Below, piece after piece: positions 1 through 52,804 of a stretch of DNA of 52,804 nucleotides. The DNA comes from Gemmataceae bacterium. GTDB taxonomy: Bacteria > Planctomycetota > Planctomycetia > Gemmatales > Gemmataceae. The notes below the pieces were generated by a model, which worked only from the letters and a program-made list of their open reading frames with translations, did no database searches and was not told the DNA's origin. The position numbers were made by a program, and so were the translations under genes. Location of the stretch: contig SHZZ01000024.1 in assembly GCA_009692005.1 (NCBI GenBank), forward strand, positions 1 through 52,804, in the 5' to 3' direction. Each line of letters starts with the position of its first letter. The stretch's first letter is position 1.

Positions 1-1
1 T

Positions 2-175
2 GGCATGTATTCGGTTGCCACCCGGGGGGTAAGCGAGGTCATGGGCTTGCCTTTTCTTCTTCCTCTGGCGGAGGGATTTGCCTGGCTGGCCTTGGCCTCG
101 CTGCTGGCCGCCTTTTTCACGATGGCGGTGTGGTTGATAAAACCCCCAGTTCCCGTGAAGGCAGAATATCACTAA
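2..175 (+). CDS. C-terminal end of a membrane protein (partial)
   Basis: The reading frame is open from the window edge to the TAA at 173-175. It encodes about 57 residues containing one long hydrophobic segment (roughly residues 15-50, rich in Leu, Ala and Phe) and a short polar tail ending KAEYH. This looks like the last transmembrane helix and cytoplasmic tail of a polytopic transporter, possibly an MFS permease, but too little is present to name the family. The 5' part lies outside the window. Confidence 0.6.
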   Translation, partial: GMYSVATRGVSEVMGLPFLLPLAEGFAWLALASLLAAFFTMAVWLIKPPVPVKAEYH

Positions 176-212
176 ACACAGACAATAATACTCTGTAAAC
201 TGTTGAAATTGG

Positions 213-566
213 TTAGCTGGCGTCTTCAAGCAACTTCTCAAGGCGTTGCAGAACTTGGGCAACGACTTCCTTTGCGACGATGCCAATGCGGGTCACTTTG
301 CGCGCCCGCCAGTCCAAGCTCTTCACTTGATCCGCCACGACCACACCGGTTACTGGCATTCCAGCAGGCAAGGGCACCTCGAACGGGTACCCCTTTACTT
401 GGCTGGTAATCGGGCAGAACAGGGCCAGGCCAACCCGACCGTTATAACTCGATGGCGACAAAACCAGAGCTGGCCGTCGCCCGGCTTGCTCATGGCCTGC
501 TTGGGGATCGAGAGTGATCCAAACCGCATCCCCTCGTTCGGGAATATAGGCGCCTTTGCGGCTCAC
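213..566 (-). CDS. mazF: MazF/PemK-type endoribonuclease toxin
   Basis: The 117-residue protein has the MazF/PemK fold signature: RGDAVWITLDPQAGHEQAGRRPALVLS near the N-terminus, then a central LALFCPIT and VVADQVKSLDWR. Family members are mRNA-cleaving toxins neutralised by a DNA-binding antitoxin. I chose the GTG at 564-566. It overlaps the antitoxin stop as GTGA and has a GGAGG Shine-Dalgarno 6 nt upstream, whereas a longer ATG start at 602 would lie inside the antitoxin gene. The GTGA overlap implies translational coupling. Family assignment is firm; RNA target and activity are unknown. Confidence 0.88.
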   Translation of the reverse strand: MSRKGAYIPERGDAVWITLDPQAGHEQAGRRPALVLSPSSYNGRVGLALFCPITSQVKGYPFEVPLPAGMPVTGVVVADQVKSLDWRARKVTRIGIVAKEVVAQVLQRLEKLLEDAS

Positions 567-805
567 CAAACCTCCTTGCCGATGGCAGGCCCCGTTTTCC
601 ACTCGCCTGGGATATTGTCATCCGTGATGCCGCGCAGCAATTCATCGAGTGTGATCGGTTGGGGAGCGACAGGATGAATGACGAGAGCACCCTGGACAAG
701 GGTTAGCTCGACCGCGGCGTTAGCGTGAAGACCGGCCTCTAAAGCGAAGGACTTTGGGATGCGTAAAGCCAGGCTATTGCCCCATTTCTGAACTCGAGTT
801 TTCAT
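563..805 (-). CDS. mazE: MazE-type (AbrB/SpoVT-like) antitoxin
   Basis: The 80-residue protein begins MKTRVQKWGNSLALRIPKSF, the swapped-hairpin AbrB/MazE DNA-binding motif. An acidic C-terminal half (LDELLRGITDDNIPGEW) fits the disordered toxin-binding tail of MazE. The start is the ATG at 803-805, behind a GGGAG-type ribosome site; an upstream in-frame start would add 13 residues without family similarity. The gene precedes mazF and overlaps it by 4 nt, the usual antitoxin-first order. By family precedent the MazE or MazEF complex would repress its own promoter, in the region upstream of 805. Confidence 0.88.
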   Translation of the reverse strand: MKTRVQKWGNSLALRIPKSFALEAGLHANAAVELTLVQGALVIHPVAPQPITLDELLRGITDDNIPGEWKTGPAIGKEVW

Positions 806-1088
806 CGCAGTCTCCCAGTGTCTACAATGAAGATACGCGAGCAAGTTCGAGGAGTCAACGGGGGTTCTGCATACGGCCTGGGTTTTTCAATGTTGAATGT
901 CAGGCATTAGAGTCGGGAAAGAGGGGAAATGTGGCGGCGGGTAATCATTTGTCGTTCGGATTGTTTTTCCTGGGATCGCAGCGCAAAGAGCGCGGCCAAT
1001 TAATTTGCCAGGCTGGAGCCTGGCGTTCCCGGGATGAGGCAAAAAAATGGACTGTCTCGTCGGCATGCGCCGCCCAGCCGCCCAGGGC
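806..1088. other. Intergenic region with a REP-like palindrome
   Basis: This 283-bp stretch lies between mazE and the DUF1338 gene. It holds the putative mazE promoter side (806-900), a REP-like dispersed palindromic element at 968-1033 and the 3' flank of the minus-strand DUF1338 gene. No supportable coding region was seen. Confidence 0.6.
968..1033 (-). repeat. Dispersed palindromic repeat, family A, copy 1
   Basis: The element holds two consecutive hairpins: GCAGCGCAAAGAGCGCGGC, and a perfect 8-bp stem GCCAGGCTGGAGCCTGGC at 1007-1024. They are flanked by TCCTGGGATCGC on one side and GCGTTCCCGGGA on the other. The reverse complement closely matches the copy at 52375-52442. It lies just downstream of the minus-strand DUF1338 gene, so it may double as mRNA 3'-end structure. 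Confidence 0.75.
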
Positions 1089-2036
1089 TTACTTCACCTT
1101 GGTCATGTCGAACAAGTTGGTGGCTTGCGGGCCGAGGAAACCCTCGTAGCGGACCAGTTTTCCACTGTCTTTGTCAATAAAAGGGTCGCGCTGGGCCAGC
1201 TCAAAATAGGCGTAGGTCCAGGGGATGGAAACGGTTTTGCCACCATCTTCCACCTCCACGGGAATGTTCACAGCTTCGGTTGCGGTCTGCCTCAACTTGG
1301 ATCCGGGCGCCCCTTCGATCTCCTTCTTCATGGGGACTCCAGCGCCAGCCATGGCGGCGGCGGTTTTTTCGATATCGTTCAGTCCTTCAACCCCATGAGA
1401 ATTGATCAGTGAAGTAAAGTGGTTCACCTGGTAACCATGAACCAACACCCAGGCGCCATACTGCGATTCCTTATTGAGATCGATGACATCCTTTTTTCTG
1501 GGAAGTTCCCAGGGCAGCTCGTGGATGAGCGCCACCGACTGCCGCAAGAGTTCCTCTCGGTCTGCGGTCGATTGATCGAGATGGGCCAGGCGGGCCAGGA
1601 AGCGCTCATCCGGGTTGGGGCGATGGGTTTTGATGGTGTCGTGGATGATGTCAATGGCCGGGAGGCTGAGTTCACAAGCGCGCAGTTCCGAGATGAAGAG
1701 CTTGGGAAACTTCGGATGAGGGTGCTGGAAATAAAGAGCGCTGAGGTGTTTGTCCTCGAACTGGTAGGAGTCGGCGGCGCGGTAGCCCAGGGCCTCGAAC
1801 AGACGGGACAGGGAACTTATGCCTGTCTGGGGATTTTGCGAGGCGAAGGTGCGAAAAGCGATGTGGTCGTTAAAAAAAGTGGCAGAGTGGTCGTGAACAA
1901 TTTTTTCGTAAGTGTTGACGAAAGAAACCCGGTTGCGGAAGCGTTCCCACAGGTGGTCGAAAAGGTCCAGGGTGAAGCGTTCCCGGGGGCTGTCGGTTAC
2001 AATGGCGGCGTGAGGGCCGTGAATGGCAACAGCCAT
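1089..2036 (-). CDS. DUF1338-family 2-oxoadipate dioxygenase/decarboxylase-like protein
   Basis: The 315-residue protein resembles the DUF1338 family (Pseudomonas putida HglS, E. coli YdcJ), Fe(II) enzymes that convert 2-oxoadipate and O2 to D-2-hydroxyglutarate and CO2 in lysine catabolism. The key pattern is visible: HIAFRT (His58, Arg62), then YQVNHFT (His206), then AYFEL (Glu279), matching the His-x3-Arg/His/Glu active site of HglS. It is well short of the roughly 450-residue HglS/YdcJ, so it belongs to a compact clade. The ATG at 2036 has AGGAGA 7 nt upstream. The gene diverges from the aminotransferase and ALDH7 genes, which supports a role in 2-aminoadipate/lysine breakdown. Substrate is inferred. 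Confidence 0.82.
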   Translation of the reverse strand: MAVAIHGPHAAIVTDSPRERFTLDLFDHLWERFRNRVSFVNTYEKIVHDHSATFFNDHIAFRTFASQNPQTGISSLSRLFEALGYRAADSYQFEDKHLSALYFQHPHPKFPKLFISELRACELSLPAIDIIHDTIKTHRPNPDERFLARLAHLDQSTADREELLRQSVALIHELPWELPRKKDVIDLNKESQYGAWVLVHGYQVNHFTSLINSHGVEGLNDIEKTAAAMAGAGVPMKKEIEGAPGSKLRQTATEAVNIPVEVEDGGKTVSIPWTYAYFELAQRDPFIDKDSGKLVRYEGFLGPQATNLFDMTKVK

Positions 2037-2202
2037 GGCTATCTCCTGTCTGGGTTTTCCTGGTGTTTCCGTGCTTATTATCCTGGTTGCGTTGGCAAGT
2101 TCTACTTAATTCTACGCCTGAGTATTGCACGGCGGGCTGGGTTGCAGGGTAAAATGAAGCGGGATCTCTTCGCGCTTCTATTCACTTTTCCAGGAGGCCG
2201 CC
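2037..2202. promoter_or_regulatory. Divergent intergenic region, putative shared promoter
   Basis: These 166 bp separate the divergent DUF1338 gene and the aminotransferase-ALDH7 pair. Both flanking genes have strong AGGAG(G) ribosome sites at the edges. The position would allow joint control of the three genes. I cannot assign a specific -35/-10 pair or operator by eye. Confidence 0.4.
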
Positions 2203-3543
2203 ATGGCGACTTGGGATAACCGTCCTGTTCCCGATATGCGCGTGCCTCCGCCCGGCCCCCTGGCCAGGAAAATGATCGAGGCCGACGAGAAATTCACCTC
2301 GCCTTCCTACACGCGCTTTTACCCCCTGGCGGTCAAGCGCGGCTTTGGCGCCGCCATCGAGGACATGGATGGCAACCTGTTTCTCGATTTCACCGCGGGC
2401 ATCGCTGTCTGCTCCACCGGGCATTGCCACCCGCGAGTGGTGTCGGCGATCCAGCGCCAGGCGGAACAGTTGCTGCACATGTCCGGAACCGATTTTTACT
2501 ATGGGCCGCAGAGCGCCCTGGCGCGGAAGCTGGCTTTGCTGGCGCCGGGCGATTCCCCCAAGCGGGTCTTCTTCACCAACTCCGGGGCGGAATCGGTCGA
2601 GGCCGCATTCAAACTGGCTCGCTACCACACGGGCCGCAAGCAGGTGATCAGTTTCTTCGGCGGTTTTCATGGCCGCACCATGGGCGCGCTGTCACTCACC
2701 GGCAGCAAGATGGTGCAACGGCGAGGATTCGAGCCCCTGGTGCCAGAAGTCACCCATGTGCCTTTCGGCGTTTGCTACCGTTGCCCGCTGAACAAAGTTT
2801 ACCCGGAATGCGGCATCGATTGCGTCACGCACATAGAGAAGCAGATCTTTCGGCAAACGGTTCCGCCGGACGAGGTGGCGGCGTTTATCATCGAGCCGAT
2901 CCAGGGTGAAGGGGGCTACATCGTGCCTCCGCCGGAGTACCATGGCCGCTTGAAAGAGCTGGCGAAGAAGCACGGCATTCTTTACATCGTCGATGAGGTG
3001 CAAAGCGGCATGGGGCGCACGGGGAAGATGTTCGCCATTGAACACTGGGGGGTGGAGCCGGATATTATTTGCCTGGCCAAAGGGATCGCTTCGGGGATGC
3101 CCCTGGGCGCCATGATCGCCCGAGAGGAGATCATGGATTGGCAGAAAGGAAGCCACGCCAGCACTTTTGGCGGTAATCCGGTGTCGTGCGCGGCGGCGCT
3201 GGAGACCATCGCCTTGTTGGAAGAGGGGCTGATGGAAAACGCGGCGCGCACGGGTGAATTTTTGCTAACGGCGCTGCGCCAGATGGCCGAGCGGATTCCT
3301 TTGATCGGCGATGTGCGGGGAATTGGGTTGATGGTGGCCATCGATTTGGTGAAGGATCGGCAGACCCGCGAGCCGGACGCCATTCGCCGGGATGCCATCA
3401 TTCAAGGGTGTTTTCAAAAAGGCCTGCTGCTCCTGGGATGCGGGCAAAGCGCCATAAGGTTTTGCCCGCCGTTGATGGTGGGAAAAGAGGAAGTGTCGAC
3501 GGCGCTGGAGATATTGCAGGAGGAAATGGCGCGGGTTGCCTGA
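2203..3543 (+). CDS. Class III PLP-dependent aminotransferase (lysine/2-aminoadipate pathway candidate)
   Basis: The 446-residue protein has the class III (ornithine/GABA-type) layout: FTNSGAESVEAA (126-136), GGFHGRTMGALS (153-164), EPIQGEGGY (231-239), VDEVQSGMGRTG with Asp264 for the PLP pyridine nitrogen, and LAKGIASGMPLGAMI with Schiff-base Lys293. A four-Cys segment, CYRCPLNKVYPECGIDC (191-207), is an insertion seen in some class III subgroups and might bind a metal. The ATG follows AGGAGG by 6 nt. It is 25 nt upstream of an ALDH7 gene and divergent from a 2-oxoadipate dioxygenase-like gene, so lysine 6-aminotransferase or 2-aminoadipate aminotransferase are the best guesses. Acetylornithine or 4-aminobutyrate substrates remain possible. 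Confidence 0.85.
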   Translation: MATWDNRPVPDMRVPPPGPLARKMIEADEKFTSPSYTRFYPLAVKRGFGAAIEDMDGNLFLDFTAGIAVCSTGHCHPRVVSAIQRQAEQLLHMSGTDFYYGPQSALARKLALLAPGDSPKRVFFTNSGAESVEAAFKLARYHTGRKQVISFFGGFHGRTMGALSLTGSKMVQRRGFEPLVPEVTHVPFGVCYRCPLNKVYPECGIDCVTHIEKQIFRQTVPPDEVAAFIIEPIQGEGGYIVPPPEYHGRLKELAKKHGILYIVDEVQSGMGRTGKMFAIEHWGVEPDIICLAKGIASGMPLGAMIAREEIMDWQKGSHASTFGGNPVSCAAALETIALLEEGLMENAARTGEFLLTALRQMAERIPLIGDVRGIGLMVAIDLVKDRQTREPDAIRRDAIIQGCFQKGLLLLGCGQSAIRFCPPLMVGKEEVSTALEILQEEMARVA

Positions 3544-3568
3544 GGAATACTTTGCGGGGAAAGAAAAC

Positions 3569-5083
3569 ATGGTGAACGAATTGCTGGCGCGCCTGGGGTT
3601 GGCTGCAGAAAATTCCGGGGTGTTCACCCGGAGGTGGGTGGAAAACCCGGGCGGCGAGTGGCTGGAGTCGATCAATCCCTCGGATGGAAAAGTCTTGGGG
3701 CGTGTGCGAGCCGGTTCGCGGAGGGATTACGAGGAGTGTGTCGCCGCTGGTCAGGAGGCTTTTCAAAACTTGAGCCGTCGGCCGGCGCCGGCTCGGGGGG
3801 AGTTAATCCGCGAGTTCGGCAACGCCCTGCGCGAACGCAAGCACGATCTCGGCCTGCTCATCACTTTGGAAACCGGAAAGATCTTGTCGGAAGGCCTGGG
3901 CGAAGTGCAGGAAATGATCGACATGTGCGATTTCGCCACCGGGCTGTCCCGCCAGCTTTACGGTCTCACCCTGGCGAGTGAGCGGCCAGAGCACCGCATG
4001 ATGGAACAATGGCACCCGCTGGGGAAAGTGGGAATCATTACGGCGTTCAATTTCCCGGCCGCTGTGTGGGCCTGGAACGCGGTGGTGGCAGGCGTGTGTG
4101 GCAACGCCTCGCTGTGGAAACCTTCACCCAGGACGCCTCTCACAGCGGTGGCGGTTCTGAAAATTCTTCAACCCCTTCTGCTTCGCCATGAGGCGTTGGG
4201 CGCGGCGACGCTGTTTGTCGGGGGCAATGACCCGGCTCTGTGGATGGCCGAGGACGAAAGGCTGGCGCTGGTTTCCGCCACCGGGAGTTGCGCCATGGGG
4301 CGGGAGATCGCGCCTCGGGTGGCCGCTCGCCTGGGGAAAGTTTTATTGGAACTGGGTGGGAACAACGCCCTGGTGGTGGCGCCCTCGGCCAATGTTGAAC
4401 TGGCTTTGCGGGCAGTCCTTTTTGGGGCGTACGGCACGGCCGGCCAGCGCTGCACCACCACGCGCAGGTTGTTCCTACATCAGGATATTGCCCATCCCTT
4501 TCTTGATAAATTAATGAAGGCGTGCGGGAGCATTCGAATCGGCAACCCGTGGGAGGAGGGCGTTCTGCTTGGACCGATGATCTCCGCGGCGGCGGTGGAT
4601 AAGGCTCTGGAGGCGGTTACCCAGGCACGCAGAGAGGGAGGCGAGCTTCTTTGTGGAGGGAAAAAAATCGACCGCCCGGGTTTCTTCATGGAACCAACCC
4701 TTATTGTTGCCAGCCAGGCCATGCCCATAGTCCGCCAGGAGACTTTCGCCCCCATTCTCTACGCGATTCCTTATGCCAAACTTGAAGACGCGATCGAGTG
4801 GAACAACTCGGTGGAACAGGGGCTGGCCTCGGCTATTTTCACCAACCATTTATTGGAAGCGGAGAAGTTTCTTTCCTCCACAGGTAGCGATTGCGGCATC
4901 GTCAATGTGAACATCGGCACCTCGGGGGCGGAGATTGGCGGCGCCTTTGGCGGCGAAAAGGCCACCGGCGGTGGTAGGGAAGCAGGCAGCGATGCCTGGA
5001 AGGCTTACATGCGCAGGCAAACTTGCACGGTGAATTACGGCAATGTCCTGCCCCTGGCCCAGGGGGTGAGGTTTGATGTGTAG
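3569..5083 (+). CDS. ALDH7/antiquitin-type aldehyde dehydrogenase (2-aminoadipate semialdehyde dehydrogenase)
   Basis: The 504-residue protein is a close antiquitin (ALDH7) relative. It has GEVQEMIDMCDFATGLSRQL (111-130), ASERPEHRMMEQWHPLG (136-152), GIITAFNFPAAVWAWN with Asn161, catalytic base Glu261 in LELGGNN, nucleophile Cys295 in GTAGQRCTTTRR, and the diagnostic C-terminal SGAEIGGAFGGEKATGGGRE. ALDH7 enzymes oxidise 2-aminoadipate 6-semialdehyde to 2-aminoadipate with NAD(P)+. I use the ATG at 3569; an upstream TTG would overlap the aminotransferase. The short intergenic gap implies one mRNA with the aminotransferase. Confidence 0.9.
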   Translation: MVNELLARLGLAAENSGVFTRRWVENPGGEWLESINPSDGKVLGRVRAGSRRDYEECVAAGQEAFQNLSRRPAPARGELIREFGNALRERKHDLGLLITLETGKILSEGLGEVQEMIDMCDFATGLSRQLYGLTLASERPEHRMMEQWHPLGKVGIITAFNFPAAVWAWNAVVAGVCGNASLWKPSPRTPLTAVAVLKILQPLLLRHEALGAATLFVGGNDPALWMAEDERLALVSATGSCAMGREIAPRVAARLGKVLLELGGNNALVVAPSANVELALRAVLFGAYGTAGQRCTTTRRLFLHQDIAHPFLDKLMKACGSIRIGNPWEEGVLLGPMISAAAVDKALEAVTQARREGGELLCGGKKIDRPGFFMEPTLIVASQAMPIVRQETFAPILYAIPYAKLEDAIEWNNSVEQGLASAIFTNHLLEAEKFLSSTGSDCGIVNVNIGTSGAEIGGAFGGEKATGGGREAGSDAWKAYMRRQTCTVNYGNVLPLAQGVRFDV

Positions 5084-5185
5084 GTGAACTCTGGGCTTGA
5101 TGATTCTTTTCCCATTTCCATTTTGCATTCGCTTGTCCCCATGGGTACTCTGCTTTGATTATTAAATCCTTCTCGGGGGCCAGGC

Positions 5186-6607
<1,422 letters not shown>

Positions 6608-6623
6608 CTGGCGCACTGTCCGA

Positions 6624-6745
6624 GGCCCCAAGGGGCCAAGCACCCTCTGGGGTGCAAGCGTGAGCAACGAGTTCTTTCTTTGGACCCCTCTCCCTCAATC
6701 CCTCTCCCCCACTGCTTCGCAGCGTGGAGAGGGAGAAAAAGATGG
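6624..6745 (+). repeat. Dispersed repeat, family B, copy 1
   Basis: This intergenic element starts with the palindrome GGCCCCAAGGGGCC (6624-6637) and a second hairpin CACCCTCTGGGGTG (6641-6654). It then carries TGCAAGCGTGAGCAACGAG and a segment rich in CCCTCTCCC/GGAGAGGGAG that can fold back on itself. Very similar text recurs at 16497-16740. It lies between the convergent sulfatase and SGNH hydrolase genes, so it may help end transcription from both sides. Confidence 0.7.
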
Positions 6746-6764
6746 GCCCGTTGAACCAAAACGC

Positions 6765-7391
6765 CTACCCCAACATCGCGCGGATTTTCTCCGCAAGGGC
6801 CCTCCCCAGCGCTTGCTGGCCCGCCTCATCAAGATGGATGCCATCCACGGGGCTGGTCTGGCAAACCTTGCTGGCATCGAAAAAACCGCACGCATGCGCC
6901 TGGGCCACAGCCGCAAAATGCCGGGCCAGGCCTTGCGCCTTTTCTTCCGCCCCCGCGAACAGATCGACTTTGTCCGACAGCAGCCCAATTGTTGCTGGGC
7001 TGACCACAAGAACCAAAGGCGGCTTTCCCCCCGGCCCAGAGCTGGAAGCTTTCGCTAGCCCAACTAGCATGGCCATGCCTTCCGAAATGTCAAATGCCGA
7101 CAGGTTGAAGCGGTGTTTGCAATCGTTGGTTCCCAGCATGAGTACGACGAGATCAAGCGGGGCGTGGGAAGTCAGGCAGGGGCCGAAATAGGGTAAGCCA
7201 TTTCGACCGGGGCGGGTGGGATCCTCCATCACGGTAGTCCGCCCATTGAGCCCCTCTTCAATGAAGTGGAAATCTGTCCCGAGGATATTTCCCGCCACGC
7301 CTGGCCAGCGCTTCTTTAAAGGATGCCTCTGGCCCGTGCCGGGAATGTAACCCCAGGTGTTGGAATCGCCGAAGCAGAGAATGGTTTTCAT
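6765..7391 (-). CDS. SGNH/GDSL-family hydrolase (arylesterase/lipase-like)
   Basis: The 208-residue protein has all four SGNH blocks: GDSNTWG with nucleophile Ser10 (block I), GLNGRT with Gly48 (block II), LGTND with Asn89 (block III) and the C-terminal DGIHLD with Asp and His (block V). No signal peptide is evident, so it is probably cytoplasmic. The family includes thioesterase I, acyl-CoA or aryl esterases and carbohydrate deacetylases; the substrate cannot be read from sequence. The start is the ATG at 7391 with GAGG upstream; an in-frame TTG two codons earlier is less likely. It is convergent with the sulfatase. Confidence 0.88.
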   Translation of the reverse strand: MKTILCFGDSNTWGYIPGTGQRHPLKKRWPGVAGNILGTDFHFIEEGLNGRTTVMEDPTRPGRNGLPYFGPCLTSHAPLDLVVLMLGTNDCKHRFNLSAFDISEGMAMLVGLAKASSSGPGGKPPLVLVVSPATIGLLSDKVDLFAGAEEKAQGLARHFAAVAQAHACGFFDASKVCQTSPVDGIHLDEAGQQALGRALAEKIRAMLG

Positions 7392-7543
7392 AAGCAACCT
7401 CGCCAGTTCTGTTCCATGATATTGGAAGGCAGAACCCTGGTGGAAAGCAAGGAATGATTGGAAAGCAGCAAACCCTGGCGCCTTTCCCTCGTGGCGCCGT
7501 CATGGTATCTTTCTTTCAAGATCCGCAGGGAAAGGAGATGCCA

Positions 7544-8653
7544 ATGAGGGGCTTCAATCGCCGAGAATTTCTTGCCGCCGCCATGGCAATGCAAGTGACC
7601 AGCTTGGCCGGCGCCGTGCCGCTTGCCGATGGTGATTACCTCTTCGTCGTCTCACCCGGGATTCGCGACTATGTGGAATTCGGCGGGGCGGGGGTGTTGG
7701 TCTTCAACCGCAACGACCATTCCTTCGTCAAGCGGATCGAAACCGCGGCCAGCAAGCAGCCGCTGGCCAAGCCGGCCAACATCAAAGGGGTTTGCGCTCA
7801 CGCCGGTTCGGCAAAACTGTGGTTCACCACCCCCAAGAAACTTTTCGCCCTGGATCTCAACTCGTTTGAAACGCTGTGGGAAAAGGAACTTGTCAACGGC
7901 TGCGACCGCATGTCGGTCACGCCCGATGGCCGTTTTCTCTATGTGCCCTCTTTCGAGAAAGATACCTGGAATGTGGTGCGTGGCGAAGATGGCAGCGTCG
8001 CCGCGGAAATCGCGACCAAGAGCGGCGCGCACAACACCGTCTGCGGCCTCGATGGCAAGTTCATGTACCTGGCCGGGCTGCGTTCCCCATACCTTTCCGT
8101 GGCCGACACCGCCAGCCACAAGGTGGTCAAGCGGGTCGGACCATTTTCCGCCTCCATCCGGCCGTTCACGGTCAACGGCAAGCAGACGCGCTGTTATGTC
8201 AATGTGAATGAACTGCTGGGATTCGAGGTCGGCGACATAGAAACCGGCAAGAAGATTGCCGAGGTGAAGGTTGAAGGGTTTAAAAAAGGCCCGGTGAAGC
8301 GCCATGGCTGCCCATCGCACGGCATCGGCCTCACTCCTGATGAAAAGGAAATCTGGCTGACCGACGGGCACAACACCCACATGCATGTATTCGACATCAC
8401 GGGTGAAAAGGCTCGTCAGACCCATTCGCTTCCCTTGCGGGAACAGCCGGGCTGGGTCACCTTCAGCCTGGATGGCAAGCTGGCCTACCCCTCTACGGGG
8501 GAAGTGTTCGATGTGGCGACGAAGAAGAAAGTGGCGGCGTTAAAGGATGAAATGGGGCGCGAGGTGCACAGCGAAAAAATGATCCAGGTCGTTTACTCAA
8601 ACGGTAAACCGGTGCGCACGGGAGATCAGTTTGGCCTGGGCCGGAAGATTTAA
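7544..8653 (+). CDS. Tat-exported beta-propeller (YVTN/WD40-like) protein
   Basis: The 369-residue protein begins with a twin-arginine-type signal (NRREFLAAAMA), followed by repeated blades with motifs such as VTPDGRFLYV, GLDGKFMYLAG, LTPDEKEIWLTDG and FSLDGKLAYPS. These are typical of YVTN-type beta-propellers. It probably folds in the periplasm as a binding or sensing propeller; no catalytic residues stand out. The ATG at 7544 lies 7 nt after AAGGAG; the ATG two codons upstream is closer to that site. The next gene follows after 13 nt, so they probably form an operon. Confidence 0.75.
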   Translation: MRGFNRREFLAAAMAMQVTSLAGAVPLADGDYLFVVSPGIRDYVEFGGAGVLVFNRNDHSFVKRIETAASKQPLAKPANIKGVCAHAGSAKLWFTTPKKLFALDLNSFETLWEKELVNGCDRMSVTPDGRFLYVPSFEKDTWNVVRGEDGSVAAEIATKSGAHNTVCGLDGKFMYLAGLRSPYLSVADTASHKVVKRVGPFSASIRPFTVNGKQTRCYVNVNELLGFEVGDIETGKKIAEVKVEGFKKGPVKRHGCPSHGIGLTPDEKEIWLTDGHNTHMHVFDITGEKARQTHSLPLREQPGWVTFSLDGKLAYPSTGEVFDVATKKKVAALKDEMGREVHSEKMIQVVYSNGKPVRTGDQFGLGRKI

Positions 8654-8666
8654 TAAGGAGCCAATC

Positions 8667-9359
8667 ATGCGAGCGCTTGTGTTTTTACTTTGCCTCACTT
8701 GCCTGACGGCCGCCCTGGGCGGTCGAGACCCACGGGAGGCCAATGACTTTCAAAACCTTTTCTCCCTGGAGGGGAAACCGAAAGGCTGGGTGGTGACCGA
8801 GTGGAACAAGCTGGAAACCCCGGCGGCGAAGGGGACATCGTGGGAAGTGAAGCAGGGGATCCTGCGGCCTTCTAGCAAGCGAGGCACCTGGCTTGTCAGC
8901 GAGAAAGAATACGCCGACTTCATTCTCGAGTTGGAAGTCAAACTGGAAGCGCTGGGCAACAGCGGCGTGGCCTTGCGCGCCCCCATGAAGGGCGACCCCG
9001 CTTTTGATGGGTTGGAATTTCAGATCGCCGACTTCCGTTACAACACCAAGGCCAAGGATTCGGAACTGACAGGCGGCCTTTATCGCGCCATTGCCCCTTC
9101 AAAACAAGTTTACAAACCCGAAGAGTGGAATCTGGTCCGCATTGATCTTCGGGGAAGCAAGATGAAGGCGTGGTTGAACGGGGAATTCATTCAAGATATC
9201 GACCTTTCCACCTTTGATAAAAAGGTGAAACGCCACGATGGCGCCGATGCCCCGCCGATCAAGGACCGGCCGAAGAAAGGGCACATCGGCTTCCAGCACC
9301 TCAGCCGCGATAGTTCCCCCGTGCTCTACCGCAATGTCCGGATCCGAGAGCTGCCTTAG
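8667..9359 (+). CDS. Secreted DUF1080 (3-keto-disaccharide hydrolase-like) protein
   Basis: The 230-residue protein has an N-terminal signal peptide (about residues 1-18) and a concanavalin-like fold with the DUF1080 pattern: FQNLFSLEGKPKGWVV, WEVKQGILRPS, FILELEVKLEALGNSGVALRAP and LEFQIAD, ending in a jelly-roll strand LYRNVRIRELP. DUF1080 members have been linked to hydrolysis of 3-keto-glycosides, but many have no tested activity. TAAGGAG precedes the ATG at 8667. The start just after the propeller gene suggests a shared role in periplasmic carbohydrate handling. Confidence 0.85.
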   Translation: MRALVFLLCLTCLTAALGGRDPREANDFQNLFSLEGKPKGWVVTEWNKLETPAAKGTSWEVKQGILRPSSKRGTWLVSEKEYADFILELEVKLEALGNSGVALRAPMKGDPAFDGLEFQIADFRYNTKAKDSELTGGLYRAIAPSKQVYKPEEWNLVRIDLRGSKMKAWLNGEFIQDIDLSTFDKKVKRHDGADAPPIKDRPKKGHIGFQHLSRDSSPVLYRNVRIRELP

Positions 9360-9420
9360 CCTTTTAAACTCAAGCGTTGGTTCCAGAGTGGTTTTTTGGC
9401 GGGTGCGGTCGGCCGCGCCC

Positions 9421-9726
9421 GCACAAGCAATTTGGCGCGGTATTCCTTGAGCGGCCCTTGGCGAGGCGAGGCGGGGCCTGGATTTGTTTCTTCAAGGATT
9501 CCCGCTCGGCGCGATTTCTCCAGCGCCAGGGACAAGCTCGCCAGGCGGGTGCAATGGCGCCGGGCCGTGGTGCAGTTCACCGTCATGCGCAACCCCTTCC
9601 GAAAAAGGAAAAGTAGGAACAAAAATAGAACCGCCCGGGAGGGGCAGGTTCAAGGAAAAAGGGGTTGGGTAAATCTTTTTCGCAGACTATTGTGAAAGGT
9701 TCCCCTGGCCCATGCTGGCGCCGCGA
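9421..9726 (-). pseudogene. Truncated, degenerate inverted copy of the PHP gene 5' end
   Basis: The reverse complement of 9421-9726 is nearly identical to 49189-49555, which holds the upstream region, ribosome site and first roughly 75 codons of the PHP-domain gene. The two copies share the leader and the codons for MTVNCTTARRHCTRLASLSL. The copy has lost 54 bp between two 7-bp CCTGGCG repeats, removing the hydrophobic end of the signal peptide. It has a replaced 9-10-bp patch and a 5-bp tandem duplication that restores frame after a shifted stretch. Similarity stops abruptly within the PHP motif (after NLHV), so no functional domain remains. It lies next to a MITE-like element. Confidence 0.85.
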
Positions 9727-9739
9727 ATGGAGAATAAAT

Positions 9740-9904
9740 GGTGTCAGTTCATTTATTTCTGCTCCGCCTTCGGCGGCCGGGCAACCGCGGCGTCGCGATT
9801 GATGGCATGGTAGATCAAGCCGTCAGCGCTCGGTCGTAAGGGTCGACCCATGATGGCAGCCTAACTGGAGACGAGGTAATTGACCGGAAAAATGAACTGA
9901 CACC
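9740..9904. mobile_element. MITE-like element with 15-bp terminal inverted repeats
   Basis: GGTGTCAGTTCATTT at 9740-9754 is repeated inverted at 9890-9904. The flanks ATAAAT and TTTAT extend the match imperfectly. The roughly 135-bp interior has a hairpin CCGCCTTCGGCGG and no gene. Such short terminal inverted repeats with GTGTCAG ends resemble non-autonomous elements mobilised by IS or REP-type transposases; no transposase is present here. It starts 13 bp beyond the end of the PHP-gene fragment and ends 106 bp upstream of the next gene. Confidence 0.65.
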
Positions 9905-10010
9905 TTTATATCAACCCCAGGGGGTGCTACCATGGAGCGTGGGTGTTGACGGGCGCATCCCCTTATTTGGCGAACGGGGCGCCTCACCCCGCTAAGCAAA
10001 GGAGCAAGTC

Positions 10011-11126
10011 ATGCGTTGGGCGACCTTTCTTCTGATTCTGTTTCTTCTCCCCGGGCTGGCCCGGGGTCAAGATGCCGACGTTGTCGAGGTTTTTAAGAAG
10101 TTTGAACAGGCCAAGCCCCTGCCATCAGCCATGGGCTTTTACTCTCTCGACTGGGTTTGCACACTGCCCGAGGCCAAGATCCGCGCGCAAAAAGAGAAGC
10201 GCCCGATTCTCGTTATTCTTAACACCAACATCTCCGCCCATTGCAACCTCTATTCCGGCCACACCTGAGCCAATGTCGACCATGTGCGAGGGAGTTCTCT
10301 CGCTTACCCGCCGGTTATCGAAGCCCTTCGTCCTTTCATCATCACCTACGCCAGCGCCAGGCGAGTCAGTGAATTCCCCGAGGAGATTCAAGCCTTGTGC
10401 GCGTCCATCGGCGACCGCAGGGGAAACCTTAACTTTGACATGATGGCGCTCGATGCCCAGGGCAAATTCCTCAAGCGAATGAATGCCATGATCAGCCCGC
10501 CTCAATTTCGTTTCGACCCCGAGGCCCAAGGGAAGGATTTCAAGCGTCAGGTCGATTCCTTCCTTTCCGGGATGAAACTCCCCGAGCCTCCCAAGAAAGA
10601 TCCCGCCAAACTTTCACTCCCCGATGTTCTTGGGGACGGGCCCATGGCCGGCGTCAGGATGTTCCTTACTTTCGGCAGCAACCGCCTCAACCATTACCGC
10701 ACCCCCACGGTGGAAGCTGTCCCCTCGTCAAACAGATTGAAAAAAATTCTGGCCCACCCTGAGAAAGAAACGCGAATCGGCGCCGACGGGATCCTTCCCT
10801 GGCTGGAACAGTTTTACCCCCCGGCCATCATGGATGGCATGGGCGGGTTTGAAACCATCGAAGGGGAATTCACGCTGCGGCCGGCAGGGAGCAATGGCAA
10901 AAGCCAGTTTGCCCTGCTTACAGGGGAAGCGAAGATCAAGCTGGATAACCGCACCGGTATTTCCTACATCGCGCAAGTTAGCATCGCCCTGGAGTATGAC
11001 CAGGACTCGTCCGATTTGACTCGAGTGCGCGGGGTGATGGAAACCACTTTTCCCAAGAAGGACATGCAGGGGCGCGTGGTGGAGAACATCCGCATGACCG
11101 CTGCAATTGAATCCCGCCCGGAGTGA
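10011..11126 (+). CDS. Secreted thioredoxin-like protein with in-frame TGA (selenoprotein candidate or nonsense-disrupted)
   Basis: One frame runs from the ATG at 10011 (AAGGAG 7 nt upstream, signal peptide residues 1-19) to 11126, broken only by TGA at 10266-10268 (codon 86). Before the TGA, AEAK-like IRAQKEKRPILVILNTN resembles the start of a thioredoxin fold, with Cys78. After it, ANVDHVRGSSLAYPPVIEAL and about 265 more residues stay in frame. A 7-bp hairpin with loop AGTT lies 24 nt after the TGA. If the TGA is read through, the product has 371 residues. Selenocysteine is one reading. A TGG-to-TGA (Trp) mutation or sequencing error is another, because no CxxU-type motif is formed. The downstream half alone could start at a GTG (10284), but no ribosome site is seen there. 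Confidence 0.6.
10286..10303 (+). promoter_or_regulatory. SECIS-like hairpin after the in-frame TGA (candidate)
   Basis: GCGAGGG pairs with CTCTCGC (seven pairs, one of them G-U) around an AGTT tetraloop. The loop begins 24 nt after the TGA at 10266-10268 and has G at its second position. Known bacterial SECIS elements place a short stem with G in the first two loop bases about 16-37 nt after the UGA. The stem lies within coding sequence and could also occur by chance. Confidence 0.35.
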
Positions 11127-11373
11127 AAACAGTTCTAATTCAGCCCCGCTTTTAACTACCCGGGGGGTTGGTCTTCCCCGTGATCGCCGCGCTCCAGCGC
11201 GGCCTCTTCTCCTACCGGGCAGGAGCCTGCCGTTCCCTGGGGAACAACCCCGTGGTGTGCTGGAACAAGAGGACAAATTCCCGTCAATTTGGTCTCCAGC
11301 TTGGCGCAAGTGGGAAAACCGGTTACCATTTTTGTTTATCGTTTCCTTCTCGCAATTATTGGCCGGAGTTTCC
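11127..11373 (+). repeat. Intergenic region with dispersed palindromic repeat, family A, copy 2
   Basis: This 247-bp gap precedes the CotH gene. At about 11177-11245 it holds TGATCGCCGCGCTCCAGCG as part of an 18-nt palindromic core, then GGCAGGAGCCTGCC and the palindrome GTTCCCTGGGGAAC. The same modules appear near 24482-24586. No gene is supportable in the gap. The segment 11250-11373 must contain the promoter and ribosome site of the CotH gene. Confidence 0.65.
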
Positions 11374-12996
11374 ATGACCCCTCTTTCCCATTTCTTCGGG
11401 GCCCTTGCCTGGCTCTATTCCTTTCAAGGATTGGCTCAGGCTAACCCGCAGGAAGTCTTCGGCCTGACACGGGTTCACCAATTCCATTTCACCGTATCGG
11501 CGAAAGATTACCCTGCGATGGATCCGCCCCCGCGGGCCAATCCTTTCGGCCCGGGGGCGGCAGGCCAACCCGTCATCCCCCCAGCCGACAGGGGCGCGGG
11601 GAATTTCGGCTTCGAGTTTCCCTATGTTCACGCTGCCTTCCAGGCCGAAAACAAGGTATTCAAGGACATCGGCCTGCGCTACAAGGGGAGCGGGACCTAC
11701 ATGGTTTCCTCGCGCCTTTCCAAGCGCTCTTTGAAAATCGACCTGGACCGTTTTGATGCCAGCCTGGCTTTTCACGGCCTGACCAAGTTGAATTTGAACA
11801 GCAGCGTCATGGATCCCTCGAAAATTCGCGAGGCCCTGGCGTTTGAAGTCTTCCGCGCCGCTGGGGTGATGGCTCCGCGAACCGCTTTTGCCGAGGTGTT
11901 CATCACCGTCCCGGGAAAATTCGACAAAGAATTCCTGGGCCTGTATACGCTGGTGGAGCAGGTAGATGAGGAATTCCTCAAGAGGAATTTTCAGAACGGG
12001 AAGGGGCTGCTGTTGAAGCCGGAAGGGATCCGCGGCGTGCCCTTCTTGGGAGATGACCCGGCCGCTTACCAGAAAACCTACAACCCCAAAAGCAAAGAGG
12101 GGAACGGCAACTGGAAAGGTTTGGTGGAGTTCACTCGACTGGTCAACAAGGGGACCGACGCCGAGTTTCAAAACCAGATTGCCAAACACCTCGATGTCGA
12201 TTCTTTTGTGCGCTTTCTGGCTGCCAATACGCTGCTGGCCAGCATGGACGGGTTCATTGGCCTGGGGCACAATTTTTACCTGTATCAATCACCTGATACC
12301 GGGAAGTTTACTTTCATTCCCTGGGATCTCGATTTGGCTTTTGGCTCCTTCAATATTTTTGGCAATGGCGATCAATTGGCCGACCTGAGTATTGAACATC
12401 CGCATTTGGGTGAAAACAAGCTGATCGACCGGCTGTTGGCCATGCCGAATGTCAAGTCGGCCTACCGGGAGCAGTTGAAACGGCTGCTGTCGGAGGTTTT
12501 TACCAAGGAGAAATTGGGCAAAGACCTGGAACTGGTGGAGTCTGCAACCAAGGAATTGGTGGCCAAGGAAAAGAAAGCGGTGGAGGGGAGGAAGGAAGGG
12601 GGTGGTTTTGGGATTTTCTTTAGTGGCGGTCCGGGAGTGAAAGTATTTATGGAAAAGCGAGTGGCCTCGGCGCGAGGTCAGCTGGAAGGAAACAAGAAAG
12701 GCTTTGTGCCTGCCTTCGGTCCGCCGGCCGGGATGGGAAAAGGCCCTGCCATTGGCCCGGGCAGGCCTGGTGGCCCAGGAGTCGGCGCGCCGCTGGCCAG
12801 GCCTTTTTTAAATTCCCTCGATGCCAACAAGGATGGCCAGGTGACCGAGGCGGAATTCGCCACCGGCATGAAAGTGTTTTTTTCCACCTGGGACAAGGAT
12901 AAGAATGGCGCACTCGATCAGGAAGAAATCGCGGAAGGATTGCAAAAGCTGCAAGGAATTCCTGTGCGGCCTTCTCCCCTGGGGCAGGGGAAATAA
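11374..12996 (+). CDS. Secreted CotH-kinase-family protein with C-terminal EF-hands
   Basis: The 540-residue protein has a signal peptide (residues 1-23, ending GLAQA). A CotH-like kinase domain follows: SKRSLKIDLDRF, LNLNSSVMDPSKIREALAFE, GLYTLVEQVDEEFL, HNFYLYQSPDTGKF (near residue 299) and IPWDLDLAFG (near 315), which carries the Asp residues expected for ATP/Mg binding. Two C-terminal EF-hands, DANKDGQVTEAEF (from Asp483) and DKDKNGALDQEEI (from Asp507), suggest Ca2+ binding. In spores, CotH phosphorylates coat proteins; in planctomycetes the substrates are unknown. A longer upstream frame lacks a signal peptide, so the ATG at 11374 with GGAG upstream is preferred. Confidence 0.85.
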   Translation: MTPLSHFFGALAWLYSFQGLAQANPQEVFGLTRVHQFHFTVSAKDYPAMDPPPRANPFGPGAAGQPVIPPADRGAGNFGFEFPYVHAAFQAENKVFKDIGLRYKGSGTYMVSSRLSKRSLKIDLDRFDASLAFHGLTKLNLNSSVMDPSKIREALAFEVFRAAGVMAPRTAFAEVFITVPGKFDKEFLGLYTLVEQVDEEFLKRNFQNGKGLLLKPEGIRGVPFLGDDPAAYQKTYNPKSKEGNGNWKGLVEFTRLVNKGTDAEFQNQIAKHLDVDSFVRFLAANTLLASMDGFIGLGHNFYLYQSPDTGKFTFIPWDLDLAFGSFNIFGNGDQLADLSIEHPHLGENKLIDRLLAMPNVKSAYREQLKRLLSEVFTKEKLGKDLELVESATKELVAKEKKAVEGRKEGGGFGIFFSGGPGVKVFMEKRVASARGQLEGNKKGFVPAFGPPAGMGKGPAIGPGRPGGPGVGAPLARPFLNSLDANKDGQVTEAEFATGMKVFFSTWDKDKNGALDQEEIAEGLQKLQGIPVRPSPLGQGK

Positions 12997-13189
12997 GAGC
13001 GCGTAGGGACCGATTTTCTCATTTCGCCGTCACGCGAACGGGTAAGAAAAAAAACCTGGCCAGCCTGCCATCCCCAGTGTACTAGTTAATTAGTACAGCA
13101 AGCGCTTTGCTGCTTGCGGACCCACTTTCCACCAGTTACCATGCTATTGCAATTTCCCATTCGGGTTTCCTTTTAAGCAGGAGTTGATC
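12997..13189. other. Intergenic region with inverted repeats
   Basis: The 193-bp gap between the CotH and DUF1559 genes contains TACTAGTTAATTAGTA, a 5-bp inverted repeat around GTTAAT. It is followed at once by a GCAAGC/GCTTGC hairpin. These could be an operator or promoter-proximal structure of the DUF1559 gene, but that is speculative. A GCAGGAG ribosome site sits at the end. Confidence 0.35.
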
Positions 13190-14833
13190 ATGAAAGCGTT
13201 CCTAATCCGGCCTTTGGCGCTGGCCCTGGCGGTTTTCTTTATCCCCGCAGTTTTCTCTCAGGAAACCCCGGCCGATTTAAAGCGCGTCCCCGCCGATTCC
13301 CTGGCCATGGCCCACATCCGCATCGATGAGCTGTGGAAATCCGAATCGTTGAAGGATGTCCGCGACTTGATGCTGAAAGCCGGCCCGCGCGCCCTGCTTG
13401 CTTTCGACAAACGCTTTGCCATTCAGTTCTCCTCGGTGCGCAGCGTTTCCGTTTTCGCCTTGTTCGCCATGCCCATCCCAGATTTCGCCATCATGGTCAG
13501 TTTTGCCCAGCCGGTGGATGAAAAGGGGCTGATGCAATCGGCCTTCCCGGAGGGGAAAACCGTAACCAAGGGCGGGATCTCTATCCGCATGGATGGTCGG
13601 GGTGAGTTCGGCCTGGCGATTCTGGAAGGTGGAAAGCTGGTAGCCGTTGGAACGCCCGGGGCGCTGGCGCGGCTGGAAAAACCGGGTGTAAACCGGGAAG
13701 ACGCCTATGGGAAATTCCTCAGTGGTAAAATGACATCTCCCATTCTGGCCGCCGTCAATTTCGCCGCCATTCCCGCGCAACTGGTTGGCAGTCTGCCGCC
13801 GCCCTTATCTCCGCTGGTGGAGGGCGCCGAGCTGTTGGTTTTGGAAATCCCCAGTGGGAAAGACGCCGAGATCCGCGCCCGGATTGTTTACAAGAAAGAT
13901 GACCAGGCCGCTGCCTCGCTTGATGCTTTGAAAAGCCTGGCGACCATGGCTCTGGGGGAACTGGTCCAACCGAGAAGGGAAATGGAAAAGGCTCTGTTCG
14001 CTCCGGGCAAACCTGTGCCCGCTCCGTTGGCCAATCTGCCGGAAGCGGCAGGCGCGCTGGTTGGCCTGGCCTTTCTTAATGAAGTGGAAAACCAGTTGAA
14101 GAACCCGCCGATCACGCAGAAGGGAAACCGGCTCGATGCCAGGGTGGTTTTGCCACAAATAAGTTCGAACGCCATGATGTCCTCTTGGGCGATTGGCGCC
14201 GCGTTAATGCTGCCGGCGGTGCAGAAGGTCCGCTCTGCTGCCAACAGGACCCAATCCATGAACAATTTGAAGCAGATCGCCCTGGCCATGCATAACTACA
14301 ATGATGTTTACCAGGGATTTCCCTCGGCGGCCATTTGCGATGCCAACGGCAAGCCGCTTCTCAGCTGGCGCGTCGCCATCCTCCCTTTTATTGACCAGGA
14401 CAACCTGTACAAGCAGTTCAAGCTCGATGAACCGTGGGATTCTCCCAACAATAAGAAACTCATTGCTATCATGCCCAAGGTTTACTTCCATCCGGAGTTG
14501 AATCAACAGGGAGATACCAAGACCCACTACCGGATTTTTTATGGCAACGGCGCAGCCTTTGAATTAACCAAGAAAACCCAACTGGCTAAAATCCCCGACG
14601 GCACTTCCAACACGATCATGGCGGTGGAAGCAGCAGACAGCGTCGAGTGGACCAAGCCCGAGGAGTTTCCCTTTGATCCCAAGGGCAATCTGCCCAAGAT
14701 GGCCAATGTCAACGGCGGGTTCAATGCTTCGCTTTGCGATGGCAGCGTCCGCTTTATCTCCGCCAACATTCAGGAAAAAATCCTCAAGCTCTTGATTCAG
14801 GGAAACGACGGCCAGGTGATCCCGCAATTTTAA
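13190..14833 (+). CDS. Secreted composite protein with C-terminal DUF1559 domain
   Basis: The 547-residue protein has an N-terminal signal peptide (MKAFLIRPLALALAVFFIPA). About 300 residues of unassigned sequence follow (beginning ADLKRVPADSLAMAHIRI), then a DUF1559 module: [44 protein letters not shown] and ASLCDGSVRFIS. The type IV pilin-like N-terminus that normally leads into DUF1559 is absent; only the segment after the pilin helix remains, in the middle of the protein. This composite form recurs in planctomycetes, but its role is unknown. The ATG at 13190 follows GCAGGAG by 6 nt. Small exported proteins follow, possibly in one unit. Confidence 0.8.
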   Translation: MKAFLIRPLALALAVFFIPAVFSQETPADLKRVPADSLAMAHIRIDELWKSESLKDVRDLMLKAGPRALLAFDKRFAIQFSSVRSVSVFALFAMPIPDFAIMVSFAQPVDEKGLMQSAFPEGKTVTKGGISIRMDGRGEFGLAILEGGKLVAVGTPGALARLEKPGVNREDAYGKFLSGKMTSPILAAVNFAAIPAQLVGSLPPPLSPLVEGAELLVLEIPSGKDAEIRARIVYKKDDQAAASLDALKSLATMALGELVQPRREMEKALFAPGKPVPAPLANLPEAAGALVGLAFLNEVENQLKNPPITQKGNRLDARVVLPQISSNAMMSSWAIGAALMLPAVQKVRSAANRTQSMNNLKQIALAMHNYNDVYQGFPSAAICDANGKPLLSWRVAILPFIDQDNLYKQFKLDEPWDSPNNKKLIAIMPKVYFHPELNQQGDTKTHYRIFYGNGAAFELTKKTQLAKIPDGTSNTIMAVEAADSVEWTKPEEFPFDPKGNLPKMANVNGGFNASLCDGSVRFISANIQEKILKLLIQGNDGQVIPQF

Positions 14834-14888
14834 GGGAACCGGGTGGCAGCGGGTTTATCCTCTAACTCATTCCTTTTCAGGGTGCCTC

Positions 14889-15368
14889 ATGGCCAGATCC
14901 CGCCCAGGCGACGACGAACCGAATGTCAAGTTGATCCTGATGTCGGCGCTAGCCGTGGTGTTGTTTTTGATCGTGGGGGGAGTGTGGTTTTTCAGCGGCG
15001 AAAGCGGGGGTTCAGTTTCCGGCAAAGTGACGCTGAATGGCGAAGTGGTCGATCGGGCCCGGGTGGTCTTTGAAATCCAGGGGGAAAACCGCGCCGGGCC
15101 CTTCCAGGCGCAAACAAACGACATGGGCGAGTACCAGTTGTTCGGTTCGACCAGCGCCAAGGTCCCCTTGGGGAATTACAAGGTCTCGGTGGTCAAGCTG
15201 ACTCTGAGGGGAGGTCAAGTCCCTGTGGGGGAAAAAGCCCTGGCCTTCGAGGAAAAGGGCCAATTGAGCAATATTCTGCCAAAGACCTACGAATCGATGG
15301 AAACCACTCCTCTTCAAAGGGAAGTCCGTTCCGGACGGAACAGCATCGACCTGGATCTGAAGAAATAA
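14889..15368 (+). CDS. Membrane-anchored carboxypeptidase-regulatory/transthyretin-like protein
   Basis: The 159-residue protein has a short charged N-terminus, one transmembrane helix (residues 14-36, [20 protein letters not shown]) and a beta-sandwich with the regulatory-like pattern [21 protein letters not shown], then [22 protein letters not shown]. Such small domains often accompany DUF1559 genes in planctomycetes and are presumed to lie at the cell surface; no enzymatic function is expected. It sits between two DUF1559 genes, 55 nt after the first, so co-expression is likely. Confidence 0.75.
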
Positions 15369-15454
15369 TAGCCACCGGGCTTTGTTTCTCCAGGAAATAT
15401 AAGCTACGATGGATATTGATTAATCCTTCTTCCATCCTTTCTCTGAGGTTTCCC

Positions 15455-16375
15455 ATGTCCCCGCGCAAAAAAGGGTTCACCCTCATCGAGCTTTTGGTGG
15501 TGATCGCTATTATCGCCTTGCTGATCGGCCTGCTTCTGCCGGCGGTGCAAAAAGTGCGGGAAGCTGCCAGCCGCATGCGCTGCTCCAACAATTTGAAGCA
15601 GATCGGCCTGGCCCTGATTGGCTACCATGATGCCCGGGGGAATTTCCCCCAGGGGGGCGGCGACCCCACTGGCGGAGTCGAAAACCCCTCCCGCAGGATC
15701 TTCTACTTCAACTGGCCCTTCCATATCTATCCTTTCATCGAGCAGGAAGCGCTGTTCAAACTTGCCCCCACGGATGAATTCGTCGACATTTTCACCCTGG
15801 CCGGCGGCAACGCCGTAATTACCACACTCGATACCTCGGTCATCAACATTTACTACTGCTCTACACGCCGCAGCCCCCGACTTTATCACGGCGATGCCAT
15901 TTGCGACTTCGCCGGCAACAGCGGCAGCAACAACTCCGATGGCGTTCTCGTTATCAACAACTCTCCCACCTATATGCGCGTGCGCATCGGCACAATTACC
16001 GATGGAACTTCCAACACTTTGATGGTGGGAGAGCGCAGGATCAATCTGGCCACCCAGGATTCCGGGACTGATTTTTACGATAACGAACCGGCGGTGCGTT
16101 CTGGCTCCGATGGCGATGTTCTTCGCCGGGCACAGCCTTCCGGAGCTTCCTGGCTGACTCCTGCCGCCGATATCAATGTGCAAACCACGGTGAACGGCGG
16201 GTATTTCGGCGGGCCGGGCTCCATGCAATTTGGTTCCTCACACTCTAGCGGCATGCAGGGTGTTCTTGTCGATGGTTCGGTCCGAAGGATTTCATTTGGC
16301 TGCGACCCTCTGGCTTTTAAAAACCTCTGCGTGAGAAACGATGGGCTGATCGTCGATTTTTCCGTGATCGAGTAG
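15455..16375 (+). CDS. DUF1559 protein with type IV pilin-like N-terminus
   Basis: The 306-residue protein starts [20 protein letters not shown], a prepilin cleavage/methylation site (GFTLIE) followed by the pilin-type hydrophobic helix. DUF1559 proper follows: [46 protein letters not shown] and VDGSVRRIS. It is presumably processed by a prepilin peptidase and exported as a pseudopilin-like surface protein. I chose the ATG at 15455 with GAGG upstream, because longer starts would put the prepilin site too far from the N-terminus. Confidence 0.9.
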
Positions 16376-16400
16376 AAGCGGTTGCAAGGGACCCGGTTTG

Positions 16401-16478
16401 TTTCTTTCCTGGGAACGCCGCGCTCCAGCGCGGCAGATTGATTGGCCGCGCTGGAGCGCGGCGTTCCCAGGAAAGAAA
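16401..16478. repeat. Dispersed palindromic repeat, family A, copy 3 (perfect 34-bp inverted repeat)
   Basis: The arms at 16401-16434 and 16445-16478 are exact reverse complements, separated by the 10-nt spacer AGATTGATTG. Each arm also contains GCCGCGCTCCAGCGCGGC, or its complement, and GGGAACG, the shared modules of family A. It lies 25 bp after the end of the DUF1559 gene and could form a long hairpin or a cruciform. Confidence 0.85.
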
Positions 16479-16740
16479 ACCCGTTGGGTGCTCCGAATCG
16501 GAAGGCCGCACGGAGCCAAGCGTCAGCGACGGGTTCTTCTTTTGGACCCCTCACCCAGCCTCTCCCCCACTGCTTAGCAGCGGGGGAGAGGGGAAAAGAA
16601 AGATGGGTCCGTGGTGGCATCCGAGGCCCCACTTGGCCAAGCCCCCAGGGTGCAAGCGTGATTTGTTCTTCGCTGGGATTGCGGCGCTCCAGCGCGGCTT
16701 CTTTTTTTGGCCCCTCTCCCCTTGGGGGAGAGGGGAATAA
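16479..16740 (+). repeat. Dispersed repeats, family B (two copies) and a family A half-copy
   Basis: The first family B copy (about 16497-16608) holds CCAAGCGTCAGCGACGGG and CCTCTCCCCCACTGCTTAGC, the latter pairing with the following GCAGCGGGGGAGAGG. A second, partial copy (about 16609-16740) repeats GGCCCCACTTGGCC and GGGTGCAAGCGTGA and includes a family A half-element GGCGCTCCAGCGCGGCTTC near 16682-16700. Together with 6624-6745 these show a repeat family inserted in gene-free gaps. No gene is supportable in 16376-16789. Confidence 0.7.
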
Positions 16741-16769
16741 AAAACCGGCCGGTTGAGTCAACCGACCGG
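16737..16769 (-). terminator. Rho-independent terminator of the minus-strand lipoprotein gene
   Basis: On the minus strand CCGGTCGGTTGACTCAACCG continues into CCGG to form a GC-rich hairpin (16745-16769), followed by an uninterrupted T-run. The hairpin lies 21 bp past the stop of the lipoprotein gene at 16790. An opposite T-run (TTTTTT after 16774) means it could also work for plus-strand transcripts. Confidence 0.8.
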
Positions 16770-16789
16770 CGCGAGTTTTTTAAAGCAAA

Positions 16790-17209
16790 CTACTTGGAAT
16801 CAAGTTTAAACTCGAACTTATCGCCATCCTGCTTCACCTCGGCTGACAGGGTGGTGGCGGTGTTGTACTTTTCGGGAAGGAAATTCACCTTGGACTTGGC
16901 GCCGGCTTCCTGTCCGGGCCCGGTTTTTACACCCTTGGGTAGTTTCATTTCCTCTTCCTTAAAGCTCGAGACTAGCACCTTTTTCTTGCCCCCGGAAGAG
17001 GTTCCCTCGAACTGCCCATTATTAATAGTGCAGGTTGCAGGGGCCTTTCCCACTGAATCCTCGAAGGTGATCTCACCTGAGGCCAGAGGCTTGCCATCCA
17101 AAGAGACGGAGCCGCTGATCTTGTACATTTTCTCCGGGGTTGGGCCGCCACAGCCGGAAAAAAAACCCAAGACGGCAACAAAAGCCAAAGCAAGAATAGG
17201 CCGTTGCAT
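16790..17209 (-). CDS. Small lipoprotein, carboxypeptidase-regulatory-like
   Basis: The 139-residue protein has a lipoprotein signal (MQRPILALAFVAVLGFFSGC, lipobox FFSGC) and then a beta-sandwich pattern: YKISGSVSLDGKPLASGEI and EDSVGKAPATCTINNGQFEG. This is the small transthyretin/carboxypeptidase-regulatory-like fold common next to DUF1559 genes in planctomycetes. It would be anchored to a membrane facing the periplasm. It follows the DUF1559 gene 17257-18300 on the same strand after 47 nt and ends in a strong terminator, so the two probably form a unit. Confidence 0.82.
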   Translation of the reverse strand: MQRPILALAFVAVLGFFSGCGGPTPEKMYKISGSVSLDGKPLASGEITFEDSVGKAPATCTINNGQFEGTSSGGKKKVLVSSFKEEEMKLPKGVKTGPGQEAGAKSKVNFLPEKYNTATTLSAEVKQDGDKFEFKLDSK

Positions 17210-17256
17210 GAATGAAACTCCCTGGGTGTAAAGATTTCTTGGTGAAGCCCGACAGT

Positions 17257-18300
17257 TTAATACTGGGGTGGCGCCTGGCCATCCTGACGATTGGCGATCT
17301 TCCCCAAAACATCCAGATCGAGGTTGTCGGTGAGGAAGCGGACCGAGCCATCACCAAAAACCGAGTTAACCCCACTGGGATGGGCGGAGTTGAGGGGGAT
17401 GTTGGTGCCAATGTTGTCGCACACACCCACTGTGCCGCAATTTCCAGGAGTATTGGGCCAGCCGCTCTTTTGGTTGATCTTGTAGCGGACGGTGGTCATG
17501 TTGAAGGTGCGCATATCACCGCCGTTACCCACCATGGGAGGAGTAGCGGTGGAATGCCAGCCGATCAACCAGCCGTGCAGCCCGCCGACGCTCCAGTTGA
17601 CGCGGGTGTTATTGGCGGTGTAGAGGAAATCGTTCTGTTCGCTGATCATGACGGTGTTGCTGGTGCCATCTCGGATAGTGGCCATTTTGATTTTGGGAGT
17701 CCCTGGAATCATGAGACCGTTGCCCGCGCCGATCCCGCCCGTGCAACATCCGGCGCCGGCGCCGCCCGTGTTAAAATCGGGATCGACATAGCCATTAATT
17801 GCGGTAGAAACAGCGCCAGAAACGCCGACATAGCTGTTTCCCATCAAGCCGCCGGCGCCAGTGCCGGGAGGGGGGCTGGGGACCAATTCCGGGAAGGGTG
17901 ACGACGGGCAGCGAAAAATCTTGATGACCACGCCGGTGGCCTTTTGGGGATTGTTGGTGGCGCCCCAACCGGAATTCCCTGGGAAGGTGAATTGCTTGTA
18001 CATGTTTTCTTGTTCGATAAAGGGCAGAATGAAGACGGCCCAAGAACTGCCCCAGCCGCCATTATTGGCGGTGGCAAAGGGAGGGGCGTCGGTCATGCCG
18101 CCCGGGGGGAGGAAATTGTTGGTTTGGTGAAAGTTATGGGCCGCCAAACCGAACTGTTTTAAATTGTTGGAACACTGGCTGCGGGCGGCGGCCTCGCGCA
18201 CTTTTTGCACAGCCGGCAGAAGCAGGCCGATAAGGATGGCAATGATGGCAATGACCACCAATAACTCGATCAATGTGAAACCGCGTTGGAAACGAGACAT
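17257..18300 (-). CDS. DUF1559 protein with type IV pilin-like N-terminus
   Basis: The 347-residue protein starts [20 protein letters not shown] (prepilin cleavage before Phe8) and then shows the DUF1559 series: [50 protein letters not shown] and VFGDGSVRFLTDNL. Its family resemblance to the gene at 15455-16375 is clear, but the central regions differ (here Gly- and Asn-rich with a CC pair), so it is an older paralogue. GAGGTG precedes the ATG. It is the first gene of the minus-strand pair and diverges from the gene at 18521. Confidence 0.9.
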   Translation of the reverse strand: MSRFQRGFTLIELLVVIAIIAILIGLLLPAVQKVREAAARSQCSNNLKQFGLAAHNFHQTNNFLPPGGMTDAPPFATANNGGWGSSWAVFILPFIEQENMYKQFTFPGNSGWGATNNPQKATGVVIKIFRCPSSPFPELVPSPPPGTGAGGLMGNSYVGVSGAVSTAINGYVDPDFNTGGAGAGCCTGGIGAGNGLMIPGTPKIKMATIRDGTSNTVMISEQNDFLYTANNTRVNWSVGGLHGWLIGWHSTATPPMVGNGGDMRTFNMTTVRYKINQKSGWPNTPGNCGTVGVCDNIGTNIPLNSAHPSGVNSVFGDGSVRFLTDNLDLDVLGKIANRQDGQAPPQY

Positions 18301-18520
18301 GGTTCACCTCGGGTAAAAAAAAAATTAGGAAAGAAACTTACGGCTCAAGTGTAATACTTATTTCGGTTAATGACAACCAAAAAATGGTTGTGATGAACTA
18401 AATCCCTTCCGGCGCCGTAGAAACCATATTACAGCCAGAAAAGGTGAAGAGTGATTTTCTTGCCGCGAGCTTCCCATGCTAGAATACCCGAGATATTCAG
18501 GAAACCCGGGGAGTAGTAAG
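18301..18520. promoter_or_regulatory. Divergent intergenic region
   Basis: This 220-bp gap lies between the divergent DUF1559 gene and the NTF2-like gene and must hold both promoters. The DUF1559 side begins with an A-rich run (18316-18324). I see no confident -35/-10 pair or operator. A short open frame from 18476 lacks a ribosome site and is treated as leader. Confidence 0.35.
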
Positions 18521-19414
18521 ATGCAAGCAATGAGAACACAGGCCATAGGATTGACAGCTCTGGCGGGTTTTTTGGCGCTGGTTTCCGCCACCGTCGGCCA
18601 ATCTCCCCGCGCCGGGGGCGAGGAAGCCGGGATCCGGCAAGCTTTAAAGGGGCTGGCGGATGGGTTTGCCGCCGGCAATGCCAGCCAGGCCGCCGGTGCC
18701 TATAGCGAAAACGCCGAGCTTTATCTGGAAAACGGCCCGCCTGTCCGGGGCAAAGCCGCCATCCGCGCGGCCTATGCCGTTTACTTCAAAAACAACTCGG
18801 GCTGCAAGGTTGCCCTGGAGCCGCATGCCCTGCGTTTTCTCTCAAAGGATGCCGCCATGGAAGACGGCCTCATGCGCGTTTCCGCCGACGGAAAGGAAAC
18901 CGTGGTCCACAAGTATTCCATCCTGTTGTTGCGCGAAGAGGGAAAATGGCTGGTGGCCATGGTGCGAGAATCGCCGGCGCCCAGGGCCTCGTTATTGGAA
19001 TTGGAGTGGCTGGTGGGAAATTGGCAAGCCAAACAAGGAGCGAACGACATCACTAGCAAGTATGAGTGGATGGAGGGAAAAACCTTTTTGAAATGCAATT
19101 TTCAAGTGCGCGAGAAAGATAAAGTCCTCCACGGTCTGCGCCTGATCGGCCTGGATCCCGCTAGCGGAGAGTTGAAAATCTGGACCTTTGAAACCCATGG
19201 CGGCGTGGGGACGGGAACCATCCGCAAGGACGGCAATCGCTGGGTGATTGAGGCGGTTTTGAATCTCCCTGATGGCGTGGAGATTTCTTCCTCCACTATT
19301 CTTAGCCAAGTGAACGAAGAAAGTTTTTCCTGGCTGCCCACTCAGGTGAAGGTCAATGAATTGTCGCTGCCGGATTTGCCTCCCATCGTGGTGAGGCGAG
19401 TAAAAACCAAGTAA
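18521..19414 (+). CDS. Secreted NTF2/SnoaL-like domain protein with DUF1579-like C-terminal half
   Basis: The 297-residue protein has a signal peptide (about residues 1-27, ending VGQS). A SnoaL/NTF2-like domain follows: IRQALKGLADGFAAGNASQA, YSENAELYLENGPPVRGKAA and YSILLLREEGKWLVAMVRES. The second half resembles DUF1579-type lipocalin-like sequence (LEWLVGNWQAK, YEWMEGKTFLKCNF, GTIRKDGNRWVIEA). No catalytic residues are clear; a small-molecule-binding role is plausible. The ATG at 18521 follows GGGGAG by 8 nt; a second ATG lies three codons on. The next gene follows after 29 nt. Confidence 0.7.
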   Translation: MQAMRTQAIGLTALAGFLALVSATVGQSPRAGGEEAGIRQALKGLADGFAAGNASQAAGAYSENAELYLENGPPVRGKAAIRAAYAVYFKNNSGCKVALEPHALRFLSKDAAMEDGLMRVSADGKETVVHKYSILLLREEGKWLVAMVRESPAPRASLLELEWLVGNWQAKQGANDITSKYEWMEGKTFLKCNFQVREKDKVLHGLRLIGLDPASGELKIWTFETHGGVGTGTIRKDGNRWVIEAVLNLPDGVEISSSTILSQVNEESFSWLPTQVKVNELSLPDLPPIVVRRVKTK

Positions 19415-19443
19415 ATGGATTAGCAACCAGCAGTAGGTGTGGG

Positions 19444-20613
19444 ATGAAAAAGAAACTGGCGATCCTGGCGTTGGCGAGCATGATACCCTGGACCTTTACC
19501 GGCCCGGCATGGGCCCGGGGCCCTGGCGGCGGACACGCGGCCGGGTTTGCAGGCGCTGCCCACAATAGCGGCGCCCATCCCTCCGAGGGCACGCGCACCA
19601 CTGGCGGCGCCGGGCCCTACGGCGGATCGTGGAAGGCAGGAACCACCAGCGGCTCCTCCACCACCAAGGGTGGCTCGACCGTGAACTATGGTGGCGCTGC
19701 GGCGGGAGGAAAAACCGCCGCCGGTGGCGAAGGCGGCCGCTATGTCGGCGGAGTGCAAGTCACCACCCCTAGCGGGCAAACCTACACCCACGCCGGCACC
19801 GGCGGGGCGGCGCGCGGGCCGGAAGGCAACACTGTGGCCGGCCGCGAGGGGGTCACCGCCACCACCGGCCCCTATGGCTCTGGCGCCACCGCCTCCCGCA
19901 GCGCCGTGACTTCCAACGGCACTTACTACCACGGCCAGGCGGCGCTCAACAACCAGGGCCTTTATGTCCGCAACAATTTCAATAATTACAATTGCTTCCA
20001 TTCGGGCTGGTATGGCGGTTACCCAGGCGCCTGGAATGGCGCAGGTTGGGCCGCCGCCTACGCCTGGACCTACCCCACTTACGCCGCCCTGGCCGCCTTT
20101 ACCGCCGCTCCACGCGCTCCGGTCTATTACGATTACGGCAGCACTGTGGTGTACAACAATGGCGGCGTCTACACCGATGGCGAACAGACCGGAACCACCC
20201 AGGAATCGACCCAGCAGGCCTCGGACTTGGCTTCCCAGGGAAGTAAAACCGAACCAAGCAAAGAGGAAAAGTGGATGCCCTTGGGTGTCTTCGCCCTGGT
20301 TCAGGGAGAGGAAAAAACCTCCTTCAACATCTTTCAGCTTGCTGTCAACAAAGAAGGCGTGATGCGCGGGAATTACTACAACGCCGTTACCGACGCCAAT
20401 GAAACAGTGAAAGGCGCGGTGGACAAGAAGACCAATCTCGCCGCCTGGACCATTGGCGACAAGAAGTTTCCCGTCTACCAGGCTGGCATCGCCAACCTGA
20501 CCAAGCCGGAGACCACGATTATGGTTCATTTTTCCAAGGACAAGACGCAGCAGTTTTCCCTGATTCGGATTGAACAGCCGGAAAAAGAAGTCAAGGCGCC
20601 TGGCAACGATTAA
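19444..20613 (+). CDS. Secreted Gly/Ala-rich mu-protocadherin-like planctomycete protein
   Basis: The 389-residue protein has a signal peptide (cleavage near AWA-RG). A long, low-complexity region rich in Gly, Ala, Thr and Ser follows, with short repeats of the type TTTGPYGSGATAS. Then come the conserved block NNYNCFHSGWYGGYPGAWNG and the Tyr-rich VYYDYGSTVVYNNGGVYTDG. This matches a family often labelled mu-protocadherin-like cell-surface protein in planctomycetes. The C-terminal about 120 residues (WMPLGVFALVQGEEKTSFNI onward) form a separate beta-rich module. Function is unknown, probably surface or matrix. It shares a strand with the preceding gene at short distance. Confidence 0.78.
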   Translation: MKKKLAILALASMIPWTFTGPAWARGPGGGHAAGFAGAAHNSGAHPSEGTRTTGGAGPYGGSWKAGTTSGSSTTKGGSTVNYGGAAAGGKTAAGGEGGRYVGGVQVTTPSGQTYTHAGTGGAARGPEGNTVAGREGVTATTGPYGSGATASRSAVTSNGTYYHGQAALNNQGLYVRNNFNNYNCFHSGWYGGYPGAWNGAGWAAAYAWTYPTYAALAAFTAAPRAPVYYDYGSTVVYNNGGVYTDGEQTGTTQESTQQASDLASQGSKTEPSKEEKWMPLGVFALVQGEEKTSFNIFQLAVNKEGVMRGNYYNAVTDANETVKGAVDKKTNLAAWTIGDKKFPVYQAGIANLTKPETTIMVHFSKDKTQQFSLIRIEQPEKEVKAPGND

Positions 20614-20634
20614 CCCCGCGCCTGGGAAATGGTT

Positions 20635-21546
20635 TCAGCGGCGTTGTTCCACCTCGGCCAGGAACGCTTCCACTGTGCCGAGGTATTGCTCGCGATGCCT
20701 CAGCAAATAGGGTTCATGGCCGGCGCCTTTGAAAACAGATAGGGTGCCATGCTCCGCCACTTTTTCCAGCAGGCGGGCGATCTCCCCCGGTCGGGCCCGG
20801 CGGTCCTTTTCCCCGGCTAAAAACAGCACCGGCGCCGAAACAGGGATTCCCCCGAGCTGTTCCAAAGGCGACATGGCGCTGATCTCTGGCAGAAACCACG
20901 GGCCAAACAGGCGGAATCCCTGAAACGCCAGGCAAGCGAACGGCTGCGGTATCCACACTTGGGTAAAGTTATCCACCGCCGTCCAGGCATCCAAATATGG
21001 CGCTTCCAAAACATAGCCGCTGACCCGGCTGCCCAACTCTTGCGATCCATAGATGGCGGTCGCCGCGCCCATCGACACCCCATGCACTACCAGCGGTCGG
21101 CCGGGCCTTTTTTCCTCAAGGAAATTGACCGCGGCAAAGAGATCATGGCGGGCGCTATAACCGATATCGTTGTGAAACCCGCTGGAATCGCCATGCGCCC
21201 GGGCGCTCAGGGCCAAGACGGCGCAGCCCCGCTCGGCGTACATGCGGATCATGGGTAGCATGGAAGTGCGCCTTTGCGCGTAGCCATGCAAAATAATGAT
21301 TGAAGGCCGGTCTTGCTGTGAAGGGAGAAACCATCCACCCAGTTCCAACCCGTCGCGAGTTTTCAAGCGCACCGGTTCAAATGCGCCCCACTCGACCTTG
21401 GGTGCGGTCTCCGGCCAGGGGGGAAGGAAGCGGTGGGTGGCGATAAAGACAGCCGCCAGGGAGATGGCTAGCCAGCCAGCAATAAGCCAGGCAACGGCTC
21501 GAAATGGCGCCGGAGTTTTTCTCCAGATCCCTTGCCACTGCCCCAT
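20635..21546 (-). CDS. Membrane-anchored alpha/beta hydrolase
   Basis: The 303-residue protein has an N-terminal hydrophobic helix (residues 16-36) and an alpha/beta-hydrolase fold: IIILHGYAQRR (oxyanion region), nucleophile Ser158 in HGVSMGAA, the acid in LAGEKDRRA, and His in GAGHEPYL. Substrate is unknown; membrane-anchored relatives include esterases and peptidase-like enzymes. The ATG at 21546 has AAGGTGA 6-7 nt upstream; an upstream in-frame start at 21630 overlaps the next gene and is rejected. It is convergent with the mu-protocadherin-like gene and follows the small lipoprotein gene by 16 nt, suggesting a shared transcript. Confidence 0.85.
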   Translation of the reverse strand: MGQWQGIWRKTPAPFRAVAWLIAGWLAISLAAVFIATHRFLPPWPETAPKVEWGAFEPVRLKTRDGLELGGWFLPSQQDRPSIIILHGYAQRRTSMLPMIRMYAERGCAVLALSARAHGDSSGFHNDIGYSARHDLFAAVNFLEEKRPGRPLVVHGVSMGAATAIYGSQELGSRVSGYVLEAPYLDAWTAVDNFTQVWIPQPFACLAFQGFRLFGPWFLPEISAMSPLEQLGGIPVSAPVLFLAGEKDRRARPGEIARLLEKVAEHGTLSVFKGAGHEPYLLRHREQYLGTVEAFLAEVEQRR

Positions 21547-21562
21547 GCTTTCACCTTGGGAA

Positions 21563-21949
21563 TTAGGGGACCGAATTACCAAAGGACACCCGGCCACTGC
21601 CCCCGCCGTTATTGGTGAAGTCGCAGGCAATGCCGCCCGGGACTTGCTTCACCTGGAGGTTGAAGATCCGTCCCTGGGCATCTTTGCCCGTGCCGCTGTA
21701 ATTGTTCTTGGTGGTTTCCTTCAGCGTCACTTCCACCAGTTTGATATCTTCCTTGACGAAAGTCTCAACCTCGAGCTTGTCCCAGACCTTGGTGGCAAGA
21801 TTGGCATCGATGGTGACTGCCATTTTCTCGGTCTTTTTCTCGGCTTTCTTTTCCGGTTCGGTATTCTTCTTTGCAGGAGATGGCGTGTTCCCGCCACAAC
21901 CGCAGAAAGTCGCCAGGGCCAGAGTCAAAACCACTAAATTGTTTCGCAT
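21563..21949 (-). CDS. Small lipoprotein of unknown function
   Basis: The 128-residue protein has a lipoprotein-like signal (MRNNLVVLTLALATFCGCGG; the acylated Cys is probably the second of the two). A charged linker follows (KKNTEPEKKAEKKTEK), then a beta-rich domain with VWDKLEVETFVKEDIKLVEV and GGIACDFTNNGGG. I do not recognise the family. It precedes the alpha/beta-hydrolase gene by 16 nt on the same strand. The AC-type spacing upstream of the start gives no strong ribosome site. Confidence 0.7.
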   Translation of the reverse strand: MRNNLVVLTLALATFCGCGGNTPSPAKKNTEPEKKAEKKTEKMAVTIDANLATKVWDKLEVETFVKEDIKLVEVTLKETTKNNYSGTGKDAQGRIFNLQVKQVPGGIACDFTNNGGGSGRVSFGNSVP

Positions 21950-22082
21950 GCCAGTTCATCCATAACGGGGGTGTTGATTCCCATGGAAAAGCATGGCTAT
22001 TGTAGTTGGCGGAAGAAGGGAAAAAAGGAGGAAAGGCCGAGGTTTCCCGGGAAGAACATTCTCGACCTTGTAAATCGTCCCC

Positions 22083-24416
22083 TTACTTTTTTCCAATCAC
22101 CTCTTCCAGTTGGAATTGGTGAGGCGTTTTTTCCACATTCCCGGCCTGGTCGGTGGCCCCGGCCGAGATCTGCCCGTCCCCCGACAGGGGAATTTCCGCT
22201 TCCCACTCGGCCAAACCGGACAGCACTTTCGTTAACTTAGCCTTCTCCCCGTTGACCAGGACCGCGGTAATTTCCCCGTTGTCATGGGCCACCCCGCCGA
22301 CGATCAGCTTGCCATTCACCTTCCTCACGGAGGTGATTATTGTCACTGGGGGAAAGTCATCGACCGGGTTGAGGGCCTTGGGAAATTCGACCCCGGTCAC
22401 TTCCTTGACGCGGGATTCATCCCCGGTGAGGAGCGCCTCCTTGCGGAAATCTCTGGGGTCGGCTTTTTTGTAATCAGGGGAAGCGGTGCTTACCACCAGG
22501 GCATGGCGGCCCGGGCCAAACCAGTCGTGCAAGTAGACCGGCACGCCGGTGGCATGCTTGGGTTCTGGCCGCGGTCCGTCGCCGCCTCGGTTCACCATCG
22601 CCCGCTCCTTGTGCCCCTTCCACCCTGGCGCCTGAACATTGCGGAAATGCGACTCCGCTTTCCCCGCTGGGTTCTGGTCGCTGATCTGGATCAAGGGCAT
22701 GCGCACCCCAGAGTTTTGCTTTTCAAAAGTCAATCCCTCGACGGTGAGCATCCCGTGCTGCACGCTGTCGTCATCGTGGCCGCGGTTAAATGGCTCGGAA
22801 CCCACCTGGGCAATCGAGACATTTCGGTAAACATGGTTGTCATAGTTGGGATGGTAGATGCCATAAGCGGTGTCGTGAATCTGCAGGTTCTCCACCAGCA
22901 GAGAGGGAACCTGCGGGCGGAAGCCGTAATGAACATCCCAGATTTTCAAATTGCGGATGATGAACGGGTGGCGGGTGTCGGGCCCGGCGCGGTTGACCCC
23001 CTCCCCCAGGTTGACCCCATAAAGCCCGATGGAACTGTGGGCTTCGTTGTTGTCAAAGCGGATGAAAGGAAGGGTGCGGATGTCGGTCGGGGCGCGTTGT
23101 CCGTCCGGCTGGCGGATCTGCAAGGTGAGTGATTTGGCCGAGGTCTGCGTGGCTTCAAAGCGGAAGCCATAGGCGTCGTTGGCGGCGGCGGTATTGCGGG
23201 TGAAACTGTTCAAACTATTGGCCCACCAAAAGCCGGCGCCTTCGTTGCCATCGAAGGGCAAGGGCTGCTTGGGCATCCGCTTGCCGCGAACAGCCCCGAC
23301 GGCCAGGTTGCGGTCGAGGAGGTTGTACACTTCGGTGCCGTCCTCAAGAAAGTAACCGTGGCCAAGGCTGGAATAGCCGACATTGTCGCGCACCACCAGG
23401 TAGTTGGTGCCATGGATGGTCAGCCAGCGGTTGTGGCTGGAGTGAATGGAATTGCCGCTGACTTCGCTGCCGCGCATGGTGTCGCCGACCAGGTGAAAGT
23501 GCAGGCTGTAGCGGCCGAGGATGCCTTTTTTCCCCAGGTGGCGAAACTCGGCAAAGCGGATCGATCCGGTCGAGCCGCGGTGGTACATGGTGTGGCCGCG
23601 GATTCCCTCCGGATTTGCCGACTCCACGATGACATTGCGGCTGAGGTTGGCCACTTCGCCCCGGTATTCCCCGCTGCCCAGGTGGTCATGCGACAGTGGC
23701 TTATCCAGAATAATTGTCGCCCCCTTGATGCTCTGGATTTTTCTTTCCTCGGTGAAGGGCCCTTTGTTCCTTGCTCCATAACTGCGGCGGGTGGCGGTAA
23801 TGACCAGGAGGTCGCCGGCTTTCCAGCCGATCCCCGGCTCGGCCAGGGTAAGAGAAGTGTCCTCTGCTTTGGCGGTTTCTCCCAGTTTGACCCAAGTGCG
23901 TGCCATGGCCGCGCCGTGGAATTCCATCTTCCCGCCGCAGCAGACAATGGCCGGGCAGGAGTCAGGATTCATGCCCTCTTGCGCGTGCAGGCGGATGAGA
24001 GCGGTGAATTGGGCCGCGATGGGGTTTTCCGCCGTACCCACTTCCAACGCCGGCCGCGTCTGTCCCGGCTTGGTGGTCTCCAGGTGCGCGTCGCAGTCGA
24101 AACCCTCTTCGCTGTATTCATTCCCCGCTTGAATCTTGATCAGCCCGACATTCAAACGGGTGTTCTTGTCCGGGGCAAAGGTTAAAGCGCCGGCAATGTT
24201 GATGGCGCGAATGACTTGCTCCGATTGCACATCGTAAACGACACGGTGGCCTTGCTGGATCAGCACCTTGGCCCCGTTGGTGGGAACTTTTCCCCCTTCC
24301 CAGGTGGCGGTCGCGGACCACGGCCCGCTTTTCGCCGTGCGGGTGACAACACTTTCAGGGCCTTGGGCCGCCAGTGCCAGGAGACAAAGTATCGCAGTCG
24401 AAACTGGGGAAAGCAT
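22083..24416 (-). CDS. Secreted G8-domain, right-handed beta-helix protein
   Basis: The 777-residue protein has a signal peptide (residues 1-18) and a G8 domain: SATATWEGGKVPTNGAKVLI and GHRVVYDV, with conserved Gly and Trp residues. Long beta-helix coils follow, with motifs such as GSIRFAEFRHLGKKG, SLHFHLVGD and NSIHSSHNRWLTIHGT, as in CEMIP/TMEM2-type proteins that act on hyaluronan. A C-terminal Ig-like module (from about residue 690) has VGGVAHDNGEI and GATDQAGNVEKTP. By family it probably binds or degrades a polysaccharide; no catalytic set can be fixed by eye. A GGAGA ribosome site precedes the ATG. Confidence 0.82.
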   Translation of the reverse strand: MLSPVSTAILCLLALAAQGPESVVTRTAKSGPWSATATWEGGKVPTNGAKVLIQQGHRVVYDVQSEQVIRAINIAGALTFAPDKNTRLNVGLIKIQAGNEYSEEGFDCDAHLETTKPGQTRPALEVGTAENPIAAQFTALIRLHAQEGMNPDSCPAIVCCGGKMEFHGAAMARTWVKLGETAKAEDTSLTLAEPGIGWKAGDLLVITATRRSYGARNKGPFTEERKIQSIKGATIILDKPLSHDHLGSGEYRGEVANLSRNVIVESANPEGIRGHTMYHRGSTGSIRFAEFRHLGKKGILGRYSLHFHLVGDTMRGSEVSGNSIHSSHNRWLTIHGTNYLVVRDNVGYSSLGHGYFLEDGTEVYNLLDRNLAVGAVRGKRMPKQPLPFDGNEGAGFWWANSLNSFTRNTAAANDAYGFRFEATQTSAKSLTLQIRQPDGQRAPTDIRTLPFIRFDNNEAHSSIGLYGVNLGEGVNRAGPDTRHPFIIRNLKIWDVHYGFRPQVPSLLVENLQIHDTAYGIYHPNYDNHVYRNVSIAQVGSEPFNRGHDDDSVQHGMLTVEGLTFEKQNSGVRMPLIQISDQNPAGKAESHFRNVQAPGWKGHKERAMVNRGGDGPRPEPKHATGVPVYLHDWFGPGRHALVVSTASPDYKKADPRDFRKEALLTGDESRVKEVTGVEFPKALNPVDDFPPVTIITSVRKVNGKLIVGGVAHDNGEITAVLVNGEKAKLTKVLSGLAEWEAEIPLSGDGQISAGATDQAGNVEKTPHQFQLEEVIGKK

Positions 24417-24612
24417 GGCGGGTCTCCGGGATTTTCAAAAAGGCAGGTTCAGGCAGGCAGGTTCAGCACGAAGTATAGATTGTTCCCTGGGGAACGAGAG
24501 TAAGTCAAGGGAAAAGCCACCCACCCCTCCCGGGAACGCCGGGCTCCTGCCATAAAGAGAAAGGCCGCGCAATGAGCGCGGCCTTTCAGAGTGTCTTCAT
24601 TTACTTTTCGTC
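24417..24612. repeat. Dispersed palindromic repeat, family A, copy 4
   Basis: This gap contains the palindrome GTTCCCTGGGGAAC (24482-24495) and then GGGAACGCCGGGCTCCTGCC (from about 24532), modules shared with the copy at 11177-11245. It runs directly into the hairpin at 24560-24586, which is the putative terminator of the downstream minus-strand gene. No gene is present. Confidence 0.65.
24551..24586 (-). terminator. Rho-independent terminator of the tartrate/D-malate dehydrogenase-like gene
   Basis: AAAGGCCGCGC (24560-24570) and GCGCGGCCTTT (24576-24586) form an 11-bp perfect stem around AATGA. On the minus strand it is followed by TCTCTTTAT. It lies 27 bp past the stop of the dehydrogenase gene. 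It also belongs to the family A repeat, so a repeat copy may have been recruited as terminator. Confidence 0.7.
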
Positions 24613-25671
24613 TTACAACCCGGCCAGGATGGCGTTGGTGATTTCGCTGGTGGAGTTGGTTCCTCCCAGGTCTGGGGTGCGGGAATTGCCCGCCTTGAGA
24701 ACCCGGGCCACCGCATCGCGCACCGCCAGCGAGGCGCTGGCCAGCCCCAAATGATCCAACATCATGGCGCCCGACAGGATTGCCGCCATCGGGTTGGCGA
24801 TCCCCTTGCCGGCGATGTCCGGGGCAGAGCCGTGCACTGGCTCGAACATGCTGGGAAAGGTCCGCTCGGGATTGATGTTAGCGCTCGCTGCCAGGCCGAT
24901 GGTTCCCGTCACCATGGCAGCCAGGTCGGTCAGAATGTCGCCAAATAAATTGCTGGCAACCATGACATCGAAATGCTCCGGCTTGCGCACCAGGTCCATG
25001 GCGGCGGCGTCCACCAGCAACGAGCTTGATTGCACCTCGGGGAACTCCCCCGACACTTTCTTGAAGCACTCATCCCAGAGGACCATGCCAAAAGTCTGCG
25101 CATTGGACTTGGTGATGGAGGTGACTTTTTTGCGCGGGCGTTTGCCCGCCCCTTCAAAAGCCGCCCGCATGATCCGCTCGCAGCCCCGGCGGGTGAAGGT
25201 ATTGGTTTGAATCGCCACTTCGAACGGCGTGCCGGTGTACAACCGGCCCCCCACGGGGGCGTATTCCCCTTCCGTGTTTTCCCGATAGAACAGGATGTCG
25301 ATGGAACCGGGCTTCTTGTCGCGCAAAGGCGACTCCACCCCTTCGAAGAGGAAACTCGGGCGCAGATTCACATACTGATCAAACTGCCTGCGCATCGGCA
25401 GCAGCAGGCCGTGGACCGGGATATGATCCGGCACCGAGGGGTGGCCAATGGCGCCCAGGAAGATGGCATCGTGCTGTTTCAATAGATCCCAGCCTTCCTC
25501 CGGCACCATGACACCTGTTTTGTGATAGTGCAGGGCAGACCAGGGAAGCTTGGTCCAGGAAAGTTTGCTACTGGTCTTGGCGACGGCGGCCTCGAGCACG
25601 CGAACGGCCTGGTCGATCACTTCCACGCCGATCCCATCACCGCCGATTACTGCTATTTTGAAAGCTGGCAT
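24613..25671 (-). CDS. Tartrate/D-malate dehydrogenase-like (isocitrate/isopropylmalate dehydrogenase family)
   Basis: The 352-residue protein has GGDGIGVEV for NAD binding, then LLPMRRQFDQYVNLRPS, RENTEGEYAPVGGR (Tyr of the active site), ITKSNAQTFG (Lys), and the metal-binding ASNLFGDILTDLAA and MFEPVHGSAPDIAG. The NLRPS and FTRRGCERIM regions fit the tartrate dehydrogenase/D-malate dehydrogenase subgroup rather than LeuB or Icd. It would oxidatively decarboxylate a 2-hydroxyacid with NAD+; the substrate is an inference. It has its own promoter region and a strong 3' hairpin. It is monocistronic by spacing. Confidence 0.85.
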   Translation of the reverse strand: MPAFKIAVIGGDGIGVEVIDQAVRVLEAAVAKTSSKLSWTKLPWSALHYHKTGVMVPEEGWDLLKQHDAIFLGAIGHPSVPDHIPVHGLLLPMRRQFDQYVNLRPSFLFEGVESPLRDKKPGSIDILFYRENTEGEYAPVGGRLYTGTPFEVAIQTNTFTRRGCERIMRAAFEGAGKRPRKKVTSITKSNAQTFGMVLWDECFKKVSGEFPEVQSSSLLVDAAAMDLVRKPEHFDVMVASNLFGDILTDLAAMVTGTIGLAASANINPERTFPSMFEPVHGSAPDIAGKGIANPMAAILSGAMMLDHLGLASASLAVRDAVARVLKAGNSRTPDLGGTNSTSEITNAILAGL

Positions 25672-25784
25672 TGTATGGAGCCTTGGGGTGTGTTATTGCC
25701 ACCGGGCATTACCCGTAGCGGGTTGATTGTCCCTATAAATGGGACACGATAGGCAGGATAGGCGCAGTCGCCAGGGAGTCAAGC

Positions 25785-26501
25785 ATGGTCGCAAAGGCAT
25801 TTTTCCGGTTCAAAGGTCGCGTCCAGGCCGCCTGGATAGCCACTTGTTATGTTGCTTTTGCCTGGGGTCTGGCAGGGTGTCAAAATTCTGGCGGGAACTC
25901 CTCCGCCCTGGATAAATATTTTGGGCCGCTCCCATCGGCCAATGGAGCCAACAACGGAGCCTCGGTTAACAATGGCGCCGGGGGTTTTTCCCCGGTTTCT
26001 CCAACCCCCATTGCCTTTGGAAACCCTGCCGTTTCCGATAAGGATCCCTTGTTCGGTGGAGTGCCCGTCTCCCGCATTCCTTCCCCCACGGCCAACGCCG
26101 CCATACCGGGAACCTTTAATAGTGGTCAAGGGGGGTTGCCCAATCTGCCCTCTCCCAGTTCCGCCACTAGCCCAGCCGCCTTGGCCACCGGCAGCTTCTC
26201 CACTCTAGACCCCAGCCGCAACAATGTCATGCCTGTTGGCGTCAATCCTGCTCCAGCGGTTTCTCCCTTTGGCACGCCCGAGGAGTTCCGCTCTTTAATG
26301 CAGCAAATCACCACGCGCGGCCTGGCCTGGCAACGACTCGATTACAACCCGCAAGCCGGCGAGTGGAAGTTCTACTGCGCCATTAAAGACCCCAGTCAGC
26401 CCGGCGTGACGAGGAATTTCGAGACCACCGCCAGGACCGATGTCTCCGCGCTTCGCGCGGTTCTCAACGAGATCGACCGCACCTTCCCCCCCAAAAAGTA
26501 A
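25785..26501 (+). CDS. Lipoprotein with Pro/Ser/Ala-rich linker
   Basis: The 238-residue protein has a long N-terminal region and lipobox WGLAGC. A low-complexity linker rich in Asn, Gly, Pro and Ser follows (residues 37-150). A small C-terminal domain has FRSLMQQITTRGLAWQRLDY and FETTARTDVSALRAVLNEID. The last part looks like a short alpha/beta domain, unrecognised. GGGAG precedes the ATG. A hairpin CAGGGGA/TCCCCTG at 26525-26544 follows the stop. Confidence 0.72.
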   Translation: MVAKAFFRFKGRVQAAWIATCYVAFAWGLAGCQNSGGNSSALDKYFGPLPSANGANNGASVNNGAGGFSPVSPTPIAFGNPAVSDKDPLFGGVPVSRIPSPTANAAIPGTFNSGQGGLPNLPSPSSATSPAALATGSFSTLDPSRNNVMPVGVNPAPAVSPFGTPEEFRSLMQQITTRGLAWQRLDYNPQAGEWKFYCAIKDPSQPGVTRNFETTARTDVSALRAVLNEIDRTFPPKK

Positions 26502-26524
26502 ATTGCAAAATCTGAAAAGCAGCT

Positions 26525-26544
26525 CAGGGGATTAACCTCCCCTG
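26525..26544 (+). terminator. Hairpin downstream of the lipoprotein gene (weak terminator candidate)
   Basis: CAGGGGA and TCCCCTG form a perfect 7-bp stem with loop TTAACC, 23 bp after the stop at 26501. No T-run follows directly, so a Rho-independent role is uncertain. It may instead stabilise the mRNA 3' end. Confidence 0.4.
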
Positions 26545-26668
26545 CTCGCCAGGCCGACCTTCCTCGCGAACAAAAAGTTTAAACACTTTTTTCATCCTTT
26601 TTTCATCGCCGGGGGGATACTCTATTCCCAAGAGGCTTGTCTGCCCGATTTTTTAAAAAGGTTAAATC

Positions 26669-28531
26669 ATGCGCGGCATTATTCATTCGATGTGGCTGCT
26701 TGGCATCGTGGCGCTCTTCACTCCCATGGGGTTTTCCCAGCAGCCGGGGATTCCTCCTGCAAAACAGGGCGAAGGGAAAGGCGAGTTCAAAGGCCCGGGC
26801 GGGCCTCCGGGCTTCGGCAAGCAAGAGAGAAAAGTCCTCAAACAATTTGACAGCAACAAGGACGGCTGGCTGAACCAGCAGGAAAGGCAAAAGGCGCGGG
26901 AGGAGATCAAGTTTAAAGGTGGGGAATTGCGCAAGGGGCCGGGAGGCTTCCGCATGAATCAAACTCCGCCCAAGCCAGGGCCTTCGCTCAAACCCAGCGA
27001 AGCTCCCGTGGTGAAAAAAGGCGGCCTGTATGATGCGCAATCCTTGCGCGTCATCTTCCTCGATTTCGAAAACGCCGATTGGGAAAAAGAACTCGAAGAC
27101 TTCCATGGCACCGATGTCGATGTGCCCTGCACCATGACCGTCGATGGGAAAAAATACCCCGGCGTGGGTGCTCACTTCCGCGGCATGTCCTCTTATAGCA
27201 TGGTCAGCCCAGGGTTCAAACGCTCTCTCAACCTGGCGCTCGACACCGTCAATTCCAAGGCCAAGTTATATGGCTACAAGACCATGAACTTGCTCAACTG
27301 CAATGGCGACCCTTCCCTCATGAGCTCCGTGCTTTATTCTCAAATCGCCCGGCAGTTCCTGCCCGCGCCCAAGGCCAACTTTGTCCACCTGGTGATCAAT
27401 GGCGAATCGTGGGGGATTTACGCCAATACCCAGCAGTTCAACCGCGACTTCCTCGTGGAAAATTACCATTCCTCCAAGGGCACGCGCTGGAAGGTTCGCG
27501 GCAGCCCCAATGGCCAGGGCGGACTCGAGTACCTCGGCGACGATGCCGAAGCCTACAAGCGCCGCTATGAAATCAAATCGCCCGAGAACGCCAAGGCCTG
27601 GAAGGCGCTCATCCACTTCTGCAAAACGCTCAACCAGACCCCGCCGGAAAAACTCGAAGAAGCCCTCAAGCCTCTGGTGGATATGGACGAACTGCTGGCT
27701 TTCCTGGCGCTGGACATCGCCTTGATTAACAGCGATGGCTACTGGACCCGCGCCAGCGATTTCAGCATTTACCTGGATGAGAAAGGGAAGTTCCATTTCC
27801 TGCCGCACGACATGAACGAGGCCTTTCACCCGAGTGGCGCCGGCGGCATGGGCGGTTTCCGCATGGGCGGTTTTTCCCCCCCGGGCGAGGTCCTGCCCGC
27901 CTTTTTGCAAACCATGCTCGGTTTTACTGAAGCCCAGGGCAAGGCCATGAGGGAATTGCAAAAAGAAGTCGATGCCAGCCTGGAAAAGATTTTGACCAAG
28001 GAACAGTCGAAGCAATTGAAAGAGATGCGGGATCGCGGCCCGGGTGGGCCAGGGTTCCCAGGTGGGCCCGGGGGACTTGGTGGGGCAGGGTTCCCAGGTG
28101 GCCCAGGCGTACCAGGTGCAGGTGGCCCCATGGGGCCTGATGGAGGGCAAGGAAATCCTTCAAGCCGCGGTACCGATCTTGACCCGCTCCTTGGCCTCAC
28201 CGACCAGCGCAAACCGTTGCGCTCCAAGATTCTTGCTGTACCTTCTTTGCGCGCCCGCTACCTGCAAAAGATTAAGGCCATCGCCGAGAAGGCGTTGTCC
28301 TGGGAAAACCTTGGGCCGCTGGTGAAACAGTTCCGCGATCTTATTGAACCGGTGGTCGCCACGGAAACCCGCGGCCTTGCTTCCCTGGACGCATTTCGCA
28401 ACGCCACCGGGGACCAAGCCAACCCCTCCACCCCAGGCGGGCGGAGCATGCCCCTAAAGACCTTCATTGAACAAAGGCAAAAATACCTGCTGCAATATAA
28501 GGAAGGATCCACCCCGTCCGCTGGGCGTTAA
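26669..28531 (+). CDS. Secreted CotH-like protein with EF-hand and collagen-like insertion
   Basis: The 620-residue protein has a signal peptide, an EF-hand-like loop DSNKDGWLNQQE (from Asp61) and a CotH-type domain: RVIFLDFENADWEKELEDFH, YPGVGAHFRGMSSYS, KRSLNLALD, YANTQQFNRDFL and FHFLPHDMNEAF. In the last, PHDMN replaces the PWDLD of the paralogue at 11374, and the HNF motif reads SDF. A Gly-rich collagen-like stretch (residues 457-493) lies between the two halves. The changed catalytic residues raise the possibility of an inactive or altered kinase. The stop overlaps that of the convergent BNR gene within TTAA. Confidence 0.82.
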   Translation: MRGIIHSMWLLGIVALFTPMGFSQQPGIPPAKQGEGKGEFKGPGGPPGFGKQERKVLKQFDSNKDGWLNQQERQKAREEIKFKGGELRKGPGGFRMNQTPPKPGPSLKPSEAPVVKKGGLYDAQSLRVIFLDFENADWEKELEDFHGTDVDVPCTMTVDGKKYPGVGAHFRGMSSYSMVSPGFKRSLNLALDTVNSKAKLYGYKTMNLLNCNGDPSLMSSVLYSQIARQFLPAPKANFVHLVINGESWGIYANTQQFNRDFLVENYHSSKGTRWKVRGSPNGQGGLEYLGDDAEAYKRRYEIKSPENAKAWKALIHFCKTLNQTPPEKLEEALKPLVDMDELLAFLALDIALINSDGYWTRASDFSIYLDEKGKFHFLPHDMNEAFHPSGAGGMGGFRMGGFSPPGEVLPAFLQTMLGFTEAQGKAMRELQKEVDASLEKILTKEQSKQLKEMRDRGPGGPGFPGGPGGLGGAGFPGGPGVPGAGGPMGPDGGQGNPSSRGTDLDPLLGLTDQRKPLRSKILAVPSLRARYLQKIKAIAEKALSWENLGPLVKQFRDLIEPVVATETRGLASLDAFRNATGDQANPSTPGGRSMPLKTFIEQRQKYLLQYKEGSTPSAGR

Positions 28532-29682
28532 TGAAAGATCAGAAAGCCTTCCGGGGTTGCAACGGCGGCGGGCAAGCCCCAAATTCCGATGCCGCGATCC
28601 ACGCGCCCGTGAAGCGGCTTGGCTTTGCCCTCGGCGTCGAAGACTTGCCAAACCAGGGCGCCGCCCCGTTCCCAACCGGTTCCCTCGGTCCAGGTCAGAA
28701 GGGTGTCGCCATTGCTGTGCGCCGCCAGCGCCGGGTGTTTTCTCGCTCCGCCGTGGCCCGGGGCGACAACCGGTTTCCTAATGGAACCGCTTTCCACTTC
28801 AATTGAAGAAAAGTAAATCTGCCCGGCGGTATCCCAGGCAGCCATGATTCCTTTTGGGCCCTGAACCAGGGCCAGCGTGCTCATGGGTCAGAGCGGCAAT
28901 CGCCATTTATGCACCTCTTTCCCCTGAAATGATTGCCCCTTGTCCTTCGAGGATAATAGGTAAATGTCGCGGTCCATGCCTTCGATGGCGGAGCGGTAGA
29001 GAATTTGAACCGCCCCTTCCTTTGAAGCAAAAGCTTTCAAGGAACAGCAAGGGCAAACTCCGGTTTCCTGGCTCCAGGCGGGGGTTTCCCGCGAAAAGGT
29101 TTTTCCCTCATCGGTGGAGTGGGCAACCCAAATTTTGCGATTGGCTTCACCCTTGCCCGTGGTTTTCCCCAAAGCATGCCATACCACATGAACCTGGCCG
29201 AGTGTATCGGCGGCGACCGAGCAGCCTCCATCCATCACCCAGGTCGAGCCGATCAGGTTTTTCTCTTTCTCGAACCCCTTGCCATCGTCAGTCATGCGCG
29301 AGTAAAAGACCGCTTCCGTCGGCTTGCCCGAGCCGTTCCACACCGCGTGAATACGGCCATTCTTTCCCAGCGCCATCTGCACCCCGCGGACCGAACCGGC
29401 AGCGATCGCTTTGCCAGACGGGCTATTTACCTGCATTGGCCTGGCAAAGGATTCCGCCCCCTTGGCCTTGGAGGTGTAGTACAAATCCCCCGAGCGCGGG
29501 TCGCCTTTGTAGTAAATGAGGTGAATGGTCCCCTTGGCATCGCTGAGGGCCTGGGGTTGAATGCCTCCATCCGGCGCTCGGAGGGTGCGCACGGTGATAG
29601 GAGCTTCATCGGCCCCAGCCAAGTGGGGCAAAAGCATGGCCAAGCTGGTTAGCAACAAGAAGGGGAGTTTTGATTTTGTCAT
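28528..29682 (-). CDS. Exported sialidase-like (BNR) protein with in-frame TGA: selenoprotein candidate
   Basis: One frame runs from ATG 29682 (AAGGA 8 nt upstream; signal peptide residues 1-24) to the TAA at 28528, interrupted only by TGA at 28888-28890 (codon 265 of 384). Sialidase-like beta-propeller blades are present on both sides: HLIYYKGDPRSGDLYYTSK, WVAHSTDEGKTFSR, ILYRSAIEGMDRDIYLLSSK, then GIMAAWDTAGQIYFSSIE and LLTWTEGTGW. The pair CPCC (210-213) and (TGA)-PMST recalls the CPCC...CPMS pattern of related proteins, with TGA at the second Cys. This favours selenocysteine insertion over a broken gene. The downstream ATG (28884) has no ribosome site, so a separate product is unlikely. 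Confidence 0.8.
28857..28873 (-). promoter_or_regulatory. SECIS-like hairpin after the in-frame TGA (candidate)
   Basis: On the minus strand GGCCCT and AGGGCC form a perfect 6-bp stem around the loop GGTTC. The loop begins 20 nt after the TGA at 28890-28888 and opens with GG. This spacing and the leading G bases match the bacterial SECIS pattern (E. coli fdhF has loop GGTCT about 18 nt after its UGA). The element lies within coding sequence, as bacterial SECIS elements do. Confidence 0.55.
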
Positions 29683-29954
29683 TGGATGGTCCTTTCGTCG
29701 GCAGTGTTGATCCTGATGATACCATGCCGGGGGTTTCGGCGAAGAACAAACCCCTCGCATTCAAGCTTGCCGCAACAACCGAGCCCGAAGCGTCAGCGCC
29801 GGGTGGTTTAAAAAAAGAAGGAGAAAGAAACCCGTCGGTCACCCTTGCACCCGGGAGGGTGCTCCGGGCTCGGGCGCTACTACGGACCCGTCTTTTTTCC
29901 TTTTGCTTCTCTTGCCAAGTTGCAATGAAGATTCTCCCCGCCTAACATGGCCGC
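29683..29954. repeat. Intergenic region with dispersed repeat, family B, copy 4
   Basis: In the 272-bp gap between the divergent BNR and zinc-ribbon genes, GAGCCCG (29781-29787) and CGGGCTC (29865-29871) form the ends of a long imperfect palindrome. Inside are AAGCGTCAGCGCCGGG and the hairpin CACCCTTGCACCCGGGAGGGTG. The AAGCGTCAGCG core is shared with the repeat near 16520. No gene is seen. The flanking parts should hold both promoters. Confidence 0.6.
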
Positions 29955-31427
29955 ATGGCGCAAGTCTGTCCAAGATGTTCCCGGGTCAATCCTGACGAAG
30001 CCTCCTATTGCTATTTCGATGGCATAGGCCTGGGCAGCCATCCGCATTCGCAACACGACTTGCACCGGTTCCTCAACCCGTTCAAATTCCCTTCAGGCCG
30101 TCTGTGCGCCAATTTCGAAGAGCTGGTGGAAGGCATCCTGGGGGAATGGTCCGTCGCTGTGGAACTCAACCGCAAGGGAGAGTTCGTCAATTTTTTCAGT
30201 TCGATCGGGCGGTTAGACCTGGCCATGGCGGCGCGTTCAGCCAAGGAATTCCCCGCAGCCGACCAGGGGCTGGACAAACTCCTCGACCGCATGCCGGTGA
30301 GCAACTTGGGAGAAGCGCAACTCGTCACCGACACCGAGACCTTGAATCTGGGCTTGCTTCGCGTGGGGCAGAAATTCAAATCCTCGGTGAAACTACGGAA
30401 TAAGGGACGCAGGCTGCTGTTCGGCACAGTCACGCTGGAGGGGCTGCCCTGGCTTTCGCTTTCCCAGGACAAGGCGCGGCCTCGCAGCCGCTTTCAGTTG
30501 ATCGCCGAGGCTCCGTTGCCCCTGTACACCCTGGGCGATCAGTTGCGCTCTTCCGACAAACCGCTGGAAGGGAAGTTGATTCTGGAGACCAACGGGGGAA
30601 GCAAAGTCATCGTGGTTCGGGCCGATGTGCCGGTCCGGCCCTTTATGACCGGGGCGCTGGCTGGCGCCCGCAGTCCGCGGGAAGTGGCGGAGAAATCGAA
30701 AGCCAACGCCAGGGAAGCGGGTGCGCTGTTTGAAAGCGGCGCGGTCGAACGCTGGTATAAAGATAATGGGTGGAAGTATCCTGTGCCTGGCCCGGCGGCC
30801 TCGGGCCTGGCCTCGGTGCAGCAGTTTTTCGAGGCCCTTGGACTGGCGCGCGCGCCCAAAGTCGAAATCGATTCCTCCTTCCTGACCTTTGACCTGTCGC
30901 ATGCCGCGCCCGCCGCGCAATATCTTGCCGTTTCCAGCCCGGAGAAAAAACCAGTCTACGCTCATGCCGTCGCTGGCGCTCCTTGGGTTTCCATCGGCCA
31001 GATGGAAATGAAGGGCTCGCGCGCCCTGATTCCCATCAGCGTCAACCCGTCTTTTCTGCAAAGCCCCAGGCAATCCACCTGGGTGCGGGTTAACTCCAAC
31101 GGCAATCAATCGTTTCTGGTAACGGTGGAGGCGATTCAGCCGGGCGCCGGATTCGCCGATCTGGCCGGCGCTGCCGCTCCGCTGCAGGATTTCGCCCCCG
31201 CCCGCGTGGTTGAATCCTCTTCCGCCGAGTTGCTTCTTCCCGAAGCGCCGGCAGATTTTTTCCAGGCCCCTATTCTTGGCTATCACCCGTTGGCGCAGAA
31301 AGTGAAACGCGGGCGCTGGGTCGGCTGGGTGTTCCTGATTTTTCTGCTTCTCTTGTTCCTCGGTCTGGTGGGGACCATCGCTGTTCTCGGCTTGAAAAAA
31401 CTGCAGAACAATAAAGAGAAGCGTTGA
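29955..31427 (+). CDS. Zinc-ribbon membrane protein of unknown function
   Basis: The 490-residue protein begins CPRCSRVNPDEASYCYFDG, a four-Cys-like zinc-ribbon (three Cys visible: C5, C8, C19). A long soluble region follows with beta-sandwich-like blocks (GLLRVGQKFKSSVKLRNKGR; VRVNSNGNQSFLVTVEA), resembling repeats found around protein-protein interaction domains. A C-terminal transmembrane helix (WVFLIFLLLLFLGLVGTIAV) ends in a basic tail. The topology suggests a cytosolic body anchored at the C-terminus. The specific family is not recognised. It heads a run of plus-strand genes; the ribosome site is not obvious. Confidence 0.75.
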   Translation: MAQVCPRCSRVNPDEASYCYFDGIGLGSHPHSQHDLHRFLNPFKFPSGRLCANFEELVEGILGEWSVAVELNRKGEFVNFFSSIGRLDLAMAARSAKEFPAADQGLDKLLDRMPVSNLGEAQLVTDTETLNLGLLRVGQKFKSSVKLRNKGRRLLFGTVTLEGLPWLSLSQDKARPRSRFQLIAEAPLPLYTLGDQLRSSDKPLEGKLILETNGGSKVIVVRADVPVRPFMTGALAGARSPREVAEKSKANAREAGALFESGAVERWYKDNGWKYPVPGPAASGLASVQQFFEALGLARAPKVEIDSSFLTFDLSHAAPAAQYLAVSSPEKKPVYAHAVAGAPWVSIGQMEMKGSRALIPISVNPSFLQSPRQSTWVRVNSNGNQSFLVTVEAIQPGAGFADLAGAAAPLQDFAPARVVESSSAELLLPEAPADFFQAPILGYHPLAQKVKRGRWVGWVFLIFLLLLFLGLVGTIAVLGLKKLQNNKEKR

Positions 31428-31469
31428 AACCTTTTTCCCCACGATAGGATAATGAGAAGGGGCGATGAC

Positions 31470-31787
31470 ATGGTGGCAAAATCACGCAAGGAACAGATCG
31501 AGGAGATGCTGGCCGAGGATCCGCGCGATTCCTTCTTGCTTTACGGCCTGGCCATGGAGCACCTGTCCACAGGCGCGGAGGACCTGGCCCTCAAGGCCTT
31601 GCAAAACCTCATGGCCCTTCAGCCCGATTATCCGCCCGGGTATTTGCAGGCCGGGCAGTTGCTGGCGCGCCTGGGAAAGGAACCAGAAGCCAGGGATGTT
31701 TATCGGGTAGGGATTCAAGTGGCTCAAAAGGCCGGCGACTCGCACGCCGCTGGCGAAATGGAAAATTTCCTGTCCCTTCTCGACTGA
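31470..31787 (+). CDS. Small TPR-like protein
   Basis: The 105-residue protein has tandem alpha-helical repeats typical of TPR: LLYGLAMEHLSTGAEDLALK, LQPDYPPGYLQAGQLLARLG and EARDVYRVGIQVAQKAGD. It probably mediates a protein-protein interaction. I chose the ATG at 31470 behind AAGGGG; an in-frame ATG at 31452 would add six residues. It follows the zinc-ribbon membrane protein after 42 nt and may act with it. Confidence 0.78.
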   Translation: MVAKSRKEQIEEMLAEDPRDSFLLYGLAMEHLSTGAEDLALKALQNLMALQPDYPPGYLQAGQLLARLGKEPEARDVYRVGIQVAQKAGDSHAAGEMENFLSLLD

Positions 31788-31836
31788 CTGCCAGATAATA
31801 ACTCAAGGTTAAAGAAAACGCTTTTGGGAGGCAAAC

Positions 31837-32385
31837 ATGTACGGAAAGTTTAGACAACTGCTGGGTGTTTTGCTGGCTGGAATGGTGGGGGTGGCTACGG
31901 CCGCCGACGAGGGCAAGGTCGTGGTGGTCATCGAGGGGTTGAAATCCGTTGCCCCAGCCGAGTGGAAGGAAGAACCGGTTTCCAACCGCATGCGCTACGC
32001 GCAGTTTGTTCTTCCCAAGGAGAAAGGCGACGACCGCAATGGGGAAGTAATCATATTCAAAGGGCTGGGCGGCTCGGCCAAGGCCAACATCGACCGCTGG
32101 GTCGGCATGTTTAAAACGGCGGACGGGGACAAAATCAAAAACCCCAAGGTCAAGGAGATCAAAGTGGCGGGGGTGCCCTCCGCTTATCTGGATGTCAATG
32201 GCACCTACCTTTTCAAGACCGCGCCCTTCGATCCCAACGCCAAGGCCATGGCCATGGAAAACTACCGCATGCTGGCCGTGCATGTGGAAGGCGAAACCAT
32301 CTACCACATTCGCCTGGTGGGCCCTGCCAAGACGGTGGCCAAGTATGCTCCCGGGTTCGATAAATGGCTGGAATCTTTCAAATGA
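31837..32385 (+). CDS. Secreted protein of unknown function
   Basis: The 182-residue protein has a signal peptide (residues 1-22, cleavage after ATA). A soluble domain follows: MRYAQFVLPKEKGDDRNGEV, IDRWVGMFKT and AYLDVNGTYLFKT, then VHVEGETIYHIRLVGPAKTV and KYAPGFDKWLESFK. The C-terminal arrangement recalls small exported proteins that measure ligand on a beta-sheet, but no family is certain. GGGAGG precedes the ATG, and a strong terminator follows at 32409. Confidence 0.72.
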   Translation: MYGKFRQLLGVLLAGMVGVATAADEGKVVVVIEGLKSVAPAEWKEEPVSNRMRYAQFVLPKEKGDDRNGEVIIFKGLGGSAKANIDRWVGMFKTADGDKIKNPKVKEIKVAGVPSAYLDVNGTYLFKTAPFDPNAKAMAMENYRMLAVHVEGETIYHIRLVGPAKTVAKYAPGFDKWLESFK

Positions 32386-32408
32386 TTTTCACTCAATAAG
32401 CTTTCGCG

Positions 32409-32445
32409 AAGCGGCCAGGGCGTTCCTTGCCGCTTTCTTTTTTTT
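32409..32445 (+). terminator. Rho-independent terminator before queA
   Basis: AAGCGGC pairs with GCCGCTT, continued by AGG/CCT after one mismatch, around loop GCGTT, and is followed by TCTTTTTTTT. It lies 24 bp after the stop of the secreted-protein gene and ends 11 nt before the queA start. QueA therefore needs its own promoter within or upstream of the hairpin, or some read-through. Its ribosome site AAGG directly follows the T-run. Confidence 0.85.
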
Positions 32446-32456
32446 AAGGTCCCCTC

Positions 32457-33488
32457 GTGAACGATCCCTTTTTTGATTACCGACTGCCGCAGGAACTGAT
32501 CGCGCAGCATCCTCCGTCCCGGCGGCAGGATTCCCGCTTGCTGGTGGTCGATCGGCAAAGCGGGTCGCTTGCCCACCATGCCTTCAATTCGCTCACGGCC
32601 TTTTTGAAACCTGGCGACTGCCTGGTGTTGAACGACACGCGGGTGGTGCCAGCGCGGCTGTTGGGAAAACGCGCCGCCACCGGGGGAAAATGGGAAGGGT
32701 TGTTCCTAAAGGAAACGCCAGACGGGCTTTGGGAACTCATGTCGCAAACCGGGGGCAGGCTGCAACCGGGAGAATGGGTGGAAGTGGATCCGCCGCCATT
32801 GCGATTGCAGATGCTGGCCAACCTGGGCGAGGGCATCTGGCGAGCCCGCCCCGAGCCCAACCGCCCCGCGTTAGAACTTCTCGCCCAACATGGCAAAATC
32901 CCCCTGCCACCATACATACGCAAGGGCCTTGCCAACCCTGAAGATGAGGAGCGCTACCAGACACTTTTCGCCCGCCACCCGGGCGCAGTCGCCGCGCCCA
33001 CCGCTGGGCTGCACTTCACCCCCCAACTCTTTTCCCAATTGGAACAACAAGGCGTGCGTCGCGCTTTTGTCACACTGCATGTCGGCCCGGGAACCTTCCG
33101 CCCCTTGCCGGAATCCCTTCCAGACAATTTCTTGGTCGAACCGGAATGGGCCCAGGTTTCCGAAGAAACCGCCTCTTTGATTCAGCAAACGAAGGTGGCG
33201 GGCGGGCGGTTGATCGCGGTTGGCACCACCACCACACGAGTTTTGGAGACACATGCTCAAAGGGGACAGGCCTCACCCTGGCAGGGGTTGGCCGGCTTGA
33301 CCATTCGCCCGGGCCACCGCTTTCAAATTATTGAAGCACTGGTCACCAACTTTCACCTGCCGCATTCCAGTTTGCTTCTCCTGGTCGATGCCTTTGCTGG
33401 AAGTGATCTCATGCGTCAAGCCTATGACGAGGCCATAAGGGAAAAGTACCGGTTTTACAGCTATGGCGATGCCATGCTGATTCTTTAA
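32457..33488 (+). CDS. queA: S-adenosylmethionine:tRNA ribosyltransferase-isomerase
   Basis: The 343-residue protein matches QueA throughout: DYRLPQELIAQHPPSRRQDS, LNDTRVVPARLLGKR, APTAGLHFT, FVTLHVGPGTFRP, AVGTTTTRVLE and TNFHLPHSSLLLLVDAFAG. QueA transfers the ribosyl moiety of SAM onto preQ1-modified tRNA to form epoxyqueuosine. The length is close to E. coli QueA (356). It starts at GTG 32457, with AAGG 8 nt upstream. The rest of the queuosine pathway is not in the window. Confidence 0.97.
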   Translation: MNDPFFDYRLPQELIAQHPPSRRQDSRLLVVDRQSGSLAHHAFNSLTAFLKPGDCLVLNDTRVVPARLLGKRAATGGKWEGLFLKETPDGLWELMSQTGGRLQPGEWVEVDPPPLRLQMLANLGEGIWRARPEPNRPALELLAQHGKIPLPPYIRKGLANPEDEERYQTLFARHPGAVAAPTAGLHFTPQLFSQLEQQGVRRAFVTLHVGPGTFRPLPESLPDNFLVEPEWAQVSEETASLIQQTKVAGGRLIAVGTTTTRVLETHAQRGQASPWQGLAGLTIRPGHRFQIIEALVTNFHLPHSSLLLLVDAFAGSDLMRQAYDEAIREKYRFYSYGDAMLIL

Positions 33489-33676
33489 CCGAGGCCGTTC
33501 AGAGATATTCCGAAGGGCATCGAGAGGTCCGTCAAACTGTTCCAAACTTGAATGAGGGCAGATGCCGCCAGGCGCCTGGTAAAGGGAAAATGTGGAGAAA
33601 AGGTGGTTATTACCGGCCGGAATGGGATAATCCTTGTTAGCATTAAACCACGGTCAAATGTTCCAAAGGCGACACC

Positions 33677-34129
33677 ATGTTTCCACGAACAACGATTTGC
33701 CTGGCGGGACTGCTGCTGGCGCTCTTCTCGGGTTGTGGGGAAGTCCGCCTGCCGAAGAAAAACGCCGGGGGAAAACAGCCCGTAGCCGCCGAACTTTCCA
33801 TTCACACCGCCAATGCAGCGGAAAAAATGGCCGCCGAAGGAATAATCCTTTTCAAGGAATATCCTCCCCTCCCTTCTCCCCCCGGGCATGGGGAATATAT
33901 CCAATTGCTCAAAGAGCGATGTAAAGCCGATTACCTGCTGGTGAAAGACACTGGCTTGAATGAAAAAGACCAGGAGAAACTTCGCTTGCTGGTTCAGAAT
34001 TGGAATGAAATCATGAACGGCGAGTTGGAGAAGAAGTTTGGCCCCGACATGCGGGCCAAGCTGCAAAAGGAAGGAGAGGACAAATGGCGGGAAGCGAGCA
34101 AAAAAGCGCCCAGGAAAAAAAGCCCCTGA
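33677..34129 (+). CDS. Small lipoprotein of unknown function
   Basis: The 150-residue protein has a lipobox LFSGC (Cys20) after a hydrophobic signal. The mature part is mostly helical, with AAEKMAAEGIILFKEYPPLP and DQEKLRLLVQNWNEIMNGEL, and ends in a Lys-rich tail. No family is recognised. Its TGA overlaps the ATG of the next gene (TGATG), so the two are probably translationally coupled. Confidence 0.75.
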   Translation: MFPRTTICLAGLLLALFSGCGEVRLPKKNAGGKQPVAAELSIHTANAAEKMAAEGIILFKEYPPLPSPPGHGEYIQLLKERCKADYLLVKDTGLNEKDQEKLRLLVQNWNEIMNGELEKKFGPDMRAKLQKEGEDKWREASKKAPRKKSP

Positions 34130-34521
34130 TGAGGATCCTTTTAACATTAGCGCTGGTCCTGGTCCCTGGGGCCTTCGCTCAGGACAACTTGGCCGATTTC
34201 CGCCCGGTGGTAGTCAAGACCGCGCCCTCGGCCGGCAGCGAAAGCGTTGATCCTGCCCTGACGGAAATCCAGGTCGTCTTCAGCCGCAAGATGTTGGATA
34301 AATCCTGGTCAGTGGTTCAAATCAACCCGGACCTGTTTCCGAAAACACAGGGGCAGGGTGCCTATTCCCCTGACGGAAAAACTTTTTTGTTAAAAGTGAA
34401 ACTCGAACCGGGAAAAACCTACGCTCTTTGGTTCAACCAGGGGGTGCGGTTTGACAAATTCAAGGATAGCGAGGGGAAAGCGGCGGTCCCGTACCTTCTT
34501 TATTTTCAGACCAAGAAATGA
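34129..34521 (+). CDS. Secreted protein with Ig-like (SbsA-type) domain
   Basis: The 130-residue protein has a signal peptide (residues 1-18, ending AFAQ). It is followed by a single Ig-like module of the SbsA type: TAPSAGSESVDPALTEIQVV, FSRKMLDKSWS and LKVKLEPGKTYALWFNQG. Such modules are common on bacterial exported proteins and generally serve structure or adhesion. I use the ATG at 34129, which overlaps the previous stop by one nucleotide; an upstream in-frame start would precede the signal peptide. Confidence 0.75.
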   Translation: MRILLTLALVLVPGAFAQDNLADFRPVVVKTAPSAGSESVDPALTEIQVVFSRKMLDKSWSVVQINPDLFPKTQGQGAYSPDGKTFLLKVKLEPGKTYALWFNQGVRFDKFKDSEGKAAVPYLLYFQTKK

Positions 34522-34584
34522 ATCGGTGGTATAAACAGTTTCGTCTAGGAAAAGGAAGCCCCGTTCAATGAAGAGGAATTAACC

Positions 34585-35001
34585 ATGCGAATCTTGTTGT
34601 CTTGCGGCATTGCCTTGCTGTTTTTCACCCTGGGTTTGCCGGCTCAGGAAAACCCCGGAGATGGGCCGAAAGTCCGGCAGGTGTTGAAGGGTTCTGTCCC
34701 GGATGAAAAGCTGGCGGCCAAGGGAGCAAAAGTCATCGTCAGCCAGAAGGGGCTGGAGGGGCTGTGGAAGGTTTGGAAACTGGAAGGGAAGGCGCCCGAG
34801 GTGGATTTCAAAAATGAAATCGTCCTGGTGGAAACCACGCGGGGAAGCCGGCTGTCGCTATCGGCGAAGGTGAAGGATGGGGATTTGCAAGTGATTGGCA
34901 TTTCCACCCGCGATCTCGGGCCGGGATTTCGTTTTGTCATTGGCGCGGTCAGCCGCGAGGGAGTAAAAACTGTGCAGGGGAAAGAAATAGCTCAGGAGTA
35001 A
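34585..35001 (+). CDS. Secreted protein of unknown function
   Basis: The 138-residue protein has a signal peptide (residues 1-20, ending GLPA) and a compact beta-rich domain with EKLAAKGAKVIVSQKGLEGL, VDFKNEIVLVETTRGSRLSL and GFRFVIGAVSREGVKTVQGK. It is small and exported; function is unknown. GAGG lies upstream of the ATG. The next gene follows after 4 nt, implying one transcript. Confidence 0.72.
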   Translation: MRILLSCGIALLFFTLGLPAQENPGDGPKVRQVLKGSVPDEKLAAKGAKVIVSQKGLEGLWKVWKLEGKAPEVDFKNEIVLVETTRGSRLSLSAKVKDGDLQVIGISTRDLGPGFRFVIGAVSREGVKTVQGKEIAQE

Positions 35002-35005
35002 CCCG

Positions 35006-35605
35006 GTGAGTTTTTCGGAAAAGTCGCGCAAGTATTTCACCGCCTCGATGGGTGGTGCGGGAGTCGCCTTTCTTGCCAGCGTGGTGAGCGCCTGGCTTGG
35101 CGGGGTATTGGAACAGGTTTTTCAAACTACCCTGGTTTCCTGGGAGATGGCCTCTTTGGGGATAGTTTTTTTATCCACCCTGGGAGGGCTGGCCTGCGGC
35201 GGCCTGGGCGCCTTTTTTACCAAGTGGTTTTACGCACTGGTCTCTGGCCTGGTGATAAACGGGGTGATCTTTGGCCTGGTGATGGTGCAGGGGACCACGC
35301 CTCTGTTTGTGAAAATATGGGCCTTTGGCGCCGGGTCGCTGGCCGGCGGGGCCGCGGGGGTTGTCGCTTGCCTGTGGTTTCATCGGCAAGCGGCGGCGGG
35401 AATTCCCGGGGGGAAAAAAGCCATGTTCTTCAAACTGGCCATCTCCCTGCCGATGTTTCTCCTCACCGGGTTCTGCCTCTTCGGCCTCCTGGCCACTCGG
35501 GAAAGACCGGGCAGTGTGTTTTTGCAAATCTTTTATGTTCTCATGGCTCTGGCAGCCTTTGTGGTAGGCATCTTGCCTTACTGGAAAAAGAAACCGGCGG
35601 CGTGA
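35006..35605 (+). CDS. Small polytopic membrane protein
   Basis: The 199-residue protein has several hydrophobic segments (residues 15-35, 45-70, 75-95, 100-122, 140-165 and 170-190), which gives perhaps five or six transmembrane helices. It has no clear enzymatic motif; a WFH element follows helix four. The start is GTG 35006, 4 nt after the stop of the upstream gene, with AGGAG at suitable distance. It probably works with the small secreted protein encoded just upstream. Confidence 0.72.
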   Translation: MSFSEKSRKYFTASMGGAGVAFLASVVSAWLGGVLEQVFQTTLVSWEMASLGIVFLSTLGGLACGGLGAFFTKWFYALVSGLVINGVIFGLVMVQGTTPLFVKIWAFGAGSLAGGAAGVVACLWFHRQAAAGIPGGKKAMFFKLAISLPMFLLTGFCLFGLLATRERPGSVFLQIFYVLMALAAFVVGILPYWKKKPAA

Positions 35606-35709
35606 AGCGTTACACAGCCTTATAGGCAGGGACAAAGTTTCCCCACTACCAGCGTTAGTTAAAAACATTCTGCCCAGTAAGGTGAATACCTTGGCAGTCT
35701 TTCAATGGT

Positions 35710-37077
35710 TTACTTCACCAGCACCGGTTGCCCTGGGGCGAGGGAAGCTGCGCCGCTGGCGATAAACTCCAGGTCTTGTGGCGCCGCTTGCCATTCCCCG
35801 CCTGCTTCCAATCGGATGCCCGTTACCTGCGCGAAGTCCCCCTCCACTCTTCCCAGGCGCAACTCCACCCGCTTCGCCTTTCCACCTTCCACGGTGAATG
35901 CAAAACTTCCCTCGGGGGAACGGACCAGTGCGGCGACGGGAAGCACCAAGGCTTCAGGCAAGGGCGCCAAGATTCGCGCGGTGGCGAACATCCCTGGCCG
36001 AACTTCTCTCTGCGGATTTTCCAGGTCCACCTCGGCCCTCAAGGTGCGTGATGACTGATCCAGGGCCCAGGAAATACGGCTCACCTTGCCGGTGATTTCT
36101 TTGCCCGGCAGGGCGTGCAAACTTACTTGAACCTGCGCCCCGGCGTTCACCAGGGGGCTGTCGATTTCCGGCACCTCGATCACCAACCGCACGGGGTCAA
36201 TTTTTGAAATCGTGAAAAGGGGCTCGCCCTTATTGGCGCTGTCCTCATGCACCAGTTTGCCTGGGTCCACTTTCCTTGAGGTGATCACGCCATCGAACGG
36301 GGTTTCCAGGATCGTGTAGGCCACCAGGGCCTCGGATTTTTTCGCCTCGGCCTCGGCCACCAGAATCTTGGCGGCGGCCACCCGGGTTTCTCCCTTTGCC
36401 TGCGCCATCTCAGCCCGCGCCTTGTCCAGCCGCGCTTGCGCCTGCTTTACCCGCGCCGCCATTTCCTCCTTGGACGACTCCGCCGACTTGAACTGATTCA
36501 GCGCCTCGTCGCCTGTCTGCTCGTCCAGGACCTTGCCCGAAACGAGCTTGGAGATGCGGTCGTACTCGGTTTTCCAGCGCAGGAAGGCGGCGTCAACGCG
36601 AAGGATGCCGGCCCGGGTTTCCTCCAGGCCGGCTTGCGCCGACTCGATGGCCGCTGCCGATACCTTCTCCATGTCCCTTTTTAAAGCCAACTCCTCCTCG
36701 GCCAGCTTCTCCATGGCTTTTTTCTGACGCCAATCTTGGAGAATCTCTGGCGCGTCGATGCGCAGCAGAGCTGTGCCAGGAGTCATCACCTTGCCCATGG
36801 GGCCGAAGACCGGGCCTTTGACTTCATCCCCGATGTCCGCCAGCACCTGTTTGACATACCCGGTCACCTTGGCATGCAGGATGGCTTCCTCAAAGGGCAG
36901 GACTTGCGCCGGCTGCGTGATGGCGCGGACTAAACTCCTTTTGCTCACCTTGACGAGCTTCACCTCGGCCACTTTGGCCTCGGCCGGTTTGGCTCCTTCT
37001 TTGGCTTTTTCCCAGCAGCCGGAGCCGAGAAACAAGGCGGACAACCCAAGTACAGCAGACAAACGCCAGATAATCAT
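35710..37077 (-). CDS. RND efflux periplasmic adaptor (membrane fusion protein), lipoprotein
   Basis: The 455-residue protein has a lipobox FLGSGC. The adaptor layout follows: lipoyl half-motif QPAQVLPFEEAILHAKVTGY, GDEVKGPVFGPMGKVMTPGT, a long coiled coil (about residues 120-250, Glu/Lys/Ala-rich), the second lipoyl half YTILETPFDGVITSRKVDPG, and beta-barrel elements LVIEVPEID and LPVAALVR. It links the RND pump to the outer membrane channel. Its ATG overlaps the stop of the RND gene (ATGA), so translation is probably coupled. It is the last gene of the three-gene operon. Confidence 0.93.
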   Translation of the reverse strand: MIIWRLSAVLGLSALFLGSGCWEKAKEGAKPAEAKVAEVKLVKVSKRSLVRAITQPAQVLPFEEAILHAKVTGYVKQVLADIGDEVKGPVFGPMGKVMTPGTALLRIDAPEILQDWRQKKAMEKLAEEELALKRDMEKVSAAAIESAQAGLEETRAGILRVDAAFLRWKTEYDRISKLVSGKVLDEQTGDEALNQFKSAESSKEEMAARVKQAQARLDKARAEMAQAKGETRVAAAKILVAEAEAKKSEALVAYTILETPFDGVITSRKVDPGKLVHEDSANKGEPLFTISKIDPVRLVIEVPEIDSPLVNAGAQVQVSLHALPGKEITGKVSRISWALDQSSRTLRAEVDLENPQREVRPGMFATARILAPLPEALVLPVAALVRSPEGSFAFTVEGGKAKRVELRLGRVEGDFAQVTGIRLEAGGEWQAAPQDLEFIASGAASLAPGQPVLVK

Positions 37078-40000
37078 GATTCACCCCCAGGGGTGGAAGT
37101 GGCATCCTCCGGCGCCAAGGAAACGGCGAAGGAAGCCGGTTTGGGAAAGAGCAGAGCGAAGAGTGCGGGCAGAACCACCAGGGTGGCGATCAGGCCGAAT
37201 AAAATTCCGCCGATCACCGGTCGGGCCAGCGCCGCTGCCTGCTCACCTGCGCTGGTTTTCCCCAGCGCCATCGGCAGCATGCCTGCGATCATGGCCAGGG
37301 CGGTCATGACGATGGCGCGGAAGCGGCCGCTGGCGGCCAGTTGCGCCGCCTGCAGACCCGAGGCCGCGCCTTCCTCCATGGCTTTCTTGGCGAAGCTGAC
37401 CAGGAGTATAGCGTTGGCGCTGGCGACTCCCACGGCCATGATGGTCCCCATGAACGATTGTAGGTTCCAGGTTGTGCCGCTGGCCAGCAGCGCCAGCAGC
37501 GATCCGCACAAGACAAAGGGTATCCCCAACAGGGGTATGAGGGCAAGGCGCAGGGATTGGAAATAAGCCAAGAGCAGGAGAAAGACAGCGCCCACGGAGA
37601 GCGCCAGTCCAAAGTTCAAGCCGGAAAACAGTTCCTGATGGATGGCGATCTGCCCGCGGACATCGACCTGCACGCCCTGGGGAACCTCGCCGGTGTCGGC
37701 GATGGCCTGGCGCACCAAGCGCGTGGCGCTGCCGAGATCGGTCCCTTCCAAATTGGCCCGCAGGCTGACGAAGCGGCGCATGTTGTAGCGGTCCACCTCG
37801 CCCGGCATCTGCCCTTCCTTGACCGTGGCGACATCGCGGAGAAGCCGTTGCTCCGGCCCCGCTTGTTTGACCGGCAGGAACTCGATCTGCTCGGGGGAGT
37901 TCATGATGGCCTGCGGCACTTCCACCTGCACTTGATAGCCGATGCCGCTGGCGCCGTCCCGCCAGTAGTTGGGCATGGTGAATCGTGAGGACGAGGTCGC
38001 CGCCACCAGCGCCCGCGCCACCTCGTCGGCATGCACGCCGCTGAACGCCGCCTTCTCGCGGTCTACTTTCACCTCGATGGAGGGATAGTCGAGCGTCTGG
38101 CCAAAATGCAGGTCCTTCAACTCACTCTGTTTTTGCATTTGCTTGTACAAACGGGCGGCGTAGGCGCGGTTGTCTGGCATTTTCGGGCCGCTGACCATCA
38201 CCTCGATGGGCGTGGCCGACCCGAAACTCATCACTTCATTAACGACATCGGCGGGTTCAAAAAACAAAGTTAAGGTCGGCGCCGCACTTTCCTCTTTGAC
38301 ATACCCAAGTTTCTTCCAGCGCTCCAGGGTCCATTGGCGCAAGTGAGGCGGCAGGTCCTGGCGAATCCGCATCCGCAGCTCCCGCGTCGATACCTCGGGT
38401 TTCAGCGCCACGCGCATGACCGCTTCCTCCGGCCCGCCCATCCATTGATACACGCTGTTGATTGGGTAACTGGACGGCACCAGGCCGACATAGCCGAGTG
38501 AAAGGGGCACATTCTCCTCGCCGGCGGTTTTTCCCAGCCAGCGCAGCGCCTCTTGGGTAATGGCCTCGGTCTCCTCGATGCGCGTCCCGGCCGGCGCCCG
38601 CAGGCGGAACTGCAACTGATGATTATCGACTTCAGGAAAGAGGTCAGTCCCGGTTTTGCGGCTGGCCTCCCAGGCCAGGAAGGAAACCGCCGCCAGCGAC
38701 CCAGGAACGAGAACCCAGCGCGTGGCCAGCGCACGAGAGAGCAATCCCTGATACCAGCCCGGCGCCTGGTGAGTTGTTTCTTTCCTGCCAGCAAGTAGCC
38801 AGGCGGACAGGACCGGCACAAGGGTGGAAGAGAGCAGGTAGGAGAAGATCATGGAAAAAGCGACAGCCAGTGCCATGGGAAGGAAGAGGGCTTGCGCCGC
38901 ACCTTGCAAAAAGAGGGCGCTGAGGAAGGCGGCCAGCACGCAAAGCATGGCGAGGAAGCGTGGCACGGCGGTCTGCTGATTTCCCGCCAGCACCGCCGAT
39001 GCCATGTTGCTATGCAGGGGCATCTGCGTGTGAATGTTTTCCACTTCCACCGTCGACTCGTCGACGAGGATGCCCACGGCCAGGGCCAGGCCGCCCAGCG
39101 TCATCAGGTTCAAGGTGTGGCCGCAAAGGTACAGGCCGGCGGCGGCGGCGATCAAGGCGATGGGGATATTGACCACCACCACCAGGGCGCTGCGCCAATC
39201 GCGCAGGAAAAGCAGGACCATCAGTCCGGTGAGCCCGGCGCCAAGAAGGCCCTCAAAAGCGACCCCTTCCAGCGCCGACGCCACCAGAGGCGACTGATCA
39301 AACTCGAAGCGCACGCGGATGTCATCGGGCAGGGCCGCTTGCATGCGCGGCAGGTTGGCCCGAATGGCGTTGACGACTGCGAGGGAGCTGGCCTCGGCGC
39401 GCTTGGTCGCCAGGATGTAGACGGCGCGGCGGCCGTTTACCAGGGCGTAGCCTGTGGGGAAGTCGCTGGCATCGTCGATGGAACTGACGACATCGCGCAT
39501 GAAGATCCTGCGTTGGCGGTCGAGAGGGATGCCGCCGAGTTCCCCCGGCAGGGTGACCATGGAGTTGATGGGTACAAAAGGCATTTTCTCGCCGACGCGG
39601 ATGGCACCCGAGGGGCTGATGCTGTTGCCCTGGGCCAGCGCCTGCACGACATCCTCTGGGGAGAGTCGAAGCGAGCGGAGTTTTTCCGGAATGACGCGAA
39701 CGACGATGGTGCGTTGATTGCCGCCGAAGGGGGGAGGCGCCGACACGCCGGGGATAGAGGCGAACATGGGCCGCACGCGGAAGAGAGCCTGGTCCTGGAT
39801 CTGGCCAATGGTCTTGGTTTCGGAAGAGAGAACGAGGTAGCCCACGGGCACGCTGCCGGTGTCAAAGCGCATGATGAAAGGCGGCACGGTGTTGGGCGGC
39901 ATGAAGGCGCGGGAGCGGTTGACATAGCCGACCGTTTCCGCCAGCGCCTGGGCCATGTCGGTGCCGGGATGAAAGTAGAGTTTCATCAGCGACACGCCCT

Positions 40001-40256
40001 GGACATTCTTGGATTCGACATGGTGAATGCCGCCGATGTACAGGAAGTGGTACTCGTAATAGTTGGCGATGAGGCCTTCCATCTGGCTGGGGTCCATGCC
40101 GCCGTAGGGCTGGCAGACATAAATGACGGGCAGATTGAGGGCGGGAAAGATGTCGATCTTGATGCGGCTGAGGGAGAAGATGCCGGCGAGGATAAGCCCC
40201 GCGGTCATCACCAGGATGGTGACAGGTCGTTTCATGGCAAATAAAATGGGGTTCAT
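37074..40256 (-). CDS. RND (HAE1-type) efflux permease
   Basis: The 1060-residue protein has the AcrB-type architecture of two six-helix bundles and two large periplasmic loops. Examples are the N-terminal MNPILFAMKRPVTILVMTAG, PFIMRFDTGSVPVGYLVLSS, TM4 with GLALAVGILVDESTVEVENI carrying the proton-relay Asp followed by Glu rather than a second Asp, and the C-terminal GTIMAVGVASANAILLVSFA and RFRAIVMTALAMIAGMLPMA. It would export hydrophobic substrates with proton motive force. It follows the TolC gene by 12 nt. Confidence 0.94.
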   Translation of the reverse strand: MNPILFAMKRPVTILVMTAGLILAGIFSLSRIKIDIFPALNLPVIYVCQPYGGMDPSQMEGLIANYYEYHFLYIGGIHHVESKNVQGVSLMKLYFHPGTDMAQALAETVGYVNRSRAFMPPNTVPPFIMRFDTGSVPVGYLVLSSETKTIGQIQDQALFRVRPMFASIPGVSAPPPFGGNQRTIVVRVIPEKLRSLRLSPEDVVQALAQGNSISPSGAIRVGEKMPFVPINSMVTLPGELGGIPLDRQRRIFMRDVVSSIDDASDFPTGYALVNGRRAVYILATKRAEASSLAVVNAIRANLPRMQAALPDDIRVRFEFDQSPLVASALEGVAFEGLLGAGLTGLMVLLFLRDWRSALVVVVNIPIALIAAAAGLYLCGHTLNLMTLGGLALAVGILVDESTVEVENIHTQMPLHSNMASAVLAGNQQTAVPRFLAMLCVLAAFLSALFLQGAAQALFLPMALAVAFSMIFSYLLSSTLVPVLSAWLLAGRKETTHQAPGWYQGLLSRALATRWVLVPGSLAAVSFLAWEASRKTGTDLFPEVDNHQLQFRLRAPAGTRIEETEAITQEALRWLGKTAGEENVPLSLGYVGLVPSSYPINSVYQWMGGPEEAVMRVALKPEVSTRELRMRIRQDLPPHLRQWTLERWKKLGYVKEESAAPTLTLFFEPADVVNEVMSFGSATPIEVMVSGPKMPDNRAYAARLYKQMQKQSELKDLHFGQTLDYPSIEVKVDREKAAFSGVHADEVARALVAATSSSRFTMPNYWRDGASGIGYQVQVEVPQAIMNSPEQIEFLPVKQAGPEQRLLRDVATVKEGQMPGEVDRYNMRRFVSLRANLEGTDLGSATRLVRQAIADTGEVPQGVQVDVRGQIAIHQELFSGLNFGLALSVGAVFLLLLAYFQSLRLALIPLLGIPFVLCGSLLALLASGTTWNLQSFMGTIMAVGVASANAILLVSFAKKAMEEGAASGLQAAQLAASGRFRAIVMTALAMIAGMLPMALGKTSAGEQAAALARPVIGGILFGLIATLVVLPALFALLFPKPASFAVSLAPEDATSTPGGES

Positions 40257-40268
40257 GGCGGTTGCGCC

Positions 40269-41873
40269 TCAGGGGAGAAGGGGCTGGGGCCGCTCTAAGT
40301 GTACCGCGGGCAGGAGATCCTGGGGGGCTTGCTTCGAGGTATCCTGGATCTCCCCCTTGAGCAGGATGGAATGCCCCGCGACCTCTTGCCCAGGGTGGCC
40401 GAGCGCCCGGTAGAGGCGGAACTGCGCCTTGTTATTTTCTGCCACTGCCTTGTAAAAGTCGCGGTAGGCCTGCTGCAGCGCCTGGATAGAGATCAGGACT
40501 TCCTGCGGGCGGTAGACCAGCACCAGCAGTTCCCCCGCCCGCCTGGTCTGGCTGAGGCCCTGGTAGTTTTTATCTGCTGTGTCGAGGGCAAAGCGCAGCC
40601 CTTCCTCGGCTTCTATCAATCTTTTGGCCGAGCGCTGAGCCTGGGCCGCGGCCTGGGCGACCTCTGCGGCAACGCGGTCGCGGGTTTTGAAGAATTCCAA
40701 GGTCGCCACCTGGTTCTCCGCTTGCCTCTCCCGCTTCAAGGCGATGTTCCCTATGCCGAAGCTTTCCAGCTCCCACAGCACTTGCAAATCCATGGAGTTG
40801 CGCATGCCGAAATCTCCCATGAAACTATTGATTCCCCCGCCGAACCATCCGGAAGAAAGTGCCCCGCCGGGCTGCGTCCCATTGCCCCGTAACAGCACGC
40901 TCGGGATCAACGGCCGCATCTTCTCTTGCTTCAATCGGGCCAGCGACGCTTGCACCAGCGCTTGTTGCGAGGCCAGCTCCGGCCGCAAGGTCAATGCGAT
41001 GGGGATGAGGTCTTCCACCGTTTTTTCCGGATTGACCAGGTCAATCTTCAGGTGCGGCGGCTCCACAGGAGAGACCTGCAAACCCGCTTGCATATGCAGC
41101 ACGCGCAAAAGCTCGGCGCTTTGCACCTGCCAATGTTCATGCGCGTATTCCAGGTCTTGCCGACGCCGAGCCAGTTCAGCGCGAACCCGAGTGGCCTCGG
41201 CTGGCGGCGCCAGGCCAGGCGTCAGCAAACTCGTCTTCTGAAACAGATCTTCAGAGCGCTTTACCGTGTCCATGGCGCTGGCCACATCGCCGCGGGATTC
41301 TTGCACATTGAAGTAGGCCTCGGCGGTTTGCAGCAGCGTGTCGTTGATGGCCGCCTGGCGGTCGGCTTCGCGAGAACGCAGCACCTGCCGCGCCGCCAGG
41401 GGGGAATAAATGGCGTCGGTGAGTGCGAAGACCGCCGACGGCCCCAGCCCCACCAAGAGGGAACTCTTTCCCGTGCCAAACACTTTTCCACGGATGTCCT
41501 GAATCTGGCCGTCGTGGCGGTAGTAATCCCCGCCGATGGCCAGTGTCGGCAGCCACAGGGCTCGGGCCCGAAGCAACTGCGCTTGTGCCGCTTGAATCCG
41601 CTCGCTGGCGATTTGAATGTCCAGCGGACGCGCGTTGGCCAACTGCATGGCGGTTGGCAAATTGATCGGAAAGTCGGGGAGCGATTGTTTGTCGCCGAGC
41701 GGGACGGGGAGGAGCTTCAGCGGCTCATTGGCGGGAACCGGCTGCAGTTCCTGGGCATGGAGGGTCTGCGGCGCCAGGGCGAAAAAAGCCCCGAGCGACA
41801 GAAGGATAGAAACAAGGGGATGGCCTCCCCGGAATCGAATCTTGCCTGGCAAAATAGTGAACCCCTGGGTCAT
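40269..41873 (-). CDS. TolC-like outer membrane efflux protein
   Basis: The 534-residue protein has an N-terminal signal (residues 1-40, ending LHA-QEL) and two OEP repeats. The pattern INLPTAMQLANARPLDIQIA, SERIQAAQAQLLRARALWLP is followed by a second half with PIALTLRPELASQQALVQAS. The C-terminal helices contain QTRRAGELLVLVYRPQEVLI and AYRDFYKAVAENNKAQFRLY. It is the first gene of the efflux operon (TolC-RND-MFP), the reverse of the most common order with the adaptor first. Confidence 0.9.
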   Translation of the reverse strand: MTQGFTILPGKIRFRGGHPLVSILLSLGAFFALAPQTLHAQELQPVPANEPLKLLPVPLGDKQSLPDFPINLPTAMQLANARPLDIQIASERIQAAQAQLLRARALWLPTLAIGGDYYRHDGQIQDIRGKVFGTGKSSLLVGLGPSAVFALTDAIYSPLAARQVLRSREADRQAAINDTLLQTAEAYFNVQESRGDVASAMDTVKRSEDLFQKTSLLTPGLAPPAEATRVRAELARRRQDLEYAHEHWQVQSAELLRVLHMQAGLQVSPVEPPHLKIDLVNPEKTVEDLIPIALTLRPELASQQALVQASLARLKQEKMRPLIPSVLLRGNGTQPGGALSSGWFGGGINSFMGDFGMRNSMDLQVLWELESFGIGNIALKRERQAENQVATLEFFKTRDRVAAEVAQAAAQAQRSAKRLIEAEEGLRFALDTADKNYQGLSQTRRAGELLVLVYRPQEVLISIQALQQAYRDFYKAVAENNKAQFRLYRALGHPGQEVAGHSILLKGEIQDTSKQAPQDLLPAVHLERPQPLLP

Positions 41874-42111
41874 TTATCGACTTTGCGGGCCAGGGCGCTT
41901 TATGAATTATCTCTTGGGGGTTTCGAGATCCAGGCAAACCGGGCAAAAGAGACAGTGCAATTCCAGGAAGACCAGCCTTACCATCACTTCCCATAACTTT
42001 GCCCCTGTCAAGGTGGGGAAAGTGGTTGCCTTGTGGTTCCCTGCCATGGAATAATTGAGAGGAAGAAAACCGAGTTTGCTCCCGCCTGGTAATTCCTCCC
42101 CGGGTTGCTTC
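41874..42111. promoter_or_regulatory. Divergent intergenic region between efflux operon and DUF1553 gene
   Basis: This 238-bp gap holds the promoters of the TolC-RND-MFP operon (minus) and the DUF1553-DUF1501 pair (plus). I see no confident promoter elements or operator. A short open frame from 42055 that would extend the DUF1553 protein lacks a signal peptide and a ribosome site and is not used. Confidence 0.35.
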
Positions 42112-45100
42112 ATGTTAACAAAACAGTGTTTGGTCACCTTTGGTCTTTTGTTCGCTGGCGTTGCGCCTGCTTGGGCAGATGATTTCTTTGACAAAAAGGT
42201 TGCCCCGTTGCTTCAGGCCCGCTGTTTTGAATGCCATTCACATGAGAAGAAAATCAAAGGGGGCCTGGCGCTTGATTCCAAATCGGGGTGGGAAAAAGGC
42301 GGCAAGAGCGGGCCGGCCATTGTGCCAGGCAAGCCCGAAGTCAGCTTGTTGATCAAAGCGCTCAGCCACGCCGAGGTCGATTTAAAAATGCCGCCCAAGC
42401 AGATGCTCCCCAATGGCGAGGTGGAGATATTCAAGGAGTGGATCAAAAAGGGCGCGGTCGATCCGCGTGTGCTGGCCAAAACTTCAGCCAAGCCAGAATT
42501 GGCCACTGAGGACGACTGGGAAAAAGAATTTACCAAAAGGCTGGACTGGTGGAGCTTGCGGCCGATGCGGGTCGGGGCGCCTCCAGGGGACGACCCGGCT
42601 TACCCTGCCTGGGCCCAGGAACCGGTGGACCGCTTCCTTCTGGCGAAGCTGAAACAAAAAAACCTCAAGCCGGCCAGGCCAGCCGACTCTTTAACTTTGC
42701 TGCGCAGGCTGTCCTTCATTCTCACCGGGTTGCCTCCCACGCCGGCCGATGTGCGCGCTTTTGAAAAAGCCCGAGGCGAGACCGCCTATGAACAACTGGT
42801 TGACCGCCTGCTGGCCAGCCCTCATTTCGGCGAGCGCTTCGCCCGCCATTGGATGGATGTCATCCGCTATACCGATACCTACGGCTACGAGTGGGACAAC
42901 CCGGCCAAGGGGTCGTTTGAATATCGCGACTATCTGATCCGCGGTTTCAACGACGACCTCGGTTTCGACCGCCTGTTGCAAGAGCAGTTGGCGGGGGACC
43001 TGCTGCCGCCACGCATCCACCCCGCCACGCAAACTTTGGAAACCCTCATCGCCCCGATGTTCTATCACCTGGGAGAGCATCGTCATGGCAGCAGCCTGAT
43101 GTTCAACGGCACTCACCAGGACATGGTCAATAACAAGATCGACGCTTTTTCAAAAGCGTTTCTAGCGACCTCGGTCGCCTGCGCCCGATGCCATAACCAC
43201 AAGCTGGAGGCGGTGCCGCAGCGGGATTACTACGCTCTGGCGGCGGTCTTCACAACCCCGCGCTGGACCTCGCGGGTCGCGGACGCCCCGGGCAAAAACG
43301 ATGCGGCCATCGCTCGGCTGAAAGAGCTGCGGGGCGATATTCAAACCGAGCTGGCGCTTCTATGGCGCAACACCAGACTGAATAGCGCCACCCTGCGCCA
43401 GGCTCTTGGCGACCCTGCCAAGTCCAAGCCGACGATCCAGGAGGTCGCCTATCCGCTGATGCGCTTGACGCAAAAAGAGTCTGTCAAAAATTGGGAAGTG
43501 TTAAAAAAGGAGTGGCAAACGGCTCGCGAAATGAGAAAGAAGGCCAACCAGGCCTTCAACCCCTTGGGCCAGGTTCAACAGGGTGTGCTACCACCTGGCT
43601 GGGTGGTGGAAGGCGATGGCATGATCCATGGTCATGTGCGGGAAGGCACGCCCCTGGTGGCGCTGACCGGAGAGAAAATTATCGACCGGTTGCTTGAGGC
43701 GGGGTTCCACACGCAGGCCCTGAGTTCCAAGCTGCCCGGGGTCTTGCGCATGCCGGCGCAACATCTGGTGGCGGGAAAGTTCGCCAGCTTGAACCTGGCC
43801 GGGGGCGAGTTCGGCGGCTATTTGGTCATGGATGATCACGCTTTTCAGAACGAAACCATTTCGTTCCTCAAAAACACCGAGGCACAATGGAAGAGCTTTG
43901 CCGACGCGGCGCTGATCAACGGGGCGCAGCAGGTTACGGTGGAGTTCGCCACCGCTTCGCTCAACCCGAACTTCCCGCCGCGCACCGGCCTGGCCCCCGG
44001 ACTAAACCACAACGATTTCGGTTATGAAAAGCGCAGTTGGATCAGCGTCACGGGGATCGTGGCACACGACAGCGGCGGCGCGCCACAGGACGAACTGGCC
44101 GCCTTTGCTTCTCTTTATGAAAGGGAATCGCCCAAGGATGAGGAGGCGGTTAGCGCCGCAATGGCGGACTGGCTAGCTTCCCCTCTGGGCCGGTGGAGCA
44201 AGGGCAAGACTCAGCCCGGCGACCGGGACATTCTCAATTGGCTGCTGGAAAAAAATCTGCTGCTCAACCAGGCTCCTTTAGGAAGCAAGCTCGCCTCACT
44301 TGTTAAAGAATACCGCAGCGTGGAAAACGGCATCGCCTTTGCGCGCACCGTCAACAGCATGGACGAGCGGGAAACACCGCCGATGAGCTACCCCTTGAAT
44401 GTGCGAGGCAATCCCGATGTCAGCGGGCCGCTGATTCCACCGGGGTCGTTGAGCATGCTGGAAGTGAAACAGAGAACGGGGCAAGGCGCCGGGTTGAGCC
44501 GGTTGGAACTCGCCAATTCCCTCTTGGATCCGGAGCATCCGCTGACGGCGCGGGTCTATGTCAATCGGGTTTGGCATTGGGTGTTTGGCGCCGGGCTGGT
44601 GGCCACGCCCGACGACTTCGGCCGCCTGGGCGACAGACCGTCCCACCCGGAACTTTTGGATTGGCTGGCCAGGCAATCCATTCAGGAAGGGTGGTCGACC
44701 AAGAAGCTGGTGCGCAGGCTGGTGCTGAGCCAGGCGTTCAGGCAATCAGGAGAGGTGAGTGCAGCGGCCCGCGAGAGTGATCCGGGCAACCGCCTGCTGC
44801 ATCACTTCGCCACGCGCCGGCTGGAAGCCGAGGCCATTCGCGACACGCTTCTGGCCGTCTCGGGCCGCCTGGATGGGCAATTGTATGGCCGCCCGGTCTT
44901 TCCCCCTCGCGCCGTGGAAGACAGCCCCAAACGCCTTTTTTCCGGACCCCTCGATGGGGATGGCCGCCGCTCTATCTATTTGCAAATGTCGATCATGGAC
45001 CCGCCCAAGTTTCTTGTCGGCTTCAATCTGCCCGACCTGCGGCTGCCCACTGGTCGCAGGGATGTCACCCAGGTTCCTTCCCAGGCCTTGACCCTGCTCA

Positions 45101-45363
45101 ACGACCCGTTTGTCAACGAAATGGCCAGGTACTGGGCCAGCCGGCTGGTGAAGGAAAGGCACGACAACCCCAATATTCGGATTCGCGCCATGTTTCTTCA
45201 CGCCCTGGGGCGCGATCCCAATCCCAGAGAGTTGCACTTCTGGAATATGGCGCTGATGGACTTTTCCCCCAGGCGGGGATCGGCTTTAATGGACGAGGAA
45301 GCCGCCTGGCAAAACCTGGCCCATGCCCTTTTCAACACCAAGGAGTTAATTCACTTCCGATGA
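42112..45363 (+). CDS. Secreted c-type-cytochrome-like DUF1549/DUF1553 (PSD1) protein
   Basis: The 1083-residue protein has a signal peptide (ending APAWA) and an N-terminal cytochrome-type module with CFECH (Cys38, Cys41, His42), giving a heme-binding CxxCH. DUF1549 follows (VDRFLLAKLKQKNLKPARPA; RLLASPHFGERFARHWMDVI) with a second CxxCH, CARCHNHK (Cys357-Cys360-His361). DUF1553 comes near the C-terminus (ELANSLLDPEHPLTARVYVN, NRVWHWVFGAGL, LPTGRRDVTQVPSQALTLLN). Such proteins are nearly always followed by DUF1501, and their role is uncertain. Confidence 0.9.
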   Translation: MLTKQCLVTFGLLFAGVAPAWADDFFDKKVAPLLQARCFECHSHEKKIKGGLALDSKSGWEKGGKSGPAIVPGKPEVSLLIKALSHAEVDLKMPPKQMLPNGEVEIFKEWIKKGAVDPRVLAKTSAKPELATEDDWEKEFTKRLDWWSLRPMRVGAPPGDDPAYPAWAQEPVDRFLLAKLKQKNLKPARPADSLTLLRRLSFILTGLPPTPADVRAFEKARGETAYEQLVDRLLASPHFGERFARHWMDVIRYTDTYGYEWDNPAKGSFEYRDYLIRGFNDDLGFDRLLQEQLAGDLLPPRIHPATQTLETLIAPMFYHLGEHRHGSSLMFNGTHQDMVNNKIDAFSKAFLATSVACARCHNHKLEAVPQRDYYALAAVFTTPRWTSRVADAPGKNDAAIARLKELRGDIQTELALLWRNTRLNSATLRQALGDPAKSKPTIQEVAYPLMRLTQKESVKNWEVLKKEWQTAREMRKKANQAFNPLGQVQQGVLPPGWVVEGDGMIHGHVREGTPLVALTGEKIIDRLLEAGFHTQALSSKLPGVLRMPAQHLVAGKFASLNLAGGEFGGYLVMDDHAFQNETISFLKNTEAQWKSFADAALINGAQQVTVEFATASLNPNFPPRTGLAPGLNHNDFGYEKRSWISVTGIVAHDSGGAPQDELAAFASLYERESPKDEEAVSAAMADWLASPLGRWSKGKTQPGDRDILNWLLEKNLLLNQAPLGSKLASLVKEYRSVENGIAFARTVNSMDERETPPMSYPLNVRGNPDVSGPLIPPGSLSMLEVKQRTGQGAGLSRLELANSLLDPEHPLTARVYVNRVWHWVFGAGLVATPDDFGRLGDRPSHPELLDWLARQSIQEGWSTKKLVRRLVLSQAFRQSGEVSAAARESDPGNRLLHHFATRRLEAEAIRDTLLAVSGRLDGQLYGRPVFPPRAVEDSPKRLFSGPLDGDGRRSIYLQMSIMDPPKFLVGFNLPDLRLPTGRRDVTQVPSQALTLLNDPFVNEMARYWASRLVKERHDNPNIRIRAMFLHALGRDPNPRELHFWNMALMDFSPRRGSALMDEEAAWQNLAHALFNTKELIHFR

Positions 45364-46814
45364 AAACTCCCCTCGCTGGTTCCCTGGCGCCCGGTTCCTG
45401 CCCTGGGCGGATGGCAACACCATTCACCCGCAGGGCCTTTTTGCAACACAGCTCCGCTGGGTTCGGCTGGCTGGCCGCGCAAGCCATGGCCCGGGCTGAC
45501 GCGCCGGCCCACAATATCCCCCGCCCACACCACGCGCCCAAAGCCAAGAACATCATCTTTTGTTTCATGGATGGCGGGCCGAGCCATGTCGATACCTTCG
45601 ATCCCAAGCCGATGCTCAAGTTGAAGGAAGGCAAGCCGATCGGCGAGTCGGCGGTGAGCAAGCGTTCGCAATCAACCGCCAACCGGGTCTGGTTCGGCAG
45701 TCCGTGGCCATTCCATCAGCGTGGAAAAAGCGGCCTGTGGGTCAGCGACCTTTTTCCCAACATCGCCAAGGTCGCCGATGAACTTTGCGTCGTTCGCTCC
45801 ATGGTGGGGGAACTGCCGCTCCATGGGCAACAGAATTTATTACTGCATACCGGCAGGATTCTCGGGCAGGGGCCGAGCTTTGGCGCCTGGGTTTCCTACG
45901 GTCTTGGCAGTGAAAACCACAACCTTCCCTCCTATGTTCTGCTCAACAACGATTGGGTGCCCAACGGCGGCATGGAAAACTTTGGCAACTCGTATCTCAG
46001 CGCCAGTCACCAGGCCGCCTTGATGCGGGCTAGCGGCACGCCGGTGGATAACATCACACCCGCCGGAAGCCCCGCCAGCCAGAAACGAAAGCTCGATCTC
46101 CTGCGGCTTCAGGATGCTTCCTTCGCCAAGGCCGCGTCGGATGGCCGGGTCATTGAAGGCGCCATCGCCAACTACGAGACGGCTTTTCGCATGCAGACCG
46201 CGGTTCCAGAAATTGCCGACATTCGTCATGAGCCCAAGCACATCCGCGCCCTCTATGGGCTCGATTCCCCTGATAAGCATCAGCAACTTTATGCCACGCA
46301 GGCCTTGCGCGCCCGCAGGCTGGTCGAGGCGGGCGTCCGCTTCATTGAGATCACCTGCCCCAGCTTCGATGGCAACAACTCGCCCTGGGATCAGCACAGC
46401 CAGTTGAAGCAGAACCACGAAAAAAACGCTCGCATTACCGAGCAATCGGTGGCGGCCTTGATCTTCGACCTCAAGCAGCGCGGATTACTCGACGAGACCA
46501 TCGTTCTTTGGGCTGGTGAAATGGGGCGCACGCCGCACAATCCTGGCGTCAGCGCCAGCGCCGGGCGAGACCACCATGTGGATGGCTACAGCCTTTTCAT
46601 GGCCGGCGGGGGTTTCAAACCCGGCATGGCTTTTGGCGAAACAGACGAGTTTGGCAATTCCGTCATTCGTGATCCCCTCTCCATTCACGACATCCACGCC
46701 ACGCTGCTGAACCAATTGGGGATCGACCACACCCGCTTGACCTTCCGCCATGGGAGCCGCGACCAACGCCTGACCGATGTTCACGGCCGGGTGGTGCGGG
46801 AACTGCTGGCGTAA
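45360..46814 (+). CDS. Tat-exported DUF1501 protein
   Basis: The 484-residue protein has the twin-arginine motif TRRAFLQHSSAGFG and the DUF1501 blocks: IIFCFMDGGPSHVDTFDPKP, VRSMVGELPLHGQQN, LHTGRILGQGPSFGAWVSYG, LWAGEMGRTPHNPG, and SIHDIHATLLNQLGIDHTRL. DUF1501 is distantly related to the alkaline phosphatase/sulfatase fold (metal residues such as Asp and His are visible), with no fixed substrate. The ATG overlaps the previous stop as ATGA, so the pair is translationally coupled. The first ATG leaves a long N-terminus; a later start near TRRAFL is possible. Confidence 0.92.
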   Translation: MKTPLAGSLAPGSCPGRMATPFTRRAFLQHSSAGFGWLAAQAMARADAPAHNIPRPHHAPKAKNIIFCFMDGGPSHVDTFDPKPMLKLKEGKPIGESAVSKRSQSTANRVWFGSPWPFHQRGKSGLWVSDLFPNIAKVADELCVVRSMVGELPLHGQQNLLLHTGRILGQGPSFGAWVSYGLGSENHNLPSYVLLNNDWVPNGGMENFGNSYLSASHQAALMRASGTPVDNITPAGSPASQKRKLDLLRLQDASFAKAASDGRVIEGAIANYETAFRMQTAVPEIADIRHEPKHIRALYGLDSPDKHQQLYATQALRARRLVEAGVRFIEITCPSFDGNNSPWDQHSQLKQNHEKNARITEQSVAALIFDLKQRGLLDETIVLWAGEMGRTPHNPGVSASAGRDHHVDGYSLFMAGGGFKPGMAFGETDEFGNSVIRDPLSIHDIHATLLNQLGIDHTRLTFRHGSRDQRLTDVHGRVVRELLA

Positions 46815-46856
46815 GGGAATCGCCGCCGCCCGTTGCCCCGGTAGTTTCTCTGCGTT

Positions 46857-47630
46857 TTAAAACTCGTACACTTTGTTGAATTCCATGAACTCCACCTGCG
46901 GGAGTTGCAGCGCCAATACTTCCTTGACCACCTGTTTGTTGAAGCGCGCCTTGACATGCAATGCCAGGATGGGCACTGGCTTTTTCAGCTTGGCGACCTC
47001 ATCCTTGAAATTGGCGGGAGTCAGATGCTTGGAGATGTCGGCCAGCCATTGGTGGTCGTTGGGGAAAGTCACCTCAATGAGAACCGCTTTGAGATTGGGA
47101 CATTGGTTCAAACGATCCCAAATTTCATCGGTGGCGGCAGTGTCGCTGACATAGCCCACCGCGCTTTTTCCATCGTCAATAATGTAACCCACCGTGGGGA
47201 CGACATGGTTCAGAGAAATGGCGGTGATTTTCAGCCCCTCGACTTCGGCGGTTTGCCCCGGTTCGTGGGGGACCATGCGCAGGAATGGCGATTCCGGCTT
47301 TTGGGACAGGGCGATGAAATCGGGCCAGATGCGGTTGTTGAATATGTCTTTTTGCAGGCAGTCAAAAACCGGCGTTGACCCATGAATGCAGACTGGGGAT
47401 GGGTCGCTTAGAAAAATGTTCTCGACAAAAATCGGCAAGGTTGCCACATGGTCGAGATGCGTGTGGGTCAGGAAAACATGGCGGATTTCCGCTTGTTCCT
47501 TGGGGGTGCCGTAAACACCCAATGCGCCAGCATCTACGGCAACGCGGCGGTTGACGATGAGTGTGGTCAGGTATTGAAAACCGCCACCGATTCCGCCGTG
47601 TGCGGCTGACGGGAGCAAGGACAGAATCAC
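46857..47630 (-). CDS. Metallo-beta-lactamase-fold hydrolase (class II cyclic-nucleotide phosphodiesterase-like)
   Basis: The 257-residue protein has LTHTHLDHVATLP (His56, His58, Asp60, His61), the metal site of the MBL fold. Downstream are SLNHVVPTVGYII (His), SDTAATDEIW (Asp) and ILALHVKARF (His). The overall spacing resembles class II cAMP phosphodiesterases of the CpdP type, though RNase Z-like relatives remain possible. It starts at GTG 47630 with GGAGG 7 nt upstream. It is convergent with DUF1501. Its target in the cell is unknown. Confidence 0.85.
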   Translation of the reverse strand: MILSLLPSAAHGGIGGGFQYLTTLIVNRRVAVDAGALGVYGTPKEQAEIRHVFLTHTHLDHVATLPIFVENIFLSDPSPVCIHGSTPVFDCLQKDIFNNRIWPDFIALSQKPESPFLRMVPHEPGQTAEVEGLKITAISLNHVVPTVGYIIDDGKSAVGYVSDTAATDEIWDRLNQCPNLKAVLIEVTFPNDHQWLADISKHLTPANFKDEVAKLKKPVPILALHVKARFNKQVVKEVLALQLPQVEFMEFNKVYEF

Positions 47631-47708
47631 GCAGAACCTCCACCCTGGAGTACCCGGGGTTAGTCGATTTTATCCCTGCCCATGGGGGAAGAGAAAGCGG
47701 AAACTGGG

Positions 47709-48503
47709 TTATTTCCCCGGCTTTTTGCTGGGTGTGGCCTCACCGTCTGCAAGATTCATGACATACTTCAGCCCGCCCAGCATATGTTTTTGAAAGCGCT
47801 CGTCTGCCCAGACATCTTCGCGGTGGCCCAGGGCGGTGTAAAATACCCGACCCTTGCCATATTCACGCGTCCAGGCCAGAGCGTAGTCCTTGTCCTGCCT
47901 TTTCCCTGGCTTCTTGGTGAACTCGGCATCCATGCGCATGAGAATGTGCAGGTCGCCGCGGTCGTACGGACCCTTGAACTGGTAGATCTCGTCGGTGATT
48001 TGGAACTTGTCGCCCAGGTGAGCGGTGGCGGGGTGCTTGGTATCCTCGACGATCACCTGGATTTTTTCGTGCCAGGGATGCCCGTCAAAATAACCGCCAA
48101 TCAATTTGCCATACTCCGGCCATTTGTAAAAGGTGTCGGTGGCGCAGTGGCTGCCGGCGAATCCTTTTCCCGAACGGATGAACTGCAGCAAGTCGGCTTT
48201 TTGCGTATCGGAAAGTGGCAGTTCACCGGTGGTGTAGAAGAAGACGGCGTCATATTTTTTCAAATTTTCCGCAGTGATGGCTTCGCGGGAGTTCTGTGTC
48301 ACGGTGGCTTTGAAGGCGCCCGATTTCTCACCGAGGAGAATCAATGTTTTTTCCACCAGGCAGAGTTCCTCCGCCTTGGGCCGTTTCACCACCGAGTGAA
48401 CGAAGCCTTTCGATTCGGTAATGACGAGGAGGTTTTTTTCCGCTGCCAGGGCAGGGGAAACACCAACCACAACCACCAGGGCCAAAGTCAACGCGCGCCA
48501 CAT
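47709..48503 (-). CDS. Secreted ThuA-like domain protein
   Basis: The 264-residue protein has a signal peptide (ending SPALA) and a ThuA-type domain: NLLVITESKGFVHSVVKRPK, KYDAVFFYTTGELPLSDTQK, IRSGKGFAGSHCATDTFYKW, GGYFDGHPWH and YGKGRVFYTALGHREDVW. ThuA domains are related to glutamine amidotransferase-like folds and occur near glycoside catabolism genes; their activity is unproven. AAGGAG precedes the ATG at 48503. The DUF1080 gene ends 20 nt upstream, so both probably form an operon, a pairing common in planctomycetes. Confidence 0.9.
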   Translation of the reverse strand: MWRALTLALVVVVGVSPALAAEKNLLVITESKGFVHSVVKRPKAEELCLVEKTLILLGEKSGAFKATVTQNSREAITAENLKKYDAVFFYTTGELPLSDTQKADLLQFIRSGKGFAGSHCATDTFYKWPEYGKLIGGYFDGHPWHEKIQVIVEDTKHPATAHLGDKFQITDEIYQFKGPYDRGDLHILMRMDAEFTKKPGKRQDKDYALAWTREYGKGRVFYTALGHREDVWADERFQKHMLGGLKYVMNLADGEATPSKKPGK

Positions 48504-48523
48504 AGTCTTCTCCTTTAGTTTTC

Positions 48524-49084
48524 TCAAGGGTTGCTGATGCGAATGTTGCGGAACTCAAATTTGCCGGATTCGGCCTGCAGGCCGATGTCGCCTTTGTCGG
48601 GAACTTTCATGGTGGCTGGTGCGAGCTTTTCGCCATTGACGCTGCATTCAGCCGTGGCGCCTTTGACCACGACCTCCAGCAGGTTCCAATCGTCGTTTTT
48701 GAAGCCTTTCAACTGTTTCTGCTCGCCGCGGCGGGCGAAGTCGCGGATTTGCAATTGCGGCCCGCGGATGTAGACGCCGCTGTCGGCCTTTAACCCGGCC
48801 TTGAACTCCAGTTTAAGAGTGAAATCGCCGGAAAAGACGGCCTCGGTGTACAGGCCCTTGATGCCGCCTTTGCCGTTCTTGTCTTTTTCCCGCATGACGA
48901 TGGCGCCATTTTCAACAGCGACGCGTTCATCGGCAGTGGCGGTTTTATCCGTGAGGCTTTCCTTGCTGCCTTTGTACACCCAGCCAGAAAGATCTTTGCC
49001 GTTGGACAATACGGTTTCTTTTCCTTCAGCGTGAAGCAAAAGGGGAAGAGCCACAACCAGTACCAGCGACAGCAGCTTTTTCAT
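48524..49084 (-). CDS. Secreted DUF1080 (3-keto-disaccharide hydrolase-like) protein
   Basis: The 186-residue protein has a signal peptide (residues 1-20) and a DUF1080 domain: LSNGKDLSGWVYKG, FSGDFTLKLEFKAGLKADSG, VYIRGPQLQIRDFARRGEQK, DWNLLEVVVKG and GDIGLQAESGKFEFRNIRIS. It is shorter than its relative at 8667-9359 and differs in sequence, so it is not a recent duplicate. I use the ATG at 49084 behind GAGG. It is the first gene of a DUF1080-ThuA pair. Confidence 0.88.
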   Translation of the reverse strand: MKKLLSLVLVVALPLLLHAEGKETVLSNGKDLSGWVYKGSKESLTDKTATADERVAVENGAIVMREKDKNGKGGIKGLYTEAVFSGDFTLKLEFKAGLKADSGVYIRGPQLQIRDFARRGEQKQLKGFKNDDWNLLEVVVKGATAECSVNGEKLAPATMKVPDKGDIGLQAESGKFEFRNIRISNP

Positions 49085-49329
49085 GTTTAACCTCTTCAAG
49101 GCAGGATCCACACCCAGGCCTAATTATCCTAAGGCAGCGCTTTTTCCCATTCAAGAAAATATTGCCGCGACTTTTCTCGGGCCCCCGCTCGCGGCGCCAG
49201 CATGGGCCAGGGGAACCTTTCACAATAGTCTGCGAAAAAGATTTACCCAACCCCTTTTTCCTTGAACCTGCCCCTCCCGGGCGGTTCTAATTTTTGTTCC
49301 TACTTTTCCTTTTTCGGAAGGGGTTGCGC

Positions 49330-50688
49330 ATGACGGTGAACTGCACCACGGCCCGGCGCCATTGCACCCGCCTGGCGAGCTTGTCCCTGGCGGTTTTGAT
49401 TTTGGCCAACCACTCCTTTGCGGCAGATGGCCTCGACCGCCTGGCGCTGGAGAAACTCAAGCAAACTCACACGGTGCGGGAATCCTTGAAGAAACAAATC
49501 CAGGCCCCGCCTCGCCAAGGGCCGCTCAAGGAATACCGCGCCAACTTGCATGTGCATTCGCACCTCTCGCACGACAGCCGGGGAAAAATCGAGGAGATCG
49601 TGGCGGCGGCGAAAAAAGCAGGCACCCATATTCTTCTCTTCACGGAACACCCCGCCCCCCACTACGACTTCTTTAAACAGGGCCACCAGGGTCTTCGCGA
49701 TGGCGTGCTGCTTATTCCCGGGGCAGAAACCGCCGGCTTGCTTGCCTATCCCAGCGAGTCCCTGGGTGATTTTGGCAACGACACCCGCGAGGTGGCCGCT
49801 CTGGTGCGAAGGAAAGGCGGCCTGGCTTTCCTCTGCCACTTGGAGGAACGAATGAATCTGGAAGTGCCCGGGTTGACCGGCGTGGAAATTTACAACATCC
49901 ACGCCATTTTCAAGAAACAAAAACGGCTCCTCGAGGCTTTAAAAAACCCTCTGTGGATTGTGCAAGCCGCTGGGCGGATCAGGGAATATCCGCAGGAGGC
50001 CTATTCCGCCATTCACGAATATCCTGCCGATTACCTGGGGCGCTGGGATGAGCTTTGCCAGCGCGCCCCCCACACAGGGGTCACCGCCAATGACGCCCAC
50101 CAGAATGTCGGCATGCGCGTTCAATGGGCGGGCGGCAATAGCGTGGTCTTGCAGGATGCACTGGGGAAAAAAATCGCCCAGGTCAGCGCCACCCTGCTCA
50201 AGCCTTTTGTTCCGCTGCCGGCCAATCCCAAGGAAGGGGATGAGCTTTTCCGCGTGCAGCTCGATGGTTATGAATACGCCTTGCGCCACGCCGGCACCCA
50301 TTTATTGATGAAGGACTTGACCCGGGAGGAAGCTTGGCGCGCGCTGGAAAAGGGCCAGGCCTTCGCCGGTTTCGATTGGATTGCCGACACCACCGGGTTT
50401 GATTTTCACTTGCAGGGAAAAAACGGCCGGGTGGAAATGGGAGATCGGGTCGCCTGGGAAAAGGGCCTGAAACTATTGGGTCGCGCCCCCTTGCCCGGGG
50501 AATGGCGGGTTCTCCGCGATGGCAAGGTAGTCCATGAGGGAAAAGGCCGCGCGCTGGAAATAGCGATTCTTCAACCGGGGGTCTACCGGGCGGAAGTTTG
50601 GCTGGAGGTGGCCGGGGAGAAAATGATCTGGATCCTATCGAACCCGATTTATGTGAAGGAGAGTCGGAGCGGAGGGGGAGGGATTTGA
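49330..50688 (+). CDS. Exported PHP-domain metallophosphoesterase-like protein
   Basis: The 452-residue protein has a signal peptide (residues 1-31, ending SFAA). A PHP domain follows: ANLHVHSHLSHDSRGKIEEI with His74, His76 and Asp82, and THILLFTEH with Glu106 and His107, the usual metal ligands. Then come VEIYNIHAIF and TANDAHQNVGMRV. A C-terminal beta-sandwich (from about residue 320) has QLDGYEYALRHAGTHLL and LPGEWRVLRDGKVVHEGKGR. AAGGGG precedes ATG 49330. Its last codons overlap the tRNA-Ser gene on the opposite strand by 19 nt. A degenerate inverted copy of its 5' end lies at 9421-9726. Confidence 0.88.
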   Translation: MTVNCTTARRHCTRLASLSLAVLILANHSFAADGLDRLALEKLKQTHTVRESLKKQIQAPPRQGPLKEYRANLHVHSHLSHDSRGKIEEIVAAAKKAGTHILLFTEHPAPHYDFFKQGHQGLRDGVLLIPGAETAGLLAYPSESLGDFGNDTREVAALVRRKGGLAFLCHLEERMNLEVPGLTGVEIYNIHAIFKKQKRLLEALKNPLWIVQAAGRIREYPQEAYSAIHEYPADYLGRWDELCQRAPHTGVTANDAHQNVGMRVQWAGGNSVVLQDALGKKIAQVSATLLKPFVPLPANPKEGDELFRVQLDGYEYALRHAGTHLLMKDLTREEAWRALEKGQAFAGFDWIADTTGFDFHLQGKNGRVEMGDRVAWEKGLKLLGRAPLPGEWRVLRDGKVVHEGKGRALEIAILQPGVYRAEVWLEVAGEKMIWILSNPIYVKESRSGGGGI

Positions 50689-50756
50689 ACCCACGATACC
50701 CTTACAGGTATTTCGGTTTTCGAGACCGACGCAATCAGCCGCTCTGCCACCCCTCC
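50670..50756 (-). tRNA. tRNA-Ser (CGA)
   Basis: The minus strand folds as a class II tRNA: acceptor GGAGGGG/CCCCTCC, D-arm, anticodon loop around CTCGAAA giving anticodon CGA, a long variable arm, and T-arm with GTTCAAAT. The discriminator is G and no CCA is encoded. The T-stem has one T-T mismatch. The gene's 3' end overlaps the last 19 nt of the convergent PHP gene. Confidence 0.93.
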
Positions 50757-50826
50757 GGACAGGTTTCAATTTATCTAAACGGGGAAGAATCTACAAGGAA
50801 TCCCGGCTGGCAGTTCGTGAGACGGT

Positions 50827-51240
50827 TCAATCCCAGCCGCGCTCGGACCGGCGGGCCTTTTTCTTCGACTGGATTTTTTTTTCTTGCAACCGGTTCAGCC
50901 GCGAGCCTCTTGTCGGCCGCGTTTTCTTTCTTTTTCTCCTGGGCGCCAGGGCCTGGTTGAGCAGCAGGCACAACTTTTCCAAGGCATCTGCCTTGTTCAT
51001 CCCTTGCGTGCGGTGGCGCTGGCTGGCGCTGAGCACCCTGCCCGCGGAGTCCAGGCTGGCGCGCACCCTTAAATCCGACAGCGCTTGAGCCTTTTTTTCT
51101 TCCCCTAAACCGGGGACCTTTCCCAGATCCAAGGCCAGGCGAACTCGCGTTTCCACCTTGTTGACATTCTGCCCTCCGGGCCCGCCCGACCGGCTGGTCT
51201 CCATCTCTACCCAAGGTTCTAAATCCGCTGCTTTAAACAT
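50827..51240 (-). CDS. arfB: Alternative ribosome-rescue factor (ArfB/YaeJ-like)
   Basis: The 137-residue protein has the release-factor catalytic motif SRSGGPGGQNVNKVETRV (GGQ at 22-24). It has no codon-recognition domain and ends in a Lys/Arg-rich tail (RRKRKKTRPTRGSRLNRLQ and KKKARR), the part that senses the empty mRNA channel. ArfB hydrolyses peptidyl-tRNA on stalled ribosomes. The size matches the E. coli protein (140). AGGGA lies 6 nt before the ATG at 51240. Confidence 0.95.
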   Translation of the reverse strand: MFKAADLEPWVEMETSRSGGPGGQNVNKVETRVRLALDLGKVPGLGEEKKAQALSDLRVRASLDSAGRVLSASQRHRTQGMNKADALEKLCLLLNQALAPRRKRKKTRPTRGSRLNRLQEKKIQSKKKARRSERGWD

Positions 51241-51330
51241 GGCATTCCCTTACCGGGTTGTTTCATCCCGGGACATTATCCTTTATCATTCTCAGGGAAT
51301 CAGGTGAAGGCCATCCTTGGAGTAGCCGTT

Positions 51331-52305
51331 ATGAAATATTGCCATGCAGCCATCCTTTTTGCCCTCTGTCCCGCCATGGCCTCGGCCCAGGCTGTGGGAA
51401 AAACAACGCTGGGAAACCCGAAAATCCCCTTCACCGTGGTCACTGCTGTGCCGATTGAAGTGACTCGGGGAAAACTGTCCGCGACTTTGATCGACAACCA
51501 GGCTTATGGAAAGACTCACCGGGAAGGGTACAACGGCCTGGCTCGGCTGCGGCTGGGCAATTCTCCCAGCCCCTTCGTGGAGAACTACGCCGGGCTCAAT
51601 CTTGAGCATGTGAACAACGGCGTGATTTATGAAAACCGCGACCTGCAATTCGAGCCGCGCAAGCACCCCATGGAAATCCGCAAAATTAACGACTCCACTT
51701 TTGAACTTTACCAGAAACCCCTGCCCAACACCGGACTGGAAAGCTGCACCCGCTTCCATTTCCAAGATAATGGCATTATCGATGTCACCTTCGCCTGCGT
51801 GCCGAGGAAGGACCATTTTCCCTATGGGTACTTGAATCTCTTCTGGGCCAGTTACATCCAGAAACCGGAAGACATGGGCATTCAGTTTTTGGGCAGGAAA
51901 AAGGGAGAAAAGGACGAGAGCTGGATCCGCGCGGTCACCCCCAAACATGGTGATTTATCCACGCACAGAAGCGCCAGTGATCGTCGGGATTTTAAGCGCG
52001 CCGAGCCTTTCCCTTTGACCTTGGTCTTCAATGAATCGGGTTATGAATACACGAAGCCTTTTTACTTCGGCCGTTACCAGGACCATGCCTTGGCCTTGAT
52101 GTTCCACCCCAGCGACCTGATCCGTTTTACGCAAAGCCCTTCGGGCGGCGGCCAGGGCAACCCCGCCTGGGACTTTCAGTGGTTTATCGATGCGCCAGTG
52201 AAAGACCGGCTCTACGCTTTTTCCTTTCGGGTGCAATGGCAGCCCTGGACGACACCCGGGGCCATATTGAAGGACTACGAAGCCTATCTCGCTTCGAGGC
52301 AATGA
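51331..52305 (+). CDS. Secreted protein of unknown function
   Basis: The 324-residue protein has a signal peptide (residues 1-19, ending ASA). The mature part has beta-rich blocks LIDNQAYGKTHREGYNGLAR, VNNGVIYENRDLQFEP, FHFQDNGIIDVTFACVPRKD and FPLTLVFNESGYEYTKPFYF. The C-terminal NPAWDFQWFIDAPVKDRLYA and LYAFSFRVQWQPWT resemble domains found in carbohydrate-binding exported proteins, but I cannot name the family. I chose the ATG at 51331 with GGAG upstream; an in-frame GTG at 51304 would place the signal later. Confidence 0.75.
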   Translation: MKYCHAAILFALCPAMASAQAVGKTTLGNPKIPFTVVTAVPIEVTRGKLSATLIDNQAYGKTHREGYNGLARLRLGNSPSPFVENYAGLNLEHVNNGVIYENRDLQFEPRKHPMEIRKINDSTFELYQKPLPNTGLESCTRFHFQDNGIIDVTFACVPRKDHFPYGYLNLFWASYIQKPEDMGIQFLGRKKGEKDESWIRAVTPKHGDLSTHRSASDRRDFKRAEPFPLTLVFNESGYEYTKPFYFGRYQDHALALMFHPSDLIRFTQSPSGGGQGNPAWDFQWFIDAPVKDRLYAFSFRVQWQPWTTPGAILKDYEAYLASRQ

Positions 52306-52661
52306 AGAAAGTGCAAGGCTCGAAAAACCTGAAACAGGAAAGTGGTCATCTAAGGTTCGACCGGCCCGCCTTTTCCCCGGGAACGCCAGGCTCCAGCCTG
52401 GCAAAGAAAGAAGCCGCGCTTTCTGCGCGGCGATCCCAGCGAAGTTTAAACTGCAATCACTTTGGTCCACGCCCAGTTTAGGGTGTGTGGTAAGTTCCAT
52501 TGGGCTTTGGAGGTATTGCTGGGAACCCCTGGCCACAACCTGGGGTTTTGTTTTTAGTCACCGAAATAGACACAAGGATTAAACAGGGAAGTAACCCGTG
52601 TCACGGGAAGTGTTTTTTCGCCTCATTTATCGAGGCAACTACAAACTAAACCCCTACTTAG
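52306..52661 (+). repeat. Intergenic region with dispersed palindromic repeat, family A, copy 5
   Basis: At 52375-52442 lie CCCGGGAACGCCAGGCTCCA, its palindromic continuation GCCTGGC, and GCCGCGCTTTCTGCGCGGC followed by GATCCCAGCG. They closely match the reverse complement of 968-1033. The rest (52443-52661) contains no gene I can support. It includes the region upstream of the secreted-protein stop and the 3' flank of tRNA-Ala. Confidence 0.65.
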
Positions 52662-52734
<73 letters not shown>

Positions 52735-52804
52735 AATTCGCCGACTCTTGTCCGGCTCTGTGCAGGATACTTCCCCAAGGGGGCTTCGTCAATTCCCCCG
52801 CCAT

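Follow-up and report, generated by a model that had tools for sequence, protein, structure and literature searches.

In the formate dehydrogenases of E. coli, an in-frame UGA codon is read as selenocysteine (Sec) through SelA, SelB, SelD, tRNA-Sec and a SECIS element, a hairpin with a small loop and a G at the loop start that lies shortly 3′ of the UGA. The bacterial SECIS model specifies a loop of 3–9 nt, a stem of 4–16 bp, a G in the first two loop positions, a distance of 16–37 nt from the UGA and a folding energy of −7.5 kcal/mol or lower (PMC13188914). Sec almost always belongs to an active site (PMC13188914), and its use in planctomycetes is known (PMC4807772). We analysed a window of 52,804 nucleotides, the whole stretch of DNA under study, from a Gemmataceae bacterium (contig SHZZ01000024.1), which contains a gene for a putative exported β-propeller protein (the propeller protein, below). 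Here, likewise, an in-frame UGA is shortly followed by a small-loop hairpin with a G at the loop start, and the full decoding machinery is present in the genome. Judged from sequence, the UGA at codon 265 of this gene is very probably read as Sec. The features of the locus are as follows.

28528–29682, minus strand: predicted gene for an exported β-propeller selenoprotein of 384 residues (ATG at 29680–29682, stop codon TAA at 28528–28530)
28888–28890, minus strand: in-frame TGA, the predicted selenocysteine codon (Sec265), in a column that is Cys in 50 of 50 aligned homologues
29044–29055, minus strand: Cys-Pro-Cys-Cys, codons 210–213, the presumed partner cysteines (C210, C212 and C213 are invariant in 51 sequences)
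28857–28873, minus strand: predicted bacterial SECIS hairpin GGCCCUGGUUCAGGGCC, with the loop GGUUC (28863–28867) starting 20 nt after the TGA

Only this one TGA interrupts the 384-codon frame. Residue 265 lies in the context WRLPL-U-PMSTLAL (spanning sequence LPL-U-PMSTLALVQGPK), and a preliminary description of the locus had given the position of the TGA, the intact frame on both sides of it and the PMST that comes next exactly. Mean identity to homologues hardly changes across the TGA (46% upstream, 45% downstream), and third codon positions have the same GC content, 0.68, on either side, so that both halves look equally like constrained coding sequence. By eye, AAAGGA is found close upstream of the ATG, and the N-terminus of the protein, MTKSKLPFLLLTSLAMLLPHLAGADEA, resembles a signal peptide. 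The gene occurs once in its own genome and, being convergent with a CotH-family gene that it overlaps by 4 bases, belongs to no evident operon. An Rfam search of the gene region matched no family. The CotH-family protein itself includes a Gly-Pro-rich collagen-like stretch (GGPGFPGGPGG...; window 28020–28180, plus strand), and elsewhere in the window (22083–24416, minus strand) a large exported-looking protein combines a G8 domain with a CEMIP-type β-helix.

Searches of genome contigs and whole genomes retrieved full-length relatives, most with 35–51% identity, from Planctomycetota, Verrucomicrobiota, Acidobacteriota, Abditibacteriota and Bacteroidota. The preliminary description had taken the TGA to stand at a Cys position paired with an upstream CPCC, and had proposed that the column in homologues, the decoding genes of the genome and the fold of the RNA be checked. 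Indeed, the column is Cys in every one of the 50 aligned homologues, which come from these five phyla; where the codon was read, in 38 distinct homologues, it is TGC or TGT. CPCC forms residues 210–213. The 51-sequence alignment has only 21 invariant columns, and they include C210, C212, C213 and residue 265 as well as R99, R230, R238, D151 and E333. More distant relatives that have the motif CPCC...CPHD keep the four cysteines, and two distant relatives (L119 and L120) have lost Cys265, Cys210 and Cys212 together; in these two cases the joint loss suggests that the invariant cysteines work together. In the neighbourhoods of the homologues, no gene is conserved beyond close relatives. The propeller protein sits in the tree among Cys-containing planctomycete relatives, a placement that makes a Cys-to-Sec change in this lineage the simplest history, and its branch is somewhat long (0.73, with a median of 0.4).

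The second of the proposed checks found selA, selB, selD and tRNA-Sec all present in the source genome, which is estimated to be 100% complete and 1.4% contaminated. selA and selB are adjacent on one contig (C84), and both score above their NCBIfam equivalog cut-offs. The Pfam model SelB-wing_2 had no match in this genome; since the full selB model did match, this blank reflects a failure of sensitivity and not absence. tRNA-Sec, with the anticodon TCA, lies at C72:32489 and scores 65.3 bits (gathering score 47). The same search returned many weaker matches, which are probably other long-arm tRNAs, and ARAGORN confirmed only the 65.3-bit match as tRNA-Sec. The selD gene, on contig C47, has its own in-frame TGA where the catalytic residue is encoded (DYASCAG-U-AGKLPP), so the genome already needs UGA to be read as Sec in order to make SelD. 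No formate dehydrogenase scored over the curated cut-off in this genome. It does contain a formate-dehydrogenase-like molybdoenzyme in two overlapping pieces (C16:2350–4439, L135 and L136; profile positions 1–344 and 337–671), perhaps the result of a frameshift.

The RNA 3′ of the UGA, CCCAUGAGCACGCUGGCCCUGGUUCAGGGCC, contains the hairpin GGCCCU[GGUUC]AGGGCC, with 6 bp and the pentaloop GGUUC 20 nt after the TGA, precisely as the preliminary description had it. As folded, it has a 7-bp stem, GGCCCUG/CAGGGCC, that closes GUU, with the loop at 21 nt and an energy of −12.1 kcal/mol. In loop size, loop G, spacing and energy the hairpin agrees with the bacterial SECIS model. Under the same rules, a hairpin of equal stability occurs at about 0.9% of random window positions and with 1.6% of the window TGA triplets. 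The hairpin of the Sec-type selD gene in the same genome, UCGCA[GGUUC]UGCGA, has an identical loop, and GGUUC is also the loop in three of four other planctomycete Sec-selD genes (GCGCA[GGUUC]UGCGC in one, GCUCA[GGUUC]UGAGC in two), the fourth having the variant hairpin CCGCACAGGUUGUGCGG. Among these hairpins the stem pairs vary on both sides while the loop stays. Two selD genes, each with an in-frame TGA and a GGUU-loop hairpin, are found in one further genome (G266; L122 and L131).

One Cys homologue (L072, genome G203) has, at the place matching the SECIS, a 7-bp hairpin of equal stability with the loop CGUUG; its genome yielded no SelD above the family cut-off. This hairpin after a Cys265 codon could be a chance palindrome or a relic. 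It indicates that coding sequence alone can yield part of the fold, the local A-L-V-x-G-P favouring a palindrome, and hence that hairpin stability alone is weak evidence. We therefore place weight on the loop shared with selD and on the decoding machinery.

A TGA at the Cys265 column was found in no other genome among 95 of the family, 102 of the order, 397 of the class and 392 of the phylum (overlapping sets), so that the case for selenocysteine depends on a single gene from a single assembly, its main weakness. The single occurrence would also fit a mistake in the reads or the assembly, or a recent nonsense mutation: the codon would be, or would once have been, TGC or TGT, in a gene that is a normal Cys-encoding member of the family or has only lately become a pseudogene. 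Assemblies of this type do contain sporadic in-frame TGAs, for example in the homologue L020, where one replaces the codon of the otherwise invariant Trp260, five codons before the Cys. That TGA is followed by no qualifying SECIS-like hairpin (the best reaches −0.4 kcal/mol), is probably an error or a mutation as judged from its sequence context, and serves as a negative control. The genome of L020 and L096 (G061) has a Sec-type selD. Against an error or mutation in the propeller gene stands the arithmetic of stop-making changes, of which 140 single-base ones exist in this gene: just one produces this TGA, and five fall on any Cys codon. Furthermore, a strict SECIS motif (a stem of at least 5 bp closing GGUU[C/G], at 16–37 nt) is rare in background loci, where only 8 of 14,532 TGAs have one downstream, and neither the L020 TGA nor the Cys265 codon of any Cys homologue is followed by it. 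The genome also has the full Sec machinery. We consider an error or mutation improbable, and a chance nonsense change as the source of the TGA very unlikely.

In the standard code TGA is a stop, and an ATG (28884) occurs two codons further on, which would allow for a truncated 264-residue protein or for a split gene that restarts at this ATG. However, such a break would divide the propeller between two blades, the full-length homologues have no stop at that point, and conservation after the TGA equals that before it. The bases ahead of the ATG, GCCGCTCTGACCC, are also devoid of a Shine-Dalgarno-like run, in agreement with the remark in the preliminary description that no ribosome site precedes it. 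A true stop is thus given very little credence here. Even less is given to a reading of the UGA as some other residue (e.g., Trp, genetic code 4) or to near-cognate read-through; such decoding is generally known to exist in other bacteria, but this genome has a tRNA-Sec with the anticodon TCA, and none of the aligned homologues has Trp in the column, which is Cys throughout. The Cys column, the machinery and the SECIS fit together support Sec at codon 265, and with it the designation of the gene as a probable selenoprotein.

We propose that SelB and tRNA-Sec of the cell would decode the UGA at codon 265, directed by the downstream GGUUC-loop SECIS hairpin, and that the codon may have originated when one planctomycete lineage exchanged Cys for Sec in a protein family that is widespread and otherwise contains Cys. 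In an AlphaFold2 model built with 51 sequences (mean pLDDT 91.2), the propeller is most like seven-bladed ones. CPCC (residues 210–213) lies directly ahead of strand 215–219 and residue 265 shortly ahead of strand 271–275, and we take these strands, from the model, as the first strands of neighbouring blades. In other blades, by the alignment and the model, the conserved polar residues Q42/Q44, R99, D151 and H316 lie ahead of the first strand. From the strand order of the model, Sec265 and the invariant Cys210-x-Cys212-Cys213, which occupy the loops that lead into the first strands of two neighbouring blades, would together make up a single active centre close to one mouth of the central channel. 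There, Sec265 could make the attack in a thiol/selenol redox cycle that includes the CxCC cysteines, or it could coordinate a bound metal.

Most likely, the protein is not a sialidase but an exported enzyme of the redox or metal-thiolate type. A redox role taken by itself is slightly favoured, and thiol/selenol redox chemistry appears somewhat likelier than a role as metal ligand. A single hint towards thiol redox chemistry comes from an acidobacterial homologue (L005), the only one next to a thioredoxin-like gene: it is situated 20 bases upstream of that gene, which encodes WCAPC. Membership in the GH33 or BNR-type sialidases was considered and rejected at the level of family profiles, the scores for Pfam BNR_2 (20.7 bits, cut-off 31.4) and BNR_4 (16.1 bits, cut-off 27.3) both lying below the curated cut-offs; no NCBIfam model matched the propeller protein. 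Sialidase catalysis uses an Arg triad, an Asp and a Tyr/Glu pair, and the invariant residues of the family include R99, R230, R238, D151 and E333. Sialidase activity is unlikely, and the word 'sialidase' describes a resemblance of fold only.

Among the 119 prokaryotic selenoprotein families and subfamilies inventoried in 2026, there is no BNR, sialidase or propeller entry (PMC13188914, Table 1), in line with the suggestion in the preliminary description that the family would be new. The GOS paper (PMC2398784) and the deep-Sep paper (PMC12013277) mention no propeller-type selenoprotein, and a literature search on selenoproteins together with sialidase or BNR brought up nothing relevant. Thus the mechanism of insertion is known, and the client family is apparently new. 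It is rather probable that the propeller protein represents a new selenoprotein family, to our knowledge the first with a BNR/sialidase-type β-propeller, and that Sec and CxCC constitute an undescribed redox or metal-selenolate centre at the propeller mouth. As Sec is nearly always found in active sites, Sec265 points to the residue at work in a large family of exported proteins that is uncharacterised and spans at least five phyla, and it argues that the sialidase annotation of this family of environmental bacteria misleads. A client other than SelD could also justify Sec decoding in a planctomycete with no evident Sec-type formate dehydrogenase. Automatic annotation would label such a gene as truncated or split.

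Compared with the formate dehydrogenases of E. coli, the client here is an exported β-propeller protein and the loop is GGUUC. The apical SECIS loop GGUUC and the decoding machinery are common to the propeller gene and the Sec-type selD of its own genome, although the proteins are unrelated and the distance from the UGA to GGUUC is 32 nt in selD and 20 nt in the propeller gene. In structural alignments with VIA-align, it is CylK and the PLL lectins that match best, and not the sialidases, which come close behind in Foldseek. The seven-bladed C-terminal propeller of CylK aligns over 316 residues (Z 27.6, rmsd 3.4) and the seven-bladed PLL-type lectins of Photorhabdus over 294 (Z 26.0, rmsd 3.1), at 11–14% identity, a common fold being no proof of function. 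With the BNR_2/BNR_4 proteins and the GH33 sialidases, the propeller protein shares an Asp-box-like STDEGKTF and the propeller fold (sialidase 8t1z matches the model with a Foldseek E-value of 4.6e-11), whereas it is only 16–17% identical to the proteins of the BNR/sialidase fold and is set apart from them by its invariant CxCC and Cys/Sec set.
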